Origin: Candidatus Bathyarchaeota archaeon
GTDB taxonomy: Archaea > Thermoproteota > Bathyarchaeia > 40CM-2-53-6
Length of the DNA: 64,000 nucleotides
Direction: 5' to 3'
NCBI GenBank assembly: GCA_005888755.1
Contig: VBBQ01000026.1
Span: 12,132 to 76,131, forward strand
Shown here: positions 1 through 64,000 of the stretch, piece after piece
How the letters are laid out: every line of letters begins with the position of its first letter
Position numbering within the stretch: position 1 is the stretch's first letter
Program-made: the position numbers and the translations under genes
Notes under the pieces: model-generated
The model's database searches: none
Told to the model about the DNA's origin: nothing
The model's input: only the letters and a program-made list of their open reading frames with translations

Positions 1-607
1 TCGAGGCTTGTGCGAGTGTCTCTAGAAACGATTGGTAATGTAGGATCAGAGTTTCGACGAGCATTCCGCTGAATCCTCCGACCCTAATCTCGGCACCGTA
101 GGATCGCATTCCTTTAAGGAACTTTTTCAGGAGCCTTGCTTCAAGTCGCATTTCCAGTGTCAGGTGCTCTCTCATGTACTCTGTGTGGTATGGTGTTCTG
201 TCGGTTGCGCTCTTCCACTGCCCTTTTTCCACGGCATAGCAGGGGACTACATTGATCCTGATACCTTCGATATGAAATTCCAAATAGGGATGCTCGGCAT
301 AACGATCGATAGTCTTAGCTTCGATTCCATTCCGAACTGCTGGGAGAACCTTCTCAGTCCATTCCCGCCGATCCATTGTTGGAGGAAAGCTCGCGAAGAT
401 GTCCAAATCGGCCTCGCCGCTCAGCCAAGTGTCCCGGGCGTAAGACCCTTGGATCGAGACCTTACCTGCAAATCCAGCCATATCCAGCATGTCCTGAACT
501 TGACCTCTTAGTCTCTCGGCCAATCGCGACATTCGTTCCCTTTCGGCCTGCCTGGGAACAACTCTTTTGGCAATATGGTCCAAGACTGCTTGAATCTGAG
601 TCGACAT
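1..607 (-). CDS. cca: CCA-adding enzyme (tRNA nucleotidyltransferase), 3' part outside window
   Basis: Adds or repairs the 3' CCA of tRNA. Reading from the ATG at 605-607 gives an N-terminal class I archaeal nucleotidyltransferase domain: a GSYARDTW segment near residues 54-61 and the metal-binding pair in GEADLDIF (Asp67, Asp69), followed by the RVNVVPCY strand. The open frame runs off the left edge, so only about 202 residues are present. The gene starts 51 bases after the thpR stop on the same strand, so the two probably form a tRNA-processing operon. Family assignment rests on the motif set and is secure. Confidence 0.9.
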   Translation of the reverse strand, partial: MSTQIQAVLDHIAKRVVPRQAERERMSRLAERLRGQVQDMLDMAGFAGKVSIQGSYARDTWLSGEADLDIFASFPPTMDRREWTEKVLPAVRNGIEAKTIDRYAEHPYLEFHIEGIRINVVPCYAVEKGQWKSATDRTPYHTEYMREHLTLEMRLEARLLKKFLKGMRSYGAEIRVGGFSGMLVETLILHYQSFLETLAQAS

Positions 608-657
608 CGAGAGATTCTCTGCTTTGAATTAGTATTTGAAAGTGGACAGATGACGAC

Positions 658-1233
658 TTACTTTGACCGGGTAGGAACTTCTAGTAGCGTCGAGTATTTC
701 GGTCCGGAACTTGAGAGAATGCTCTGTTTTAGCCGGACTTTGTCCACAGTGATCGTCCCGAAACTCTCGTCGCCTAGATGGCGTAGAAAATTTGCGATCT
801 CATCCCTCTTTCTGCCTGACCGCACCCGGGCTATCGTGATGTGAGGACTGAAAGGGCGATTTTCCCTCCTGAATCCGAGAGCGGACAACAACTTCTCCAC
901 TTGTTCGTAGATTTGCTCGACCTGGTTCCAGCCCTCGTTTACCCCGACCCAGATTACGTTCATGTGGTTGAGATTCGGGAAGGCGCCCGCTCCTTTGATC
1001 TCCGCTGTGAACGATGGAAAAATAAGTTGATGTAGAGAGGACTCGACTTCTCCCAGTCGAGGCACGGGTAAGTTTCCGAGAAATTTCAACGTGAGATGGA
1101 TGTTCTCGCGTTCGACAGGTTTCAAATCTCCGCCCAGGGCCTGCAGAGATGACAGGATCGATGTTACGTGAGATAGAATCCGTTGATCTTCAACGTCTAT
1201 CGAGATGAAGCTACGCACTTGGTCCTCTGACAA
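658..1233 (-). CDS. thpR: RNA 2',3'-cyclic phosphodiesterase (2H family)
   Basis: Opens 2',3'-cyclic phosphate ends of RNA, a step linked to tRNA splicing and repair. The 191-residue protein has the two HxT motifs of the 2H phosphoesterase fold: HLTLKFLG with His46 and HITIARVR with His131, at the spacing usual for LigT/ThpR. The start is a TTG. It lies directly upstream of cca on the same strand, which fits a shared RNA-end-processing role. Length is normal. Confidence 0.88.
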   Translation of the reverse strand: MSEDQVRSFISIDVEDQRILSHVTSILSSLQALGGDLKPVERENIHLTLKFLGNLPVPRLGEVESSLHQLIFPSFTAEIKGAGAFPNLNHMNVIWVGVNEGWNQVEQIYEQVEKLLSALGFRRENRPFSPHITIARVRSGRKRDEIANFLRHLGDESFGTITVDKVRLKQSILSSSGPKYSTLLEVPTRSK

Positions 1234-1308
1234 GTCGCTCCCGTAGAGAATCGTCTCCCATTTTTAAGAGCTATAACGCTCTCTTCGCCAAGGTTCGCCC
1301 GGGCTTGC

Positions 1309-1866
1309 ATGGACAAAGCGAAGTCGAAGACGGTCATTGTAGTGGTTGGAATGCCGGGCGCCGGCAAGAGCCTCGCGTCTAGTGTTGCGGCGAAGCGTGG
1401 GGTTCCCGTGTTCGTCTCCGGCGATATCATAAGGGCCGAAGCGAAAAGAAAGAAATTATCGCCTAGCAGAGAGAACCTCGGCAGGTTGATGCTGAAGATC
1501 AGAGAGGAGGAAGGGATGGGAGCGGTTGCCAAAAGGCTAGCTCCGCTCATAGACAAGATTGACAAGACCCAATTCGTGTATGAGGGTGCTAGGAGTGTAG
1601 AGGAGATCGAGGAGCTGAACAAGAAGTATCATGTCTTCACCATCGCCATTCACGCTTCCCCGAAGAGCAGGTTCCGAAGGCTGCAAAAGAGGAGAAGGTC
1701 TGACCGTCCCAGAAACTGGGCCGACTTTCTCAAGCGCGACGAGCGAGAGTTGAAGGTAGGAGTTGGAAAGCTCATCGCCATTGCCGATCGGGTTGTCGAG
1801 AATGAGGATACGAAGAACGACCTCAAGAGGCGGACAGGACGTCTGCTGAGAACACTTCCGAACTAA
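1309..1866 (+). CDS. UPF0200 family P-loop kinase-like protein
   Basis: A 185-residue nucleotide-binding protein related to adenylate and dephospho-CoA kinases. The Walker A loop GMPGAGKS is at residues 14-21, followed by a VSGDIIR segment typical of the family and a basic middle region (RLQKRRRSDRPRNW) resembling a kinase lid. The substrate is not established for this archaeal family. UPF0200 genes are commonly followed by UPF0201 genes, as here. It is divergent from thpR. The start is ATG. Confidence 0.8.
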   Translation: MDKAKSKTVIVVVGMPGAGKSLASSVAAKRGVPVFVSGDIIRAEAKRKKLSPSRENLGRLMLKIREEEGMGAVAKRLAPLIDKIDKTQFVYEGARSVEEIEELNKKYHVFTIAIHASPKSRFRRLQKRRRSDRPRNWADFLKRDERELKVGVGKLIAIADRVVENEDTKNDLKRRTGRLLRTLPN

Positions 1867-1871
1867 CATTC

Positions 1872-2276
1872 CTGGTCCACAGCGAAACCGAAGTCCGGCC
1901 GACTGAGGACCCCGAGAAAGTCAAGAAAGCGGTAACCAACATTCTGCGAGGCGAAGTCGAAGTTCGACAACTAGACGAGTGGAGTGGAAAAGTGATTATC
2001 GACGGAAAGAATCAGCCCTCGCTCGAAAGGTTTCGGATGATTATTCAGCGTGATAGAATCAGGGCGGCGGCGAGATCAGTCTTGAGGCGATCTGTTGACG
2101 GCAATCGATTGGTCTTCTTTCTGAACAAACAGGCGGCCTATGCCGGTCACGTATCTTTCTCTGCGCCAGAAGGCGAATCGCCTCTGGGTCCAATACAAGT
2201 GAACGTTGAAACCGAAAACCCGGAACAATTGATCAATTGGCTCGCCCCTCAGCCTGAAGAAAGAAGAAGAGAATAG
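1872..2276 (+). CDS. UPF0201 family RNA-binding-like protein without a canonical start
   Basis: An archaeal UPF0201 protein of unknown function, often described as RNA-binding. The family N-terminus (EVRPTEDPEKVKKAV) is intact but lies upstream of the first in-frame GTG at 1992. The frame is open from the TGA at 1803 with no ATG, GTG or TTG before 1992. The coordinate given here uses the CTG at 1872, six bases after the UPF0200 stop, as the most plausible start. Stop-restart coupling could explain initiation. Alternatively a start codon has been lost. The rest of the protein, to EERRRE, looks normal in length. Confidence 0.65.
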   Translation: MVHSETEVRPTEDPEKVKKAVTNILRGEVEVRQLDEWSGKVIIDGKNQPSLERFRMIIQRDRIRAAARSVLRRSVDGNRLVFFLNKQAAYAGHVSFSAPEGESPLGPIQVNVETENPEQLINWLAPQPEERRRE

Positions 2277-2300
2277 AATCCGAAGATGCGCTCGGCACTT

Positions 2301-3221
2301 TTACTTCGAGCGATTCAGGGATAAGACCATCAGGTCTTTCGGAACTACTGTTGCTTTGAAGACACTTCTCGCCTGCTTGAGAAGAATCGAGTCATCCCTT
2401 GTAACCGCGCTTATGTGGACTAGTGCGAGTTTGCTAACCCGGGCAGCCTTCGCAACTCTGGCGGCCTCTCTTGCTGTCGAATGGAAGTACTCTTTCGCCT
2501 TGTCCCGTCTATCCTCGGCAAAGCCTCCGTCATGCATGAGAAGATCGGCTTCTTTTGCCAGCGTCTTCACCTCTTCAGAGGGACGGGTGTCAATAGCATA
2601 GACGATCTTGAGGCCGGGACGAGGTTCCTCAATAACCTGGCGAGACGTCACTGTCTTTCCGCCAACATTGACTTCCTTGCCCATCTGAAGCTGCTTCCAT
2701 AACGGGCCCTCAGGGACGCCTAGCCGCTTTGCTTTTTCAGGGTGAAATCTACCCGGTCGATCAGTTTCAATAATCGCATAGGCGAGGCATGTGATATCAT
2801 GCGTTGCCTTCGTCGTCTTGATGGTGTAAGCGTTCTTGGATATTTCTGCTCCCGGCTTTAGCTCTGTAACTCGTACTGGAAAGTTTGCGGCGAAACCCAG
2901 GGTCCGACGGAGCGAGCCTAGATAGGCGGAGATACCTTCTGGACCATAGAGGTCGAGCGGCTTGTCCCTGATCAAGGAGGACATTGTCTGAAGAAGTCCG
3001 GGTAATCCGAGAATATGATCTCCGTGCAGGTGCGAGATCATAATGGTCATTGCACGGTTGAATCCGAGTCCCGCGTGCATCATCTGCCGCTGGGTCCCTT
3101 CCCCGCAGTCGAAGAGAAAGAGTTCTCCATCTCGACGCAGAGCGACCGCGGGGAGACCCCGTTCTTTGGTGGGAAGACTGCCACCAGTACCCAAGAAGAT
3201 GACATCGATACCTGCGGGCAT
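2301..3221 (-). CDS. rnz: Ribonuclease Z (tRNA 3' endonuclease)
   Basis: Cuts the 3' trailer from tRNA precursors before CCA addition. The 306-residue metallo-beta-lactamase-fold protein has the N-terminal FLGTGGSLPTKERGLP, the zinc motif HLHGDHILGLPG, DTRP and the C-terminal His of LVHIS. Length is typical of archaeal and bacterial RNase Z. It abuts the TrmG10 gene (stop/start junction at 3221/3222) on the same strand, forming a tRNA maturation pair. Confidence 0.93.
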   Translation of the reverse strand: MPAGIDVIFLGTGGSLPTKERGLPAVALRRDGELFLFDCGEGTQRQMMHAGLGFNRAMTIMISHLHGDHILGLPGLLQTMSSLIRDKPLDLYGPEGISAYLGSLRRTLGFAANFPVRVTELKPGAEISKNAYTIKTTKATHDITCLAYAIIETDRPGRFHPEKAKRLGVPEGPLWKQLQMGKEVNVGGKTVTSRQVIEEPRPGLKIVYAIDTRPSEEVKTLAKEADLLMHDGGFAEDRRDKAKEYFHSTAREAARVAKAARVSKLALVHISAVTRDDSILLKQARSVFKATVVPKDLMVLSLNRSK

Positions 3222-4268
3222 TTAGTCTGGTCCCAGCACTAGAATCTCTCGTGTCAAGCTTCTGTGAACGTATAGCTCGTGGCGATCGTAGACTTTGAAC
3301 CCCTGAGACTCCGCCAAGTCAACAGCACCAGTTCCCAATGGTGATGCAAATACAACCTTCCCGCCAGGGGACAGGATCATTCTTGCCTGGGGCAAGAAGC
3401 TCGCCAAAATGTCCTTTGTGGTCGATTTGAGTGTTGAAGCGCCTGTTCCATAAGGAGGGTCTGTGGCGATCGCATCTACAATACGCAATGGAATGCTTCG
3501 CGCATCACCTCTGAGAAGGCCGTAAGAGTTGAGGCCGAAATGGGCTAGGTTTCTTCGGGCTGATCGAACCATCCTCGAAAGAGCGTCGACTCCAACCACG
3601 TTACAGCCGAGAAGGCTCGCCTCTATTGCTATACCACCAACGCCGCAGAAAGGATCGAGAAAAGTCTCCCCATCTCTCGCTTCTGAGAGATTCACCAGAC
3701 AGCGGGCAATTTTTGGGGGCATTGTGCTGGGATGGAATACAGCCCTTTTTCTGGGGCGCCGCCGATGGATACTTCCTCTCGGACGCTGATGAATGATGAG
3801 TCCCAGATGGAAGAGAGATCCTGCTAGGATTCCTCGAAAAGGTTTTTTTGGAGATTGAAGATCGACCTTTGCGCCTGTCTTCTCTGCGAGTAGCTTTCCT
3901 AGATAGCCTTCTAGATGGACTCTCGAGAGATCTTTCGAGACTCCACCAAACCGCAGCATTCGTATGCTAAAACTGTCTTCTGAGGAGAGGAATGGTTCCA
4001 GATCAGCGAACTCAACCTCCTTCTTGATACTCTCTAGATTGTCTTCTGTGTGAAGGACCTCTTGTCCCATCTCGTCAACATACGCCCCGCGACTTGCGAT
4101 TGATTCCAGTTTGGCGCGATCCGCGTCTACTTCTATGAGCTTGTAGAAGTTGCCGACTATCTTGTGTTCTATCGCGTAGGCCCGTAGGATGGCCTTGAGT
4201 TCTGCGAGGGGCAGCGTGGGATGCTCTCCGGATAGTATGAAGAAGAATCTTGCAGAGTTCCCGGCCAT
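3222..4268 (-). CDS. tRNA (guanine10-N2)-dimethyltransferase (TrmG10 family)
   Basis: Methylates G10 of tRNA. The start at 4268 (MAGNSARFFFIL) is chosen because the family begins there and because a TATA-like box lies about 22 bases upstream; the frame extends further upstream but without family similarity. An N-terminal THUMP-like region is followed by a Rossmann methyltransferase with DPFCGVGGIAIEA and the catalytic DPPYGTG. It is transcribed with rnz and diverges from the ribosomal protein L21e gene. Confidence 0.87.
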   Translation of the reverse strand: MAGNSARFFFILSGEHPTLPLAELKAILRAYAIEHKIVGNFYKLIEVDADRAKLESIASRGAYVDEMGQEVLHTEDNLESIKKEVEFADLEPFLSSEDSFSIRMLRFGGVSKDLSRVHLEGYLGKLLAEKTGAKVDLQSPKKPFRGILAGSLFHLGLIIHQRPRGSIHRRRPRKRAVFHPSTMPPKIARCLVNLSEARDGETFLDPFCGVGGIAIEASLLGCNVVGVDALSRMVRSARRNLAHFGLNSYGLLRGDARSIPLRIVDAIATDPPYGTGASTLKSTTKDILASFLPQARMILSPGGKVVFASPLGTGAVDLAESQGFKVYDRHELYVHRSLTREILVLGPD

Positions 4269-4289
4269 GGAGTAGCGCAATGTCGCGAA

Positions 4290-4298
4290 CATATATAC
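4290..4298 (-). promoter_or_regulatory. TATA box of the TrmG10-rnz operon
   Basis: GTATATATG on the minus strand, about 22 bases before the chosen ATG at 4268. This spacing suggests a leaderless or nearly leaderless transcript and supports that start. Confidence 0.5.
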
Positions 4299-4341
4299 GG
4301 AACCTCCTCGCCCGCACTTTTCTCGACCGGAGAATTGGCTG

Positions 4342-4641
4342 TTGCGACGTTCCAAGGGTTTTAGGACAAAGACTAGGACCCTGATCAGCAGGAAGCCACG
4401 GGACAGAGGCAAGCAACCCCTTGGGAGACTGCTTATTCCCTATGCTCCCGGTCAAACTGTTAGAATCATGATAAATCCGGCTGTTCAGAAGGGGATGCCA
4501 CACCGCCGGTATCACGGGCGCGTTGGGATGGTTTCTGAGAAGCGTGGGCGCAGCTATGTTGTTGAGGTGGCTGGGACCAAGACGCCACGGATCATCATAG
4601 CTAGGCCGGAGCATATTACCCCGGTTGAGGAGTCGAGCTGA
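4342..4641 (+). CDS. rpl21e: 50S ribosomal protein L21e
   Basis: A 99-residue large-subunit ribosomal protein found in archaea and eukaryotes. The start is a TTG (MRRSKGFRTKTR) and the protein has the family core PYAPGQTVRIMINPAVQKG, PHRRYHGRVG and the C-terminal RPEHITPV. It heads the conserved archaeal order L21e - rpoF - DUF655 - ksgA, and its stop overlaps the rpoF start by one base, indicating translational coupling. Confidence 0.95.
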   Translation: MRRSKGFRTKTRTLISRKPRDRGKQPLGRLLIPYAPGQTVRIMINPAVQKGMPHRRYHGRVGMVSEKRGRSYVVEVAGTKTPRIIIARPEHITPVEESS

Positions 4642-4970
4642 TGGCAAGGAAGATTCTCCAAGAGAAAATAGTGACCAACTCGGAGGCGCAGGAGATCCTG
4701 GGAAAAGTCAAGGAGGAAGAGCTGGGAGAGTTCCAGCGCCGCACTCTCGATTATGCGCGAAAGTTCTCGAAGATTCCAGCGGATAAGGGCGAGAAGCTTG
4801 TTGATGAGTTATCGTCGAAGCTTCAACTGGATAGGAATGATGCTATCCAGATCGTGAACTCGCTTCCAAAGTCTATTGAAGAACTTCGAGCGGTATTGAC
4901 GGTAAAGGGCAGGTTCGTCAGTACAGACCAGCTTAACGGCATTCTGGAAATTATGAAACGGTACGTCTAA
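4641..4970 (+). CDS. rpoF: DNA-directed RNA polymerase subunit F (Rpb4)
   Basis: The archaeal Rpb4 homologue, which with RpoE/Rpb7 forms the polymerase stalk. The protein is 109 residues with the diagnostic SNSEA-like opening (VTNSEAQEIL), RRTLDYARKFSKI and the helical ELSSKLQLDRNDAIQIVNSLP HRDC-like region. It starts at an ATG that overlaps the L21e stop. Confidence 0.93.
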   Translation: MARKILQEKIVTNSEAQEILGKVKEEELGEFQRRTLDYARKFSKIPADKGEKLVDELSSKLQLDRNDAIQIVNSLPKSIEELRAVLTVKGRFVSTDQLNGILEIMKRYV

Positions 4971-5120
4971 GTCGATAGAAACTCCTAACCGATACCCAAT
5001 TAAGGAGAAAAGGCGGGTTCAGAATGAGCCCCAATGATTCTCAACCATCCTGGCACTGGCCGACGTAAGTCTACTATCCGGCTAGAGATGTTCTAAGGGA
5101 GATAGAGGGGAGAGCTATTC

Positions 5121-5705
5121 TTGGCGATTCACGAAGACGAGTATCTACAGAGGAGACATGTTTACGAGGAGCACGCGTACGTTCTAGACTTCCTTCCGTA
5201 CGGTCGATCCTCGGAGAAATCGAGACACCTGGCAGTGCCGACTGTCCAGATTATGGGCGAACAGTTCTTCACCTTGCTGGAGGCGGAGCTCAAGATAGGC
5301 GCCACGGTGCTGGTTCACGAGCGAATATACATCGGGCGGGATCGCAGAGAGAAGGTTGACAGAATTCTCACCAGAATCAGCTACGAACAGCTCACGGCGA
5401 ACGCGAAGGCGGAGATCGCGCCATTGATATCGGAACTGGTCAAAACTCAAGAGAAAAGGTTCGTAGACTTCTTCAACAATTCACAGCCTGTCACTCCGCG
5501 GATGCATTCGCTTGAGTTGTTGCCGGGTATTGGTAAGAAGTCGATGTGGCAGATCGTCAACATGAGAGAGAGGAAACCGTTTACGAGCTACAAGGACATC
5601 CAGGAACGAACAGGGCTCAGCGACATCCCGAGGATCGTATCGAAGAGAATCATCGAAGAGCTGAGCACTGAGTCGAAGTACCGGTTGTTCACTAGGGCAG
5701 TATGA
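5121..5705 (+). CDS. DUF655 family nucleic-acid-binding protein
   Basis: A 194-residue archaeal protein of unknown exact role. It has an OB-like N-terminal half (LDFLPYGRS, ERIYIGRDRR) and a C-terminal helix-hairpin-helix region (LLPGIGKKSMWQIV ... RTGLSDIP) that would bind RNA or DNA. The start is TTG. Position between rpoF and ksgA is conserved in archaea and suggests a ribosome or RNA-related role. The 150 bases before it contain no other gene that I can see. Confidence 0.88.
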   Translation: MAIHEDEYLQRRHVYEEHAYVLDFLPYGRSSEKSRHLAVPTVQIMGEQFFTLLEAELKIGATVLVHERIYIGRDRREKVDRILTRISYEQLTANAKAEIAPLISELVKTQEKRFVDFFNNSQPVTPRMHSLELLPGIGKKSMWQIVNMRERKPFTSYKDIQERTGLSDIPRIVSKRIIEELSTESKYRLFTRAV

Positions 5706-5709
5706 GCTT

Positions 5710-6507
5710 GTGGCAACAAACGTTCTCTATCGACCGCTGAAGAGACTAGGCCAGAACTTCCTAGCCGACAAACGAGTAGCCGCAATAGTAGTTTCGAACG
5801 CTGAACTCTCCGGAACCGACACGGTTCTCGAACCCGGACCCGGATACGGAATCCTAACCCATCTTCTTGAGAAGACGGCGGGTCGAGTCATAGCGGTCGA
5901 GAAGGACCGCAGGCTAGCCGCACACCTCCGGTCAGAATTCGAGAACAGTCCAAACGTCGAGGTTATCGAGGGAGACGTGCTGAAAATCCGTGTTCCCACA
6001 TTCAACAAGATCGTTGGAACTCCACCTTACGCCTTATCGTCGAAGCTTATCCTCTTTCTGACGAGGGAAAAGTTCGAGCTTGCATCTCTAGTATTTCAGA
6101 AGGAGTTCGGAGAGAGGCTCCTCGCCGAGGAGGGAACTGCAGATTACGGAAGATTGTCAATCACTTCACAGCGTCATCTTACGATTCGGCCGATCATGAA
6201 TATCTCTGCCGCCTCATTTCGACCGAGACCCAAGATTGACTCTAGCCTCTTGCGAATCTCGCCTAAGGAGGTCAATACAGGTGTAAACGAGGAACTGTTT
6301 GAAGAACTGGTCCGCGGACTATTCAACCAACGAAAGCGCGTTGTGAGAAGCTCCTTCCTCCATTTTCTATCCCAGAAGATCGGCCGCGAAAAAGCCCGAT
6401 CGACCTTAGCGACCATGACTTTGCCTGAGAAGAGAGTCTTTCAGCTAAACATCAGCGATCTTGAAGAGCTATGTCAACAACTCTCCAAATTTCTCGAAGC
6501 CGCATAG
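5710..6507 (+). CDS. ksgA: 16S rRNA dimethyladenosine transferase (KsgA/Dim1) with altered catalytic motif
   Basis: Dimethylates the two adjacent adenosines at the 3' end of 16S rRNA. The 265-residue protein starts at GTG 5710, four bases after the DUF655 stop. It has LGQNFLADK, the SAM loop LEPGPGYGILT, and a C-terminal helical domain with RPRPKIDSS. The catalytic motif, normally N-(L/I)-P-Y, reads VGTPPYALSS, so the adenine-contacting Asn is replaced by Thr. The HemK-type methyltransferase gene that often follows in archaea is absent. Confidence 0.9.
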   Translation: MATNVLYRPLKRLGQNFLADKRVAAIVVSNAELSGTDTVLEPGPGYGILTHLLEKTAGRVIAVEKDRRLAAHLRSEFENSPNVEVIEGDVLKIRVPTFNKIVGTPPYALSSKLILFLTREKFELASLVFQKEFGERLLAEEGTADYGRLSITSQRHLTIRPIMNISAASFRPRPKIDSSLLRISPKEVNTGVNEELFEELVRGLFNQRKRVVRSSFLHFLSQKIGREKARSTLATMTLPEKRVFQLNISDLEELCQQLSKFLEAA

Positions 6508-6618
6508 ATTCTTATTGGCTAATTCTCGTACGAAAGGCTCCATAGCGATGAAAGGCTCGATAAGGTCTCGAGATCCACGAGATGGATTCTCGCGAAATCG
6601 GCCTTCCTGCGTGGCTTC

Positions 6619-7287
6619 ATGGCGGTTGCCCTCGTAGCAGTCTTGTTGTCCGTTGGAGCATTCGCGGTCCAGTACCTCACTCCAAGCGGCGAGGGGAGTA
6701 TCGTCGACGCGATTCTAAGCCGGGAAAATGCCGCCGCCACATTCCCCCCACTTATGCTTCATCCCAGTTCCCAAGCCCACATTGTCTTAGAAATGATCGA
6801 TTGTCGCCTCATATCTCCCAACAACGGCGGAGGAACTTCTCTAGATCCAGACGGAACATACGTCGATGAGTCTCGCTGTCTGCCGTCTAACCAGTTATCG
6901 AATTCTGTCCCAACTTCCTTCACTACGTACTACGCCGTATTCAGCTACAAGCCTGTCCTTGTTTCGGGAGGGGCCGGCGTATCACCTGATGTTTGGTTCA
7001 CTAGCCCGAATGGAAACGCAACGGCATTAGCCCAGCGGGCCTATTTCGGCTTGCTTGGGTTGTCTGGGAGCCTAGTGATTTTGGAAGCACCTCTTCCAGG
7101 GAACTATTCGATTCACTTCCTGAATCGCAACGGGCAAGGAGGTTCGATTGCTTCGACCTGGAATGGGACATTCTCGATGGGCCAAAGCAACGTTGTCCTC
7201 TCTCGACCATATGTGACGGCAGGATTTGCGATAATCACCGTAGCCATTGTTTGTTCCGCTGTTCTTGCCTACACGTCTCTAGGCTGA
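6619..7287 (+). CDS. Hypothetical protein with terminal membrane segments
   Basis: 222 residues, not recognised. A membrane segment at about residues 2-22 (MAVALVAVLLSVGAFAV), an extracellular middle rich in Ser, Asn and Gly with a few Cys, and a second membrane segment near the C-terminus (AGFAIITVAIVCSAVLAYT) suggest a membrane-anchored surface protein. The frame is open upstream to 6523 but has no standard start before the ATG at 6619. It sits where hemK is often found downstream of ksgA. Confidence 0.6.
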   Translation: MAVALVAVLLSVGAFAVQYLTPSGEGSIVDAILSRENAAATFPPLMLHPSSQAHIVLEMIDCRLISPNNGGGTSLDPDGTYVDESRCLPSNQLSNSVPTSFTTYYAVFSYKPVLVSGGAGVSPDVWFTSPNGNATALAQRAYFGLLGLSGSLVILEAPLPGNYSIHFLNRNGQGGSIASTWNGTFSMGQSNVVLSRPYVTAGFAIITVAIVCSAVLAYTSLG

Positions 7288-7339
7288 GCGCGCAAGTTGT
7301 CGACTGGTCCTCAGACGCTTCGCCCAAGCGCTCAGCGGC

Positions 7340-7350
7340 AATAATATATT
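7340..7350 (+). promoter_or_regulatory. TATA box of L40e
   Basis: An AATAATATATT stretch about 30 bases before the L40e ATG at 7380, at the archaeal TATA spacing for a short leader. Confidence 0.55.
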
Positions 7351-7379
7351 GTAGGCAGGACGCTCGTGCTGCGTCTCCC

Positions 7380-7544
7380 ATGCCGATTACTGATGTGATG
7401 AAGAAGCAGCTTGCGCAACGTCACAGGCTCTTCTTCAAGATTTGTAGGACGTGCGGGTCAAGGAACTCGCCGAACGCCTACAGATGCCGCCGCTGCCGCG
7501 GAGATAACCTTCGCTGGAAGAAACGAGAACTCGGAGCAAAATAG
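7380..7544 (+). CDS. rpl40e: 50S ribosomal protein L40e
   Basis: A 54-residue zinc-ribbon ribosomal protein. It starts at the ATG giving MPITDVMKKQL and contains CRTCGSRNSP and CRRCRGDNLRWKKRE, the four Cys of the L40e zinc site. The longer open frame upstream is not part of the protein, because the family begins at MPITD and a TATA box sits just ahead. Confidence 0.93.
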   Translation: MPITDVMKKQLAQRHRLFFKICRTCGSRNSPNAYRCRRCRGDNLRWKKRELGAK

Positions 7545-7692
7545 ACGACTAATCTGGGGAAGGCGAATTCGCACTTCCGCCTGAGCAATCGGCAAATATG
7601 AACCCCGATCCTTCATCATGGTGCAAAGGCCCGAGCTTCTTCAGCAATTAGTGGAGCTTGGCTGATGGAATACCGATTCGGAAAGCCTGACA

Positions 7693-7920
7693 ATGTCAGA
7701 GAATGAGATCAAGTTCGCCCCCGGAAAAGACAAGTGTATTGTTTGCGGTGACATTCTCACGTCGGAAAGTGGTCTTGTGGCAAGTGTCGCTCAACCCGAC
7801 TCTGACACAGCATCCTACTTTTTCCTTTGTAAGAAAGCGACATGCAAGAATGCTATTACAGCACTAATGAAAAAAGGAGGGAATGTCGGTTTTGATGAAC
7901 AACGGAGGAGGATATTCTAG
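7693..7920 (+). CDS. Small Cys-pair protein, hypothetical
   Basis: 75 residues, family not recognised. A CIVCGD pair near residue 15 and a CKKATC pair near residue 46 could form one zinc site. It lies between L40e and the convergent sucD, ending four bases before the sucD stop. Confidence 0.5.
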   Translation: MSENEIKFAPGKDKCIVCGDILTSESGLVASVAQPDSDTASYFFLCKKATCKNAITALMKKGGNVGFDEQRRRIF

Positions 7921-7924
7921 TGCA

Positions 7925-8806
7925 TTACTGCAACGGGGAAACCTGTTGGAGGAGCAGCCTTGGAAGCTCAGAGGGGACTTCGGCGACCAGAACACCTGCT
8001 TCTCGCAAACTCTTCATCTTAGCATCTGCCGTTCCCTCCGTTCCGGTAATGATTGCCCCGGCGTGACCCATTCGCTTCCCTGGCGGCGCGGCTCGGCCGG
8101 CGATGTATGCTGCGACCCGTTTCGGATATTTCGTATCACGTATGTAGGCTGCGGCGTCCTCTTCAGCGGAACCCCCAATCTCACCTATCAGAACGACTGT
8201 GTCCGTTCCAGGATCTTCTCTGAAGAGTTTGAGAACCTCGACGAAATTCAGCCCTGTAAATGGATCCCCACCTATCCCGAGACAGGTGGACTGGCCTATG
8301 CCATTGTGCGTTAGCGATGCGGCGATCTCGTAGGTCAGGGTCCCGCTTCTTGACGCGAGTCCGACCTTCCCGGGCTTGAACACATCGCCAGGCATTATCC
8401 CCAGCTTAGCTTCACCTGCACTGATTATTCCCGGAGTGTTGGGACCAATGATAGTCGCTCCACGGGTTCTTGCATATTCGATGAGGATCATCGAGTCTCT
8501 CGCCGGGATCATCTCTGTGATTATCACGACTGGGCTTAGTCCGGCGTCGATCGCTTCCATCCCAGCCTCTTTGGCGTACGGTGCTGGAACGAAGATTATG
8601 GAGGCGTTAGCATCCGTCTTTTCGAGAGCTGAGGCTACGGTATCGAACACCGGGACACCGACCGAGGTTGTTCCTCCTTTTCCGGGTGTTACGCCGGCGA
8701 TGATTCTTGTTCCATAGTCGAGCATCAGTCTGGTGTGGAAGCTGCCTTGGTTGCCGGTTATTCCCTGGACTATTGCCCGGGTCTGTTTCCCCATCAAAAC
8801 TGCCAT
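7925..8806 (-). CDS. sucD: Succinyl-CoA ligase alpha subunit
   Basis: Interconverts succinyl-CoA and succinate with nucleotide phosphorylation in the TCA cycle. The 293-residue protein has the CoA-binding [18 protein letters not shown], and the phospho-histidine loop [13 protein letters not shown]. Its ATG directly follows the sucC stop (TAA at 8807-8809), so it is the second gene of a sucCD operon. The protein is complete, in contrast to sucC. Confidence 0.93.
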
Positions 8807-9946
8807 TTACGCAGCCACCTTGCTTACGGCGAGTCTTGCTGCCTCATCCATTTTGTCCATCGCTGTCAATCCAGCAGACTGGAGTATCCTCCTTCCCTCG
8901 TCCTGATTAGTTCCCACCATTCGTATGACGAGAGGTTTCTTGAGGCCCATGACTTTCTTTACGTCAACGATTCCTTTCGCCACCTCGTCGCATCTAGTAA
9001 TCCCCGCTAGTATGTTGACGAATACGGCACGGACCTTCTCAGCGCCCTGAATGATCTGGAGCGCTGTTGCAACGTGCTCGGCGTTGGCCCCTCCACCAAC
9101 ATCACAGAAGTTCGCGGGTTTTCCGCCGTACTGTTTGACCAGGTCGAGTGTCGCCATAACGAGTCCTGCGCCATTTCCTATGATACCGATGTCGCCGTCT
9201 AGCTCGACGAATGCGAGACCGTTGTCGCGAGCTTTCGACTCCAAAGCAGTGACCTCACCGCTGATCTCCTTTGATCTCTCTTGGAATTAGGGATGTCGGA
9301 AGAGACTGTTATCATCAACTATCACTCTGAGGTCTGCGGCGACGAAACGGCCATCTTGCGTCTCGATGACTGGGTTGCTTTCCACCAGCTCCGCATCATA
9401 GATCAGTGATAATCGATAGAGATTAGACAGAAAGTCTGAGAACGTGCTTTGTTGCATGCCATGGTATCCGAGCTTCAAAGCGATCAGTCGCGCGTCGTAG
9501 CTCCTCATCCCGAACACGGGGTCGAGACGATGTCTGAGCACTTTCTCGGGAGTTTGTCTGGCGACATCTTCAATATCGATTCCACCCTGGTCTGAAGCGA
9601 GAACTGTCTGGCACCGGTTTGCTCGATCTAGAACGATACTAGCGAAGAGCTCTTTCTTTGCTGTTGCCTTTTGTTCGATAAGGACCTTCTTGACTTTCTC
9701 GCCTTTGATGGTCATTCCTAGAATCTCGTTTGCTCTAGCCCATGTCTCGTCGGGCTTGCTCGCGAACTTTATTCCTCCAGCCTTTCCGCGGCCAGCAACC
9801 ATGACCTGGGCTTTGATAACGGCCTCGCCACCAATACGCTTGTGAATATCCCGAGCTTCATCTGATGTCGAAGCTACTGCGCCCCGAGGCGTGTTTATGC
9901 CGAGATTTTGCGCGATAGACTTTGCCTCATATTCAAAGAGCTTCAA
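8807..9946 (-). pseudogene. sucC: Succinyl-CoA ligase beta subunit interrupted by an in-frame TAA
   Basis: The nucleotide-binding ATP-grasp subunit of succinyl-CoA ligase. The first part (220 codons, MKLFEYEAKSIAQ to DDNSLFRHP) ends at a TAA at 9287-9289. Reading through that codon without any frame change gives FQERSKEISGEV and then the normal family continuation LDGDIGIIGNGAGLVMATLD to the stop at 8807. The family usually has Glu after RHP, so GAA to TAA is the simplest explanation. No other lesion is visible. It could be a real nonsense mutation, a sequencing error, or readthrough. An internal restart is less likely because the halves belong to one fold. Confidence 0.85.
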
Positions 9947-10034
9947 TAAATCTCATCCGAAGTTGCCGGGTCAGAACTCCCATTAGTATTTGGCTGTTAT
10001 CACAAGCGTGTCAGTGGGAAACTCGGTAGATTCA

Positions 10035-10597
10035 TCAGTGGAACTTCTCTCCTCTCTCGAACATCTCGATCATCTGCCTGATCTTCGTCCGCCTCTGCTC
10101 TTCGTTCTTTGCATTCTCTAGCCTGAACACAACGGTGTAGATGTTGGCGCGGTTAAGCGTGCTGAAGAACCCTTCCGCTTCTTTGCTCCTCTGGAGTGCT
10201 TTGATGAAATCCTCGGGCAGTTTTGCGGTGCTTGGTGGGCTGTAGGCTCGGTCCCACCTACCCTCTCTCTTCGCCTCTCTTACCTGTTTGAGGCCGGCTG
10301 GTTTCATTCTTCCTTGTTTAATCAGCGTCTCGACGCGTTTGGTGTTGATCTTTGACCAGATGCTCTTTGGTCTTCGAGGGACGAGTCTGCCCAGCCATGA
10401 TTTTTCATAGTAGGGCTTGGCTGGCCGGTGATCCAGCCGTAGCACAAGGCCACATCTAGCGCGTCAGAAGTAGCCATTGAGGAAACGACGGACGCCTTCT
10501 TGAAGAACCGAATCCATACTCCTTCTGATCTTGAGTAGTTTTTGGCCAGCCACCTGTCCCACTGACTCATCGACTGGAATTCGACTATCTCGTCCAT
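10035..10597 (-). pseudogene. YdeI/OmpD-associated family protein, frameshifted
   Basis: Two overlapping frames make one YdeI-like protein. The first, from 10597, gives MDEIVEFQSMSQWDRWLAKN through DALDVALCYGWITGQ. The second continues with KPYYEKSWLGRLVPRRPKS, IWSKIN, GRMKPAGLKQV and DFIKAL. The family's GWIDGQ...RFTPRRPRSIWSK motif spans the junction near 10420-10435, where one base appears to be missing. Function of the family is poorly defined. The single lesion is compatible with either decay or a sequencing error. Confidence 0.75.
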
Positions 10598-10847
10598 GCA
10601 ACCGAAAGGGTTGAGAGGGTCTTGTTAAGTTGCCGGGTGGTTCCGGGCAAATCCTATGCCTAGCACTCGGAGGCTTTGATAGGACCGCCTAAGGTAATGC
10701 ATTTATGAAGCAGGACCTTCCTTAGGTGAGAAGTCGGCTGAAGCCGCTTAAGATAGGTCAACGCTTGTTCGGGCGAGAGAATCCCAAGATTCGAGAAACT
10801 CAGGCAGACTGGACGCTATCACTTCATCCACGCGGGTCGAGGAATCA

Positions 10848-11360
10848 ATGGTAAAGACAATCCTCGATAACTTCTGTGTTAAGAGCGGAATCTTCTGTTC
10901 TCGTTGTGAGGAGAAGCTGAAGAAGGGTCAAATTACCGATCTTGATATCCGGGTTATTCGTAGTATTACTGAATTGGAGAAAGAGAACCCGACACTACAG
11001 GACGTTACCTTCCACAAGGCGGTTGAGGCGGGTGATATCATGGCGCTCATGGTTGACAGGAGGGGGATGGACGCCTTCCTTGCCAGCGGTGCCAAGCTGG
11101 CCAAGAATCTCGGTGACCGAGTCGGTAGACGAGTGAAGGTCCTCAGCCAGGGTGGAGACGATAGAGACTTTCTCGAGGGGCTTTTCACACCCTTCTCGAT
11201 TTTGACGATTAATACTATCTGGCTGCCAGATGGTAGTCGGGAGACCAAGGTTATCCTTAACGGACGAAGACCTTATCGAAACCCTGTGGATTTTGAAGTC
11301 GTCAAGAAACTCGCGCGTGAATTGAAGAGTCTAACGCTCAGGATAGAGTTCGAAGGCTGA
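10848..11360 (+). CDS. NusA-like KH-domain protein
   Basis: 170 residues resembling the archaeal NusA-like KH proteins thought to act in transcription or RNA binding. It begins with a Cys cluster (CVKSGIFCSRCEEKL), has a helical ITELEKENP region, and ends in KH-type segments (LGDRVGRRVKVL, SILTINTIWLPDGS). The geranylgeranyl reductase gene follows after eight bases, so they may be co-transcribed. The 250 bases upstream hold no gene I can support. Confidence 0.65.
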   Translation: MVKTILDNFCVKSGIFCSRCEEKLKKGQITDLDIRVIRSITELEKENPTLQDVTFHKAVEAGDIMALMVDRRGMDAFLASGAKLAKNLGDRVGRRVKVLSQGGDDRDFLEGLFTPFSILTINTIWLPDGSRETKVILNGRRPYRNPVDFEVVKKLARELKSLTLRIEFEG

Positions 11361-11368
11361 TCTTCCCC

Positions 11369-12565
11369 TTGGGAAGCCCCTCCGATCGTTACGATGTAGT
11401 TACGGTTGGAGCAGGAGTTGCTGGCTGCGAAGCGGCCCTAGAAGCATCTAAGAAAAACGCCCGGGTTCTACTGCTGGAAGAACATCCCCAGGTGGGCTTG
11501 CCGAGTCATTGTTCTGGTGTTGTGAGCCTCAAAGGACTCGAACTCTTGGGACTGGAAGCTCATTCTAGTTTTAGCCAGAAGCTGATTCATGGTGCGAGGT
11601 TCTATCCTCCTCACGGTGAACCGATAGAGGTTCGGAAGAAAGGTCCTGTTGCGCTTATTCTGAACAGGATGAAATTGGACCAGTTTCTGGCGAAGCAGGC
11701 TGTGGCGGCGGGGGCGGAGCTTCGTGCTAAGACTCGGACGTCAAAGTTCGAACGGACCTCCGATGGGGACCTTCTAACCCTCGGAGATGGGTCGAAGGTT
11801 CAGGGTAGAGTGGTTATCGATGCGAGTGGTGCTGGAAGTAGGCTGCCGGAGCAGGCCGGTCTTCAGACGCCTGATTGGGCGCAGATCCTGCCGGGCTTGC
11901 AGTACGAGCTGGTCGAGATGAAGGAGCAGAGTGATCTGGTTGAGCTTTTCTTCGGGTCCAAGAGAGCACCAGGATTCTTCGCATGGAGCATTCCTACTGG
12001 GAAAAATAGTGCAAGAGTTGGTCTCGCTTCGAAGAAGGGTAATGTGAAGAAATTTCTCGATGACCTTGTGAAAGAGCAGTGGCCGAAAGCCATAGTCGAT
12101 GCGACGAAGTCAGGATCAGTTCTTGTCGCCGGGCCATTATCGAGATGCTGGTCGCCTGGTTTTATCGTGGTCGGAGATGCGGCTGGACAGGTCAAACAGA
12201 CGACTGGAGGAGGTATTGTTATCGGGGGCTACTGCGGAAAACTAGCCGGAATCGCGGCAGCGTCTTCCGCTGCCCATGTTGGAGTAGACTCTGAGCAGTT
12301 TCTCCGGGACTACGATGCAAAGTGGAGAGAAAAATTCGGGTCTGACCTGCGAAAGATGGGTCTAGCACGGAAATTGTTCGCCAGCCTCTCTGATGAAACA
12401 CTTGATCGATTGTTCACGGTTTTGCGGGACAATGTTTCCGAGATCGAGGAGGAAGGAGACATGGATTTCCAGGGGAAAATCATCACTCGCATGCTGAAAA
12501 AGAGAAAAGTCGCGACACTACTCCCGCGCGTTGCAGCAGACGCCGTCAAGGCGATATTCTCCTAA
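11369..12565 (+). CDS. Geranylgeranyl reductase family flavoprotein
   Basis: An FAD-dependent reductase of the family that saturates isoprenoid chains, in archaea mainly those of membrane lipids or quinones. 398 residues, TTG start. The FAD loop VGAGVAGCEAALEA is N-terminal, followed by the family GLPSHCSGVVS, GPVALILNRMKLDQFL, and the second FAD motif VVGDAAGQVKQTTGGGI. Substrate cannot be told from sequence. It ends four bases inside the convergent YciI-like gene. Confidence 0.85.
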   Translation: MGSPSDRYDVVTVGAGVAGCEAALEASKKNARVLLLEEHPQVGLPSHCSGVVSLKGLELLGLEAHSSFSQKLIHGARFYPPHGEPIEVRKKGPVALILNRMKLDQFLAKQAVAAGAELRAKTRTSKFERTSDGDLLTLGDGSKVQGRVVIDASGAGSRLPEQAGLQTPDWAQILPGLQYELVEMKEQSDLVELFFGSKRAPGFFAWSIPTGKNSARVGLASKKGNVKKFLDDLVKEQWPKAIVDATKSGSVLVAGPLSRCWSPGFIVVGDAAGQVKQTTGGGIVIGGYCGKLAGIAAASSAAHVGVDSEQFLRDYDAKWREKFGSDLRKMGLARKLFASLSDETLDRLFTVLRDNVSEIEEEGDMDFQGKIITRMLKKRKVATLLPRVAADAVKAIFS

Positions 12566-12882
12566 TCGTGTTTGGCGTTGTCAGGGCCAAATAGTGCCAT
12601 TTTGTAAGGGAACAATTCGGCCCGGAAAACCTTGTTCTTCACCGCGGGATCATTAAGCATGATCTCGCGCGCCGCTTCAATAGTTTCTGCATTGAAAAGC
12701 ACAATTCCAAAGCTACTGTAGTCGGTATTCTGCGTACGTCCGGCGAGAATTACCACGCCATCGTTCGTAAGCTACTTCAGGTAATTAAAATGCTCAGAGA
12801 CGATGTGCGACTCGAACTCAGTAGAACCATTCGCTAACATATCGTGACGTACCGGCTGGATCCGATAAAGAAATTGACCCAA
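12562..12882 (-). pseudogene. YciI-like protein interrupted by an in-frame TAG
   Basis: A small YciI-superfamily protein of about 106 residues. From a TTG at 12880-12882 the frame reads QFLYRIQPVRHDML, VSEHFNYLK, then TAG at 12772-12774, then LTNDGVVILAGRTQ and FNAETIEAAREIML to the stop at 12562. The family motif is HFxYLKELxxxGVVxLAG, so the TAG sits where Glu (GAG) is expected; one G-to-T change explains it. There is no frame change. YciI proteins carry a ferredoxin-like fold with a His-Asp pair, and exact roles vary. Confidence 0.75.
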
Positions 12883-12959
12883 CCCCTCTTAACAGACTCC
12901 TATCATTCGCGACGGATCTTCGTCCAGTTTAAGAAGCCTTAGCGCTGTCCTCGGAGAAG

Positions 12960-14108
12960 TTGTCTATGAAAATCCTCGTTGTGGGATGCGGCAAAGTAGG
13001 GTCAGAGATCGCTCGGGATCTTGCTGGGTCAAACGAGGTTGATTCTGTGGTTGCGATGGATGCTAGCTCTCAGAACTTGAGGCTCCTGAGGAAACGGGTT
13101 CTGGGGAAGCTCCAGACTGTTAAGCTGAGCATATCGCAAGAGCCTCGTTTTCATGCTCTCCTACGAAAAGTCGATCTTGTCTGTGGTGCTTTGCCGGGAA
13201 GGCTTGGCTTTGATCTGATGACTGAAACGGTCAAGGCTGGAAAGGATACTGTGGACATTTCCTATACTCCGAGGGACGCTTTCCTGCTTCAAGGTCAGGC
13301 GAGGGAGGTTGGTTGTCGGGTTGTGCCTCAGTGTGGTGTGGCGCCGGGTTTCACGAACATGTGTGTTGGTGACGCTTCGAGGAGACTGGATCAGATGAAA
13401 TCGGTGGGGATCTTTGTGGGTGGTCTTCCGGAGAAGCCTGAACTTCCTTTGAACTACCGCGTCGTGTTTTCCCTTGAAGATGTAGTGAACGAGTATACTC
13501 GACCCGCACTAGTCGTCGAGAAGGGCAAGCGCAAGAAAGTTGACCCACTGTCCGGCCTTGGCTACACAAGCTTCCCCGGGGTTGGCCAGTTGGAATATTT
13601 TCTCACTGATGGTCTCGGCTCACTCCCCAGAAGTTATCCGAAAACCAGAGAGATGCACGAGTTTACGCTTAGGTATCCGGGACATGCGGATATGATGCGC
13701 ACGCTTCAGGTCCTCGGCTTCTTTGAACGTAAATCGGTCAAGATTGGCGATGTCGAATTAGAGCCTCGGCAGCTGACGATAGAGCGGCTTCGCGGAGCAA
13801 TGTCACACGGATCTCCCGAAGACTTTCTGGCCTTGAGAGTTGAAGTGAAGGGCTTGTCCCGCGGAAAGAAAATTCATATCAGATACCAGCTTCTCGACCA
13901 TTACAACCGACGATCAGGGGTTTCAGCCATGGCTAGGACGACAGCCTACCCGTGCACCTCTGTCGCGCTGCTCATGGGACGCGCAGAGATCAAAGAGACA
14001 GGTATCGTTACTCCGGAAAGCATCGCTCAAGACCCGAAGCTCTTCCGGTTTGTGACAGACCGGCTTTCCGAGCATGGCGTCAAAATGAAAATGAGCACAC
14101 TGAGCTAG
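12960..14108 (+). CDS. Saccharopine dehydrogenase-like oxidoreductase
   Basis: 382 residues. The N-terminal NAD(P) Rossmann loop VVGCGKVGSEIA is followed by the family Cys-containing PQCGVAPGFTNM and a C-terminal saccharopine dehydrogenase-type domain ending near residue 375. The family includes saccharopine and lysine 6-dehydrogenases and carboxynorspermidine synthases; the substrate is not deducible. The second residue is a Ser-Met pair, so translation may begin at either Met. It is monocistronic as far as can be seen. Confidence 0.8.
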   Translation: MSMKILVVGCGKVGSEIARDLAGSNEVDSVVAMDASSQNLRLLRKRVLGKLQTVKLSISQEPRFHALLRKVDLVCGALPGRLGFDLMTETVKAGKDTVDISYTPRDAFLLQGQAREVGCRVVPQCGVAPGFTNMCVGDASRRLDQMKSVGIFVGGLPEKPELPLNYRVVFSLEDVVNEYTRPALVVEKGKRKKVDPLSGLGYTSFPGVGQLEYFLTDGLGSLPRSYPKTREMHEFTLRYPGHADMMRTLQVLGFFERKSVKIGDVELEPRQLTIERLRGAMSHGSPEDFLALRVEVKGLSRGKKIHIRYQLLDHYNRRSGVSAMARTTAYPCTSVALLMGRAEIKETGIVTPESIAQDPKLFRFVTDRLSEHGVKMKMSTLS

Positions 14109-14138
14109 GCGTCGACATCGGAAACGTTTCTATGATAA

Positions 14139-14369
14139 ATGCCTGAGTTCATTGAACCTGTGGATCTCAGGGGTCCCAGATTAGTTTCCGGCTGGGCAAT
14201 TCGGTCTCGTCTCATTTTCATCACTCAACACCCGATAATTATGGCCCTGTGCAGTCTTCGTGACTTGCGGCTGATGGACCTCCGCGAACTAGCTCAACGA
14301 CAAACCGAGGAAACTCAGGAACCAGGCAAACGGAGAAGGAGGGCCAGACCGTCAAAGAGGGATGGCTGA
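14139..14369 (+). CDS. Possible small basic protein
   Basis: An open frame of 76 codons with no recognised family. The C-terminal third is charged (LRDLRLMDLRELAQRQTEE, then KRRRRARPSKRDG). An AT-rich CTATGATAAATG precedes the ATG. The shorter start giving MALCSLRDL is equally possible. Support is weak; it may be non-coding. Confidence 0.22.
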   Translation: MPEFIEPVDLRGPRLVSGWAIRSRLIFITQHPIIMALCSLRDLRLMDLRELAQRQTEETQEPGKRRRRARPSKRDG

Positions 14370-14379
14370 AGTAGAAAAA

Positions 14380-14407
14380 GGGGAGGGCCCCAAGTTTGAC
14401 GGGCCCT
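14380..14407 (-). terminator. GGGCCC hairpin plus T-run after the 14406 gene
   Basis: AGGGCCC (14384-14390) pairs with GGGCCCT (14401-14407) over a 10-base loop. On the minus strand the hairpin is followed by a T-rich CCCCTTTTTC, directly after the stop of the secreted-protein gene. A similar GGGCCC hairpin lies at 24149-24173. Confidence 0.5.
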
Positions 14408-15284
14408 ATGGGAATCTGGTTACACCGTTGACCTGTATGTTCCGGAATAGAACAGTCTGGGTTCCGCCTGGAGCACCAGCGTTGGACGACCATGAACCGT
14501 CAGTTACGAGGTAGATCGAAGAAATCGTCAGACCGAGTCCATCAGCACAGGTTACAGCCGCGGAATAGGTGGCGTAGGGATATGTCGGGGTGCAGTAGTG
14601 GGATATGTCCCAGCGGTTTCCTGCTGAGTCGGTTGCATAGTTCCCACTTGGATCAGCTACTGAAGTATCCTGTGTCCAAGAGCCAGTAGGGCAGCTTTGA
14701 AAGATTGTGGCAAGATCCCCGATATAGACGTGGATGGTGTTATGCACGCCGGCAGGATTTACCATGTCCAGGGTAAACCTTGGAGAACCTACACCGCAGT
14801 TACCGTCTTGGACATTGTATTGAGTCGCGAGCGTTGTGAGCTGGTCGAGCGTCAAGCCTCTTGCATTGCGTGTTACGAACCCTCCGAACGTAAATGTTCC
14901 AGCTGACAAGCAAGTATTGGGCCATGGTGAACAGAAGGACTGTGTATAGACCACAGTGTCGCACCCGCTTGAGTCACAGAAATGTTCAGGTTTGGCAGTT
15001 CCGAAGAAGGTCGCGCCATTGGTCGGATCTGGCGGAGTAGGGTCGTTGATGACTGTTAGAAAGATATTGTTAGTTGCCAAGGCAGTGGCGGTTGCGGTTC
15101 CAGGGATCAATGCAGCTGTGACAAAGTCGTAGCTGTACGATACTGTTGTGGTAATGGGAGTGAAGTTAGCGCTGACATAGTTCACCGGGGTTGACGAATC
15201 GCCAAACACGGCTGATACGCCGCTGATTCCTGTTACCAGAAGCGCTGTGATGGCGAGAACTGAAAGTCTTCTGAGACCAGTCAT
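14406..15284 (-). CDS. Secreted hypothetical protein
   Basis: 292 residues with an N-terminal signal peptide (LSVLAITALLVTGISGVSA, cleavage likely near residue 26). The mature part is rich in Thr, Ser, Asn and Cys, with Cys pairs (CDSSGCD, CSPWPNTC) that suggest disulfides outside the cell. No family recognised. It has its own TATA box and a hairpin terminator, so it is probably transcribed alone. Confidence 0.7.
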   Translation of the reverse strand: MTGLRRLSVLAITALLVTGISGVSAVFGDSSTPVNYVSANFTPITTTVSYSYDFVTAALIPGTATATALATNNIFLTVINDPTPPDPTNGATFFGTAKPEHFCDSSGCDTVVYTQSFCSPWPNTCLSAGTFTFGGFVTRNARGLTLDQLTTLATQYNVQDGNCGVGSPRFTLDMVNPAGVHNTIHVYIGDLATIFQSCPTGSWTQDTSVADPSGNYATDSAGNRWDISHYCTPTYPYATYSAAVTCADGLGLTISSIYLVTDGSWSSNAGAPGGTQTVLFRNIQVNGVTRFP

Positions 15285-15314
15285 TTGTTTTCAACTACTT
15301 CGCCTTCTGTGTGG

Positions 15315-15324
15315 AAATATATGG
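15315..15324 (-). promoter_or_regulatory. TATA box of the 14406-15284 gene
   Basis: CCATATATTT on the minus strand, about 31 bases before the ATG at 15284. Confidence 0.5.
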
Positions 15325-15342
15325 AATGTTCCAGCCTGCAAT

Positions 15343-15384
15343 ATTTTCGAAACTCGACATTATCGAGATTGGAGATTTTCGAAA
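15343..15384. promoter_or_regulatory. Clustered palindromes, possible operator
   Basis: ATTTTCGAAA occurs at 15343-15352 and 15375-15384, 32 bases apart or about three helical turns. Between them CTCGA (15353-15357) and TCGAG (15363-15367) form an inverted repeat. The second copy extends to the perfect palindrome TTTTCGAAAA. The cluster lies just upstream of the TATA box of the secreted-protein gene and in the leader region of the alpha/beta hydrolase. No regulator is encoded next to it. Confidence 0.4.
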
Positions 15385-15539
15385 AAATGAAATTGTCAGA
15401 TCTTGATATGTCGCAGGGTGATACTTTCGGATTGTTCACCGACACCTTTCGAGAGGCGTTTCCTTAGTTAAGCCTGCGGCCATAGACCTTTCTTGATTCT
15501 CAGGCCGAGCTTAACTAGATCGCTGACTTTGGCAATTCC

Positions 15540-16292
15540 GTGCCTGTAAGGTCGTATCTCCTGGTGAGAAACTCGCGAATCTATTATGAGACATCAGGCG
15601 CCGGCGAGCCCCTGCTACTATTGCACGGAGGACTGGGGACTGTCGAAGACTTCTCTTCACAGACTCCGGAGCTGGCGAAGCATTTCAAGGTGGTTGCTTT
15701 CGAACGGCCCGGACACGGGCATACCGCCGATACTGCTGAACCCTTCAGTTTCGCCACCGTGGCGTCCACTGTTGACTTTATTGAAGCGATGAAACTTGGC
15801 CCGATGAACCTTATCGGGTGGAGCGACGGAGCCATCATCGCTCTTCAAGTCGCCATCTCTCGGCCGGATCTGGTCAAACGCCTTGTCTCCGTAAGCGGGC
15901 TCTTCAATGCCAAATCTCAGTCACCAGAAGATCTGAAATGGATTAGATCGCTCACACCGGAGTCCTTCAGGAAACTCATGCCGGGCCTAGTAAGACGTTA
16001 CGACGAAGTCTCCCCTGACGGTCCTGCTCACTTCCCGGTTGTGCTCGAGAAAACGAAGAGGCTGTGGCTCAACGAGCCCGACATTACAAGGGAAGAGCTG
16101 GCAAAGATTAGTGCCGGTACGATGGTAGTGGCTGGAGACAGGGACTCGATTCCCCTAGAACATACGCTGGAGCTGTTCAGGTCGATCAATGGTGCGCAAC
16201 TTTGTATCATCCCGGGGTCCACGCATTTCCTGATGTCCGAGAAGCCTGACGCGGTTAACAGAGCAATCTTGGAGTTCCTGGCAGTGAAATAG
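15540..16292 (+). CDS. Alpha/beta hydrolase
   Basis: 250 residues, GTG start. The oxyanion loop LLLLHGGLGT is near residue 26. The nucleophile elbow GWSDGA gives Ser95. The acid is probably in VVAGDRDSIP and the His in GSTHFL, so the catalytic triad is complete. The substrate, ester, lactone or other, is unknown. No signal peptide, so cytoplasmic. Confidence 0.85.
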   Translation: MPVRSYLLVRNSRIYYETSGAGEPLLLLHGGLGTVEDFSSQTPELAKHFKVVAFERPGHGHTADTAEPFSFATVASTVDFIEAMKLGPMNLIGWSDGAIIALQVAISRPDLVKRLVSVSGLFNAKSQSPEDLKWIRSLTPESFRKLMPGLVRRYDEVSPDGPAHFPVVLEKTKRLWLNEPDITREELAKISAGTMVVAGDRDSIPLEHTLELFRSINGAQLCIIPGSTHFLMSEKPDAVNRAILEFLAVK

Positions 16293-16356
16293 AGACTGAA
16301 TGAGTCCCTTCGCTAGATGATTCCAAGCGACACCGCGAAAGAAGTTATAGAGGACA

Positions 16357-17049
16357 ATGAAAAAAGAGGACTGGAAAACAGGGGAAATCGAGATGACAAA
16401 GAGCAAGGTGTTTTTCGATGTGGTTGCATCTATCGACGGTTTTGTTGCTCCTGAGGGAATGGATCTGGCCCACGCGAACGACCCGGAGTACAAGCATTGG
16501 CTCAGCCAGTGGATGAGGCTCCAGAACTGGGTGTTCCAGCAGAAGTTCTTCCGCGAGAACCTCAAACAGGGCGAAGGCGGCGAGACTGGCCATGACAACC
16601 GGTTGTTAGAGGAGACGTTCAAACGGACAGGCGTGAGCATCATGGGGAACCAGATGTTCAGCGGAGGAGAACGCTTCTGGCCCGAAGAAGCCCCCTTTCA
16701 CACACCAGTCTATGTCCTGACCCACAAGGTTCGGAAACCCTGGGAACGGCCCGGCGGGACCACTTTCTACTTCGTGAATGATGGAATAGAGAGTGCGCTT
16801 GGACAGGCGGGGAAAGCCGCGGGGAACAGGGATATTCGAATCGCGGGAGGAGCTAACGTTATTCAGCAGTATCTGAACGCTGGGTTGGTTGATGAGTTTA
16901 CGATCCACTACTCGCCAGTGTTTTTCGGCCAAGGCGTGCAACTGTTTTCTCGAATAACCAAGAACATTAGCGTGAAGATCAAGGGAGCAGTCGCGTCCAA
17001 AGAAGTTACGCATGTTACATTCGAGGTAGAGAAGAGTGCTATGCCCTAG
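16357..17049 (+). CDS. Dihydrofolate reductase family protein (RibD C-terminal type)
   Basis: 230 residues with the NADPH-binding reductase fold shared by DHFR and RibD. Motifs are VFFDVVASIDGFVAPEG, SIMGNQMFSGGERFW, and the C-terminal IRIAGGANVIQQYLNAGLVDE and SPVFFGQG. An AGAGGA sequence lies shortly before the ATG at 16357; a second ATG at 16393 (MTKSK) is where the family usually begins. The true substrate of this branch is unknown. A distant paralogue is at 34780-35361. Confidence 0.83.
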   Translation: MKKEDWKTGEIEMTKSKVFFDVVASIDGFVAPEGMDLAHANDPEYKHWLSQWMRLQNWVFQQKFFRENLKQGEGGETGHDNRLLEETFKRTGVSIMGNQMFSGGERFWPEEAPFHTPVYVLTHKVRKPWERPGGTTFYFVNDGIESALGQAGKAAGNRDIRIAGGANVIQQYLNAGLVDEFTIHYSPVFFGQGVQLFSRITKNISVKIKGAVASKEVTHVTFEVEKSAMP

Positions 17050-17090
17050 ATGACCTGGTCTTTTTGGAATCCCGGTGTTTGCAGACACGA

Positions 17091-17100
17091 TTTTTATATA
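17091..17100 (+). promoter_or_regulatory. TATA box of the vapBC operon
   Basis: TTTTTATATA about 30 bases before the TTG proposed as the VapB start at 17130, so the transcript would be leaderless or nearly so. Confidence 0.5.
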
Positions 17101-17129
17101 CCCGTATACCGTTATACCTCTCGATCCGA

Positions 17130-17339
17130 TTGGTCGAATCGACTACGGTGAAGGTCTCCAAGCAGACGGTCAGAAGGCTAGCGGCCCTGCAGAGGAGCTT
17201 CCACACCAAGAGCATGGATGAAACGATAGAGATTCTCGTCAAGAGGCGGAGGAAGGAGACGCTCGACGCAGTCTTCGGGAGCGACTTGAAGAAGACGAGA
17301 AAGTTCACGGAGGAGGATCGCCTCGAGGATCGTAGTTGA
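17130..17339 (+). CDS. vapB: VapB-type antitoxin
   Basis: 69 residues from the TTG at 17130. The N-terminal half (TTVKVSKQTVRRLAALQ ... MDETIEILV) is a ribbon-helix-helix DNA-binding type, and the charged C-terminal tail (KFTEEDRLEDRS) would wrap the toxin. Its stop lies inside the start region of the following PIN-domain gene. Such antitoxins usually repress their own operon together with the toxin. Confidence 0.75.
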   Translation: MVESTTVKVSKQTVRRLAALQRSFHTKSMDETIEILVKRRRKETLDAVFGSDLKKTRKFTEEDRLEDRS

Positions 17340-17733
17340 CTCCTGGGCCTGGGTCGAGCTGTTCAAGGCTAGCAAGACTGGTGGAATAGCGAAGGAACGG
17401 ATCGAGAATGCCGATGATGTTTTCACGCCGAGCCTTGTTCTTGCGGAATTAGCAATGAAATACCTCAAAGAGGGTGAGGATCAACGCCTCATCCACACGT
17501 GGCTCCAGAGCATATCCGAAGCCACACAACTGGTCGAGGTTGATATAGAATCGGCGGAGGAATCAGCGAGGGCAGCGCTCGAACTGGCGAGGAAGGCACG
17601 AGACGGAGGTCTCGGGACGCCAGGCCTTGGCGATGCAATAGTACTAGCCACTGCAAGAATCTGCCGCGCGCAAGTACTTACTGGGGACCCACACTTCAAA
17701 GGCCTACCTGAAACTCAGTGGCTCGGCGAGTGA
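17329..17733 (+). CDS. vapC: PIN-domain ribonuclease toxin VapC, no canonical start codon
   Basis: About 134 residues. All four acidic residues of the PIN site are present: IVVDSWAW, LVLAELAMKY, GLGDAIVLATA and LTGDPHF. The first in-frame Met codon (17455) is far too late, since it would remove the first catalytic Asp. From the TGA at 17287 to 17455 there is no ATG, GTG or TTG. The ATC at 17329, 13 bases after a GGAGGAGG-like site, is where the family ATG would be. So either an ATC start is used or a start was lost by G to C. Confidence 0.72.
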   Translation: MVVDSWAWVELFKASKTGGIAKERIENADDVFTPSLVLAELAMKYLKEGEDQRLIHTWLQSISEATQLVEVDIESAEESARAALELARKARDGGLGTPGLGDAIVLATARICRAQVLTGDPHFKGLPETQWLGE

Positions 17734-17853
17734 ATGACGCGAAGACTCAAGACCTGAAATCCTACCGGAAGACGTTCCGAACAGGTTTACTCATATTTCC
17801 AGTTCGTCGAATACCAGCCGCTCATACAATTGAAGCCTTTGAATGTGAAACGC

Positions 17854-18843
17854 ATGAAAGCAATTGTCTGCACGAGATACGGGCCTCCTGACGTTCTTCA
17901 GCTAGAAGAGATAGAGAAACCCTCTCCCGAGGACAATGAGGTGCTGATTAGAGTCCATGCGACAACGGTAACAGCGGGGGATTGTGGCTTGCGGAGTCTC
18001 AAGTTCCCCTTGTTGTCTCAGCCCCTTGTCCGAATAGGATTTGGTTTCAGGGGACCGAGAAAGAAGATACTAGGGCAGGAGGTGGCCGGGGAAATTGAAT
18101 CGGTAGGAAATGCTGTAAGACTGTTGAAGAAAGGTGACCAGGTTTTTGCCTGGACCGGCTTCCATCTAGGTGGTTATGCCGAGTACACGTGCCTGCGTGA
18201 AGGAGGAGTGTTGGCGATCAAACCGGTCAATATGAGCTATGATGAAGCCGCGACCCTTGGCGTCGGGGGACTTGAGGCCTGGCGTTTGCTGAGAAAAGGA
18301 AACGTCCAGAGTGGAGAAAGGGTCTTGATCAATGGTGCAGGTGGAGGCATCGGCACGTTCGCCGTACAGATTGCCAAGTACTATGGAGGGGAAGTGACTG
18401 GGGTGGACAGCGCCGGGAAACTGGACATGCTACGGTCGATTGGCGCAGACCACGTTATAGATTACACGCAAGCGGACTTTACGAGGAATGGGGAGACCTA
18501 TGATGTGATTTTTGACGTGATCGGCAAGAGTTCGTTTTCACGTAGCATAAGATCGCTGAGAGAAAATGGACGTTACCTCTTGGGAAACCCCAGATTGTCG
18601 CACATGGTTCGGGGGGGATGGGTTTCGCGGAGAACAAGCAAGAAGGTGATCTTTGGAGGGACAGGCCACCGGGAAGATCTTGTGATGCTCAAAGAGCTTG
18701 TTGAGGCGGGCAAGATAAAGTCCGTTATCGATAGACGCTACCCGTTGGAACAAACGGCCGAGGCTCACAGGTATGTCGACACGGGACAGAAAATTGGAAA
18801 TGTAGTCATCACTATGGAACATGATGCGGGAGTGGGTGATTGA
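17854..18843 (+). CDS. Zinc-independent MDR-family NAD(P) oxidoreductase
   Basis: A medium-chain dehydrogenase of the quinone oxidoreductase / enoyl reductase type. From ATG 17854 it gives MKAIVCTRYGPPDVLQL, then GQEVAGEIESVG, the NADPH loop INGAGGGIGTFAVQIAK, and IGADHVIDY. Zinc ligands of alcohol dehydrogenases are missing. A TTG nine codons further upstream (17830) could also be used. A DUF6326-like membrane protein follows after three bases, probably in the same transcript. Confidence 0.82.
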   Translation: MKAIVCTRYGPPDVLQLEEIEKPSPEDNEVLIRVHATTVTAGDCGLRSLKFPLLSQPLVRIGFGFRGPRKKILGQEVAGEIESVGNAVRLLKKGDQVFAWTGFHLGGYAEYTCLREGGVLAIKPVNMSYDEAATLGVGGLEAWRLLRKGNVQSGERVLINGAGGGIGTFAVQIAKYYGGEVTGVDSAGKLDMLRSIGADHVIDYTQADFTRNGETYDVIFDVIGKSSFSRSIRSLRENGRYLLGNPRLSHMVRGGWVSRRTSKKVIFGGTGHREDLVMLKELVEAGKIKSVIDRRYPLEQTAEAHRYVDTGQKIGNVVITMEHDAGVGD

Positions 18844-18846
18844 ATT

Positions 18847-19215
18847 ATGGAAGATGTAAGAATAATCCTTTCAGCATCATGGGTGGCTCTAATGCTAGCC
18901 TATCTTTTGGGGGACGTTCTGCGAATTTACAGCGGCGACTCTGCAGCAGGAAAAATCGGGGGGATTGAAATAACAGGGAATCAGTGGTTGGGAGTTGCAA
19001 TACTAATGGTGACTCCGATTATTATGATGTTCCTTTCCCTGACGCTGAACTATCCTGTGACTCGCTGGGCAAACATCATCGTAGCCATTGTCTTTTTTGG
19101 TTTCAATCTCATTGGATTGCCGGGATACCCTTCCGCTTATGACCGATTCTTGATAATTGTAGGGCTCGGGTTTAATGTGCTGACTGTCTGGTATGCATGG
19201 CAGTGGACAGGTTAG
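18847..19215 (+). CDS. Small four-helix membrane protein, DUF6326-like
   Basis: 122 residues with four membrane segments, near residues 7-28, 45-67, 75-95 and 100-120. The opening (MEDVRIILSASWVALML) and overall layout resemble DUF6326 proteins of unknown function. It starts three bases after the MDR stop. Confidence 0.6.
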   Translation: MEDVRIILSASWVALMLAYLLGDVLRIYSGDSAAGKIGGIEITGNQWLGVAILMVTPIIMMFLSLTLNYPVTRWANIIVAIVFFGFNLIGLPGYPSAYDRFLIIVGLGFNVLTVWYAWQWTG

Positions 19216-19237
19216 CACTCGCCATGTCGATATCAGC

Positions 19238-19254
19238 ACGTATTCGCGATACGT
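19238..19254. promoter_or_regulatory. ACGTAT-N5-ATACGT palindrome, candidate operator
   Basis: A perfect 6-base inverted repeat with a 5-base spacer (TCGCG), 50 bases upstream of the membrane protein at 19304. The next gene in that operon (19916) is a winged-helix protein that could bind it. Confidence 0.45.
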
Positions 19255-19303
19255 ATTGACGACCCGCTAGCCCTTTTAGCGAAAACCTGATCATATCGTA
19301 TCT

Positions 19304-19909
19304 ATGACAGCTTCAACGGAAGAATCTGGACAACGCGCTGACCAGAAGCTGGATGATATCGTACGAGACGCAGATGACTACTACAACAATCTGCGTCGGA
19401 AACATGTCAGCGACACCCGGTTAGATGTCGCGGTGGTAAGCCTCGTCGTCTGGTTTGCCTCCTTCGCTGTGCTTGGACTCACTTCGATTCTCATATTCGG
19501 ATATGTGATCAGCTCCATAGTTCTCCCCTTTCTCGTAGCGATCGTGGTTGGTGCAGGGGCCGGGCTTGCCACGTACGTGATCAGACAGAGAAGGGGATTC
19601 AAGTTCGCAGAGCTCGGTGCCCTCTTGAATAAGATGAAACAGGGAGGAGTCTCGTCCGAAGACGGGCTCCACCTCATGGACGCGATGCACCAAGCCCGGC
19701 TTGTTGCCAGGAAGAGGAAGATGGATTCAGCGTTCGAGTACGGGGTGTTAGCCTTCGCCCTTGTCGCCCTGACTGGCCAAAGCGCCGCGATTGGAGCGTT
19801 GGCCGGGGTTATCGTGTATCTCTACTTCCGGTTCGAGGCGCTCAGAGAGTACGAGAGGGAAGAGGGGAGATACGAGGATTCGAAGAAAGATCTTCTCCAC
19901 AGCCTGTGA
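19304..19909 (+). CDS. Membrane protein with coiled cytoplasmic ends, hypothetical
   Basis: 201 residues, not recognised. A hydrophilic N-terminus (about 45 residues) precedes two close membrane segments (VVSLVVWFASFAVLGLTS and LPFLVAIVVGAGAGLATYV), then a soluble stretch and another hydrophobic pair (YGVLAFALVALTG ... GVIVYLYF) and a charged tail. The winged-helix gene at 19916 follows after six bases. A membrane partner plus winged helix suggests a sensory or regulatory pair, but this is inference. Confidence 0.6.
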   Translation: MTASTEESGQRADQKLDDIVRDADDYYNNLRRKHVSDTRLDVAVVSLVVWFASFAVLGLTSILIFGYVISSIVLPFLVAIVVGAGAGLATYVIRQRRGFKFAELGALLNKMKQGGVSSEDGLHLMDAMHQARLVARKRKMDSAFEYGVLAFALVALTGQSAAIGALAGVIVYLYFRFEALREYEREEGRYEDSKKDLLHSL

Positions 19910-19915
19910 CCGGGT

Positions 19916-20185
19916 TTGGAGCGCCCTGACCTCTACGTTCTCGCCCGTTTCCTTGACACGTTGTATCAGAATGGTAGAAGGATGAAAAAGACGAATTTGC
20001 AGATGAGGGTAGGCCTCAACTATCCAAGGTTCATAGAGTACCTTGAATGGATGATCTCTCACGCGTTCATAGAGCGGGAAACAGACGAGGGCGCGGAACT
20101 GTACTCGCTCTCCCCGCAGGGCATTGACGCGCAACGGCGCCTCGTTGCATGGATAAGGGAGACCATGAAGGGGATGCGAATCTGA
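19916..20185 (+). CDS. Winged-helix protein
   Basis: 89 residues, TTG start. The pattern DLYVLARFLDTLYQNG, RVGLNYPRFIEYLEWM (recognition helix) and EGAELYSLSPQGIDAQ (wing) is that of short archaeal winged-helix proteins that act as transcription regulators or interaction modules. It is coupled to the membrane protein upstream. Confidence 0.72.
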   Translation: MERPDLYVLARFLDTLYQNGRRMKKTNLQMRVGLNYPRFIEYLEWMISHAFIERETDEGAELYSLSPQGIDAQRRLVAWIRETMKGMRI

Positions 20186-20290
20186 CCGGACGATAACAAG
20201 CACCATATCGGAGAGAAAATCTCTGAACGATTAATCGCCTGGGCACAGCGACGGAGTCTTGCTTCCTTCCTTTCTTCAGAAAGGGATAGG

Positions 20291-20844
20291 GTGAGTCTGA
20301 GATTTCGTTCGGGCAAATCAAAGGTTATTTGCAGCCAGGCGAGTGATAGAACCGCATTGGTAGACATTTCCGACCCAATCGTCTGGAGCACTGTTGTTCA
20401 GACAATCGTTCTCACACTGACCCTTGTTATCTTCATCTTTACCTTTCGCAGCCAGAACCAGGCGATCAAGGAACAGGCCTACGGGAAGGTAATGGACGAT
20501 TACGGTAGTGCTATGAGGATGCTAGTGGAGACGCCTGAACTCTATGCATTCCAGCAAGATCTCTTTAATGCGAGCTAGGGAGACTTGGGAGGGAACAAAA
20601 GCCCTACACGCGCGAAGAAATGGTCATCCGCAACTATGTCATCATGCTGTACGGATTCTTTGAAAGAGTCTACTTCCTCTACAGGCGGAAATGGATTGAT
20701 GAGGAGACTTGGAAGCAGTGGGCGGCGTTTCTCGAGCTCTTTTCCCTACACCCGGTTTTCAAGGAGGTTCATCAGTCCTCTGGAGAAATGTGGGACAAGC
20801 CCTTCGTGGACTACGTCGCCAGCCTTCTGAATCGCAAGACCTGA
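20291..20844 (+). pseudogene. Membrane-anchored hypothetical protein, frameshifted
   Basis: Two frames make one protein. The first (20291-20578) has one membrane segment (VVQTIVLTLTLVIFIFTF) and a coiled start of a soluble domain (YGKVMDDYGSAMRML), ending at TAG 20576-20578. The second frame is open across that point and gives EQKPYTREEMVIRNYVIMLY, then LFSLHPVFKEV to the stop at 20844. A single missing base near 20573-20577 removes both the stop and the frame change. The family is not recognised; the layout resembles small TM proteins next to signalling genes. Confidence 0.6.
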
Positions 20845-20873
20845 TCCGGATTCAGGCGCCAAGTGAGGAATGT

Positions 20874-21695
20874 TTGCAAGAAATAATTGATGCCCACACT
20901 CACCTGTCAGAACGCGGGGACGACGGCCTCAATCGCCTCGCGCGACAGAACGGGCTGAGATACACACTAGACGAGCTACTGGACACGATGCGAAGGCACG
21001 AGATCGTGCGCGCGTTGCTCCTCAGCCCGCCCCTCCAAGGAGGCGGACCACTTCCAAATGACGAAGTAATCAGGTTGTGCAGGAAGAGCGAGGGAATGCT
21101 CGCACCAGTTATTACGGTAGAGCCCACCGCCAAAGAAGTGAAGGCTGCCATCAAACTAGCCGAGGAAGACAGGAAAGAGGTGAAGGCCTTCAAGGTGAGG
21201 CTGGGTTACGTGAAGACAGGGGCCGAAAGCCCGGTCTTCGACAGGCTCTACGACTATGCCGAGTCAGAGGCTCTCCCGGTGATGTTCCACACCGGGGACA
21301 CAGCATTCAGCACCGGGGAACTCGCCCGCTCGCACCCGCTGACTCTGGATGGATTGGCTAACAAGAGGGAGGAGCTGATCATAATCCTCTGCCACTTCGG
21401 TAATCCATGGTTTGAGGATGTCGCCGAGCTCATCTACAAGCACCCGAATGTCTACGCGGACATATCCGGACTCATCATAGGTGGTGCATACGCCGAGAAG
21501 TATGCCGAGTGGCTTGCCAAGAAGATCAGCGAAGCCATCTACTTTGCAGCCGGGGCGCAAAAGGTCATCTTTGGAACCGACTATCCGGTCACGAAACATT
21601 CCGAAACACTAAATCTGGTGAGGAGGCTGGATGTGGATGAGAGTGACAAGGAGAAAATACTCCGGCATAACGCGGAGCGGGTCTTCAGACTATGA
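20874..21695 (+). CDS. Amidohydrolase family protein
   Basis: 273 residues of the TIM-barrel amidohydrolase-2 class (metal-dependent decarboxylase or hydrolase). The TTG at 20874 is chosen because GAGGAA lies just ahead and the family begins IIDAHTHL. Metal ligands appear in DAHTHL, the HTGD segment, CHFGNPW and GTDYP. The substrate is unknown. The GNAT acetyltransferase start overlaps its stop by four bases, so they are co-translated. Confidence 0.83.
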   Translation: MQEIIDAHTHLSERGDDGLNRLARQNGLRYTLDELLDTMRRHEIVRALLLSPPLQGGGPLPNDEVIRLCRKSEGMLAPVITVEPTAKEVKAAIKLAEEDRKEVKAFKVRLGYVKTGAESPVFDRLYDYAESEALPVMFHTGDTAFSTGELARSHPLTLDGLANKREELIIILCHFGNPWFEDVAELIYKHPNVYADISGLIIGGAYAEKYAEWLAKKISEAIYFAAGAQKVIFGTDYPVTKHSETLNLVRRLDVDESDKEKILRHNAERVFRL

Positions 21696-22186
21696 CCGCC
21701 CAGGAGGATGTCACGATCGTCGACGTCCCCGTCAGGAAGAGGGAGGGTCTGAAGTGGATACTTGAGGAGAGCTTCGAAGGATGGTACTTGATGTACTCGA
21801 AGAGAACTCTTCGAGACATAGAGCTGGTCAGAGCGGCCATGGAATCCGGCAAACCGGTTGGGTTGGTGATGACCAAAACGCTAGAGAACGGAAGCGTCGG
21901 CTACGTGTACTACATAGCCGTGGCAAGGGCCAACAGAAAGAGAGGGATCGGAAAACTGCTCTTGGAAGACGCTCTTCGACACTTCAAGGCCTTGAGTGTG
22001 GAAGAAGTGTTCGCTAGCGTGGAAGAAGACAACAAACCTTCGGAAGCACTCTTCGCGTCAGAAGGATTCACACGAACGAGCTTCGGCAAAGTCTCCAAGA
22101 GACACGGGAATCTCCACACACTCAACATGTACAGGGAAATGCTCGTCGTTCCAGGCGAGGTCCTGCTACGCAAAGCGATCGCCTGA
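21692..22186 (+). CDS. GNAT family N-acetyltransferase
   Basis: 164 residues. The acetyl-CoA loop is RKRGIGKLLLEDALRHF, preceded by a YYIAVARANR strand and followed by FASEGFTRTSFGKVSK, the usual order of GNAT motifs A and B. The acceptor is unknown. Its ATG overlaps the amidohydrolase stop. The 75 bases that follow hold no gene. Confidence 0.82.
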   Translation: MTAQEDVTIVDVPVRKREGLKWILEESFEGWYLMYSKRTLRDIELVRAAMESGKPVGLVMTKTLENGSVGYVYYIAVARANRKRGIGKLLLEDALRHFKALSVEEVFASVEEDNKPSEALFASEGFTRTSFGKVSKRHGNLHTLNMYREMLVVPGEVLLRKAIA

Positions 22187-22261
22187 GAGCTGCCATGGCT
22201 CAAGATTGAGATCAGCTCTAAGCATGAGAGGGAAGGACCTACACGCCGGAACATCAACTGC

Positions 22262-23023
22262 CTAGTGCGTTGGCCAGCCTTTCGTCAGGTTGACTTCGAG
22301 TAGCAGCAGCTCGGCGTCTCCCTCAGCCATGGTCGTTATGTTCCCTTGTCCTCGCACTTCTGCCGCGTTGAATTCTGGTAGTAGCTGGTCGCCGACACGG
22401 ACGGGTCCACCTTCTAGAACGTAGAAGTATAATCCATGACCGTCTCTCAACTCATAATCGATCTCGTGTCCGGGCTGGAGGAATGAGGCGAGGACTGCGC
22501 CGTCGGCCCGGAGCGGGAGAGTATCCCGATAATTCTTGGAGACTAGCGGGAGCCAGACGTTGGTCCGGTCGGCGCGATCTACCTCCATTTGCTCCACCGA
22601 CGGTGTCATGTTGAGCCGCTCGGGCATGTACCATATCTGGATGAACCGCATCGGAACGTCCTTCCGGTTGTTTATCTCCGAATGATACATTCCACGGCCC
22701 ACTGTCGTGTGCTGTACTCCCCCCTTGTGGAGAACGCCACCCTTACCACGCTCGTCTTCATGACGAAACTCGCCCTCAGCGACATACGTCACAACCTCAT
22801 TCTGAGTATGAGGGTGAAGAGGCCACACAGCCCCGGGACTTAGTGTATCATCGTTCAGTACGCGTAGGTTTCCGAAATTATTGTACCGAGGGCTACTGTA
22901 CATGTCGAAGGAAAAATGCCACCGCCCACGAAAAGTCCCATCCTGAATCCTACCTGACGCCTGATAAAGAGTGTTAGCAGGACGGAGTGTTATTTTGACG
23001 TCTTCTGTTTTCTGTGACGACAA
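22262..23023 (-). CDS. Pirin family protein
   Basis: A bicupin of 253 residues. The N-terminal cupin has the metal ligands in WPLHPHTQNEVVTYVAEG and FRHED, and GGVQHTTVGRGMYHSEIN; the second cupin (VLEGGPVRVGDQLLPEF) is degenerate as usual. Pirins act as quercetinases or redox-sensing cofactors; the role here is open. It is monocistronic and divergent from the zinc-ribbon membrane gene. Confidence 0.85.
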   Translation of the reverse strand: MSSQKTEDVKITLRPANTLYQASGRIQDGTFRGRWHFSFDMYSSPRYNNFGNLRVLNDDTLSPGAVWPLHPHTQNEVVTYVAEGEFRHEDERGKGGVLHKGGVQHTTVGRGMYHSEINNRKDVPMRFIQIWYMPERLNMTPSVEQMEVDRADRTNVWLPLVSKNYRDTLPLRADGAVLASFLQPGHEIDYELRDGHGLYFYVLEGGPVRVGDQLLPEFNAAEVRGQGNITTMAEGDAELLLLEVNLTKGWPTH

Positions 23024-23046
23024 GAGGGTGCGGAGTGCCGCGGCCC

Positions 23047-23079
23047 AAGCCGATATTTAGGATTTCTACAGACTACGCT
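23047..23079 (+). repeat. Short direct repeat, copy 1
   Basis: Contains GCCGATATTTAG (23049-23060) then G and ATTTCTAC, nearly identical to 24229-24250. The two copies flank the membrane gene at 23246-24133. Confidence 0.55.
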
Positions 23080-23202
23080 AGAAACTGGAAGGAGCAGATC
23101 GCTCCATTCGCCAGAAAACTGGCGCGGCCGAGAAAAGATACATTACTTGATTATTCGCGCCATTCAAATAGACTATTGGAAACTCTGAATCTCATTCCCT
23201 TC

Positions 23203-23211
23203 TTATATATT
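23203..23211 (+). promoter_or_regulatory. TATA box of the zinc-ribbon membrane gene
   Basis: TTATATATT about 35 bases before the ATG at 23246. Confidence 0.5.
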
Positions 23212-23245
23212 CGCGAGATGGCGTGTCATATCAAGATGAAATGGC

Positions 23246-24133
23246 ATGACATCGCAGCCGGAGCAGGGAATCAAACGCGAGCTGAGCCTCGGCGAGGTTC
23301 TCTCGAAGACCTTTGAACTGTACCGACGGGACTTCACGAAGTATTTCGTTCTCTTCGCGGTCGTGGGCGTAATCATCGGGGTCTTCACGACTCTAGCGCG
23401 GCAGGCAATCGTCATCCCGACTCTCCCCGCCAACCCGACGCCTCAGCAAGTCTCTAACTGGTTCCCCAGTTTCTTTGGAGCCCTAGTCCTGTTCGTCGCC
23501 GTGATCTTTATCGTATCAGTAGTGTTCTCGCCTATTGCCCAGGCGACCGCAATCAAGCTCGCCTCTGAACAGATCGAGAAGGGACACGCTGAGATCGGGA
23601 CATCAGTCAGACTAGCTGTCTCAAGACTCCCCTGGATCTGGGCGCTAAGCATCGTGGTCGGCGTCATCGTCATCTTGGGGCTTATCGCTCTAATTGTCCC
23701 GGGAATGATACTGGCGATAATGTTCTCTCTCGCGTTTCCCGTTCTCCTAATCGAGAACAAGGGAGTGCTCGAGAGCATGGGAAGGAGCCGTGAGCTTGTC
23801 AGTCACAGGTGGCTCAAGACGTTCGCAACATTCCTTGTCCTAGGAATTGTCATCATAGTAGCTTCCGCCATTGTAAGTGCGATTAGCGGGCCGCTAGGCG
23901 TCGCAGGCCTTGTGGTCAGCGGTCTTCTTTCCGCATTCTACCAACCATTAACCCCGATACTACTGACCGTCTACTACTACTCTAACCTCGCCAGAATAAC
24001 CCCGCCCCCCACAAGCCAAGTGCCGACGTCAGCGCTCACGACGGCTCAAGCCGGAATGAAATTCTGCCCCACCTGCGGCACACAGGTCTCCTCGGCCACC
24101 ATCTGCTTCCAATGTGGAGCAAGGCTCAACTAA
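23246..24133 (+). CDS. Polytopic membrane protein with C-terminal zinc ribbon
   Basis: 295 residues. The opening LSLGEVLSKTFELYRRDF is typical of archaeal proteins resembling the membrane domain of glycerophosphodiester phosphodiesterases (YciC-like). About six membrane segments follow, then a Pro/Thr linker and a C-terminal zinc ribbon (FCPTCGTQV ... ICFQCGARL). The start is fixed by this opening and the TATA box. Function unknown; a second zinc-ribbon membrane protein with the ribbon at the other end is at 31218. Confidence 0.72.
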   Translation: MTSQPEQGIKRELSLGEVLSKTFELYRRDFTKYFVLFAVVGVIIGVFTTLARQAIVIPTLPANPTPQQVSNWFPSFFGALVLFVAVIFIVSVVFSPIAQATAIKLASEQIEKGHAEIGTSVRLAVSRLPWIWALSIVVGVIVILGLIALIVPGMILAIMFSLAFPVLLIENKGVLESMGRSRELVSHRWLKTFATFLVLGIVIIVASAIVSAISGPLGVAGLVVSGLLSAFYQPLTPILLTVYYYSNLARITPPPTSQVPTSALTTAQAGMKFCPTCGTQVSSATICFQCGARLN

Positions 24134-24148
24134 CGACAGTGATGTCTA

Positions 24149-24173
24149 CTGGGCCCTGGGTTTTGGGGCCCAG
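24149..24173. terminator. Perfect 8-bp hairpin after the zinc-ribbon membrane gene
   Basis: CTGGGCCC (24149-24156) pairs with GGGCCCAG (24166-24173) across a 9-base loop containing TTTT, 16 bases after the stop. It is a terminator-like or 3'-end structure, similar in stem sequence to the one at 14384-14407. Confidence 0.5.
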
Positions 24174-24226
24174 CCATAGTCATACAGTAGAATCGGCGTC
24201 GCAAGGTCTATGTTGAAGGCGAACCT

Positions 24227-24259
24227 AGGCCGATATTTAGTATTTCTACCGAGTTAACC
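24227..24259 (+). repeat. Short direct repeat, copy 2
   Basis: GCCGATATTTAG (24229-24240) then T and ATTTCTAC, matching copy 1 at 23049. It lies upstream of the small membrane protein at 24287. Confidence 0.55.
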
Positions 24260-24286
24260 TAAAAACGGGAGTGTCATGGTTTTGGT

Positions 24287-24565
24287 GTGAAACCGAGGAA
24301 CTTCTCCATCCTCTATATGCTGATTCCAGTACTCTCAGTATTGATCACGTGGGCCGGAGGTTTCTGGGCTCTCGCCGGAAATGGCCCTGCGGAATACGGC
24401 TTTCCACTTCCCTGGAAGACCGTAGAACTTGTCCCTACATGTTTTAGTTGTCCGCAACCTACGAGCTACAACTGGAGCTTCTTCATCCTCGACGCAGCTT
24501 TCTACGCAGCCATCGGATACGGAATCGTCCTGTTCTACGCGTGGCTTTGTTCTCGTCCAGCTTAG
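24287..24565 (+). CDS. Small membrane protein, hypothetical
   Basis: 92 residues, GTG start. Two membrane segments (LYMLIPVLSVLITWAGGFWA and FFILDAAFYAAIGYGIVLFY) flank an outer loop with a CFSC pair. Not recognised. Its end overlaps the convergent propeller gene's tail by four bases. Confidence 0.55.
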   Translation: MKPRNFSILYMLIPVLSVLITWAGGFWALAGNGPAEYGFPLPWKTVELVPTCFSCPQPTSYNWSFFILDAAFYAAIGYGIVLFYAWLCSRPA

Positions 24566-25951
24566 GAAGCCTCGCTGTCCACTTGATGCGAGGTTTTGGG
24601 ACTTTCTGTCTTGGCTCCTGGATTCTTCTTTGCCCAGTTTTTGCTCCTAACAACCGTAATGACGATGAGAGTTGCTGAGATGGCGGCTGGCAGTATGATG
24701 GCTGGAGGAATGAGCCCCGTATTCTGGCCGAAGTACAACAGGGAATAGACTGGACCAGTGTCCCTTGCCAGGGATCGCGGTCCTGGGAGAAGATAGATGG
24801 AACAGGCTGCCAGAAGAATATTGGCCGCCAGAGGGTCCTGCCGTGACGGCCGCAAGATTCCCGTCAGGTGATAACACGGCTTGGCGAACCACGCCGACAG
24901 GTTTGCCCCATACGGCGTTTCCTTGATTGTTGAGGACGAAGGTTGTTTGCTCCCAGTCCCCCCCGATACCGACCAGAACATAGGACCCATCACTGGTAGC
25001 TGCGAGGCTTGAGACGCCGTACCCGCCACCGGGTGTTGTCCAGTTCCAAAGAGTTTTGCCATTCGAATCGAAGGCGATTACGCTGTATTGAGTCCCAGAG
25101 AACATCGTAGCATCGTTTGCGGAGAATGTCATGCTAAACGGTGGGCTCTTGAACGGTTGGGTGCGCATCAGGCTCCCGGTCTTGTTGTAGAGGTACAGAG
25201 TGGCGTTGCTGGGACTGACCTCCTCGTCCACCGCCAAATATCGCCCGTCGGGAGACATGGCTATGTTCTGGACGGTCGGGGGGATGATTGACGAGTTCCA
25301 GAGAGATCTGCCCCGGTCGTCGAAAGCGCGGGCGCGGTCATCCACTGTCGCCACATAGGTTCCATCGAGAGACATCACGGTGTGTGATAAGACTCCACCC
25401 GGTGAGAGGTGGGTCCACGTTACCTGTCCAAGATCATTGAGAAACAATATGCCGGAAAGGGTGTCGGCCGCGATCCGCGTGCCGTCGGAGGAGAGGCGGA
25501 TTTGGAAGACTGGAATGTTAGCTCCTCCAGAGTTGGGGGATGGTCGAGTAGTGTAGTTCCAGAGCATCGTGCCATCCCTCGCCAGATAGTATATGATCCC
25601 GTTCCCGTAGTACACCAGGGCCGGAGCCTGACCAATTAGCCGGTATCCAGCGGCTGCGATGTATGATCCGTCGGCCGAGATCGCCACAGAACTTATCACT
25701 CTGTAAGTGTCATGGGTCCACAAAAGAGAGCCGGCCCTGTCAAAGAATAGGATTCTACCACTCTGCGGGCCAGTTCCAACACCCGCAACTAGATACGAGC
25801 CGTCCGAGGATATGGCAACGGAATTCGGCGTGCCGTTAGTTGAGTACCGCCAGAGGCCCCATTGCTGCCACAGAGTAAGCACCGGGACCACGAGTAGTAT
25901 CGCAACGCACAGTACAACCACGAGCACCCTTCTATCCAGCCGGACCCTCAT
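24562..25951 (-). pseudogene. Membrane-anchored PQQ/WD-like beta-propeller protein, frameshifted near the C-terminus
   Basis: The main frame (25951 to 24647) has an N-terminal membrane anchor (VLVVVLCVAILLVVPVLTLW) and about seven propeller blades with repeated SVAISSDGSYLVAG and LLWTHD/LWNWTT motifs, as in PQQ-like surface propellers. After SGSLF the main frame turns to low-complexity His/Ser sequence. The adjacent frame instead gives SIYLLPGPRSLARDTG, then a C-terminal membrane anchor (IPPAIILPAAISATLIVITVV without its first residue) and a Lys-rich tail to 24562. One missing base near 24805 restores a normal protein anchored at both ends. Confidence 0.68.
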
Positions 25952-26105
25952 GGCACACAGCCGAATACTTCCTCCGACGTGCTCTTTATCATGATGTCGG
26001 ATCTCGGACCTCGTTGGCTGTCTTATCGCTAAGAGAAATAGGGAGTCGATTTCTCAGTGGAAGCGGAATTTTTCACTATATGGACCCAGGCAAGCCGGGA
26101 TCTTC

Positions 26106-26555
26106 TTAGGCGGTTATTGTGAACGTGAATATGTTGTTTCGTGTGGTTGTCAGAGCTATGGTGTAGGTGTTCTTAGATTGAAAGGTGAACGTGCTCCCAT
26201 CGATGACTATGGTAATCGCCGCGACCTGGTTTATGCCAATTGATGGTTCCGTCGGATTCATGTTTGTGAACTGATTGGCATTGTATTGGACTTTGTACGA
26301 GACGAACCCTACGCTCGCCGCTCCACTGTTCCTTATGTTCAAGGTCATATTCGTGGCAGACTTGATCTGTGAGGTCTCAACATTCAATGCCTCCAGCCCT
26401 GGGCAAGGAGTAACAACGCACCCCGGAGCATTGTAGTGATAGCATCCCCCGCACAATGGTGACGGACTACCAGTCGTCTCCCAGTAGAGCACTCCTCCGA
26501 GAACGAGCCCGCATACTATGACAACGACAAATACAGTCCCAGCGCCAGGGCGCAT
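26106..26555 (-). CDS. Pilin-like secreted protein, family member 1
   Basis: 149 residues. An N-terminal hydrophobic helix (TVFVVVIVCGLVLGGVLYW) after a short basic head resembles archaeal type IV pilin-like signals. The mature part has CGGC and CPGLEAL segments and a C-terminal beta sandwich ending STFTFQSKNTYTIALTT and NNIFTFTITA. This ending recurs in the broken gene at 26715 and in the gene at 35860, defining a local three-member family. It is probably a surface protein; assembly into a filament is inference. Confidence 0.6.
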   Translation of the reverse strand: MRPGAGTVFVVVIVCGLVLGGVLYWETTGSPSPLCGGCYHYNAPGCVVTPCPGLEALNVETSQIKSATNMTLNIRNSGAASVGFVSYKVQYNANQFTNMNPTEPSIGINQVAAITIVIDGSTFTFQSKNTYTIALTTTRNNIFTFTITA

Positions 26556-26714
26556 TGAGTATTCTTGGAATGATTAGGCGGGCTGGGAGAAGAACCGACC
26601 TGAACCGATGCGCTCGGAACCAAGGTAACGTGCCAGACACGGGACGTTGTGAACTTTGCTGTTTTCCGTCAGGGAACAATCTGCCCAACTATTGGACGTC
26701 ACTAGGAAAGATGC

Positions 26715-27179
26715 ATGGGAGAAGTCGCAAAGGGCTGGGGACGCTGGTCTACTAATGAAAGGGTTGTTGCAATAATCCTTCTCTCAGTCCCTGCAATATT
26801 CCTGGTTGTGTGGGGCCTCGTACTCTATGAACCGCCTATGGGCCCGGGCTCTGCGGAGCTTTTGGACCCGAGCCTTGCCCCGGAAGGGAAGCCCTCAACT
26901 TCATCTCGGAAACTGTGAACTCCCCGACGAACATGACAGTCCAGATCGTGAACACGGGGAACCGTCGCGATCTCTCTCATGTCGTACAATGTCAGGAATA
27001 CGTACAGTCAGCCCTACGGGAGCTCAAGTCGGTCAGGCCCTAATGTTGCGCCGAATACTTATACAAACATCACTCCAGTAATCGACGGGAACGCGTTCAC
27101 ATTCCACTCCGGCTCTTACTACATCATAACTCTGATCTCAACACGAAACAACCAGTTTACCTCCACAATGAAAGCTTAG
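26715..27179 (+). pseudogene. Pilin-like family member 2, broken by at least two frameshifts
   Basis: Three frames together reproduce member 1. Frame one (from ATG 26715) gives the anchor VVAIILLSVPAIFLVVWGLV. Frame two gives CPGREALNFISETVNSPTNM and TVQIVNTGN. Frame three (26979-27179) gives MSYNVRNTYSQP, ITPVIDGNAFTFHSGSYYI and STRNNQFTSTMKA. Each piece matches the order in the gene at 26106. Two separate lesions argue for a real pseudogene. Confidence 0.7.
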
Positions 27180-27188
27180 GCGCGCTAC

Positions 27189-27557
27189 ATGCGTCTTGGA
27201 AACAAGCTGGCACTCGTCCTCGCCTTAGCGGGGACTGTAACCATCATTATTAGTGAGATACTGGCAACATGCGTTTCTGTTGGATTATTAGCGGCGGGGA
27301 ATGCCGGCTCGAACTGCTATACCTGGCAAGGTCCTGTAAACATCGGGATTTGGTTCATGTTAGGCATCTTTCTCTTGGGGTTCAGTGCCATTCTCGGTTT
27401 GGCCTACTGGAATCCTAGGCCTAACTTACCCAAGCCAGGGAGCGCCGTCTCTGACCAGGGGTCCGCAGCAGGGTTTGATGTATTGCCCGAATTCCGAGTT
27501 CCCCTTTGGTTTTTCCTAGAATGGGCGGTGGGAGGTCATCTCCTGGGAACCAGTTGA
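27189..27557 (+). CDS. Small two-helix membrane protein, hypothetical
   Basis: 122 residues. Membrane segments at about 6-36 (ALVLALAGTVTIIISEILAT) and 50-72 (IGIWFMLGIFLLGFSAILGL), with an outer loop carrying one Cys. The C-terminal third has no recognisable fold. It begins nine bases after the pilin-like pseudogene and may have been its operon partner. Confidence 0.5.
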   Translation: MRLGNKLALVLALAGTVTIIISEILATCVSVGLLAAGNAGSNCYTWQGPVNIGIWFMLGIFLLGFSAILGLAYWNPRPNLPKPGSAVSDQGSAAGFDVLPEFRVPLWFFLEWAVGGHLLGTS

Positions 27558-27615
27558 CCGGATTCTCAATGCTAGTCATTAAATCCCCTTGCGATTCACC
27601 CTGCTGGCGAGCACT

Positions 27616-28029
27616 ATGAGCGATTGGAACACTGGCGTTATTGCAGAGTTCCGCAAGAACCATGGGAAGGTAGGCGGCCAGTTCGAGGGCGCGCCTTTGT
27701 TACTTATCAATCACAAGGGAGCCCGCACCGGCAAATCCCGGACAAACCCGGTGATGTATCTAAAGGACGGCCACCGTTACCTGGTCTTCGCTTCGAAGGG
27801 AGGGGCTCCCACCAATCCTGACTGGTATCACAACCTCAAGGCACATCCGGAGGTCAAGATTGAGGTTGGGAACGAGACGATCGACGTACGCGCCGAGGAG
27901 ATTACCGGTCAAGAACGAGACAAGATCTACGCGCGGCAAGCCTCGCTCTACCCCCAGTTCGCACAATACCAAAACAAGACCAAGAGAACCATCCCAATAA
28001 TAGCATTCACACCCAAGACCAAACGATAG
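27616..28029 (+). CDS. Deazaflavin (F420)-dependent nitroreductase family protein
   Basis: About 137 residues from the ATG at 27616 (MSDWNTGVIAEFRKNHG); a further in-frame start at 27589 is less family-like. Motifs of the Ddn/DUF385 split-barrel family are present: GAPLLLINHKGARTGKSRTNP, YLVFASKGGAPTNPDWYHN and LKAHPEVKIEV. These enzymes use F420H2 to reduce quinones or nitro compounds, which fits an archaeon that makes F420. The N-terminal region is short and lacks a signal. Confidence 0.85.
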   Translation: MSDWNTGVIAEFRKNHGKVGGQFEGAPLLLINHKGARTGKSRTNPVMYLKDGHRYLVFASKGGAPTNPDWYHNLKAHPEVKIEVGNETIDVRAEEITGQERDKIYARQASLYPQFAQYQNKTKRTIPIIAFTPKTKR

Positions 28030-28150
28030 CGACCTGGGCCCGATAATCCCACGAGCACCCTCAGTTCTCTTTCTTTGTCGCCGTGATTGTGAGTTACTGG
28101 GAACTAAGCGAAGCGACGTCCACATCTTCTCTATCTCACAACTCAAGCTT

Positions 28151-28159
28151 TTCTATAAA
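28151..28159 (+). promoter_or_regulatory. TATA box of the 28192 gene
   Basis: TTCTATAAA about 40 bases before the TTG/GTG start region. Confidence 0.45.
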
Positions 28160-28191
28160 CCGCCATAAACCAGCTCTGCTATAGAGAGTCA

Positions 28192-28965
28192 TTGTCCGTG
28201 CAGAACGAAGAACGACAACATCGACATGCTCGGCCTCGACTAGAGACGTTGTCCGATCTGATCTATGGACTCTCCCTTTCGATTGGAGCGATCAGCCTGG
28301 TGATAACCAATAGCACTCAATCAAATGCGATCGATATCGACAGGAACATCCTCGAGTTTCTTTTCGTCTTTCTGATCCTGATTACGAGCTGGATAATCTA
28401 CACCAGCGACATGTCGGTCTTGCCCATAGAGACCCGTCTTGTGACCTTGCTGAATGTTATTCTCTTGATACTGGTCGCGATTATTCCCTACCTATTCGAT
28501 CAAGCAGTGTCCCTGATCAATACACCAGATGTGCAAAACTATGCATCGATCCTGTTCACGTTCGACTATTCAGGCTCTCTATTCATAATGGCCGGATTTG
28601 CGCATTTGATCGCGCAGGAAGAGGAACAACTCGTCCACAACGATCAAATGATACGATTTCGAAGAATCCGAAACAGACTAACAATCCTGACTTTCATAGT
28701 GCTACTCTCTACCGCAGTACCTTGGGACTGGCTCATCCTCGGCGTACACGTCAGACTCTTGATCGGGCTTGTGCCAATCGCCTCATTCTGGTTCAACCGT
28801 ATGAGGCATGCACCACTGGAATTCCCCGCACACCGAAATCTGCCTAGAACCATGTTCCGGGCGAAACAGGGAATAGAACCCGTTTGGATTCGGCCTCCGG
28901 CTTCAAGAAGAAATAATGACGCTCACATCAAACTTAGGAAGAATTCCAAGGTCCCCCTAGCTTAG
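28192..28965 (+). CDS. Six-helix membrane protein, possibly TMEM175-like
   Basis: 257 residues, TTG start at 28192 (GTG at 28198 is an alternative). About six membrane segments. The first begins RPRLETLSDLIYGLSLS, which resembles the RxxxFSDGVFAI signature of TMEM175-type potassium channels, but the FSDG core is changed to LSDL, so this is tentative. The C-terminus is basic and cytoplasmic. Its stop overlaps the stop of the convergent gene by four bases. Confidence 0.5.
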   Translation: MSVQNEERQHRHARPRLETLSDLIYGLSLSIGAISLVITNSTQSNAIDIDRNILEFLFVFLILITSWIIYTSDMSVLPIETRLVTLLNVILLILVAIIPYLFDQAVSLINTPDVQNYASILFTFDYSGSLFIMAGFAHLIAQEEEQLVHNDQMIRFRRIRNRLTILTFIVLLSTAVPWDWLILGVHVRLLIGLVPIASFWFNRMRHAPLEFPAHRNLPRTMFRAKQGIEPVWIRPPASRRNNDAHIKLRKNSKVPLA

Positions 28966-29696
28966 CTGCATCTAGCTTTTGTTGGATCGGGGGGTGTCGC
29001 TATTTTCGAACTCGATGGCTCGGACACCTTAACGTGAAGCGCTTTCCAAGAAACATAAACTAAGGGGATAGCTAGCGGAAGCACCGATAGCATGAGAACA
29101 GTTGTTCTCAAGGTTGGAGCTGAGGGAGGCAATAATCCTAGGACGTCGGGCACGGTGGTCCCAATGCTTAGAACCATCATGATTATCGCAGGAATATAAC
29201 CGCCTATTCTTCGGTAGTAGATGAGGATGAATCCACTTAGTCCTGTGGCGAGGACGTAGAAGTACCAGAGGGACCCGAGGAGACCGTAAAACTGGTTTAG
29301 AGGATATAGTCTGTCCTCTCCGATTCCCGGAATCAAGAGAATCGCCTGAATGAAAACTACTAGCAGAATCACCATGGCGTAAACCCGACCCTTGGCTGAG
29401 CTGACTGGACTCGGATCGCCGTTCTCGATTTTCGGGTTCAACCGTCCGAGCCAATGGACCCATTTCTGCGCCTCCAGGCTCTCCTTTGACGCGAACACTC
29501 CAATACTCGTGAAGAAGAGCGGAAAACCCAGGATAAAGAAGAGCACACCCACGCCTGTTTCTGCTACAGTAATCATGTCAGCTGCATTGGATCCTACGAG
29601 TATGCCCGCTTGGAAGATCAGCCATAAGCCGAAACCTGAGGATAGAGGTGCTAGTAGGAGCAGAACGGTCGCTATCTCAAACCTCTTCGGTATCAT
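28962..29696 (-). CDS. Seven-helix membrane protein, hypothetical
   Basis: 244 residues with about seven membrane segments, beginning MIPKRFEIATVLLLLAPLS. A cytoplasmic loop with a short basic stretch lies after the second helix pair. No family recognised and no charged transport motif seen. Confidence 0.55.
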   Translation of the reverse strand: MIPKRFEIATVLLLLAPLSSGFGLWLIFQAGILVGSNAADMITVAETGVGVLFFILGFPLFFTSIGVFASKESLEAQKWVHWLGRLNPKIENGDPSPVSSAKGRVYAMVILLVVFIQAILLIPGIGEDRLYPLNQFYGLLGSLWYFYVLATGLSGFILIYYRRIGGYIPAIIMMVLSIGTTVPDVLGLLPPSAPTLRTTVLMLSVLPLAIPLVYVSWKALHVKVSEPSSSKIATPPDPTKARCS

Positions 29697-29837
29697 CTTT
29701 TCATCTTTTCACCTGGCTATGAGTGCACGGGCAAAAATGAAGGGGTAGTCGCGACTATAGCAGGGCTGAGGCGGGACGAGCACATTGTTCAAAGGCGAAT
29801 TCGCTTCTGCGTCCTTCTAGCACTCTTTGGAAGCCAT

Positions 29838-31049
29838 CTATGTTATGAAACGTATCTTTTCTCGTAGGCTAAAATGATCTGTGAGGCCGCAGGAGGCTTG
29901 CAGGGCGGTACGCATCAGCGTCTTGCTTCTGCCAGTTCTCTGAAGGACTCGCTTCCCCAGCCAATAATAGAACCTGCTCTCTGTCGTAGTGAACAGGGCA
30001 GTTCTTTCGGCTTGATTTTGCACGAACTCGGTTTGCTTCCGTCTCTCTTTCTCGTAATCTTTGAGTTTCGCCGCGGTGAAATCATTCAATTCAAAGCATC
30101 TCTCAATCGTATTTGTCAGAGCAAGGGCATCTTGCAAAGACAAGTTCGCTCCTTGGGCCCACGAAGGGTCGAGAGCGTGGACGGCGTCTCCTAGCAGGGC
30201 AGCCCGCTCCGAAACCCAGCTCTTCACATCAACCCTTCTAGCGGAGACACCAGCTACATCTCCCCAAGACCCAAGGTTGCTGAGGGAGTCGGAAACGTCA
30301 GGTTCAATCTCGGCGAGTTGTTTCTTGAACGACTCTATTCCTCTCAACTTGAACTCCGCCACTGTTCTGTTGGGGAGGTAGTAGAAGATGTATGTCGAGT
30401 CTCGCGTTGGAAAGAAACCCGCCATATTCCCTCGAGCGACATACTGCCTTGCTTCGAGCTGAAGTGAGGCGACGGGTCCTGCAAGCATGAGGAGAAAATG
30501 GTCAGGGTATTTTTTGACGCGAGCAGGTATTCCAAGCGCCTGCCTTACTCTTGAATTCTCACCATCAGCCCCGACAATAATTCTTCCGGAGAACATAACG
30601 GGAGAGCCGTTTCTCTCTGCCTCTACCAGAACTCGTTCAGACCGGTTCGATAGGATGTCCCGAAAGGACGTTGATTCGCAGATTATCCCGCCCCGGCTGG
30701 AAAACGCCTCCCGAAGGACAAGCTCGAGATCGCTAGGGACTACTGTCAGCAAGTGGTTGTGAGGGTGATCGAGAATGGAGTAGTCAAGTGTCGCGAGTGG
30801 CTTCTTACCTATCTCGTGCCAGGCTATCATGGCGGTCTTTGACCCTATTCTGGCAACTCGATCCAGAAGGCCCAGCTTTCTTACTGCCGCCAAGCCATTG
30901 GGCTGAAGGGTTAATCCTCTCTTGGACCGTGTTACCCCGGGCCTGGCCTCCAAAAGGCAAACCTTTCGCCCATTGGACACGAGGGCGCAACCTAACGCGA
31001 GACCTCCTAGTCCCGCACCCACAATCAGAACATCGTAGTCCTCTACCAA
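29838..31049 (-). CDS. FAD-dependent monooxygenase (PHBH fold)
   Basis: 403 residues. N-terminal FAD loop LIVGAGLGGLALGCALVS, the conserved Asp-Gly in VGADGENSRVRQALG, and the C-terminal FAD motif LLGDAVHALDPSWAQGANL mark a group A flavin hydroxylase. Such enzymes hydroxylate aromatic or polyketide-like substrates or act in quinone synthesis. The substrate cannot be told. It stands alone, with 168 bases upstream in which I see nothing. Confidence 0.83.
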   Translation of the reverse strand: MVEDYDVLIVGAGLGGLALGCALVSNGRKVCLLEARPGVTRSKRGLTLQPNGLAAVRKLGLLDRVARIGSKTAMIAWHEIGKKPLATLDYSILDHPHNHLLTVVPSDLELVLREAFSSRGGIICESTSFRDILSNRSERVLVEAERNGSPVMFSGRIIVGADGENSRVRQALGIPARVKKYPDHFLLMLAGPVASLQLEARQYVARGNMAGFFPTRDSTYIFYYLPNRTVAEFKLRGIESFKKQLAEIEPDVSDSLSNLGSWGDVAGVSARRVDVKSWVSERAALLGDAVHALDPSWAQGANLSLQDALALTNTIERCFELNDFTAAKLKDYEKERRKQTEFVQNQAERTALFTTTESRFYYWLGKRVLQRTGRSKTLMRTALQASCGLTDHFSLREKIRFIT

Positions 31050-31217
31050 TTCCCGAACCCCCCCTGCTAGTTTTACTCGGACTATGGGTAAATAGCTAGT
31101 CGAGTTCTCTCCTTTACCTCGTCGAAAGCTAGACGGTCAGCCTACCACGACCGCTAACTAGCTAGGCTGGGTTCAGGCTTCTACGAATGAGCGGTTAGGT
31201 CAACGACGTCTCGAAAC

Positions 31218-32006
31218 TCAGGGGGGAAGTTGTACTTGCGGGGGCGCCGACGGAGCGGGCATTTCCCCGTGAACAATTCGTTCTCTTGCGAGATAGTAAG
31301 CGTAGCCGTATAATAGTGCCGGAATGATTGAAATTACGCTCACGTTTGGTACATTGTTCAACACGAAGAATGTAAGGCTACTTGTCGAGATAGTCGAAGC
31401 ATATCCGCACCCTAGAAGTATTCGTCCGCTACTCGTCTGCAGCGCGTACGTGAAGAGGACCTCCGCAATACCAAAGATGGCTATTCCGATCAGTACGGCA
31501 ACAAGAAACCCGCCGAAGAAGGATGCTGGTACCAGAGGGCCGCCAGGCGCGAAAAGCAGGAGTTCTGAAATGAGAGTGAAAATCGCTGCCACGACAACGA
31601 CTGCTGTGGCTATTACGAAAATAATGATTGACAATAGGACGTTTCGAGCGTGGTCTGGTCCAAAGGTATGGCGTCCCAAGATTACTAATATTGCCCCAAC
31701 TAATTCGAGGATGACCCCGACTGCTCCAACAATTGGGATCCAACTGATGACGAATCCGATTATGAGTAGCAGTAGGCCGGTTTTGCTCCGGTCTATTGCA
31801 TTGGCACGCGCGGTTTCATAGTACGTGGATAGGTATCCGTAGTAGGCGCTGGGAGCAGGCGTCACGGGCACCGAGGGCATCGGCGAAGGTGTGACAGTTT
31901 GTCCTGTGGGAACGGGCGCAAGGAGATTGCCGCATAGGGAGCAGTATCGGGCTGTTGCAGGATTATTGGCTCCGCATTTCAGACACGCTATCCCTGACAG
32001 GGACAT
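31218..32006 (-). CDS. DUF973-like membrane protein with N-terminal zinc ribbon
   Basis: 262 residues. Zinc ribbon CLKCGANNPATARYCSLCGN at the N-terminus, a Pro/Thr linker to about residue 55, then about six membrane segments. The layout, with ALYLGYAYYLARE-like ending and intervening small loops, resembles archaeal DUF973 proteins. Function unknown. It mirrors the protein at 23246, which has its ribbon at the C-terminus. Confidence 0.65.
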   Translation of the reverse strand: MSLSGIACLKCGANNPATARYCSLCGNLLAPVPTGQTVTPSPMPSVPVTPAPSAYYGYLSTYYETARANAIDRSKTGLLLLIIGFVISWIPIVGAVGVILELVGAILVILGRHTFGPDHARNVLLSIIIFVIATAVVVVAAIFTLISELLLFAPGGPLVPASFFGGFLVAVLIGIAIFGIAEVLFTYALQTSSGRILLGCGYASTISTSSLTFFVLNNVPNVSVISIIPALLYGYAYYLARERIVHGEMPAPSAPPQVQLPP

Positions 32007-32050
32007 GCCACCGGTATGTTATACGGTGGTGACGAGAAAAAAGGATTACT

Positions 32051-32064
32051 GGATTATTGATAAA
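32051..32064. repeat. 14-base direct repeat, copy 1
   Basis: GGATTATTGATAAA, matching 33166-33179 at 13 of 14 bases. The pair brackets the secreted hydrolase gene. Confidence 0.4.
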
Positions 32065-32258
32065 TAACCTATCTGGCGTTTTCTGGAATCCTGGAGGGGT
32101 ATTGTTTTGAATTCCCCCGATCCTTGATGGATCTCTTGGAATTGCCTACAGAGATACCGCTCTCCAGAAAAAATGGGGGCGCTCACATCTACCACATAGT
32201 CGGCGGTCGGAAGATGTGGGACCCTCGGGGATTTCTTCAACCGAGCCTAGTGTCTTGC

Positions 32259-33119
32259 CTAGAGACTGGTCGGTGCGAGTGCTAGCTGCGAGCTCGTGTC
32301 GGAGTTGCGTGTGACGGTTGTTGCTGCCTGTTGGATCAAGTCGCTGACCGCTGGGGCGTGGGATATCATTGAGAGGTGGGATGCTCTGACCTGTACTATG
32401 GTGGAGCCGGCGCGTTGTGCCATGAAAAGCTGGGCCCACGATGGGATTGCCAGGTCAATTGTTCCGACAAGATACCATGACGGGATTGTCTTCCATGCAG
32501 GAACTCCTGACTTTTCTGGGAGAGCGCTGAGGGCAAATGCGCGTTGGGTGGATGCGAGGACTGCTCCTTGGCTGGGCGGGAGATCGTTGGCGAAGCACGA
32601 GGGGAAGAGGCTTTGTTTGACGTAGGTGTCAATGCCGCCGCTTGACAGTGGGACGAAGTTGAAGACCTGTGTCGGGTCTCCTGCAAGGCAGGAGGGTGAT
32701 AGGCCGGGCGGGGGCGGGATGCTGGATAATTGTCCTAGCGATTCTCCCTGGTCAGGCGCGAACGCGTCCACGAAGACTAGCGCTTCGACGTTCGGGTTTC
32801 CGGTTGCCGCGTTTGTGATGACCGCGCCTCCATACGAGTGTCCGACGAGTACGATGGGTCCTGTGATGATGTGGAGGAAGTCAGCGATATAGGCCGAGTC
32901 GGAGGCTAGACCGCGCAAGGGGTTGGCTGGAGCGTAGACCGTGTATCCCTTGTCTTGGAGGAGGGCGATGACTCGGCTCCAGCTCGAGCCGTCAGCCCAT
33001 GCACCATGGACTAGAACGATGGAGGGTTTCGTGGCGGATACGGTATCGGATTTCGCGGCTACAACATACGCTGGAATAAGTATGAGGGCGAGGATTGCCA
33101 ATGGGACGACCTTTTTCAT
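32259..33119 (-). CDS. Secreted alpha/beta hydrolase
   Basis: 286 residues with a signal peptide (VVPLAILALILIPAYVVAA). The fold is that of EstC/pyrethroid-hydrolase-like enzymes: VLVHGAWADGSSWSRV, nucleophile elbow GHSYGGA (Ser95), acid in GTIDLAIP and His in RASHLSMISH. The closest relatives of this kind are bacterial, so transfer from bacteria is likely. It would act outside the cell. Flanked by a 14-base direct repeat. Confidence 0.82.
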   Translation of the reverse strand: MKKVVPLAILALILIPAYVVAAKSDTVSATKPSIVLVHGAWADGSSWSRVIALLQDKGYTVYAPANPLRGLASDSAYIADFLHIITGPIVLVGHSYGGAVITNAATGNPNVEALVFVDAFAPDQGESLGQLSSIPPPPGLSPSCLAGDPTQVFNFVPLSSGGIDTYVKQSLFPSCFANDLPPSQGAVLASTQRAFALSALPEKSGVPAWKTIPSWYLVGTIDLAIPSWAQLFMAQRAGSTIVQVRASHLSMISHAPAVSDLIQQAATTVTRNSDTSSQLALAPTSL

Positions 33120-33165
33120 AATCTATCAATTCACCTCTCTTGCTGATGGCTCGTCTCTCGAACGT

Positions 33166-33179
33166 GGATAATTGATAAA
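33166..33179. repeat. 14-base direct repeat, copy 2
   Basis: GGATAATTGATAAA; see copy 1 at 32051-32064. On the minus strand it is AT-rich and lies about 50 bases before the hydrolase start, so part of the match could be promoter sequence. Confidence 0.4.
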
Positions 33180-33315
33180 CTAGCAAGTGAGCGAGAAGAT
33201 ATTCGGAGAAAGATAATGCAAGAAAATGAACGCTCCAGATTCCAGAGGAATCCTCTCATAGGCTGAATCCGAAAGCCTGTTAGACTCTTGACCACGGTCC
33301 AAGAAGCGGCAAGGC

Positions 33316-34434
33316 ATGACGACTGCAGGCAAGAATGGAGACAAGAGGATTCGTGTTGGCATCATCGGCGCCAATCCAGATCGCGGATGGGCGGCTGAAG
33401 CGCACATCCCTGCTTTGAAGTCGCTCTCTGATGACTTCGAGATCACGGCGCTGTCCACCAGCCGACGCGAATCTGCCGACGCCGCCAGGAAACACTTTGG
33501 TGTGCCTGTCGCGTTCGACAATCACCAAGACCTCGTGAACAGGGCTGACGTGGACGTCGTCGCCATCACCGTGAAAGTGCCGTATCACCTCGAACTTGCG
33601 ACGGCAGCGCTCGACGCGGGCAAGTCCGTCTATTGCGAATGGCCGCTCGGCAACGGTTTGAAAGAGGCGGAGACCTTGGCCGCGCTGGCAAAGAAAAAAA
33701 GCGTCCTCGCTGTGGTGGGGCTGCAGGCACGCTCTGCACCGTCAGTGGCTTACGCACATGACCTCATCAAGCAAGGCTACATCGGCGCGGTGCTCTCCAC
33801 CTCGTTGATCGGTTCAGGAATGGGCTGGGGACCGACAGTGGAGCCGTTCAACGCCTACATGAACGACAAGAAAAATGGCGCGACGATGCTCTCGATCGCG
33901 CTAGGCCACGCGGCGGATGCACTGTGCCACTGCCTCGGCGAGATCCGAGAACTCTCGGCCACCATGACCATGCGCCGAAAGTCCTTCACGATCGCAGGGA
34001 CGGACGAAAGGAAGCCGATGAACGTGAATGATCAGGTGTTGGTCAGCGGACTCCTCGAGGGCGGGGCCGCGTTCTCGATCCACTATCGCGGCGGCGTTTC
34101 GCGCGGGACAAACATGCTCTGGGAGATCAACGGCACCGAGGGCGATCTGCAGCTCACCGCCGCAGGCGGCCAAGCCCAGATCTTCGAGATGACCGTACAG
34201 GGCGGCAAAGGCGCGCAGTCCTCGCTCGAGGAGCTGCCCGCGCCAGAGAAGTATCGGTGGTCGCCACTGCAAGGCCCTTCCACCAACGTCGCCCAAGCGT
34301 ACGCGCTTTTCGCCCGCGATTATCGAGAAGGAACCCATTTGTGCCCTACATTCGACGACGCGGTCACGCGCCATCGCATGCTGGACGCGATCGAGACGGC
34401 CGCGACAACCGGTCAGCGCCAAACGCTCGGTTGA
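33316..34434 (+). CDS. Gfo/Idh/MocA family oxidoreductase
   Basis: 372 residues. N-terminal NAD(P) Rossmann loop VGIIGANPDRGWAAEAH, the family EKP-type motif as YCEWPLGNGLKEAE, and a C-terminal alpha/beta domain with a HAADALCHCLGE segment. Members oxidise sugars and related polyols. Codon use is much richer in G and C at third positions than in neighbouring genes, and the closest family style is bacterial, so recent horizontal acquisition is likely. Confidence 0.85.
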   Translation: MTTAGKNGDKRIRVGIIGANPDRGWAAEAHIPALKSLSDDFEITALSTSRRESADAARKHFGVPVAFDNHQDLVNRADVDVVAITVKVPYHLELATAALDAGKSVYCEWPLGNGLKEAETLAALAKKKSVLAVVGLQARSAPSVAYAHDLIKQGYIGAVLSTSLIGSGMGWGPTVEPFNAYMNDKKNGATMLSIALGHAADALCHCLGEIRELSATMTMRRKSFTIAGTDERKPMNVNDQVLVSGLLEGGAAFSIHYRGGVSRGTNMLWEINGTEGDLQLTAAGGQAQIFEMTVQGGKGAQSSLEELPAPEKYRWSPLQGPSTNVAQAYALFARDYREGTHLCPTFDDAVTRHRMLDAIETAATTGQRQTLG

Positions 34435-34556
34435 TCCGGTGAGTTCGTTTTGAAAGTTAACCTAATGACTTCAGTGCTCTCCGACACGGTAACTCAACTC
34501 CCTATGTGGTCATAAATAGGCGGACCTTTTTTTACGAGATTTACGCCGAAACTCTA

Positions 34557-34564
34557 GGAGGTGA
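34557..34564 (+). promoter_or_regulatory. Strong ribosome binding site of the YHS gene
   Basis: GGAGGTGA five bases before the ATG at 34569. This decides the start over the open frame that begins at 34506. Confidence 0.7.
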
Positions 34565-34568
34565 ATTG

Positions 34569-34715
34569 ATGCAGAAAGACCCGGTATGCGGAATGATGGT
34601 GGATGAGAAAAAGACGAAGCTAACTTCGAAACACGATGACAAGACCTTCTACTTCTGTTCGGCATCGTGCAAGACTACTTTCGACAAGGACTCCCATCGA
34701 TACGGACACGCATAG
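34569..34715 (+). CDS. YHS domain metal-binding protein
   Basis: 48 residues. The YHS/TRASH-type pattern is complete: MQKDPVCGMMVDEKK, then KTFYFCSASCKTTFDKDSHRY. The three Cys would bind a soft or transition metal. Such proteins accompany P1B metal ATPases, and one is encoded at 41788, but not next door. It has a strong ribosome binding site, unusual in this window, where most starts lack one. Confidence 0.85.
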   Translation: MQKDPVCGMMVDEKKTKLTSKHDDKTFYFCSASCKTTFDKDSHRYGHA

Positions 34716-34779
34716 CTTCCCGCAAAAAGCGCGCCTAGTGCGAGGATGGAATCCTGATCGGGGTTGTCGCCAACGTCCC

Positions 34780-35361
34780 CTACCGGACCGTCTCGTAGTG
34801 CAACATCACTTCGCCATTCTTGAGGGTCTTGACCGAGAGGAGCTTCAGGGTCTGCTGTTTGAACATCGGACCCCAGTAATGGTTCCCGTGTCCGAGGATG
34901 ACCGGCCATACTGCGATTCTGTAGTCATCAGCAAGGCCGCGCTGGATGAACTCGTGGACTAGCGAGGGGCCTGCGTCCACGATGATGTCCTTTCCCGGTT
35001 CTCTTTTCAGGCGTCCGACGATTCGCGTGAGGCTTCCTTTCATGATCCTAGTGTTCTGCCATTCTGTCTTCTTGAGGTAATGAGAGAGGACGATCTTCTG
35101 AGTACGGTCCAGGAAACGCGAGAACTCGAACATGTACTCTGGATCGGACTTCTTCCTCGCCGCTTCGGAGTGGACGGCCACGTGGCCTTCGTAAGACCGT
35201 CGACCGAACAATATCGTGTCCACCGAATCATACCGGTTGATCCACATGTCGATGAATCCCTCGCTGGGTTCCCTCCGCGGAACGTCGGACCCAGGATACG
35301 TCGGGAACTCGCCGTACCCGTCAAGCGTCATGTACATGTTCACTGTGATCTTCCGAGCCAA
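34780..35361 (-). CDS. Dihydrofolate reductase family protein (RibD C-terminal type)
   Basis: 193 residues, TTG start. MARKITVNMYMTLDGYGEFP, ILFGRRSYEGHV, and the C-terminal IVDAGPSLVHEFIQRGLADD and PVILGHGNHYW match the RibD_C/DHFR-like reductase fold. The physiological substrate is unknown. It is a distant paralogue of the gene at 16357. Confidence 0.82.
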   Translation of the reverse strand: MARKITVNMYMTLDGYGEFPTYPGSDVPRREPSEGFIDMWINRYDSVDTILFGRRSYEGHVAVHSEAARKKSDPEYMFEFSRFLDRTQKIVLSHYLKKTEWQNTRIMKGSLTRIVGRLKREPGKDIIVDAGPSLVHEFIQRGLADDYRIAVWPVILGHGNHYWGPMFKQQTLKLLSVKTLKNGEVMLHYETVR

Positions 35362-35530
35362 GCATGATCACTATCGGCGCGTTCAATCTCTAGCTAGATA
35401 AAGCCGACCAACCCCGTTCTTTCGAAAAGATAAGAGAAAGATCTCGTCACCGTCGATTCTGGACAGAGGAGTCCAGGTCGAGGGTGACAGAGAGCCTTTG
35501 TCACCTATCTCCATTATCAGGTAGTATGGA

Positions 35531-35689
35531 ATGAAGATGATAGGCGAGCGAAACTGTGTGTGGTGTGGAGAGCCAGGCACTCGAATAATTCAGAGCGAAG
35601 AATCGACCTTCGCGACGTTCTGGCTCTGCGAGGAAGATTATCCGAAGAGAGACGAACTCAAGAAACTGCGAAGGATCAGCTCGCATTGA
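35531..35689 (+). CDS. 52-residue Cys-containing small protein
   Basis: Reads from ATG 35531 to TGA 35687-35689. The sequence carries NCVWCGEPGTR and FWLCEEDYPKRDELKK, a CxxC plus a third Cys that, with a nearby acidic residue or His at the C-terminus, could hold a zinc. Composition and codon use look coding. Family not recognised; it is too short to appear in most gene calls. Confidence 0.55.
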   Translation: MKMIGERNCVWCGEPGTRIIQSEESTFATFWLCEEDYPKRDELKKLRRISSH

Positions 35690-35859
35690 AGAAGCATTCT
35701 TTTCGCGATAGACCGACTCTAGATATGCTCCATCAGAAGACTCTGGGCGAGGGTTCTTTGTGTAACGTGAGCCTTGAGCGCGCTTGATGGACCGCGTAGG
35801 AGTGGCCAGTTACAAGACGATTGAATATGTCATGCTCATGAGCCAGAGAAGCCTGGAAA

Positions 35860-36360
35860 ATGAATACGAAGGTAATTGCAATACTCGTTGGCGCAATCGC
35901 GGTAGGGGCAATCGTCTTGGCAACTGGAGCGCTCAGCATTCCGCCAACCTCCCCGTCCACCCCTGCGAGGGCAGCGATTTACACAGAAAATATCAACTCG
36001 ACTTCCACCGTATTCCAAAACTCTACGCAGGTAAATGTCGATCTGTTTAACGATGGCAACGGAACTGCAATCCTAAGAGCTTACTACGTCGCAGACTCAG
36101 GCGGTAACGAATACTCGCTCACAAACTGGAACGGTCCGTCCGTAGCCCCGAATAGCCTGATGACAACGACATTCAGTATCGGTTCGAGTTGTGCACAGTG
36201 CACTCTCCATGGTTCAGCATTCACCTTCACGAGCGGATACCAATACACGATAAAAGTCGTCACGGGACGCGGCAACATCTTCACGTTTACGGTAACTCAG
36301 CCTTCTGGTCACCACTACTCGATCCTCCTTCAAGTTGGATTTGGCAGCGTTGCTGAGTAG
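35860..36360 (+). CDS. Pilin-like secreted protein, family member 3
   Basis: 166 residues. Short basic head, hydrophobic helix (VIAILVGAIAVGAIVLATGAL), then a beta-rich secreted domain with a CAQC pair. Its C-terminal segment GSAFTFTSGYQYTIKVVTG and GNIFTFTVTQ matches members 1 and 2 (26106 and 26715). Hence a locally expanded family of surface proteins. The ATG at 35860 is the family-like start. Confidence 0.62.
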   Translation: MNTKVIAILVGAIAVGAIVLATGALSIPPTSPSTPARAAIYTENINSTSTVFQNSTQVNVDLFNDGNGTAILRAYYVADSGGNEYSLTNWNGPSVAPNSLMTTTFSIGSSCAQCTLHGSAFTFTSGYQYTIKVVTGRGNIFTFTVTQPSGHHYSILLQVGFGSVAE

Positions 36361-36398
36361 GCCAGACCGGCATGGTATGCTCGACCTCGCGGTATAAT

Positions 36399-36441
36399 AG
36401 CCCGGGGGAGATTCGAGCGGCCGCTAGAAGAGAACGGTATA
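36399..36441 (+). repeat. Dispersed 43-base repeat, copy 1
   Basis: Begins AGCCCGGGGGAGATTCGAG and ends CGGTATA. About four fifths identical to 39274-39317. Outside any supported gene. Confidence 0.5.
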
Positions 36442-36523
36442 GAGAAACAACTGAGAAGTCAGCCTAGCGCTAACTCCCTTTTGCGGCAAAAGTGAATCAG
36501 AAGTACGGGTGCTTACTGAAGGT

Positions 36524-36814
36524 CTAAGGGTCTCGGGGTGAGTAGTCGGTCTCTTTGTCAGAAACAATGTGTTTTTTGGCGACTATGCGCTCCGTTTTCT
36601 CGATTACCCTCTTAACTATGGCGAGATAGGTTAGAGCTTCATGAATTCCAGTTACTGCGAATCCCACACCTTGACCGATCTCCTTATTCGAGAATTTCTT
36701 TGACATCCGGCTGAGTTCCTTCTCCACATCTTCCAAGTAACTCTTGCACTCCTTGATGGCTAAGAGAGTTTTTTCCGCTCTCTCATTCTGGGCCAGTTCG
36801 GATGCCTTTCTCAA
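36524..36814 (-). CDS. Helical hypothetical protein
   Basis: 96 residues from a TTG at 36814. Almost wholly helical with heptad-like spacing (KTLLAIKECKSYLEDVEKEL, ALTYLAIVKRVIEKTERIV). No family recognised. The frame stays open upstream for about 40 codons without another standard start, so the N-terminus is uncertain. The 288 bases from 36815 to 37102 hold nothing else I can support. Confidence 0.4.
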   Translation of the reverse strand: MRKASELAQNERAEKTLLAIKECKSYLEDVEKELSRMSKKFSNKEIGQGVGFAVTGIHEALTYLAIVKRVIEKTERIVAKKHIVSDKETDYSPRDP

Positions 36815-37102
36815 TCCGATTACCCTTCCAAGCTCCTTGAGAGAACGACCGAAATCGCTAGTCCGCCTCGTGACAAAGAAGAAGTCTAGACTATCGCCGC
36901 CGACTTGCCAGCCCAGAGAACAATTCCACAGTTAGCTAGTCGCACCAGTCCGCTCCAAGGGCCGCCTACGTAAAGGACCTGTTCCCTGACGAATCCCCGG
37001 AAGAATTTCGAGTATGTTGCGATAATTAGCATAATTGTGTGGGGACTGTGCGAGACTGGTTTGATCGAATCTGGACGACATGCGGAGCTAGATCATTCAG
37101 CA

Positions 37103-38713
37103 TTACAAGCTGCAATAGTCTTGAGTATTTCCTGCAAAGGTGTTGTTGGCGACATGGTTCTGGTCGACACTTGATGACGAGTCCGTTTGGATTCCGCACT
37201 GATTATCGCTGATTGCGTTGTTGGTGATCACGTTTCCTCTAGCAGAGTTCGTTAAGCGGATTCCACCCCCTATGTTGTAGGATACTGTGTTCGATGTGAT
37301 GTTTATGCCGTCAGATCCATCTACCCCAATACCCACCACGCCGCCATTTGAGCCGGTTCCGCCAAGATTTGGATTATTGTTCGATACGAGAACATTATTG
37401 CAGTTCGAGACCGCTATTCCCGTGTCTGGCGAACTCACAGTGTTACTGTCAATCGTCAAATCGCCGCAACTGTAGACAGAGATCGGGGTGTGCGCCTGAA
37501 TACTGTTCTGGTTGATCGAGACAGCAGAAAGATGGTCCAGGTTGATCCCCTCTTCCGCTCCACCCTTGTTTCCAACTATGCTGGCGCCGCTCAAATAAGA
37601 ACCGGTGATAGCAAAGGGGCCACCCCCCAGAGTGTTATAGCTGACGTCGAAGCTAGACGATTGGTAGAGAAAGATCCCGTGCCCATTCCCAGAATAGATA
37701 TAGTTACTTGCAACTTGGAAGTCCTCGGAATTACTGATGCGAATACTATCGCGAGATACTGAAACAAGCGAGTTCTGGACAACGCCGTTTTGCGTGGACG
37801 AGAGTACGATGCCATCGCCACTGCCTGATATGGTAACATTGATGATGGTGAAATATGCCGTTGTGTTAGCTATCTCAATCCCGTAGTCCTGGGCCTGAAT
37901 TGTCCAGTCGCTTATCACGTATGGATCGTCACTGGTCCCAGTTCCGCCTGTGACGCCGTTGTCAGTGGTGAACCCGTCGTTCCCATCTATGAAAATTGGC
38001 GTGTGAGGCCGGGAGTCCGATGAAACTAGGCCGTCCATTACAATTGCTGTTGGATCGGTCCCACTGCAGGTGAAATAGGTCTTGCTTCCCAATGTGTCGA
38101 CTATTTGATAATCGACGTCCAGAGCGCCTCCCATTTGAGTTACCTCGGTGAAACCAGTTGATGCGGTGCAGCCCTCTGCATCGTTTATCGCCGTACTCGC
38201 TATGACAAAGTCCAGCGTTGATGTTTCCGTTGAGACGGTACAGTCATTAGGGCCAGGACCTGCGCAACCCACTGTCGCGGGCAATGAAGGGCTGGCGTCG
38301 AATACGGTTGCGATGTTCACGCCTTTAACTGCAAAAGCCATAAACTCGAAGAATCGCTGACCTGAAACTCGAACGGTGATATTGTCCGATGAAAGGGTAC
38401 TGGGAGCGATAGCGTAGTATTCCCACAGTCTATCATTAGGGGCAAAGGATGCGCGGAGAGCATAGTCTAGGCCGCTGTTATCGGTAACGGAAGACACGTT
38501 ATCACTGCACGATATGTACCCGCACTCAATAATCACGACTATGACATCATTGGGGTTGTTTGTTGTGAGTGATGTCCCACAGCACATTACTCCGTCTAAT
38601 CCTAATGAAGGTGCAGCGCGAACAGCTTGCGGCACGGAGACCACCAGCGAGAATAGGATAACCGTCAGCATGATCAAAATTGAGCGACGAAACTTCCATA
38701 TCCTCGGAATCAT
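37103..38713 (-). CDS. Secreted right-handed beta-helix (NosD-like) protein
   Basis: 536 residues from the ATG at 38713, chosen because it starts a proper signal peptide (ILIMLTVILFSLVVSVPQAV). The N-terminal 200 residues form a Cys-containing beta domain. The C-terminal half has repeated beta-helix turns such as YFTIINVTISGSGDGIVLSS, SNSEDFQVASNYIYS and NISDNQCGIQT-like units, as in NosD/pectate-lyase-like surface proteins. Likely cell-surface or exported. The ORF extends upstream to 38854 but that part has no family support. Confidence 0.72.
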   Translation of the reverse strand: MIPRIWKFRRSILIMLTVILFSLVVSVPQAVRAAPSLGLDGVMCCGTSLTTNNPNDVIVVIIECGYISCSDNVSSVTDNSGLDYALRASFAPNDRLWEYYAIAPSTLSSDNITVRVSGQRFFEFMAFAVKGVNIATVFDASPSLPATVGCAGPGPNDCTVSTETSTLDFVIASTAINDAEGCTASTGFTEVTQMGGALDVDYQIVDTLGSKTYFTCSGTDPTAIVMDGLVSSDSRPHTPIFIDGNDGFTTDNGVTGGTGTSDDPYVISDWTIQAQDYGIEIANTTAYFTIINVTISGSGDGIVLSSTQNGVVQNSLVSVSRDSIRISNSEDFQVASNYIYSGNGHGIFLYQSSSFDVSYNTLGGGPFAITGSYLSGASIVGNKGGAEEGINLDHLSAVSINQNSIQAHTPISVYSCGDLTIDSNTVSSPDTGIAVSNCNNVLVSNNNPNLGGTGSNGGVVGIGVDGSDGINITSNTVSYNIGGGIRLTNSARGNVITNNAISDNQCGIQTDSSSSVDQNHVANNTFAGNTQDYCSL

Positions 38714-39273
38714 TTGAATGATGCGTGATAACTGAGAAATATCAACAGCGGGTACACATACGAACACTAATGGAGAGGGCTTCAAGACAGCTTCCTTCTC
38801 AAGGAATCGAGGGATTTCTTTTGGCCTCGACAATTCCTCAGCTTTTGGCGACACTCCTTACCGCTTTGACCCGAGTGACCAGTTGGCTAAACGTTCCGGT
38901 GGGTAACCGAACAAAATGCCGGTTAGAAGGACTCCATTGAATATCAGAATAGCTCGTCAACCCGCTCTAAAAACGACGTTAGAAGCAAAGGGTGGAGTTC
39001 TCCCGAAAGTTATATCGCAAAGCAGATCTAAACGTTGCTCCAAAACCGAAATTAGCAGACCGGCAACTCATTGAGGCGTTCATCCGAGGGCGCGGACTCG
39101 ACCCACGAGCGTTCTCCGAGAAGAAGACCAGAACGAGGGTTTTGGGGAACCAACATCGCATAGATACAGGCGAAATGGAACAATGGGAACTGAGAACCCT
39201 GACGGAAGCCTTCGCTCAAAGTGTCCTCAACACATCTAATGGCATACCGCCTATTGCTAGTGCTCGCCTTGGT

Positions 39274-39317
39274 AGCCCGGGGGGAGATTCGAGGTGGAGC
39301 TCGAAGGGACCGGTATA
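39274..39317 (+). repeat. Dispersed 43-base repeat, copy 2
   Basis: Begins AGCCCGGGGGGAGATTCGAG and ends CGGTATA; matches 36399-36441. It falls within the possible membrane-protein remnant at 39221-39475, so both copies may derive from the same lost gene family. Confidence 0.5.
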
Positions 39318-39540
39318 ATGTTCGCCTGGAAGAAAGTGTCGGCAAAAGTCGTCGTCAGCGTCTTGAGTTCCCACATGGTTCTCCTGGACTCGGAGGGTGG
39401 GAGAGCATGATAATCTATCCCCTCATCATCTGGCTGATAGGATACGGAAACTATCTGATGACCGCTTCTGACTAGCCTCTAAGAAGCATTAGCCAAAGAG
39501 CAACACAAGGCCGCCGGTCCATTTCAGTTCGTGATATCAT

Positions 39541-39572
39541 CCAGAAAAAATGGGATTCTCAAATCTCCCATT
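39541..39572 (-). terminator. Hairpin plus T6, terminator-like
   Basis: On the minus strand AATGGGA pairs with TCCCATT (39549-39555 with 39566-39572) over a 10-base loop, followed at once by TTTTTT. It lies about 80 bases after the ABC transporter stop. A stem-loop with U-run is bacterial in style but would also end archaeal transcription. Confidence 0.6.
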
Positions 39573-39653
39573 AGGTCGAGGGATGCAAGACCCCCACAAG
39601 CACGGACACATGTGGCCGATTAGACCGACTGTCGGCCCCACCGCCGGGCATCC

Positions 39654-41414
39654 TCATGTCTGCACAGCTGTCGCTTGCATGCCAGAGATTATCGACTCGA
39701 CTTCAGTGGTCATTCGGGTCACTCTGCCATTTTCGATCATCAGAATCATGCTACAGTTCCTCAGAGTACTCGGACGATGGGCGATCATCAGGGTGGTCCT
39801 ATCCTTCATCAGCTCTTGAATTGTGTCGAGGATGGCAGATTCGGTATGAACATCCAGTGAACTGGTAGGCTCATCGAGTATGAGAATGGGCGCGTTCTTG
39901 AGAAATGCGCGGGCTAGTGATATGCGCTGACGCTCTCCGCCAGACAGCTTCATTCCTCGCTCACCGACTAACGTGTCGTATCCATTCGGTAGACTTGTGA
40001 TGAAGTCGTGAGCTTTCGCGGTGGTTGCTGCTGCAATAACCTCGTCGATGGTCACGTTGGGTCGGGCGAAGCGAATGTTCTCAGCTACGGTCGTTGAGAA
40101 GAGTACAGTCTCCTGGTGTACTACTGCATACTGGTTTCGGAGATCGGCCAGCTTGTAATCTCTCAGATCGATATCGTCCAGAATGATCGATCCCTCAGTG
40201 GGGTCGAAGAGGCGTAGCATGAGGGTTGAGAGTGTGGTCTTGCCTGAACCGGTTGGTCCGACCACGCCGAGACAGCTGCCCGAGGGCAACGAGAAAGATA
40301 CTTCTTGGAGTACTGGATGATCTTTTGTGTACTCGAACGATACTTTCCGAAAAGTGATCTGGCCTTTAGCTCTCGCGAGGGAGAGCGCGTTCGGTGATTC
40401 GGGTACGTCAGGTTTCTCGTCGAGTACTGCACGATATCTTTCTACTCCGGTCAACGACATCTGAATATCGAGTATTGACGCTCCAACGTTCCTCAAAGGA
40501 GTGTAGAGCTGTGTCACGTAGTAGTTGACGACTAGAAGACTTCCAAGGGTTAGTATGCCTGCTTGAACATGGCCGATGCCTATGTAGAGCACAGCGGCCA
40601 GACCGGCAGCTGTCACAACGCCTACGAGGAGGCTGTAAAACGCGCTGTCCACCTGGACCTTTAGCTGCGCAGACAAGCTCGCACTGTAGTGAGAGACTAG
40701 CTGCTGGTTCTTCCGTTCCTCCTGGCCATATGATTTTACAAGTCTGGAAGCGCTTAGGCTCTCTTGAGCCACCTCCATAGCCGCGCTCTCAGAAGCCCTA
40801 TACTTCCGCCATCCGGCGCGAATCCGCGGCCGGAATGCCAAGGTCAGAAGGAACATCAGAGGAGAGACGAGCAGCGCGATCAGAGCAAGCTGCCAGTCCA
40901 AGTAGACCATGACAAGAATCATTGCGGCAAGAGTAAGGATGGACGTGGCAAGGGGAATTATGTTGTCAATTCCGAACGATCGTAGCATCGGGGCGTCGTT
41001 CAGAGTACGATACGCTGAGTCTGAGGCCCCCATAGTATCATGGTACGCGATCGAAAGACGCTGCATCTGGCGAAATAGCCGGGCTCGCACGTCGAGCGTC
41101 ATCCGGTTTCCGACCTTGTTGCTGTACCAGACATTCACCAGGTTCTGGAGATAGGTCATGACTGCGGCTCCGAGAAGTATGCTTATCGCCAGGGAAATAG
41201 CAAGACTCTTGGAGACTTGTGATCCTACGAATATTGTGAGATATCCTGGCAGAGGCTGAGACCCGAGTACACTGTCAACCAAGAGCTTGATCGGCAGTGG
41301 AAAGATCAGCGCTATCGGCACTGCTAGCAGCGATATTACGAGTAGAGCCAGGATTGGCCAAAAATACGGTCGAAGATCCTCAAAGGCTCGTTTGAGCGGA
41401 CGGGACCTCAACAT
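39654..41414 (-). CDS. ABC exporter, fused membrane and ATPase domains
   Basis: 586 residues. The N-terminal half has six membrane segments of the type I exporter (MsbA/MDR-like) fold, beginning near PYFWPILALLVISLLAVP. The C-terminal ATPase has Walker A GPTGSGKTT, signature LSGGERQRISLARAFL and Walker B ILILDEPTSSLD. It should act as a homodimer exporting lipids or drugs. It is alone in its unit, with a hairpin terminator; the small upstream pseudogene at 41419 follows the same strand. Confidence 0.9.
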   Translation of the reverse strand: MLRSRPLKRAFEDLRPYFWPILALLVISLLAVPIALIFPLPIKLLVDSVLGSQPLPGYLTIFVGSQVSKSLAISLAISILLGAAVMTYLQNLVNVWYSNKVGNRMTLDVRARLFRQMQRLSIAYHDTMGASDSAYRTLNDAPMLRSFGIDNIIPLATSILTLAAMILVMVYLDWQLALIALLVSPLMFLLTLAFRPRIRAGWRKYRASESAAMEVAQESLSASRLVKSYGQEERKNQQLVSHYSASLSAQLKVQVDSAFYSLLVGVVTAAGLAAVLYIGIGHVQAGILTLGSLLVVNYYVTQLYTPLRNVGASILDIQMSLTGVERYRAVLDEKPDVPESPNALSLARAKGQITFRKVSFEYTKDHPVLQEVSFSLPSGSCLGVVGPTGSGKTTLSTLMLRLFDPTEGSIILDDIDLRDYKLADLRNQYAVVHQETVLFSTTVAENIRFARPNVTIDEVIAAATTAKAHDFITSLPNGYDTLVGERGMKLSGGERQRISLARAFLKNAPILILDEPTSSLDVHTESAILDTIQELMKDRTTLMIAHRPSTLRNCSMILMIENGRVTRMTTEVESIISGMQATAVQT

Positions 41415-41418
41415 GCCA

Positions 41419-41697
41419 CTAATCTAACGGATCGGCGGAATAAACCCTCGTGACTAAGTACGTTAAGAGTAGGTCCGCTATTCCTTCAATGCCTGCTCTG
41501 GTTTCATCCTTCGAGCGACGACAAACAAAAATGATTCCGATGATGACGAGAGCGATATCAGAAAGGATGAGGCAGTGCGCACCCACCAATACCATGGCAG
41601 TGGACGGGGCTCGAGGCGTCCCTTGCTGGCGGCCAAAAAGCTCCACGGAGTTTCCGCGCAGCTTGGGATTTTCAGCGGTCAGCTTGGTGGCTAGCAA
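41419..41697 (-). pseudogene. Decayed copy of the small membrane protein at 45059
   Basis: Three-frame comparison with 45059-45319 shows one ancestral gene. One frame keeps PLPWYWW, another gives ALVIIGIIF in place of TLIIIGIIL, and the first resumes as VVARRMKPEQA, matching VVAQRMKPKQA. At least two compensating frame changes are needed, so the copy is a true pseudogene. It ends five bases before the ABC exporter start. Confidence 0.7.
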
Positions 41698-41787
41698 TCT
41701 TCAGGGTCAAGGTACTCTCAGGCAAAACCGTCCGACTTATGAGGCAAACGAGAAAGTTACGAGGGCGACTTCTGGAGTTGACGTAGG

Positions 41788-44049
41788 ATGACTGGCGCCG
41801 AGAAACACGAAGATCACCCCGATCATCACCACATGAACGCTGACACTACGACCTACACCTGTCCTATGCATCCAGAGATCAGATCCACCTCTCCTGGAAC
41901 TTGCCCAATATGTGGGATGAGACTAGTCCCGGTCGCCAAGTCAGAAGGAGGAATGGATGATCACGAGCACAATATGAAGTCTCCTTCCAAGATGTCTCGC
42001 TGGGAGAAATTCAAGATGAGCATGACCATGACGATGGGGATGGAGCATACTGGTGTTGCGGGCCGAGAAATGGCGAGGCTGATGGAGCTGGATATTCGCC
42101 AAAAATTCTTCTTCGCACTGATACTATCATTCCCGATAATCCTATACTCGCCTCTCGGAAAACTCGTCTTCGGTTTTCAACCCCCGGCCCCTATACCGGT
42201 TCCCTGGATTCTCTTCCTACTAACAACTCCTGTGTTCTTCTATTCTGGCTGGATTTTCCTCTATTCAAGCGTCAAGGCTCTTCAAAATCAAACATTGAAC
42301 ATGTCAGTTCTCATCGCTGTGGGCATTACGGCTGCTTACAGCTTCAGCGTTCTTCTCACGATTCTGCAGAGCTCCGATTCCTATTACGAGGCAGCCGCGC
42401 TACTCGTTACTTTCGTCCTTTTCGGTCACTGGATGGAGATGAGATCTCGGCGCGGCACAACCGACGCCTTGCAGGCCTTGCTCCAACTGGTTCCCGCTCA
42501 AGCTAGAGTCCTCCAGGACGGGAAAGAGACTCTCGTTTCAACTTCAGAGTTGCAAGTTGGCGACATCATAGTTCTGAAACCCGGGGACCGAGTGCCTGTC
42601 GACGGGACGATAGTTGATGGTGAGACGGCGATCGACGAATCCCTGGTAACAGGTGAATCCCTTCCGGTTGAGAAAAAGAAGGGGGATGGTGTCATAGGCG
42701 GATCCATCAACCAATCCGGGTCCGTCAGGTTCGCGGCATCCAAAGTTGGCGAGGAGACAGCCCTCGCGCAGATAGTAAAACTAGTCGAAGCCGCTCAAAA
42801 CTCTAAAGCGCCTGGTCAGAGGCTGGCTGATAGGTTTGCTCAGTATCTTGTTGTGCTGGCGATCGGTGCGGGTCTGGTTACGTTTCTGGTCTGGTTTGCC
42901 GTTGCTCGCCAGCCAGTACTCTTCGCCCTGACCTTTGCGATCTCCGCTATAGTGATAGCTTGTCCTGACGCTCTGGGCCTCGCAACACCCACCGCAGTTG
43001 CCGTCGGAACCGGTCTCGGCGCGAAACACAACATTCTGATCAAAGACGCTCCGACACTAGAACAAGTCTCAAAGATCCAAGCAGTAGTTTTCGATAAGAC
43101 GGGAACGCTGACAGAGGGGAAACCGAGAATCTCGGAAATCGCCACTGTTCAAGGCTGGAACGAGGACGAGGCTCTAACACTCGTTGGCGGGGCTGAAGCT
43201 GACTCCAACCACCCGTTAAGCAACGCTGTGCTTGAGGAGGTGAAGAGGAAGGGGCTGAAGGTACCGGTAAGGATTGAGCGGTTCGAAAACTTGTCGGGTC
43301 TGGGAGTCAGAGCAAGCATCGAAGGGAGAGAAGTCTTGGTGGGAACTGTGAAGCTGATGAAACAGAGCGGTATTGATACGGGTCCCTTGCAGGAAAGGAT
43401 AAGTCAGTCTGTCGAGAGGGGCGAGACGATTATGGTTCTGGCCGTTGATGGTGGAGCAGTAGCGGCTATTGGAGCGGCTGATACTGTGAAGCCGACAGCC
43501 AAAGTGGCGGTGTCACGGCTGAACCAGCTTGGGATTGAGACAGCCATGATTACAGGGGATAACCGAACAACCGCCGAGGCGGTCGCGAGAACCGTTGGGA
43601 TCAAACGGGTATTCGCGGACGTCCTCCCACAAGACAAGGCAGCATTCGTCAAGAAGCTGCAAGATGAAGGAAAATTTGTCGCGATGGTAGGCGATGGCGT
43701 GAATGATGCGCCGGCTCTGGCTCAAGCTGATGTCGGGATCGCAATCGGCGCTGGAACAGACGTGGCGATAGAGACGGCAAAAGTAGTCTTGATGAAATCA
43801 GACCCTTCAGACGTCCTGCGTGCGATCAGGCTGAGCAAGGCAACTGTCACGAAGATGAAACAGAACCTCTTCTGGGCTTCTTTCTACAACATCCTCGCAA
43901 TCCCCATCGCAGCCGGCATCCTCTACCCCAACTTGGGAATAATCCTCCGACCCGAGATTTCCGCCCTACTCATGAGCGCATCCTCGATAATCGTCGCGAC
44001 CAACGCTGTCCTGTTGAAAAGGACGGAAAAAAATCTAGTCGCCATCTAG
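41788..44049 (+). CDS. P1B-type heavy-metal ATPase with CPD motif
   Basis: 753 residues. A His-rich head (HEDHPDHHHMN) leads to a heavy-metal-binding domain (YTCPMHPEIRS, CPICGM; Cys25, Cys39, Cys42) and a Met-rich stretch, then eight-helix P1B topology. Motifs: TGES, DKTGTLTEGKP (Asp436), SNHPLSNAV, and GDGVNDAPALAQADVGIA. The transmembrane metal motif is CPD (392-394, ACPDALGLATP) rather than CPC (CopA) or CPH (CopB). Likely a copper-type exporter, but the ion cannot be fixed from this motif. Confidence 0.88.
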   Translation: MTGAEKHEDHPDHHHMNADTTTYTCPMHPEIRSTSPGTCPICGMRLVPVAKSEGGMDDHEHNMKSPSKMSRWEKFKMSMTMTMGMEHTGVAGREMARLMELDIRQKFFFALILSFPIILYSPLGKLVFGFQPPAPIPVPWILFLLTTPVFFYSGWIFLYSSVKALQNQTLNMSVLIAVGITAAYSFSVLLTILQSSDSYYEAAALLVTFVLFGHWMEMRSRRGTTDALQALLQLVPAQARVLQDGKETLVSTSELQVGDIIVLKPGDRVPVDGTIVDGETAIDESLVTGESLPVEKKKGDGVIGGSINQSGSVRFAASKVGEETALAQIVKLVEAAQNSKAPGQRLADRFAQYLVVLAIGAGLVTFLVWFAVARQPVLFALTFAISAIVIACPDALGLATPTAVAVGTGLGAKHNILIKDAPTLEQVSKIQAVVFDKTGTLTEGKPRISEIATVQGWNEDEALTLVGGAEADSNHPLSNAVLEEVKRKGLKVPVRIERFENLSGLGVRASIEGREVLVGTVKLMKQSGIDTGPLQERISQSVERGETIMVLAVDGGAVAAIGAADTVKPTAKVAVSRLNQLGIETAMITGDNRTTAEAVARTVGIKRVFADVLPQDKAAFVKKLQDEGKFVAMVGDGVNDAPALAQADVGIAIGAGTDVAIETAKVVLMKSDPSDVLRAIRLSKATVTKMKQNLFWASFYNILAIPIAAGILYPNLGIILRPEISALLMSASSIIVATNAVLLKRTEKNLVAI

Positions 44050-44185
44050 TCAGAGTTCTTCGAAGGCTCACGACTAGGGGGCTTGAGCATTGCTCTAGAT
44101 CGCTGGCGTCTCGAAGGGGCTATGACCCGCAGACTTCTCCCTTTCCAAGTAAACGGATCTCCCTCTACTGAGACAAGGGGCTCCG

Positions 44186-44193
44186 AAAAAAAA
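44186..44193 (-). terminator. T8 run after the 44199 gene
   Basis: Eight consecutive T on the minus strand, five bases after the stop of the secreted-protein gene. Poly-T alone is enough for archaeal termination. Confidence 0.5.
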
Positions 44194-44198
44194 GGGAG

Positions 44199-44864
44199 TT
44201 AGACGAGTGGTGTCCGGGTGCTGGTTCCAACGTCTGCCCTTGCAATAGCTGAGGGGGCTGGTGGCAGTGAGACCGTCGGTCCTCCCACGACTGTCAGCGT
44301 TCCGGAGGCGATTGCGAGCCTCATCTGGCTGGAAACGTGGAGGAAGAGTGAGAAACCGTTGAACTGGACCCGACTCTCCATGGTCGTGCGAACTATAGGG
44401 TTGAGCATTCCAGTGAGTGGGTCTGTTGCCGTCCATGAGACAGTTATCGTGACCGTCTTCGGACTGAATGAAACGAGGTCAATTCCTTGTACGGTGGCGC
44501 TCAGAGAGGCCGTGGTCAGTCTAGGGTCCACCTGGAAGCTTGCCGCCGTAGAGTTGCCGACGAAGCTGAGAATGGGCATCTGGGTTACTGGGTCGCTCAT
44601 GAGGACCAGCAACGTGACGAAGACTCCGTGTTGAACCGAGCCTTGGCCCGTCATGGTTTGTCCGTCTGTTGGTAGCAGAACCACTAGTAGAGGTGGTGGC
44701 GGGAACGGTCCGGGTCCCGGAGGGGGCGGGGAACCTGGCGGTTGAAAGGGAGCACCCCAAGCGGCGGGAGCAATCAGACCGCTGAAATGAATGACCTGCG
44801 AGGTGGATGCAGCGCTCAACGGAGACGTCACGATCATCATCCCGATCAGAATAGTAGCCAGCAA
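44199..44864 (-). CDS. Secreted Pro-rich hypothetical protein
   Basis: 221 residues, TTG start. A short signal peptide (LATILIGMMIVTSPLSAAS) is followed by a Pro-rich linker (PPGSPPPPGPGPFPPPP) and a beta-rich domain of unknown family. Probably surface exposed. It has an AT-rich promoter upstream and a T8 run downstream. Confidence 0.62.
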   Translation of the reverse strand: MLATILIGMMIVTSPLSAASTSQVIHFSGLIAPAAWGAPFQPPGSPPPPGPGPFPPPPLLVVLLPTDGQTMTGQGSVQHGVFVTLLVLMSDPVTQMPILSFVGNSTAASFQVDPRLTTASLSATVQGIDLVSFSPKTVTITVSWTATDPLTGMLNPIVRTTMESRVQFNGFSLFLHVSSQMRLAIASGTLTVVGGPTVSLPPAPSAIARADVGTSTRTPLV

Positions 44865-44890
44865 ATCCTAATTTTCCCAAAAACGAGCGA

Positions 44891-44908
44891 TTATAACATA
44901 AAATAAAA
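44891..44908 (-). promoter_or_regulatory. AT-rich TATA region of the 44199 gene
   Basis: TTTTATTTTATGTTATAA on the minus strand, about 27-44 bases before the TTG at 44864. Confidence 0.45.
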
Positions 44909-45058
44909 GAGTTCCGGTTTAGTGGTAGATGTATCTATCCAGAGCTATCATAGTCAAGAAAAATAGATCGCCCGATTTTTCAGGGATGATCCAATCTCAT
45001 TCAAGTTAACAAGGCGAGTCGATTGCGAGACGAATGAGCGAACCTCTGTCCCGTTGAG

Positions 45059-45319
45059 CTAGGCCTGCTTTGGTTTCATCCTTTGAGCGACGACAAGCAA
45101 AATGATTCCTATAATGATGAGAGTGATGCCAGAAAAGAACGAGGCCGCGGGCAGCCACCAATACCATGGCAATGGACCAGGTGGGCAGCCGTTGAGCGGA
45201 CAAGACGGGCCTGTTCCGGTAGGGCCACCAATAAGACCGAGCATAAACAGAAAGATTCCTAAGACAACGAGCGCGAACCCCAGTGTCTGAAGGGTATACT
45301 TGTCAAGTCGAGCCAACAT
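45059..45319 (-). CDS. Small two-helix membrane protein, hypothetical
   Basis: 86 residues. Membrane segments at about 12-32 (LGFALVVLGIFLFMLGLIGG) and 56-78 (AASFFSGITLIIIGIILLVV), with a Gly/Pro/Cys-rich outer loop (CPLNGCPPGPLPWYWW) between. Not recognised. A decayed paralogue lies at 41419-41697. Confidence 0.6.
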   Translation of the reverse strand: MLARLDKYTLQTLGFALVVLGIFLFMLGLIGGPTGTGPSCPLNGCPPGPLPWYWWLPAASFFSGITLIIIGIILLVVAQRMKPKQA

Positions 45320-45506
45320 GCTCTTTCCGCAAGGTGGGAATTAGGAATTTTCAGAAAAGCTATTCGGTGCAACCGGTTCACAATTAGCGGGTCTTTATCA
45401 GAGGGCTAGACCTCGTGCGAAGTTGCCCCTTTTTTTGTGAAAAGACAGTTTACATCATTCGTCATGAACTGAACTACTGCGTCTACTTCGAGAATAAGTA
45501 AGAGTC

Positions 45507-46835
45507 TTGGTTCAACTTCACTCCAACGCTCGTGCCCACAATTTGACCGATCAAATCCAAGAACCTCTCCCAGCGCAAACGGCACCTAGGTCTCAAGCCA
45601 GTAGGGCTGCACTGGTATTCATATTCGCCACAGTCCTCTTTGATACCATCGGATTCGGGATCATAATTCCCGTACTCCCTGGTCTGGTAGTCGGCTTCGT
45701 AGGAGGAAACACAGCTCAAGGCGCCGAAGTCTTCGGCCTCTTCGGTACAACCTGGGCTCTGATGCAATTCCTATTCGCTCCATTGCTAGGCGCATTATCC
45801 GACCGGTACGGTCGACGACCCGTCCTCATCCTCTCGGCATTCGGCCTCGGCATAGACTACATCATAATGGCCCTCGCCCCCAACCTAACCTGGCTCTTCA
45901 TCGGACGAGTTGTCAGCGGAATCACTAGTGCAAGCTTCACTGTCAGCTTCGCCTACGTGGCCGACACTACCCCCGGCGAGAAACGGGCCGGCGCCTACGG
46001 CATGATAGGCTCGATCTTTGGAGTAGGATTCATCATCGGACCGCTCGTCGGAGGACTATTGGCGGGAATAGGCCCGCGATTCCCATTCTGGGGTGCAGCA
46101 GCACTCTCGCTGGCAAGTGCTGCATACGGACTGATTGTGCTGCCGGAGTCTCTTCCTCTCGAGCATAGACGTCCGGTCTCGCTTCGAAGAGCCAACCCTA
46201 TCGGCTCTCTATCCATGATCCGGGGCCGAAAGGGGCTCGCGGGCTTTGTTACAATCAACTTCCTTAACTTCCTCGCCTTCCAAGTCCTACCCAGCATCTA
46301 CGTACTCTACGCTGCCTACAGATACGGCTGGGGGTATGCAACAGTCGGAGCAGCACTCGCCCTAGTAGGTGCATCCAACATCATAGTTCAAGGACTCCTC
46401 GTCCGGCGGGTCGTCACACGGTTCGGCGAACGAACCGCCCTGCTCATCGGAATAATCTCAGGAACGGTAGGATTCGTGACCTGGGGCCTCGCACCGAACA
46501 GCCTCCTATTCATGATCGCAATAATCTTCTACGCCCCAATCGGATTCGTCCAGCCCGCATTGCAAGGCCTGATGACTCGGCGGGTGGGCCCATCTGAACA
46601 AGGACAACTCCAAGGCATCAACGGCAGCCTCTTGGGCCTCACCGGTGTCATCGGACCCACGCTTTTCACTCTAGTATTCGCATTCTTCATTAGCAGCCAA
46701 GCCCCCGTCAATCTTCCAGGCGCACCATTCCTGCTCTCCGCACTCTTGATGATCAGCTCACTCATCTTAACCGCAAAAGTCACCCGTGCGAAAGATCAGA
46801 GTTCAGTTAGCAACGACCCTCCGAACACGTATTGA
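45507..46835 (+). CDS. MFS exporter, tetracycline-resistance-like
   Basis: 442 residues, TTG start. Twelve membrane segments with the DHA1 motif A as GALSDRYGRRPVLILSA, an ASFTVSFAYVADTTP loop, and a GIGFVQPALQGLMTRRVG-like repeat in the second half. TetA-like exporters of this group move drugs or small metabolites by proton antiport; the substrate is unknown. A 30-codon frame starting in its stop (46832) may be coupled to it but is weakly supported. Confidence 0.85.
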   Translation: MVQLHSNARAHNLTDQIQEPLPAQTAPRSQASRAALVFIFATVLFDTIGFGIIIPVLPGLVVGFVGGNTAQGAEVFGLFGTTWALMQFLFAPLLGALSDRYGRRPVLILSAFGLGIDYIIMALAPNLTWLFIGRVVSGITSASFTVSFAYVADTTPGEKRAGAYGMIGSIFGVGFIIGPLVGGLLAGIGPRFPFWGAAALSLASAAYGLIVLPESLPLEHRRPVSLRRANPIGSLSMIRGRKGLAGFVTINFLNFLAFQVLPSIYVLYAAYRYGWGYATVGAALALVGASNIIVQGLLVRRVVTRFGERTALLIGIISGTVGFVTWGLAPNSLLFMIAIIFYAPIGFVQPALQGLMTRRVGPSEQGQLQGINGSLLGLTGVIGPTLFTLVFAFFISSQAPVNLPGAPFLLSALLMISSLILTAKVTRAKDQSSVSNDPPNTY

Positions 46836-46924
46836 ATCTCACATTTGACACTACCGAGAAAGAACTTCTTGGAGGTTCAAAGGCACAGCAAAAACTTGGT
46901 GACCAGATTCAAGCCGCCACGTGA
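46832..46924 (+). CDS. Possible 30-residue peptide coupled to the MFS gene
   Basis: Starts at a TTG that overlaps the MFS stop (TTGA) and runs to TGA 46922-46924, giving MNLTFDTTEKELLGGSKAQQ. No family; the overlap and amphipathic character are the only support. Confidence 0.2.
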   Translation: MNLTFDTTEKELLGGSKAQQKLGDQIQAAT

Positions 46925-47002
46925 CTTGTGGTTCCAGCGAGATTACTTTCGGCGAACTTACCCCTCTAAAGAGTCCTACCCGCATTCCTAGTTGCTACGG
47001 AA

Positions 47003-47143
47003 ATGTTCGACTACATCAGACTACTACCAGAGTTTGTACGAGAAGTCCTCTGCGCTTACGAAACCTGGAACGGAAAGGACGGTGTGCCCTTGAAACTCCA
47101 AGAACTCATGATGGTCTTAGAGATCGAAGTCTCCCACCGCTAG
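47003..47143 (+). CDS. Possible small protein, or gene cut by TAG
   Basis: ATG 47003 to TAG 47141-47143, 46 residues (MFDYIRLLPEFVREVLCAYE ... MMVLEIEVSHR). After the TAG the same frame goes on as QVVLKKLKRSRVN, in keeping with the helical style before it, so the TAG may be another premature stop. No family recognised. The dispersed element copy A begins about 58 bases downstream of the TAG. Confidence 0.3.
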   Translation: MFDYIRLLPEFVREVLCAYETWNGKDGVPLKLQELMMVLEIEVSHR

Positions 47144-47200
47144 CAGGTCGTATTGAAGAAGCTGAAGAGAAGCCGAGTCAACGGACCCCTCTTGCGAGGT

Positions 47201-47385
47201 TCTCTTTCTGTACCTATTTTTCTTTTGTAGATTTTCTTTTCGCTAACGTTTGTCTAAGTATTGTTTTTCTAGTCACCCCCCCGTGGGTGGTCTATTTTTT
47301 CGCGTGCCGCGCCTTTCGTGGCCTGAGATTCGCGCGACAGGAAAACGACCATTATCAGCCCATATGTTCCAGGAGAGAACGGATT
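47201..47385 (+). repeat. Dispersed intergenic element, copy A
   Basis: Pyrimidine-rich head (TCTCTTTCTGTA ... TTTCTTTTCGCTAAC), a GC-rich core around CACCCCCCCGTGGG, CCTTTCGTGGCC-like CGCCTTTCGTGGCC, and CATTATCAGCCC then TGTTCCAGG. The same ordered blocks occur in copy C at 58603 and, with changes, copy B at 53750. No protein reading frame is conserved between copies. Confidence 0.6.
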
Positions 47386-47462
47386 AACCTACTATCAAGA
47401 TAGCGTTAAATAACATTCAAGCGCAGACATAACCTACTATCGCTATGGCATGTGGGAGGTGA

Positions 47463-48421
47463 ATGTTTCTGACCAGAACAAACAAGGGCAAAACCGGCGT
47501 CCTCGTGCTCCTATCCGCGAGCCTCGTCGTCTTCTCTCTCGGCTCCCTCTCAGCCTATCCCACGGCCGCCCAGGCTACGTGTAAAAGCGGGCGCGTCAAA
47601 ACTGTTCATCAAAGCTCGAGAGTCTCCAGACTAGCAAAGTTGAGAAATGGAAAGTCTTCTGTCGGAAGGCTAGAGATCATCGAATCCGTCATCAAGACAT
47701 TGAAACCCTTGGACTATGTTCATGCATTCTGGGAAGGAGGAGCAGCGTCCTTCGGACGAGCTGATGAATGGTCCGACATTGACGCCTATTTGTTAGTTAA
47801 CGACTCGAAGGTCGCGGATGCTTTTCTCGCCGTCGAAAAGGCCCTCGAGTCGGTGTCTCCGATCAAGCAAAATACGTTGTAAGCCAGAACTCTTGGCCCG
47901 GCGTATCTCAAGCCTTCTACAGGCTCAGCGGAGCGAGCGAGTATCTCCTAGTCGACCTTGCAATACTGACGGAGTCTAGCCCGCAGAAGTTCCTAGAACC
48001 GGAAATACACGGAAGAGCAATCTTCCACCTCAATAAGACAGGTATGATCGAAGCGCCCAGACTGGACAAACACGGACTCGACGAAAGGGTGGAACAGAGA
48101 TTGGGCGTGCTGAAGGAGAGGTTTGAAATCTTCAACAACTTCGTTCAGAAAGAAATGAACAGAGGAAACAGTCTCGAAGCACTAGAATACTACCGAACGA
48201 TGGTGATCGCCTCTCTCGTTGAGGTTCTTCGAATCAAATACTATTCACCTCACTACGATTTTAGAATGCGATACATTAACCACGAACTGCCTCCGGAAAT
48301 CGTCAAGAAGCTGGAAAATCTCTGTTTTGTCAGAGGAAAGGAAGAGCTCCAGAGAAAATACCTCGAAGCATTGCAATGGTTCAACAGAGCTATGGTTGAA
48401 TCCAGCGCTTCGAAAGAGTAG
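47463..48421 (+). pseudogene. Nucleotidyltransferase-like gene with frameshift and fused signal peptide
   Basis: The first frame (47463-47882) has a signal-peptide-like head (TGVLVLLSASLVVFSLGSLS) and then a nucleotidyltransferase core GGAASFGRADEWSDIDAYLL. It fails at SPIKQN in an A4 run at 47869-47872. Adding one A gives KYVVSQNSWPGVSQAF, then EYLLVDLAILTESSPQKFLE and a helical C-terminus to the stop at 48421. A homopolymer lesion is equally typical of sequencing error and of decay. A signal peptide on such a fold is odd; a TTG at 47640 could be the older start. Confidence 0.65.
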
Positions 48422-48558
48422 ACATCTATTTCTCGGCCTACCGAGGACGCTTGAATGTGCAGTCATTCGGGAATAAAGCTCCCGACGAGTATTATGAAGA
48501 AACCGACCGATGAGTTTCTATTAGTACGCTGATCGGCAATTGTCCTGAGGAAAGAACC

Positions 48559-49467
48559 GTGAAGATTGGGCTGTTGGTCTTCATTGCGAACGACCGTGAA
48601 ACGTACCAGAGCCGTTCCTATGATACGATCCGCGCCGTCGCGCAACAGGCCGAGAAGGACGGTTTCGACAGTATCTGGCTACCTGACCATTTCCTCTACC
48701 GGAATCCAGGGGAGCCGACCCGCGGGATCTGGGAGTGCTGGACCATGCTGGCGGCGCTCGCCGAGGCAACACACCGCGTCGAGATCGGCACTCTCGTCAC
48801 GTGCAATTCCTTCCGCAATCCCGCGATCCTAGCGAAAATGGCCACCACCGTTGACGAGGTAAGCCATGGCCGCTTGATACTAGGTATCGGGGCCGGATGG
48901 AACGAACCGGAGTATCAGGCACTCGGATTGCCCTTCGACCATCGGGTAGGCCGCTTAGAGGAAGCCTTGCAGATAATCAAACCGTTACTCCGCGACGGCC
49001 ACGTCGATTTCTCGGGACAGTATTATCAAGCGCGAAACTGCGAGATCGCACCCCGCGGCCCGCGGCCCGAAGGACCGCCGCTGATGGTGGGATGCGAACA
49101 AAAAAGTCCACGCATGCTCAAGCTCACCGCAAAATACGCGGATCTCTGGAACACGGGGTACATGGGCAAGCCGGAAACAATAGCCGAGCCCTTCGCCAAA
49201 ATCGAAGACGCGTGCCGCAAAACCGGGCGCGATCCGAAAACGCTTGGAGTCACAGCGTTCATCGGCCTCTGGTTCCCTGACCTCCAAACAAAGAAACCCA
49301 AATTCTTCGACAATCCACTGACAGGCTCGACGGAGGAGATCGCAGCAGCAATGCGCGGGTACGCAGAACTCAACGTGCAACACATCATGTTTCAGTGCGA
49401 GCCTTACGTGCCTCAAGCGATTCGGCGGCTGACCGAGGCACTCCGACTCTATCGGAGAACGGCTTGA
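48559..49467 (+). CDS. LLM class F420-dependent oxidoreductase
   Basis: 302 residues, GTG start. TIM-barrel luciferase-like family: MKIGLLVFIANDRETYQ, GFDSIWLPDHFLYRNPG, GTLVTCNSFRNPAILAKMA, VSHGRLILGIGAGWNEPEY and PPLMVGCEQKSPRMLKL. Members use F420 (or FMN) for reductions or oxygenations. Third-codon GC is high, similar to bacterial homologues, so it may have been acquired. It precedes a regulator-SDR-QueA-like operon after 217 bases. Confidence 0.87.
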   Translation: MKIGLLVFIANDRETYQSRSYDTIRAVAQQAEKDGFDSIWLPDHFLYRNPGEPTRGIWECWTMLAALAEATHRVEIGTLVTCNSFRNPAILAKMATTVDEVSHGRLILGIGAGWNEPEYQALGLPFDHRVGRLEEALQIIKPLLRDGHVDFSGQYYQARNCEIAPRGPRPEGPPLMVGCEQKSPRMLKLTAKYADLWNTGYMGKPETIAEPFAKIEDACRKTGRDPKTLGVTAFIGLWFPDLQTKKPKFFDNPLTGSTEEIAAAMRGYAELNVQHIMFQCEPYVPQAIRRLTEALRLYRRTA

Positions 49468-49633
49468 CCCTACGCCATTTCAACGTCTGTGGCGCCATCC
49501 CTCATCTTCCTAATCTCCATGGTGCTTTCGAAACCTACGCCCTCGGTCTTCCTCCTCGACGCGTCCATTCCAGCAGCTGAGGTCTCAGCGACCTGTCCTC
49601 GTGTCGCATGAGTCAGGATACCCAAGACTTTCG

Positions 49634-49656
49634 CAACTTTGTAAACCCGTAAGTTG
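49634..49656. promoter_or_regulatory. CAACTT-N11-AAGTTG palindrome, candidate operator
   Basis: A perfect 6-base inverted repeat about 29 bases before the ATG of the regulator at 49685, overlapping the expected promoter. Probably an autoregulatory site. Confidence 0.45.
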
Positions 49657-49684
49657 AAATACTCTTAAGACCAAACATCACGCA

Positions 49685-50356
49685 ATGAGCATTCCACTCC
49701 TAGATCCACCGGCAGGCAACCCAACCTTCGGATCTACCAAGCGCGAAATCCTATTAATTCTCAAACGCGAAGGCCAGTCAGATCTCCAAACTCTCGCCGA
49801 ACACTTACGAATCTCAAAAATGGCGGTTCACAAACACGCTCAGGAACTAGAAAAGAGGGGACTGATCGAACGCATACCGGTCCGAGGTACAACAGGCAGG
49901 CCCCGCCTCGCCCTGCGACTCGCCCCCAGCGCAACCTCACTCTTCCCAAGGGCCTACGCGGGAATAACATGCGCCGCCCTCGAATACATCGAGGAGAAGC
50001 TTGGACGAAAAGCTGTTGAAGAAGCTCTCCGTCGCCGACAAGCCGAAACACTCACCACCTACCGCGATCAGGTCAACGCAGAAACCCTCGCCCAACGTGT
50101 CCACCAGCTCGCCGGACTCCGCGATCGCGAAGGATACATGGCCGAAGACCACCAATCAGGCCCCGCAAAGTTCGAGATCCTAGAGCACAATTGTCCGATA
50201 CTCGCAGTTGCCGAGAACTACTGGGAGGCATGCACAGTCGAGAACGAACTGTTCCGAAAAGTATTGGATGCGAAAGTTGAGACAACACACCGTGTCGTTG
50301 CAGGCGGCAATGTCTGCCGTTTCCTAGTCACACCGAAACAGAGGACCCCTGGATGA
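49685..50356 (+). CDS. Winged-helix regulator with Cys cluster (COG2345/SufR-like)
   Basis: 223 residues. N-terminal HTH (TKREILLILKREG ... LRISKMAVHKHAQELEKRG) with the wing PVRGTTGRPRLALRLA. The C-terminal domain has HNC, then Cys after 12 residues (CPILAVAENYWEAC) and a last Cys in GGNVCRFLV. SufR-type proteins bind an Fe-S cluster with four Cys in this arrangement (C-x12-C-x13-C-x14-C); here the third is missing. It overlaps the SDR gene by four bases and likely controls the operon. Confidence 0.78.
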   Translation: MSIPLLDPPAGNPTFGSTKREILLILKREGQSDLQTLAEHLRISKMAVHKHAQELEKRGLIERIPVRGTTGRPRLALRLAPSATSLFPRAYAGITCAALEYIEEKLGRKAVEEALRRRQAETLTTYRDQVNAETLAQRVHQLAGLRDREGYMAEDHQSGPAKFEILEHNCPILAVAENYWEACTVENELFRKVLDAKVETTHRVVAGGNVCRFLVTPKQRTPG

Positions 50357-51072
50357 AACGGGTCTCGCTAATCACTGGTGCTGGACGCGGCCTCGGCCGA
50401 ATACTCGCCACATTCCTCGCAGGTCAAGGATGCGACATCGTCATAACAGCTCGAACCATCACAGAGCTTCACAACGTTTCTCAATCTCTCGAAAGCCTCG
50501 GCACACGAGTCGCCGCAATTCCTGGTGACATCACAAACCCCGTACACAGGACTCGCTTGCTGCAACAAACGAGAGCCATGGGTGGCCTCAGCCTCCTCGT
50601 GAACAACGCCTCTGATCTCGGGGAAACCCCACGTCCCGAACTCGCTCGAGCCTCTCTCACGCGATTCCGGACAACACTCGAAACAAACCTAGTCGCCCCA
50701 CTCGCGCTCATACAAGAAGCACTCCCTCAACTCGAACAGATGAGGGGACTCGTAGTCAACATCTCCAGCGACGCAAGCCTGGGAGGTTACGAGCGATGGG
50801 GAATCTACGGTTCAACCAAGGCTGCCCTCGACCTCGCCTCGAAGACTCTTTCAGCAGAACTCAAACCACGCCACATTTCCGTCGTGAGCGTCGACCCCGG
50901 TGACATGCGGACCCGGATGCATCAGGACGCGTTTCCCGGCGAGAACATATCCGACCGCCCCCTCCCAGAAGTAACGCTTCCATTCTGGGCATGGCTCGTC
51001 AGCCAAGACCCCGAACGCATCACCGGGATGCGCTACCAGGCACAAGGAACACTCTGGGAGATCCCAGCTTGA
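50353..51072 (+). CDS. Short-chain dehydrogenase/reductase
   Basis: 239 residues. NAD(P) motif TGAGRGLGRILATFLAGQ, NNASDLG, catalytic Tyr-Lys in YGSTKAALDLASKTLS with Ser in ISSDASLGG, and the DPGDMRTRMHQD loop. Substrate unknown. The ATG overlaps the regulator stop and its own stop overlaps the start of the QueA-like gene (TTGA), so the three are co-translated. Confidence 0.88.
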   Translation: MKRVSLITGAGRGLGRILATFLAGQGCDIVITARTITELHNVSQSLESLGTRVAAIPGDITNPVHRTRLLQQTRAMGGLSLLVNNASDLGETPRPELARASLTRFRTTLETNLVAPLALIQEALPQLEQMRGLVVNISSDASLGGYERWGIYGSTKAALDLASKTLSAELKPRHISVVSVDPGDMRTRMHQDAFPGENISDRPLPEVTLPFWAWLVSQDPERITGMRYQAQGTLWEIPA

Positions 51073-52109
51073 ACCGATCCGAACTCATGTTCGACCGTCC
51101 CACCGATCTCTTCGCCAGCGCACCCCCGGAGATGCGTGGACATGACCGAGATGACATCCGCCTAATGGTCTCGACACCCGACGGCGATATACACTACACG
51201 TTCACTGATCTGCCTGGGCTCCTAGAACCTGGAGACATGCTAGTTGTCAACGAGAGCGCGACCTTGCCCGCAAGCCTCCCAGCCGCAAGCCGTCTAGGCA
51301 ACATCAGACTCAACCTCTCAACACGATTTGCAGACGACCTCTGGCTCGCGGAACCAAGATGGAGTCCATCAAGGCCCGGCCCGCTACCCCTCAAGGAACA
51401 CGAGATGATTCAGATCGGCGAGGCGAAAGCCCTCCTGCTCCAACAGTATCCTGGAATCCCGAGACTCTGGTTCGTCCGCCTAGACACTCCAGCTAGCTGT
51501 CTCATGGCCAAGTACGGCGAGCCCATTCACTACAATTACGCTCCCGCCTATCCCATGTCAAACTATCAAACCATCTTCTCCCGCTTCCCGGGAAGTGTCG
51601 AGATGCCAAGTGCCGCACGGCCCATCACAGCACATGTCCGCGACATGCTTCGCTCACGTGGCATCGGCATTGTTGGAGTAATCCTTCACACCGGTGTCTC
51701 GAGCCTAGAGATTGAAGATGAAACAGTGGAGCACCAAGCTCTCTACCCAGAGGTCTTCCGGGTCCCCGAAGCAAGCGCAACCGCTGTCAACGCAACGCAC
51801 GCCCGAGGCGGCCGCGTCATCGCCGTCGGAACCACAGTCGTCCGTGCTCTCGAAACCGCCTGGACACCAAACGGCCTTCGCGCCATCTCTGGAGCAACCG
51901 GCCTCTACATTCACCCCGGAAACAGCATCCATGCTATCGATGGACTCCTCACAGGATTGCATGATCCTGTAACGAGCCATCTTGCGATGCTCAGCGCGAT
52001 CGCGGGCCTCGACCGGGTCAAGAAAGCATACGGTGAGGCCATCCGGAACCGGTACCTCTGGCATGAATTCGGCGACAGCCATCTACTGTGGCGACAGGAC
52101 GCAAACTAA
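51069..52109 (+). CDS. QueA-like S-adenosylmethionine:tRNA ribosyltransferase-isomerase homologue
   Basis: 346 residues from the TTG at 51069 overlapping the SDR stop; an ATG at 51087 (MFDRPTDLFAS) is an alternative. QueA motifs are clear: PGDMLVVNESATLPASLPA, GEPIHYNYAPAYPMSNYQT, FHTG-like VILHTGVSSLEIEDET, EVFRVPEASATAVN and AVGTTVVRALETAW. In bacteria QueA makes epoxyqueuosine in tRNA. No TGT or queuosine gene is nearby, and archaea normally make archaeosine, so the reaction here is likely different. Confidence 0.85.
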   Translation: MNRSELMFDRPTDLFASAPPEMRGHDRDDIRLMVSTPDGDIHYTFTDLPGLLEPGDMLVVNESATLPASLPAASRLGNIRLNLSTRFADDLWLAEPRWSPSRPGPLPLKEHEMIQIGEAKALLLQQYPGIPRLWFVRLDTPASCLMAKYGEPIHYNYAPAYPMSNYQTIFSRFPGSVEMPSAARPITAHVRDMLRSRGIGIVGVILHTGVSSLEIEDETVEHQALYPEVFRVPEASATAVNATHARGGRVIAVGTTVVRALETAWTPNGLRAISGATGLYIHPGNSIHAIDGLLTGLHDPVTSHLAMLSAIAGLDRVKKAYGEAIRNRYLWHEFGDSHLLWRQDAN

Positions 52110-52160
52110 GAATTCTCTTTCTGTAACAATTTTCTCGTTTTTCATCTTTCCAGTGTTCCC
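52110..52160 (+). repeat. Dispersed intergenic element, head-only copy D
   Basis: TTCTCTTTCTGTAACAATTT directly after the QueA-like stop matches the head of copies A and C. The rest of the element is not recognisable here. Confidence 0.35.
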
Positions 52161-52206
52161 TCGCGCCAATCTGAAAAGGAGCGGAAAACGTTCACAAGCC
52201 ATCTTT

Positions 52207-52842
52207 CTAGCGGAGCCGTTTGTCTTGTTCCTCCTCTAGAGAGGAGACTCGGACGTCATAGAGGAACTCGCGCAGCTCGTCTTCATGTTTCGGATCATCG
52301 GGTAGAGGCGACTCCTTCAGCGCTAAGTCTAGTTCATCGATGAATTTCGGGATATCCTTCGGCGAGGTCCCAGTTATGGGCCGATATTCGATGACGCCTT
52401 CGCGCAGTAGTTTGCAGCCCATTATGATTGTTCGTGCAATCGTGTTGCATCGTTTTGCGCTGTCGTCGCGTTCGCTGACGATATACTTTTCATAATTGTG
52501 CTCAGCAAGACCCTTTATGCTATGATAGGCTCTCTTACTGTAGTTCATCGCTGCAAGGCGGTGCAGCTCCGATAGACGGGACCAGTCTTTGACGACTATC
52601 GGACTCATGACTCCACTCAGATAGTTCCAGTTGTTCCTCAAAACTTGATTTACTATGCGACCAAGCTCGTGATACTGTCTATCAGTTGGGCCGGAGTATT
52701 CAACCCTAGATTGATCGTCAAACTCGCCGCGAAGGATCGACTTGGTTGGAGCGAGGACTGCAACGAAAAGGTCCAGGTCTGATCCTGGATGATTCATCTG
52801 CCACATGTGCGATCCTACGTTCGTTACGAATAGTTCCTTCAT
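52207..52842 (-). CDS. Nucleotidyltransferase-superfamily protein
   Basis: 211 residues. The core is VGSHMWQMNHPGSDLDLFVA, the GS...(S/G)DxD signature of minimal nucleotidyltransferases, with the family carboxylates spaced as in YcgL/antibiotic nucleotidyltransferase-like proteins. A long helical C-terminus follows (LHRLAAMNYSKRAYHSIKGL). The acceptor is unknown. A second nucleotidyltransferase-like gene, broken, lies at 47463. Confidence 0.65.
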   Translation of the reverse strand: MKELFVTNVGSHMWQMNHPGSDLDLFVAVLAPTKSILRGEFDDQSRVEYSGPTDRQYHELGRIVNQVLRNNWNYLSGVMSPIVVKDWSRLSELHRLAAMNYSKRAYHSIKGLAEHNYEKYIVSERDDSAKRCNTIARTIIMGCKLLREGVIEYRPITGTSPKDIPKFIDELDLALKESPLPDDPKHEDELREFLYDVRVSSLEEEQDKRLR

Positions 52843-52905
52843 CTGGCTGGCACCAAAACAGGTAGGTAAATTAGGTATTTGAGAAGTTTTTCGACGGTGG
52901 GGAAC

Positions 52906-53729
52906 AACTCATAAGCCAACCGAAACTCCCGCCGACCTTCGCGCCAGAAAATCGTCTCGAAGAACTGCTCGTTTCATTTGGTAAGAAGGGTCCAGCGGAT
53001 TCACAGTTCTACAGAGAGTTCCTGAATTCAGACGTGGTCACCCTCGGGAGGCTCGATTCTGGGTCGATGCTCAAGGAGGGTTTTCAACGGCTCGAAGCCA
53101 CAACGAAGTTTACCATGAGATTACTCGCGTTCAAGGGTGAGCCTGTTGTGGCTATCTATTCCTCAATCAAACGAATGACCGATGTGATTCCCGAAGAGTA
53201 CTATCGAGAGACGGGATACATCCAACTCAACTGCAAGATGTTGCTACAGACTGTAGTGTCCTGGGAAAGAAACACGAAACTCGCCTGAATCCTGGACATA
53301 TGCTCGTCAAGACGTTCTCGCCTGAGGAGGTGAAAGCTCTCTTGGACGGAAGCATCTTGAAACAAATCGAAGAAGATTGGATTTCAGCCAGTCCAACAAA
53401 TATTCCCCTTCCGAAAGGCTCACAGGTGCTGGTGGGTCGGCCAAAGGTAACTCCAACAGGACTAATGGATAAGCTGGCGAACTGCTTTCAATCCAAAGGA
53501 GATGTGGAACAAGCATGGGTTGGACAGATTTTCGTCCAGTCGTCGGGACAGCCTAGTGATATGTCTCAAGCTTTCGAAAAACTCTCGAAGAACATTTCAG
53601 CAGGTCTTGTTCAACCTCGGACCGACAATCCACTCAGTTCTCGGTGAGAAGGAACTCCTTGACATTCTTGACGCCACGGGGAAGGCTGAGGCGTGGATAA
53701 ACCGCCTCATTCCGTTCTTCCCGCGGTGA
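52906..53729 (+). pseudogene. SseB family protein broken by two frameshifts
   Basis: Frame one (to 53288) gives ENRLEELLVSFGKKGPADSQ, FYREFLNSDV and YIQLNCKMLLQTV. Frame two then gives RLNPGHMLVKTFSPEEVKAL to VGQIFVQSSGQPSDM. Frame three gives VLGEKELLDILDATGKAEAW and RLIPFFPR to 53729. In order these are the SseB N- and C-terminal domains (LNPG and the closing PFFPR are diagnostic). Junctions are near 53250 and 53615. No ATG, GTG or TTG precedes the first domain in frame. Two lesions favour a real pseudogene. Confidence 0.7.
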
Positions 53730-53749
53730 TTGCTACCGGCAGGAATCCC

Positions 53750-54098
53750 TATTGCTGACTATTTTCTAAGCATTCTTTTTTCTAGTGACCTCCCCGGGGA
53801 CTTCGATTTTCCCCATCCACACTGTTCGCGGCCAGAGATAACGGACATGAAATCGCCGATTTTCGGCCCTGATTCAGGATCTGAACAGGCCTACTTCTAA
53901 AGTGGGATAATCCGCGCTGTAAACGCGAATAATTCCCGGCCGACCCAAGCCCAGACCATGCCCGGATTAGCCTGTCTCGCCCATTATCACCGCTAGACAC
54001 GAAATGTTCCAGGAAAAATAGGGGGTATTAGCGACCGAGCTTCCCGTCGCGTGAGTGGACAGTCCGTACTTGCCACCGAGACTAAGCTGACGTGGATG
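53750..54098 (+). repeat. Dispersed intergenic element, copy B (long form)
   Basis: Shares with copy C the blocks CCCCGGGG, GATTTTCCC, GTTCGCGGCC, ATGAAATC, GCCCTGAT, CATTATCA, GGGGGTATT, CACCGA and TAAGCTGAC in the same order. It follows the broken SseB gene by about 20 bases and ends before the stop of the convergent phosphoesterase gene. No gene is seen in it. Confidence 0.65.
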
Positions 54099-54112
54099 TG
54101 CGATGGATTCTT

Positions 54113-57100
54113 CTATGGTTTCCAGCCAATTGCTCTGAACTGCGACGTGCCAGTGGGAAAAGTCGTGAGTTTCGTTAGTGTTCCGTTGTTGTAGGTCAGT
54201 ATGGTGCCGCTTCCGCCCGCGATGTAAGCTGTGCCTGATGGGGACCAGCTGATACCGTAGAGCCAGCTCGAAGTTATAGTCGGAAGCATGGTCAATGTTG
54301 ACCCGTTGTAAGTGAGCACCATTCCGTTGTCACCGGCCAAAAGTGCGAGGGTGCCTGTTGGGTTGAAGGAGATCGCCCGGATAGCGGCGTTGGGTGAGAT
54401 GATGCTCGTGTTGATCGTGGCAACCTGTGTCCCATCGAACTGTAACAGCGTCCGGTTGAGCCCGCCTATCAAAGCGTACGCGCTATTCGGATTCCACGCC
54501 GCCGCGTCCAAGTCGAACGTTGTGCCGGTCGCGAACGAGCGGACTGTTGTCCCATCATATGTCAACGCCAACCCGACCTTGCCTATCAAGAGCGCATAAC
54601 TACCGCTCGGATTCCAGCTGATCGAAAGAATGGTTGATGACGTGTTAGGAATTGTCGTGACCGTGACGCCATCGTACTTGAACAGGATACCCGACGTGCC
54701 ACCTACCAGCGCAAAGGACCCGTCAGGCTTCCAGGAAACAGTCCAGAAATTGAACCCGGTCGAGATACCGGTTGACACAGTCGTAAGCGATGTTCCATCG
54801 TACTTCAGAAGAACCGCAAAGTCTCCCGATATCAGCGCGTAGGACCCGTCAGGCTTCCAAGCAACCGACCGCAAGGCAGTCGTTACCGGCTGGCCAATCA
54901 GCGTCAGCGTGCCATTCGGGTAAAGCCTGGAAACCTTTCCGTCGTTGGTGACGACAAGAGCATAGGCCGATTGCGGAGACGCACCGACAACCGTTACAGT
55001 TTCGCTACCGCTACTGCCAAGGTGCGACGAATCTCCTGCATAGCTAGAGGTTATCGTGTGGAACCCGGTTATACTAGGCGTGTAGCTGACCGAGCAACTC
55101 GCAACACCAACGGTCCCTGAAGCTGTCAGTGAGCAGCTGGGCTGGGAGAATACGCCTGTCGAGTTCGAAGCGAAACTGACAGAACCGCTAGGAGTAACAC
55201 TGCCTCCACTTGAGGAGTCGGTGATCGTAGCCGAACAATTGGAGGTCTGGTTTACAACAACCGGGCTAGTGCATACGACCACGCTTGAAGTAGTACGCTG
55301 ATTGATCATCACGTTCGCTCCGGCGCTGGTGCTCGCACTGTGAGCAGTGTCGCCGCCGTATCCGCCTGCGATTGTAGCAGTGCCTGATGCTGTTGCGGTG
55401 AAGGTAACAGAACAACTGCCCGAAACTAGAGCGCAGGTCGCGGAGCTGAAAGATCCCGGAGCTCCGGTCTCTGTGAAATTGATGCTACCCGACGGAGTGA
55501 TCGTTGTTCCCGGTGACGTGTCAGAGACTGTCACAGTACAAGATGAAGCCTGGTTTACAAAAACTGGACTCGAACAGACCAAAGCTGTAGAAGTCGTCCG
55601 TGGGTCTACCGTGATACTTGCGGCCGCGCTAGTGCTCCCGCCATGCGACGAGTCGCCACCATACGTGCCAGTAACTAACGCATTGCCACTTGCAGCCGGA
55701 GTAAACGTGACCGAGCAGCTACCTGATGATAGAGAGCAAGAGGTCGAGCTGAACGAACCAGCAGGACCTGTCTCAGTGAACCTGACTATTCCCGTTGGAG
55801 TAGTTGAGCTGGCGTTAGTGTCTGTCACCGTCGCCGTGCACAATGATCCCTGGTTGACCAGAACTGGGCTGGCGCAGGTAACTGCCGTTGTTGTGTTATG
55901 AAGTGGCACAGTGGTCACAGTTACGCTGAACGCTGGACTCGTGCTAGCAGCATGAGCAGAGTCACCGCCGTACGCACCGGTGATCAGGGCGGAACCTGCT
56001 GCAGTAGGAGTGAAAATAACCGAGCAACTACCAGACACTAGAGTGCATGTAGTCGAGCTGAAAGAGCCGGCAGGACCAGTCTCGGCAAATGTGACAGTAC
56101 CCGTCGGGGTGGTTGGGGAGATCGTCGATGTGTCACTCACCGTCGCGGTGCAAGTGGAAGCCTGGTTCACGATCACAGAGGAAGGAGAGCAATTAACAAC
56201 GGTTGCAGTCGTGTGCTGGCCCACGTGAACCTGGACAACGACCAAGTGCAGTAGCGAGCCACTGGTCGCCTTGATCGTCACGTTGTAAACGCCTGAGGCC
56301 TGGTTAGACGGTACCTGAACGGAGAGAACTGAACTCTTCGTCCCGTTTACGGTGAGACTTGGATTGTTCGGGTTCAGAGTCGCTTTAGGTCCAGCAGGGC
56401 TCACGGATACCGTGGTGGATATTCCTCCTTGGAATGTGTAGAGGCTCTGGAACAGGATCTGGGAGGTCCCCGAGGATCCTGGGGAGATATTCAAGGTAAC
56501 AGGGTTGGCCGTCATGTTAAAGTCCGGCACTCGCACTGTCACATTCAACGCGTGGACCAGAGACCCGCTGGTCCCTGTCACGGTCGCAATGTAGATCCCG
56601 GTTGGCACCGTCTTGCTCGCAACGATTTTTAGATTGTCGTTGACCGTTTGGCCGACGTTCAACGTCACGGACGGGTTTTGCATCGAGACAGCCAATCCTT
56701 GGGGAGAGACAAAGGCCGTTAGAGCGACTGTTCCCTTGAATCCTCCAAGGCCTGTGACAGCAATCGCGGACTGGCTGTTCTGGCCCCGCTGAACCGTCAG
56801 AAGGTACGGCTTAGCAACGAGTTTGAAGTCGAACGTCGACACCGTGATACTGTTCGAGACAGAAGCGGTGTGACCCGCAGAATCACTTGTCGTCAGGGTA
56901 ACGGCATAGGATCCGCCTGCCGAATAGACATGAGTCACCGGGTTTCCTGTTGCCGAGCTTCCGTCTCCGAAAGTCCAGTTGAACATGTAGGGAGAAGAGC
57001 CTCCCGACGCCGTGCCAGTGAAAGTTACACTCTGGCCGGGAACGGGGGAAGACGGACTGAATGCAAAGCTGGTGGAGAGTGGATTGGTGGTGAAGAATTC

Positions 57101-58075
57101 GGCCATAGGAGTAGCTGAGGCGTCGTTAGTTGCCAAGCTAGCGAGGTTCCAGTTGACTTCTACAGTCTTTGTGAACGAGTAGTGGTTGTAGAGGTTACTC
57201 GTGACAAAACTAGTCTTTGTCCCTGGTCCTGCCCAAACTGCATAGACGCAGTCCTCAGAACTACCATTGAGGGGGCAGTACCCATTGCCCTCGTCGAAGA
57301 CGAGGAACAGTGCAGAGCGTTGTGTTGTGAAGGTCCGGCTGTTGAGAATATTCGGCACGAGACCGCTGAGATAGTTGTCTCCTAACGGGATCGAGGTGGC
57401 ACAGATGCCGGTGACGCCGTGCATGTTGTTGCAATTATTCGGGGTGAGCCACATGAAATTCGGCGCCGCCGCCGAATTCAAGTCGTTAATCAATACACAA
57501 TCTGTGACAGAGCAAGTTGTCGGGTTTGCCATGACGAGATTAGAACATCGGGCCGGATTACTTGTGATGTCGGTGAAGAAGACGAAGGGGTTGTGTTCTG
57601 GAGTATATGGCTCATTGTAGCCAGTGTCGCAACCGCTTGAAGGTGCCTGGTTCTCCATGTAGCCTTTCCAGGTTAATCCTGCGGCTTCAAACCGGTCCAC
57701 CAAGTTCGCGTTTGCTGATGCTTGGCAGGGGTAGGCGACACAGCCGTTGATGTCTCCTCCGAGAGTGGCTATGTAGTCAGCCTGGCTGAAGTGGGAAACT
57801 CCGAGATACTGGGAACCTATCCCGTAGCTGTTGGCGAGGCCGGCAGCGTAGGGGTCTCCGTTTGTGCTCAAGCATGGCGGTGGACTCCGAGCGCAGATGT
57901 TGTTGATGCCATGGTCCTCCATCATAATGATCACGACATGATCGAAGTAGGTTCCGCTGGAAGGTGAAGCAGACACGGGTCTTATGCCCCCACCAACCAT
58001 TGCTGTGCCTAGAACCGAGAGGAATAAACCAGCCAGAAGGATCGCAGCCTTTCCTATGTGAATGCGATTGTTCAT
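54113..58075 (-). CDS. Large secreted mosaic phosphoesterase
   Basis: 1320 residues with a signal peptide (AAILLAGLFLSVLGTAMV). Residues about 40-330 are an acid phosphatase / phospholipase C-type domain (YFDHVVIIMMEDHGINN, ALFLVFDEGNGYC, YNHYSFTKTVE). A PKD domain follows (335-413, FNWTFGDGSS), then two Ig-like beta domains (414-618), four tandem Big3-type repeats of about 97 residues (620-1030), and a C-terminal beta-propeller (1037-1320) with repeated SVAWKPDGSYALISG. The phosphoesterase should act on the outside of the cell; the rest is a stalk and binding head. No frame break. Confidence 0.85.
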   Translation of the reverse strand: MNNRIHIGKAAILLAGLFLSVLGTAMVGGGIRPVSASPSSGTYFDHVVIIMMEDHGINNICARSPPPCLSTNGDPYAAGLANSYGIGSQYLGVSHFSQADYIATLGGDINGCVAYPCQASANANLVDRFEAAGLTWKGYMENQAPSSGCDTGYNEPYTPEHNPFVFFTDITSNPARCSNLVMANPTTCSVTDCVLINDLNSAAAPNFMWLTPNNCNNMHGVTGICATSIPLGDNYLSGLVPNILNSRTFTTQRSALFLVFDEGNGYCPLNGSSEDCVYAVWAGPGTKTSFVTSNLYNHYSFTKTVEVNWNLASLATNDASATPMAEFFTTNPLSTSFAFSPSSPVPGQSVTFTGTASGGSSPYMFNWTFGDGSSATGNPVTHVYSAGGSYAVTLTTSDSAGHTASVSNSITVSTFDFKLVAKPYLLTVQRGQNSQSAIAVTGLGGFKGTVALTAFVSPQGLAVSMQNPSVTLNVGQTVNDNLKIVASKTVPTGIYIATVTGTSGSLVHALNVTVRVPDFNMTANPVTLNISPGSSGTSQILFQSLYTFQGGISTTVSVSPAGPKATLNPNNPSLTVNGTKSSVLSVQVPSNQASGVYNVTIKATSGSLLHLVVVQVHVGQHTTATVVNCSPSSVIVNQASTCTATVSDTSTISPTTPTGTVTFAETGPAGSFSSTTCTLVSGSCSVIFTPTAAGSALITGAYGGDSAHAASTSPAFSVTVTTVPLHNTTTAVTCASPVLVNQGSLCTATVTDTNASSTTPTGIVRFTETGPAGSFSSTSCSLSSGSCSVTFTPAASGNALVTGTYGGDSSHGGSTSAAASITVDPRTTSTALVCSSPVFVNQASSCTVTVSDTSPGTTITPSGSINFTETGAPGSFSSATCALVSGSCSVTFTATASGTATIAGGYGGDTAHSASTSAGANVMINQRTTSSVVVCTSPVVVNQTSNCSATITDSSSGGSVTPSGSVSFASNSTGVFSQPSCSLTASGTVGVASCSVSYTPSITGFHTITSSYAGDSSHLGSSGSETVTVVGASPQSAYALVVTNDGKVSRLYPNGTLTLIGQPVTTALRSVAWKPDGSYALISGDFAVLLKYDGTSLTTVSTGISTGFNFWTVSWKPDGSFALVGGTSGILFKYDGVTVTTIPNTSSTILSISWNPSGSYALLIGKVGLALTYDGTTVRSFATGTTFDLDAAAWNPNSAYALIGGLNRTLLQFDGTQVATINTSIISPNAAIRAISFNPTGTLALLAGDNGMVLTYNGSTLTMLPTITSSWLYGISWSPSGTAYIAGGSGTILTYNNGTLTKLTTFPTGTSQFRAIGWKP
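54986..56215 (-). repeat. Four tandem Ig-like repeats within the phosphoesterase
   Basis: Repeat unit about 97 residues, marked by STTCTLVSGSCSV-type loops, TPTGTVTF/TPSGSINF, and AYGGDSAHAAST at each end. All four keep a Cys pair. The repeats are similar enough at DNA level that misassembly or length variation is plausible. Confidence 0.8.
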
Positions 58076-58332
58076 GATGTGCCATCCGCGATAAAGGAGA
58101 GAATTAGTAATTCTACCCGCGTTGAGTTAACGCATGTGTCGTTCAAGACAGTTTGTCAGGCGATCTGCCGAGTATTTAATCTTGAGAATATTCAGATATA
58201 TTTTGATGTACTAAGGTACACTTGGGAAAGAAAGCAAGCATTCGAAATTGGATGGATGTGCTCAAGAGCCCGCTCTTGAACGTGCATCGATCGGTTTCTG
58301 TCAAGAACCCAAGTTTGAATTAGCCAATTGAC

Positions 58333-58599
58333 TTGGCAGATTGCTACAACATCCAGGCTAAGAGGGGAAAGACGCCCCAGAGGACTTTTGGAAATTAGCC
58401 ATCAAAAAGGCTCGGCGAAGCAGGGAAAGACCTTGGCAAAACATGCCGATCTTTTGGCATGGCTTAAGTCAGAAATTGGATTAGCGTATGTGCGTGCGAG
58501 CTTTATCAATTGTATCTACGCTTGCGCACTAATGACCCGAAAGTTACTGCTCAATCGGAAAAGTGGGCCTACAGCACAGGGTACCAAAAATTGAGATAG
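58333..58599 (+). pseudogene. DUF4287-like gene broken by several frameshifts
   Basis: Pieces in three frames read in order. A TTG at 58333 gives MADCYNIQAKRGKTPQ. A second frame gives FWKLAIKKA. A third gives SAKQGKTLAKHADLLAWLKS and EIGLAYVRAS. The final piece, YLRLRTNDPKVTAQSEKW and AYSTGYQKLR, ends at TAG 58597-58599. The NIQAKTGKTPEDF ... WLKSxxGL ... order is that of DUF4287 proteins. Three or more lesions make this a real pseudogene. Copy C of the dispersed element begins right after it. Confidence 0.6.
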
Positions 58600-58602
58600 C
58601 AT

Positions 58603-58985
58603 TTCATTTCTGTAACTTTTCCTTTCGCTAACTATTCTTTTCTGCTAACTAATCTCTGCCCCCCCGGGGGCGGATTTTCCCGCCTCCCGCCCTTCGTGGC
58701 CGCCCAAATCGCCTTTGCATGAAATCACCCATTATCAGCCCTGATCATGCATCTGGAAGATGGTCCCTATTTTGCCCTTGGATTCGTTCGTGATGGGTCC
58801 TAGCTTTCCCGTCTTTTCGCCTTTTCAGTTATGCCTGGATTGCGCCCTGAATCGGCAGAATCGCCGGCAATCGGTGCCTGACAACAAGTTAGCTCCGCGA
58901 AGAGGGAAGGGGGTATTGCACAGCGCACCTCGCGAGGCAAGAGTAGAGAGTTCGGACTGGTCACCGAAAGTAAGCTGACTCTCGT
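58603..58985 (+). repeat. Dispersed intergenic element, copy C (long form)
   Basis: Head TTTCTGTAACTTTTCCTTTC then GCTAAC, core CCCCCCCGGGGGCG with CGCCCTTCGTGGCC, ATGAAATCACCCATTATCAG, GCCCTGAT, and the tail GGGGGTATT, CACCGAAAGTAAGCTGAC. It matches copy B over nearly its length and copy A over the first 150 bases. Ends 22 bases before the stop of the metallopeptidase gene. No protein frame is shared. Confidence 0.65.
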
Positions 58986-59006
58986 GGCACCAGTGCCCTG
59001 TTTGTT

Positions 59007-60674
59007 TTATTTTGTGGCGAAGGCGCGGAGTTTATCCTCAAAGATTGTCCGTGCTGGAAAGCCCATGCTGCACGCGTAAGTGTTGAAATCCAGCAGCTTC
59101 TTCCCGTTCCTCACAGCCTTATTCTGTATCTCTCGTATGCTCTCCCCTACTATGGCGTATGTGGACGCGTATCCTGGACCGTTTCCCTGGTGCGCTGGGA
59201 AGAGCTGGTGGTAGACCATGCTCTTTGACAAGCCTGTCTTCTTACTCGCCCATTCTATGAAATCCACAAGATCCTGTTTCCCAGAGTTAATCCTCGAATC
59301 ACCGATGATCCGGAGAAACCGTACAATACGCCACATCCACGTGTAGAACTCGTACTCCTCCGCAATAGCATCGAATCCACCGTGCTTCTCGTAGAAGTTC
59401 ACCAAGGCCTTCTCGTCAGAACTGAGACCCTTTCTCGTCTTCATCTTGTCCATCACATCCTGAAACTCAATCTCTCGCTGGAACGATATACCCTCAGAAA
59501 TGGCCCCTCCGAGCGGCGACCACATCATGTCCACCAGCGACGGCTTCGCTCCATACGCAAATGATGAGTTGGACGCGTGAACACAGTGCCCATACTCCTC
59601 ATGAACCAGTAGATTGAGTAGCTCGCCTGGCGCCGTGCTCGGATCGCGACGCGGGTCCGTCGTACAGATGAACAACTGCTGCGGCTTGTTCGTCAGAGTA
59701 TCAAAGAAGAACGCGCCGCCGCTCGGAAATATTGCCGTCAGATACGATGGTGTCTCGATCACCTTCGCATCATAGTGCGGATTCACTTTGACAATACTCT
59801 TGTTCGCAACCTTCACGACTATTTTTCGAAGTTGTGCGAGGTACGGTATGATCTCGTTTACCTTGACCGCTCTCTTGGCCTTGATCGCCTGGGACACTTT
59901 CTCCGCATTCGCAGAAACACCGTACTTCTTCGCCAGCCGAGCCGTCATCCGCTGGAACTTCGGGAGTTCTCGATCTAGATACTTGAGACCCTTCTCTTCA
60001 AGCTCGCCAGGCGTCTCTGAATAGTCCCAGAGACGTTGCAAGGCTTGAGCATAGATCTCTTTCCGGCCGAGATCCGCGCCCTCTCTTTTGATGATCTTGT
60101 AGACCTCGTCAAAACCCTGGTTCTTGAAACCCTTCACCCGGAAAATCGAAGCATACTTCCTAGTCACCTGAGAAAGATCATCCAGCCCCTCCTTCAACTG
60201 CTTATCCGAAGTTTCTTTCTTGATAGTTCTAATTATCTCCTGGAGACCATCGCAACGTATCAACGTGAGCAAACGAAGTCCTGTAGGCCAGTTTCTACCC
60301 GCCGACTCAACCGTTGCTGTCTCTAGAGCCTTGATCCCGTTCCTGGTCAGCGCCTTCATGTGGCTGTCGATGATGCCTTCTTTGATCATGTAGCCAAAAT
60401 ACGCGTTCAACACTGACTCGGGGACCATATGAGGCTCGACAAGACCCGCCCATGCGGCGGCCGACTCCAGGAACTTGAGCTGGGACTTGTTCTCAGCCTT
60501 CAGCCGAAGCTCGTCAACACGTCGCGAAAACTTCTCGAGATTCCTCTTCGAAGGAATGAATATTTTGCCGACATACTCGTTGAGCCCGTTGATGTAGGCT
60601 CCAGACGGATCGAACTCCTTGAACAGGTCAAAGATTTCCGATTCAACAGATGATGCAGGTTTCGGTATAGCCAA
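59007..60674 (-). CDS. Zinc metallopeptidase-like protein (HExxH, DUF885-like)
   Basis: 555 residues, mainly helical. Zinc motif HEEYGH at 358-363 (LVHEEYGHCVHAS) and a later Glu in AISEGISFQREIEF (Glu394), spaced as the third ligand of gluzincins. The SEG step and C-terminal HQGNGPGYASTYAIVG resemble DUF885/M3-like peptidases. No signal peptide, so cytoplasmic. Function would be peptide hydrolysis; assignment to one family is tentative. Confidence 0.72.
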   Translation of the reverse strand: MAIPKPASSVESEIFDLFKEFDPSGAYINGLNEYVGKIFIPSKRNLEKFSRRVDELRLKAENKSQLKFLESAAAWAGLVEPHMVPESVLNAYFGYMIKEGIIDSHMKALTRNGIKALETATVESAGRNWPTGLRLLTLIRCDGLQEIIRTIKKETSDKQLKEGLDDLSQVTRKYASIFRVKGFKNQGFDEVYKIIKREGADLGRKEIYAQALQRLWDYSETPGELEEKGLKYLDRELPKFQRMTARLAKKYGVSANAEKVSQAIKAKRAVKVNEIIPYLAQLRKIVVKVANKSIVKVNPHYDAKVIETPSYLTAIFPSGGAFFFDTLTNKPQQLFICTTDPRRDPSTAPGELLNLLVHEEYGHCVHASNSSFAYGAKPSLVDMMWSPLGGAISEGISFQREIEFQDVMDKMKTRKGLSSDEKALVNFYEKHGGFDAIAEEYEFYTWMWRIVRFLRIIGDSRINSGKQDLVDFIEWASKKTGLSKSMVYHQLFPAHQGNGPGYASTYAIVGESIREIQNKAVRNGKKLLDFNTYACSMGFPARTIFEDKLRAFATK

Positions 60675-60965
60675 TGCTTATCCATCAATCCCCGTGTTTA
60701 TCTTTCTCGACTAAGCGCTCGACTATTTAGTTTTAATCCAAAATACGAGTCCAGCCGAGGCCACGCGAGACTCCACTCGGAACCGTAAAACACATACCAC
60801 GTCAGCGCAGTCCCGCTCCATCCCAACCTTCCGCCCTCAGTAGCAGGTCCCCTTCTCTGCCTTCTGCCCGCTTCACACGATAAGACCCGTGTTAGCGGAT
60901 AATGGCGTTTCCGGACAAAGAATGAAGAGGATAAGGATCCAGACTATTTTGCCTGGAATCCCGTG
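60675..60965. other. Intergenic region
   Basis: 291 bases between two genes of the same strand. I see no convincing gene, repeat or structure in it. Confidence 0.4.
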
Positions 60966-61544
60966 TTATTCGTGGCTCTTCCTGGTCTTCGTTCCCGTTT
61001 GCTTCTCGATGCTGCGTAGATTGATCTCCCTGACAAGTGCTTCTGTGATGACGTCGAGGGAGTCAATCTTCTCCTGCATTAGAACATCGGATATCTTCAG
61101 TGGATGATCAGGGAGAAGCTCGTTATCTGTTGAAGCAACAAAGTGCTCCCAGTTAATTCCTACGTCGAGCACTGAGTCTGCAAGTTCCTCGTCTGTCACA
61201 TTGACTGTTTTGGCTTGGTTGACGAAGCTTTGAAACTCCTCATCGGGAACTTGCAGATCCGTTACTGTCCGAATCGGCCTGGGAGTCGTTCCCCCAAGCT
61301 CGTGTCCGAGAACATGCGCGAGAAAAGTGAAGTTCTCGATCTCCGTGAAGTGCTTCATCCGGATTTCCAGAGGAGTATCCCCTGTAGGATTAGAATCTGG
61401 AAAGTCTGAGATTTGTGGAGCTCCTGTTTGCGGGTCGTCGAACCGGAAGACTCTTGACAGTTTTAGCTGGTTTGGCCGGGTAATGTTTCTTGCGGAATCT
61501 TCTTGTTCATCCCACGTCTGCCTATTTTTGGTATCTGAGGCCAT
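60966..61544 (-). CDS. Acidic hypothetical protein
   Basis: 192 residues, acidic, no membrane segments. Features seen: VLGHELGG (not a zinc motif), long helical second half (DVITEALVREINLRSIEKQ). No family recognised. It is divergent from the C2H2 gene at 61728, with an inverted repeat between them. Confidence 0.5.
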   Translation of the reverse strand: MASDTKNRQTWDEQEDSARNITRPNQLKLSRVFRFDDPQTGAPQISDFPDSNPTGDTPLEIRMKHFTEIENFTFLAHVLGHELGGTTPRPIRTVTDLQVPDEEFQSFVNQAKTVNVTDEELADSVLDVGINWEHFVASTDNELLPDHPLKISDVLMQEKIDSLDVITEALVREINLRSIEKQTGTKTRKSHE

Positions 61545-61605
61545 TTTTTACACAGCCCGCAGTAGCCGTTCGGGGAATTCATTTCTGATCTGCAACCCAC
61601 GACTC

Positions 61606-61641
61606 GGATAGACGGTACTCGTCTTCTAACTCCGTCTATCC
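61606..61641. promoter_or_regulatory. 10-bp perfect inverted repeat between divergent genes
   Basis: GGATAGACGG (61606-61615) and CCGTCTATCC (61632-61641) with a 16-base spacer. It sits in the shared upstream region of the 60966 gene and the zinc-finger gene at 61728, so an operator or an RNA hairpin are both possible. Confidence 0.45.
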
Positions 61642-61727
61642 ACAGTTATCGCGCCGAATCCGATCTCCATATAGAACGGGAACTCAGAGCTCTTAGGAAT
61701 CGGAGAGGATACACGCGAGGAAGTGTC

Positions 61728-61883
61728 TTGACAGAGAAGAAATTCAAGTGCCGTCTGTGTGGCGAGACCTTCAACTCCGCTCAGGAGCGGGACGAACACA
61801 ACCGACAAGTCCATCCGAAGGCTTGCCGACTATCCCACTTGTTCTCGGGAAAGAAGAAGGAGGACAAGCCGAAACCAGAATAG
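61728..61883 (+). CDS. C2H2 zinc-finger protein
   Basis: 51 residues from a TTG (TEKKFKCRLCGETFNSAQER, DEHNRQVHP). The C-x2-C ... H-x4-H spacing is a single classical C2H2 finger, with a basic tail (SGKKKEDKPKPE). Such small archaeal fingers are thought to bind nucleic acid. A GAGG lies about seven bases before the TTG. Confidence 0.75.
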   Translation: MTEKKFKCRLCGETFNSAQERDEHNRQVHPKACRLSHLFSGKKKEDKPKPE

Positions 61884-61936
61884 TCTCCCCGGCATCTTAA
61901 ATAAGAATAGAAATCAAATAACCTTGCGACCATCTT

Positions 61937-62299
61937 TTGGCCCCGAGAAAGTCTCGCAAGGTCGCACCAAGAACACGTGTAAGATCAAATAGCGATTCTC
62001 AGGGCAACCATGAAATCTCGCCGTCCAAAGACTCCATCAAGGCAGCTGAAGACCTCGCTCTCGCCGCATTCGCCTCAGGACTAAAACTGGCAGCAGCATT
62101 CGGAACCGTCGCCGCCAAAACCACAAGTCTCGCCCTGGCTTCCATCGCAACGGGAGCGGACAGGTTCTCTGAGCTAGTCAAGCAGGAAGCTATGCGATCG
62201 CAGAGGGCCAACTCCCGAAAAACAGCTAGAGCATCTCCCACGGGAACTCATAGAAGAACAGGTAGACGGGAACCCAAGCGAGAAGTCTTGGCGTCCTAA
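61937..62299 (+). CDS. Basic hypothetical protein with Ala-rich helix
   Basis: 120 residues, TTG start. Basic ends (MAPRKSRKVAPRTRVR and THRRTGRREPKRE) flank an Ala-rich amphipathic helix region (DLALAAFASGLKLAAAFGTV). No family recognised. The C-terminal end meets the convergent membrane gene within five bases. Confidence 0.4.
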   Translation: MAPRKSRKVAPRTRVRSNSDSQGNHEISPSKDSIKAAEDLALAAFASGLKLAAAFGTVAAKTTSLALASIATGADRFSELVKQEAMRSQRANSRKTARASPTGTHRRTGRREPKREVLAS

Positions 62300-62303
62300 T
62301 TGG

Positions 62304-63104
62304 CTAATTGCGCGTGACTTGCGAAGCCTCCTGCGAGCGAAATCTCGCGATCAGATCTCGGCTCGCAAGCAACAACGGCGTGCAAACTACTACGGCTCCC
62401 AACACGAGGACCGCTCGTTCGATTGGATAGACGAGGAAGATGAACGGCCAAGAACGCAAAGCGACGCTTCCAAAGAGACTGGCGAAGAGAAGCCCTCCGG
62501 TGACGTGTTCGATCATCGTCCCGATGAACGCAACTACCAGCACCGCTTTGGCCAAGTCTCTACGCGATCCAAAACTGAACCGGTCCCCTAGGTTCCGCGT
62601 TAAAGGAGACACCAACAACGCGAGCGCGACGAGGTGGAGCCAGAGATATGGAATAGGCGGACTGGGGAGACTAAACCACTGGAAAGGAATCGGCAGACTC
62701 GGAAAGTTACTGCCAACGAAAATCTCGGTGTTTGGATTGATAACGAAGAGACCCAAAGAAGCTAGGTACATGAAGGTCGCTTCCGTCCGTCTACCGCGCA
62801 CGAGAAAGCTGATGAGCGCCACGTTCAGCGCTCCACCGAGAAAATCGAGTCCACCGAATTTCAGGGTCCCGGCTGAACCTGGAATGAAGGCGGCAATCAT
62901 TGTCCCCAGAAACACGGCGAATATGCCGTAGGATGGAGCGAGGAAGACGCCCAGAACCGGCGTTATGATCCCACTGAACGTAATAGCACCGTTTATCCCG
63001 ATAAGTCGATCAAGAATGATAGTTCGTGGAATCACATAGAGTGCAGTAAGAGACGCGGTAAGTGTAATCATTCTCGTGTCGAATCTGTTCTTGCGAATCT
63101 GCAT
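62304..63104 (-). CDS. Integral membrane protein, possibly ECF S-component-like
   Basis: 266 residues with about seven or eight membrane segments. The layout (short basic head, TALYVIPRTIILDRLIGING, GIITPVLGVFLAPSYGIFA) resembles substrate-specific components of ECF-type vitamin or metal transporters, but no ATPase or EcfT is present in the window. It lies 19 bases from larC, which handles nickel, so a metal or cofactor link is possible but unproven. Confidence 0.5.
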   Translation of the reverse strand: MQIRKNRFDTRMITLTASLTALYVIPRTIILDRLIGINGAITFSGIITPVLGVFLAPSYGIFAVFLGTMIAAFIPGSAGTLKFGGLDFLGGALNVALISFLVRGRRTEATFMYLASLGLFVINPNTEIFVGSNFPSLPIPFQWFSLPSPPIPYLWLHLVALALLVSPLTRNLGDRFSFGSRRDLAKAVLVVAFIGTMIEHVTGGLLFASLFGSVALRSWPFIFLVYPIERAVLVLGAVVVCTPLLLASRDLIARFRSQEASQVTRN

Positions 63105-63123
63105 TTCTCTCTATCACATGTGT

Positions 63124-64000
63124 CTAGCTGTCGCGCGCAATAACTCGGGTCTTAACGATCTGTTGCAGCTCTCTCAAACTTAGTCCAGTTTCATTGGATA
63201 TTCTTCGAAGGTCTTCGTACTCCACTTTGCCTCCTTGCGCATGACCCGTCGTTGTAAGCGCCCTCTTTACTTTGACCTGAAACTTCCTTCCTACGACTTC
63301 CAGCTCCAAGGTGCCACTGGACCTTCTGCTGATGTGTCTAGAAACCGGCATTTCTCGTACTCCAAGAGTCCCGGTTTCTTCCATCAGCAACTCAGCTAGT
63401 CGTTCGCTCTTTGCCTTGTCTGTTATGACAGAGATCAGTTGGCCGGGCCGGTTCTTCTTCATGAACAACGGAGTGATTGATACGTCTCGGGCTCCTGCTT
63501 CCATCAGTCTCTCAACTGCCCGTCCAATAACTTCGCCGGAAACGTCGTCCAGGTTTGTCTCCAGGACGACTACTTCATCGTGTGAATGTTCAGTCTCAAA
63601 GAGCTCGCCCACGGTGAGACGGAGAACATTAGCCACCTGGTCAAGATCCTTCGATCCTGCGCCGTATCCGATCTTGTGAGGCGTAATTATCGGAACCTCC
63701 CCTGTTTCACTGCCTACCAGACTTACTGCGATTGCACCGCCTGTAGGTGTCGTCAGTTCGAATTGGATATTGCTTGTTTTCATTGGAAACTTGTGGGATC
63801 TTAGGATCTCGGCGACAGCGGGCGCTGGATTCGGATAGGCTCGCCCAGAGAACTCCGTTACTCCGGTTCCGACGCCAATCGGTCCGCACCACCATCTAGC
63901 TCCAGATAGTTCGAGTTCATCTGCGAGGTATGCGACGCCGAGAATGTCCACGAGAGTGTCTGCAGACCCGAGCTCATGAAGCTCTACCTCTTTCGCGGAG
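63124..64000 (-). CDS. larC: LarC nickel-insertion protein, N-terminus outside window
   Basis: C-terminal part of the DUF111/LarC family, which uses CTP to insert nickel into the pincer cofactor of lactate racemase-like enzymes. Motifs present: HELGSADTLVDILG, GVGTGVTEFSGRAYPNPAPA, IQFELTTPTGGAIAVSL, VVLETNLDDVSGE and the C-terminal RALTTTGHAQGGKVEYEDLR-like basic run. The frame continues past the right edge. LarC in archaea is widespread even where a racemase is not. Confidence 0.88.
   Translation of the reverse strand, partial: SAKEVELHELGSADTLVDILGVAYLADELELSGARWWCGPIGVGTGVTEFSGRAYPNPAPAVAEILRSHKFPMKTSNIQFELTTPTGGAIAVSLVGSETGEVPIITPHKIGYGAGSKDLDQVANVLRLTVGELFETEHSHDEVVVLETNLDDVSGEVIGRAVERLMEAGARDVSITPLFMKKNRPGQLISVITDKAKSERLAELLMEETGTLGVREMPVSRHISRRSSGTLELEVVGRKFQVKVKRALTTTGHAQGGKVEYEDLRRISNETGLSLRELQQIVKTRVIARDS

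What the first reader, a model, noticed from the sequence alone, without database searches (positions are those of the whole stretch)
47201..58985. Dispersed GC-rich intergenic element in four copies between 47 and 59 kb
Copies A (47201-47385), B (53750-54098) and C (58603-58985), with a head-only copy D (52110-52160), share ordered blocks: a pyrimidine-rich head with TTTCTGTA and GCTAAC, a C-run/G-run core, CTTCGTGGCC, ATGAAATC, CATTATCAGCCC, and in B and C the tail GGGGGTATT ... CACCGA ... TAAGCTGAC. All are on the same strand and each follows a plus-strand gene or gene remnant. No reading frame is conserved, so this is not a coding repeat. It could be a non-autonomous mobile element, a structured RNA, or a class of 3' end. 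Within the window it is restricted to this 12-kb stretch.
Basis: seen in the sequence. Interest (0 to 1): 0.72.

Follow-up and report, generated by a model that had tools for sequence, protein, structure and literature searches.

The report
Fixed-slot intergenic DNA repeats, soil Bathyarchaeia
A soil archaeon and its relatives carry dozens of copies of a non-coding DNA unit between genes, at the same places and in the same direction in different species although the copy sitting at each place keeps changing; its two main conserved motifs stay a whole number of DNA-helix turns apart, as if a protein bound them, but what it does is unknown.

Summary
The repeat is real, and much larger than the finding says. 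Copies A, B and C hold; D does not; a fifth decayed copy lies at 49579-49613. Genome-wide there are about 69 bodies (~216 nt core, ~245 nt unit) and 34 heads (~110 nt) in 2.0 Mb. The body occurs in 20 of 21 genomes tested from one family of soil Bathyarchaeia and in none of 100 outside it. There is no 3'-end rule, promoter, terminator, terminal inverted repeats, Y1 transposase or convincing RNA covariation. Slots are conserved: 25 of 26 relative gaps holding an element also hold one here, and orientation agrees in 63 of 66 comparisons. Occupants are not: same-slot copies share a subtype in 12.5% of pairs. Tandem pairs (26) are never the same subtype. The two main conserved motif copies lie 124 or 135 bp apart (145 in another genus), one helical turn per step, while a neighbouring segment drifts freely. 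Best reading: a DNA-level, protein-binding element kept at fixed slots, with units swapped by ectopic recombination. The binding protein and its purpose (possibly chromosome organisation) are inferred. A new variant of prokaryotic interspersed intergenic repeats; no described family was found to match.

The parts
47214..47324 (+). Head module of copy A (T-rich ~16-nt repeats, C-run/G-run imperfect palindrome, CTTTCGTGGCC)
   Evidence: head profile 48.4 bits, E=4e-14
47347..47366 (+). First conserved block of a body (CATTATCAGCCC) left in copy A; the rest of the body is deleted
   Evidence: exact block at 47350-47361; alignment of A, B, C
49579..49613 (+).
   Evidence: pooled body profile positions 184-218, E=0.012 in the window; L160 and L166 carry full bodies beside the orthologue of gene 49685-50356
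53736..53836 (+). Head module of copy B
   Evidence: head profile 43.6 bits, E=1.2e-12
53851..54055 (+). Body of copy B, short class
   Evidence: body profile 159.3 bits, model 1-216
53853..53865 (+). Motif copy 1 in B (TCGCCGATTTTCG)
   Evidence: sequence; alignment A1
53977..53989 (+). Motif copy 3 in B (TCGCCCATTATCA), 124 bp from copy 1
   Evidence: sequence; spacing classes
54056..54091 (+). Unit tail of copy B (ends CACCGAGACTAAGCTGAC), weakly conserved family-wide
   Evidence: D3 repeat, 71% identical to C; conserved ~15-20 nt after the core
58598..58704 (+). Head module of copy C
   Evidence: head profile 70.4 bits, E=5.9e-21
58723..58943 (+). Body of copy C, long class
   Evidence: body profile 161.0 bits, model 1-216
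58725..58737 (+). Motif copy 1 in C (TCACCCATTATCA)
   Evidence: sequence; alignment A1
58861..58873 (+). Motif copy 3 in C (TCGCCGGCAATCG), 136 bp from copy 1
   Evidence: sequence; spacing classes
58944..58979 (+). Unit tail of copy C (ends CACCGAAAGTAAGCTGAC)
   Evidence: D3 repeat

Best explanation
These are members of a genome-wide family of non-coding intergenic DNA elements found in one family of soil Bathyarchaeia. A ~216-nt body (with tail, ~245 nt) carries two near-identical copies of a 13-bp motif (TCGCCCATTATCA) and further GCC sites, and sometimes follows a ~110-nt head of T-rich ~16-nt repeats and an imperfect palindrome. SHOWN: copy number, restriction to this family, conserved slots and orientations, turnover of occupants, quantised motif spacing, and absence of promoter, terminator, terminal inverted repeats and clear RNA structure. 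INFERRED: the element acts as double-stranded DNA; a sequence-specific protein binds the two main motif copies on a fixed face of the helix, making a looped or bridged complex, most plausibly for chromosome organisation. INFERRED: occupants are replaced by ectopic recombination (gene conversion) between dispersed copies, which keeps place and orientation while changing the subtype; loss is by deletion.
For: About 69 bodies and 34 heads in 2.0 Mb. Body matches in the own genome and 19 of the 20 family relatives listed (all 17 other genus members, one genome each of g2 and g4; G019 without), none in 100 genomes outside the family; an exact pattern over 84,980 species hits only soil Bathyarchaeota and 'Crenarchaeota' MAGs. 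Gaps between orthologous adjacent genes: 25 of 26 relative gaps with an element have one here, 142 gaps have none in either; orientation agrees in 63 of 66. Slots found from a flanking protein alone keep the element: L230 slot, 5 of 6 close relatives plus clade-II G008 and G009. Same-slot pairs share a subtype in 17 of 136, different slots 3.4%, while subtypes recur at many slots. Tandem pairs: 26, none alike. Recent near-identical pairs stop at or within about 10 nt of the unit ends. Motif spacing 123-127 (n=55) or 133-138 (n=85), 3 between; other lineages about 135 and 145; nearly all variation sits in one segment (24-28 or 33-40 nt), while motif copy 3 to the G-run varies smoothly, 36-50 nt. 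TATA-like boxes upstream: 0.6% (+ strand) and 2% (- strand) of elements, 7% of genes.
Against: No binding protein was identified and nothing shows binding. The spacing classes could stem from a few ancestral 11-nt indels among related subtypes, so 35 subtypes are not 35 independent events. Some relatives lack an element at a given slot (G005 at L262 and L230; G007 near C). Two paralogue pairs above 90% identity fit recent transposition as well as conversion. The slot test used relatives' loci chosen for containing the element; searches are free of this but cover three slots. Part of the low same-slot identity is plain divergence. Draft MAGs limit orthology calls.
Confidence: 0.5

Rival explanations
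1. An old non-autonomous mobile element family (MITE- or SINE-like) that expanded in the ancestor, inserts next to existing copies at low rate, and is now mostly inherited and decaying.
For: Dispersed multi-copy units with sharp ends; two paralogue pairs above 90% identical ending near the unit boundaries; tandem neighbours of different subtypes at 25-36 nt linkers, one 58; decayed remnants (window 49579-49613; own L239 site versus L192).
Against: No terminal inverted repeats in C and none at the ends of B; no target-site duplication seen; no Y1 transposase family in the genome; fixed slots and orientation in 63 of 66 comparisons; conserved motif spacing; the one gap that looked empty holds a remnant.
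Confidence: 0.28
2. A family of functional non-coding RNAs, transcribed from one strand and binding protein or targets through repeated unstructured motifs.
For: Polar, asymmetric unit with conserved blocks; the best subtype folds reach z about -3.
Against: No consensus structure; within-subtype z mostly between 0 and -2.9 with 0 to 9 double-changed pairs; no TATA-like box or terminator on either strand; no Rfam match; second tandem units have about 28 nt for a promoter.
Confidence: 0.14
3. A class of mRNA 3' ends, terminators or 3' UTR elements.
For: In the window A, B and C lie downstream of + strand genes or remnants; heads are T-rich.
Against: Genome-wide bodies lie in all gene settings (convergent 20, divergent 16, antisense 16, sense 7) and heads likewise; runs of five T after bodies in 16% only.
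Confidence: 0.03
4. One recently duplicated segment or chance similarity in a 12-kb stretch.
For: Only these copies are visible inside the window.
Against: 69 genome-wide body matches down to E = 5.6e-42 and body matches in 19 relatives.
Confidence: 0.01

Closest known systems
BOX elements of Streptococcus pneumoniae (PMC3049150)
   Same: Intergenic, non-coding, composite of ordered modules with variable module number; copy number at a site varies between strains.
   Different: BOX modules are predicted to form stem-loops if transcribed, and BOX terminal repeats resemble those of an IS; here no fold, no terminal inverted repeats, different sizes and host, and neighbouring units are of different subtypes.
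MITEs of prokaryotes and archaea (PMC10969869; definition in PMC3049150)
   Same: Short dispersed non-coding elements, many copies.
   Different: MITEs are described as AT-rich with terminal inverted repeats, highly base-paired structures and target-site duplications; none of these was found here.
ERIC, REP/BIME and similar enterobacterial intergenic repeats (own knowledge; ERIC and BIME mentioned in PMC3049150)
   Same: Tens of copies between genes.
   Different: Those are palindromic; these are asymmetric arrays of direct motif copies, and the genome has no Y1 (REP-type) transposase.
Iteron arrays and multi-site protein-binding loci (replication or partition sites; own knowledge)
   Same: Repeated binding-like motifs at helically constrained spacing.
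   Different: Usually one or a few loci per replicon; here about 69 bodies over the chromosome and no known binding protein.

Membership tests
MITE | Terminal inverted repeats | tested here: not met
   No inverted pairs of 8 nt or more in C; in B only pairs away from the unit ends
MITE | Target-site duplication at an empty/filled site | tested here: inconclusive
   The apparent empty site L239 holds a remnant; G005 lacks the unit at the L262 slot but the junction has no clear duplication
MITE | Highly base-paired secondary structure | tested here: not met
   Single-sequence fold z about 0 on both strands
MITE | Cognate transposase with matching ends in the host | tested here: inconclusive
   Only the Y1 transposase family was searched: absent
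BOX element | Ordered modules with variable module number | tested here: met
   Head then body in B and C and in relatives; single and tandem bodies at one slot in different species. Order is not strict: some heads follow bodies
BOX element | Stem-loop fold when transcribed | tested here: not met
   No consensus fold
BOX element | Sequence homology to boxA, boxB, boxC | not tested
   No direct comparison made
REP/BIME | Y1 (RAYT) transposase in the host | tested here: not met
   No Y1_Tnp in the own genome, 5 control genomes positive
Structured RNA | Conserved fold with compensatory changes | tested here: not met
Structured RNA | Transcript | not testable with these tools
   No RNA data held
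Protein-binding DNA array | Repeated motif copies at helically constrained spacing | tested here: met
   Motif copies 3.6 mismatches of 13 apart versus 9.7 for random segments; spacing 124/135/145
Protein-binding DNA array | Binding protein | not testable with these tools
   None identified

The most novel reading that the evidence does not exclude
A chromosome-wide set of about 50-60 fixed intergenic slots carrying exchangeable cassettes, each a helically phased docking array for one lineage-specific DNA-binding protein, with motif copies changing together as the protein changes (CATTATCA here, CAGAATAA in clade II, CATTTTGA in G020): an archaeal chromosome-folding code.
Probability: 0.25. 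Interest if true: 0.85.

Novelty: new variant of a known kind. Interest (0 to 1): 0.62.

Why it matters
Prokaryotic intergenic repeats are usually read as transposon relics or RNA elements. Here positions and direction are kept between species whose 4-fold sites are strongly diverged while the occupant is replaced, and the motif spacing is quantised by about one helical turn. If a protein binds these slots, uncultured soil archaea would offer a sequence-readable map of chromosome organisation sites. In any case annotators should treat this family as one repeat family and not as scattered non-coding RNA candidates.

Tried and rejected
Rfam gathering scan of the window: none. RNAalifold on the pooled alignment and within ten subtypes, both strands, with shuffled controls: weak or none; the strong minus-strand energies first seen were largely a composition effect once a strand-matched control was used. 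3'-end class: no gene-orientation rule. Promoter and terminator search at element edges: none. Simple tandem duplication: 26 tandem pairs, none of one subtype. Core-only swapping: all segments of same-slot pairs sit near background, so whole units appear exchanged. Phage, plasmid and viral collections: no match. REP-type transposase: absent. Helical phasing of GCC trinucleotides is not used as proof, because all copies share ancestry. Literature searches found no description.

Full report
OBSERVATION. Copies A, B and C were re-read and the repeat finder recovers their shared blocks. Genome-wide profiles place heads at 47214-47324, 53736-53836 and 58598-58704 and bodies at 53851-54055 and 58723-58943 with 44 to 161 bits. 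A is a head followed by the first block of a body. D is not detected.

GENOME-WIDE. Blastn with copies B and C found 27 and 37 places in the own genome, 2,014,445 bases in 48 contigs. The matches split into two modules. The body is a ~216-nt core plus a weakly conserved 15-20 nt tail; the head is ~110 nt. Sequence-only models R1 (body) and R2 (head) find 69 and 34 matches. A divergent second body subfamily lacks the GGGGGTCTT block.

DISTRIBUTION. One search covered 121 genomes including the own one: 20 have body matches, namely the own genome, the 17 other genus members and one genome each of g2 and g4; G019 (same family, 67% complete) and all 100 genomes outside the family have none. G018 (g2) has 37 matches, four clade-II genomes 11 to 25, G020 (g4) two. 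The head is found only in the genus. An exact 21-nt pattern over 84,980 species gives 85 stretches; the 80 listed are all in soil Bathyarchaeota or 'Crenarchaeota' MAGs. Viral contigs, phages and plasmids give none.

CONTEXT. With a codon-usage gene caller trained on the fetched own regions, bodies lie in convergent (20), divergent (16), antisense co-directional (16) and sense co-directional (7) settings. There is no 3'-end rule.

SLOTS. Of 117 elements in relatives' loci, 101 have an orthologue of a flanking gene in the fetched own regions, and 85 of these have an own element on the same side. Using only orthologous adjacent gene pairs: 25 gaps have an element in both, one only in the relative, 142 in neither; orientation agrees in 24 of 25, and in 63 of 66 slot-by-species comparisons. 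Those loci were picked for containing the element, so three slots were tested from a flanking protein alone. L262 slot: bodies in G007, G010 (two) and G013, none in G005. C slot: head and body in G004 and G010, body in G006, head only in G005, a head fragment at the locus edge in G013, none within 1.5 kb in G007. L230 slot: bodies in G001, G004, G006, G007 (two) and G010, none in G005, and clade-II bodies in G008 and G009 at 74-76% protein identity, in the same orientation relative to the gene. A fourth protein (L209) matched only one relative, with an equally scoring body. No clade-II body was found at the L262 and C slots.

TURNOVER. Same-slot copies in different species are 61% identical on average, against 60% for different slots. 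They share a subtype in 17 of 136 pairs, against 3.4% between slots and 7.5% within the genome, and subtypes recur over many slots. Neutral expectation is low: 4-fold site identity to the relatives is 0.45-0.70, so simple divergence explains part of this; but subtypes shared across species at other slots above that level require movement or conversion. Recent near-identical pairs end at or within about 10 nt of the unit ends. Tandem pairs lie 25-36 nt apart (one 58) and none of 26 is of a single subtype; some subtypes occur only first, others nearly always second.

FUNCTION. RNA: no consensus fold, single-sequence z about 0, subtype z mostly weak with a matched control, no promoter or terminator at the edges. 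DNA: two copies of TCGCCCATTATCA differ on average by 3.6 of 13 bases within a unit, against 9.7 for random segments; the similarity is a family property, not unit-by-unit (shuffled 3.7). Their spacing is 123-127 or 133-138 bp with three exceptions in 143 units; it is 135-136 in G018, mostly 133-136 in clade II and 145 in G020. Nearly all the variation sits in one segment of 24-28 or 33-40 nt, while the segment after motif copy 3 varies smoothly over 36-50 nt. The resultant over 35 subtype medians at 10.5 bp is 0.78, against a mean of 0.20 for uniform lengths, but subtypes are related. In G020 the motif copies changed together (CATTTTGA), and clade II shows a similar trend. I infer sequence-specific protein binding on a fixed helical face; this is not shown.

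KNOWN KINDS. BOX elements share the modular design but are predicted to fold as RNA and carry terminal repeats (PMC3049150). MITEs are defined by features not found here. No description was found.

LIMITS. Draft MAGs; a home-made gene caller; models built partly from the genome they were scored on; subtype clusters depend on a distance cut-off; no expression or binding data.

Noticed in passing
window 47463-48421: Two adjacent open frames (139 and 125 aa) look like one nucleotidyltransferase-type gene broken by a frameshift or stop; no Pfam match.
   Followed up: no
window 52207-52842: RlaP family protein (RNA repair pathway DNA polymerase beta family) between copies A and B.
   Followed up: no
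window 53034-53647: Gene remnants; the second piece matches the SseB C-terminal domain.
   Followed up: no
head modules, e.g. window 58598-58704: The head holds about three T-rich ~16-nt direct repeats (GTAACTWTTYTTTTC) and an imperfect palindrome GACCCCCCGGGGTGGTC, and in several copies extends about 70 nt further (ACGCTCGGAATCCACGTTCAC...CTTCGTGAAATC).
   Followed up: partly
L217:3454-3756: A head lies between the 5' and 3' parts of a body, as if inserted in it.
   Followed up: partly
L247:6339-6721 and L249:2269-3206; L209:1926-2109 and L259: Other repeated intergenic stretches (81% over 168 nt; 85% over 89 nt) outside the body and head families.
   Followed up: no
L163 (BA_4) and L209 (own): Same slot with an identical body and flanking proteins 100% identical, unlike most other BA_4 loci compared; a possible recent exchange or shared strain DNA.
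   Followed up: no
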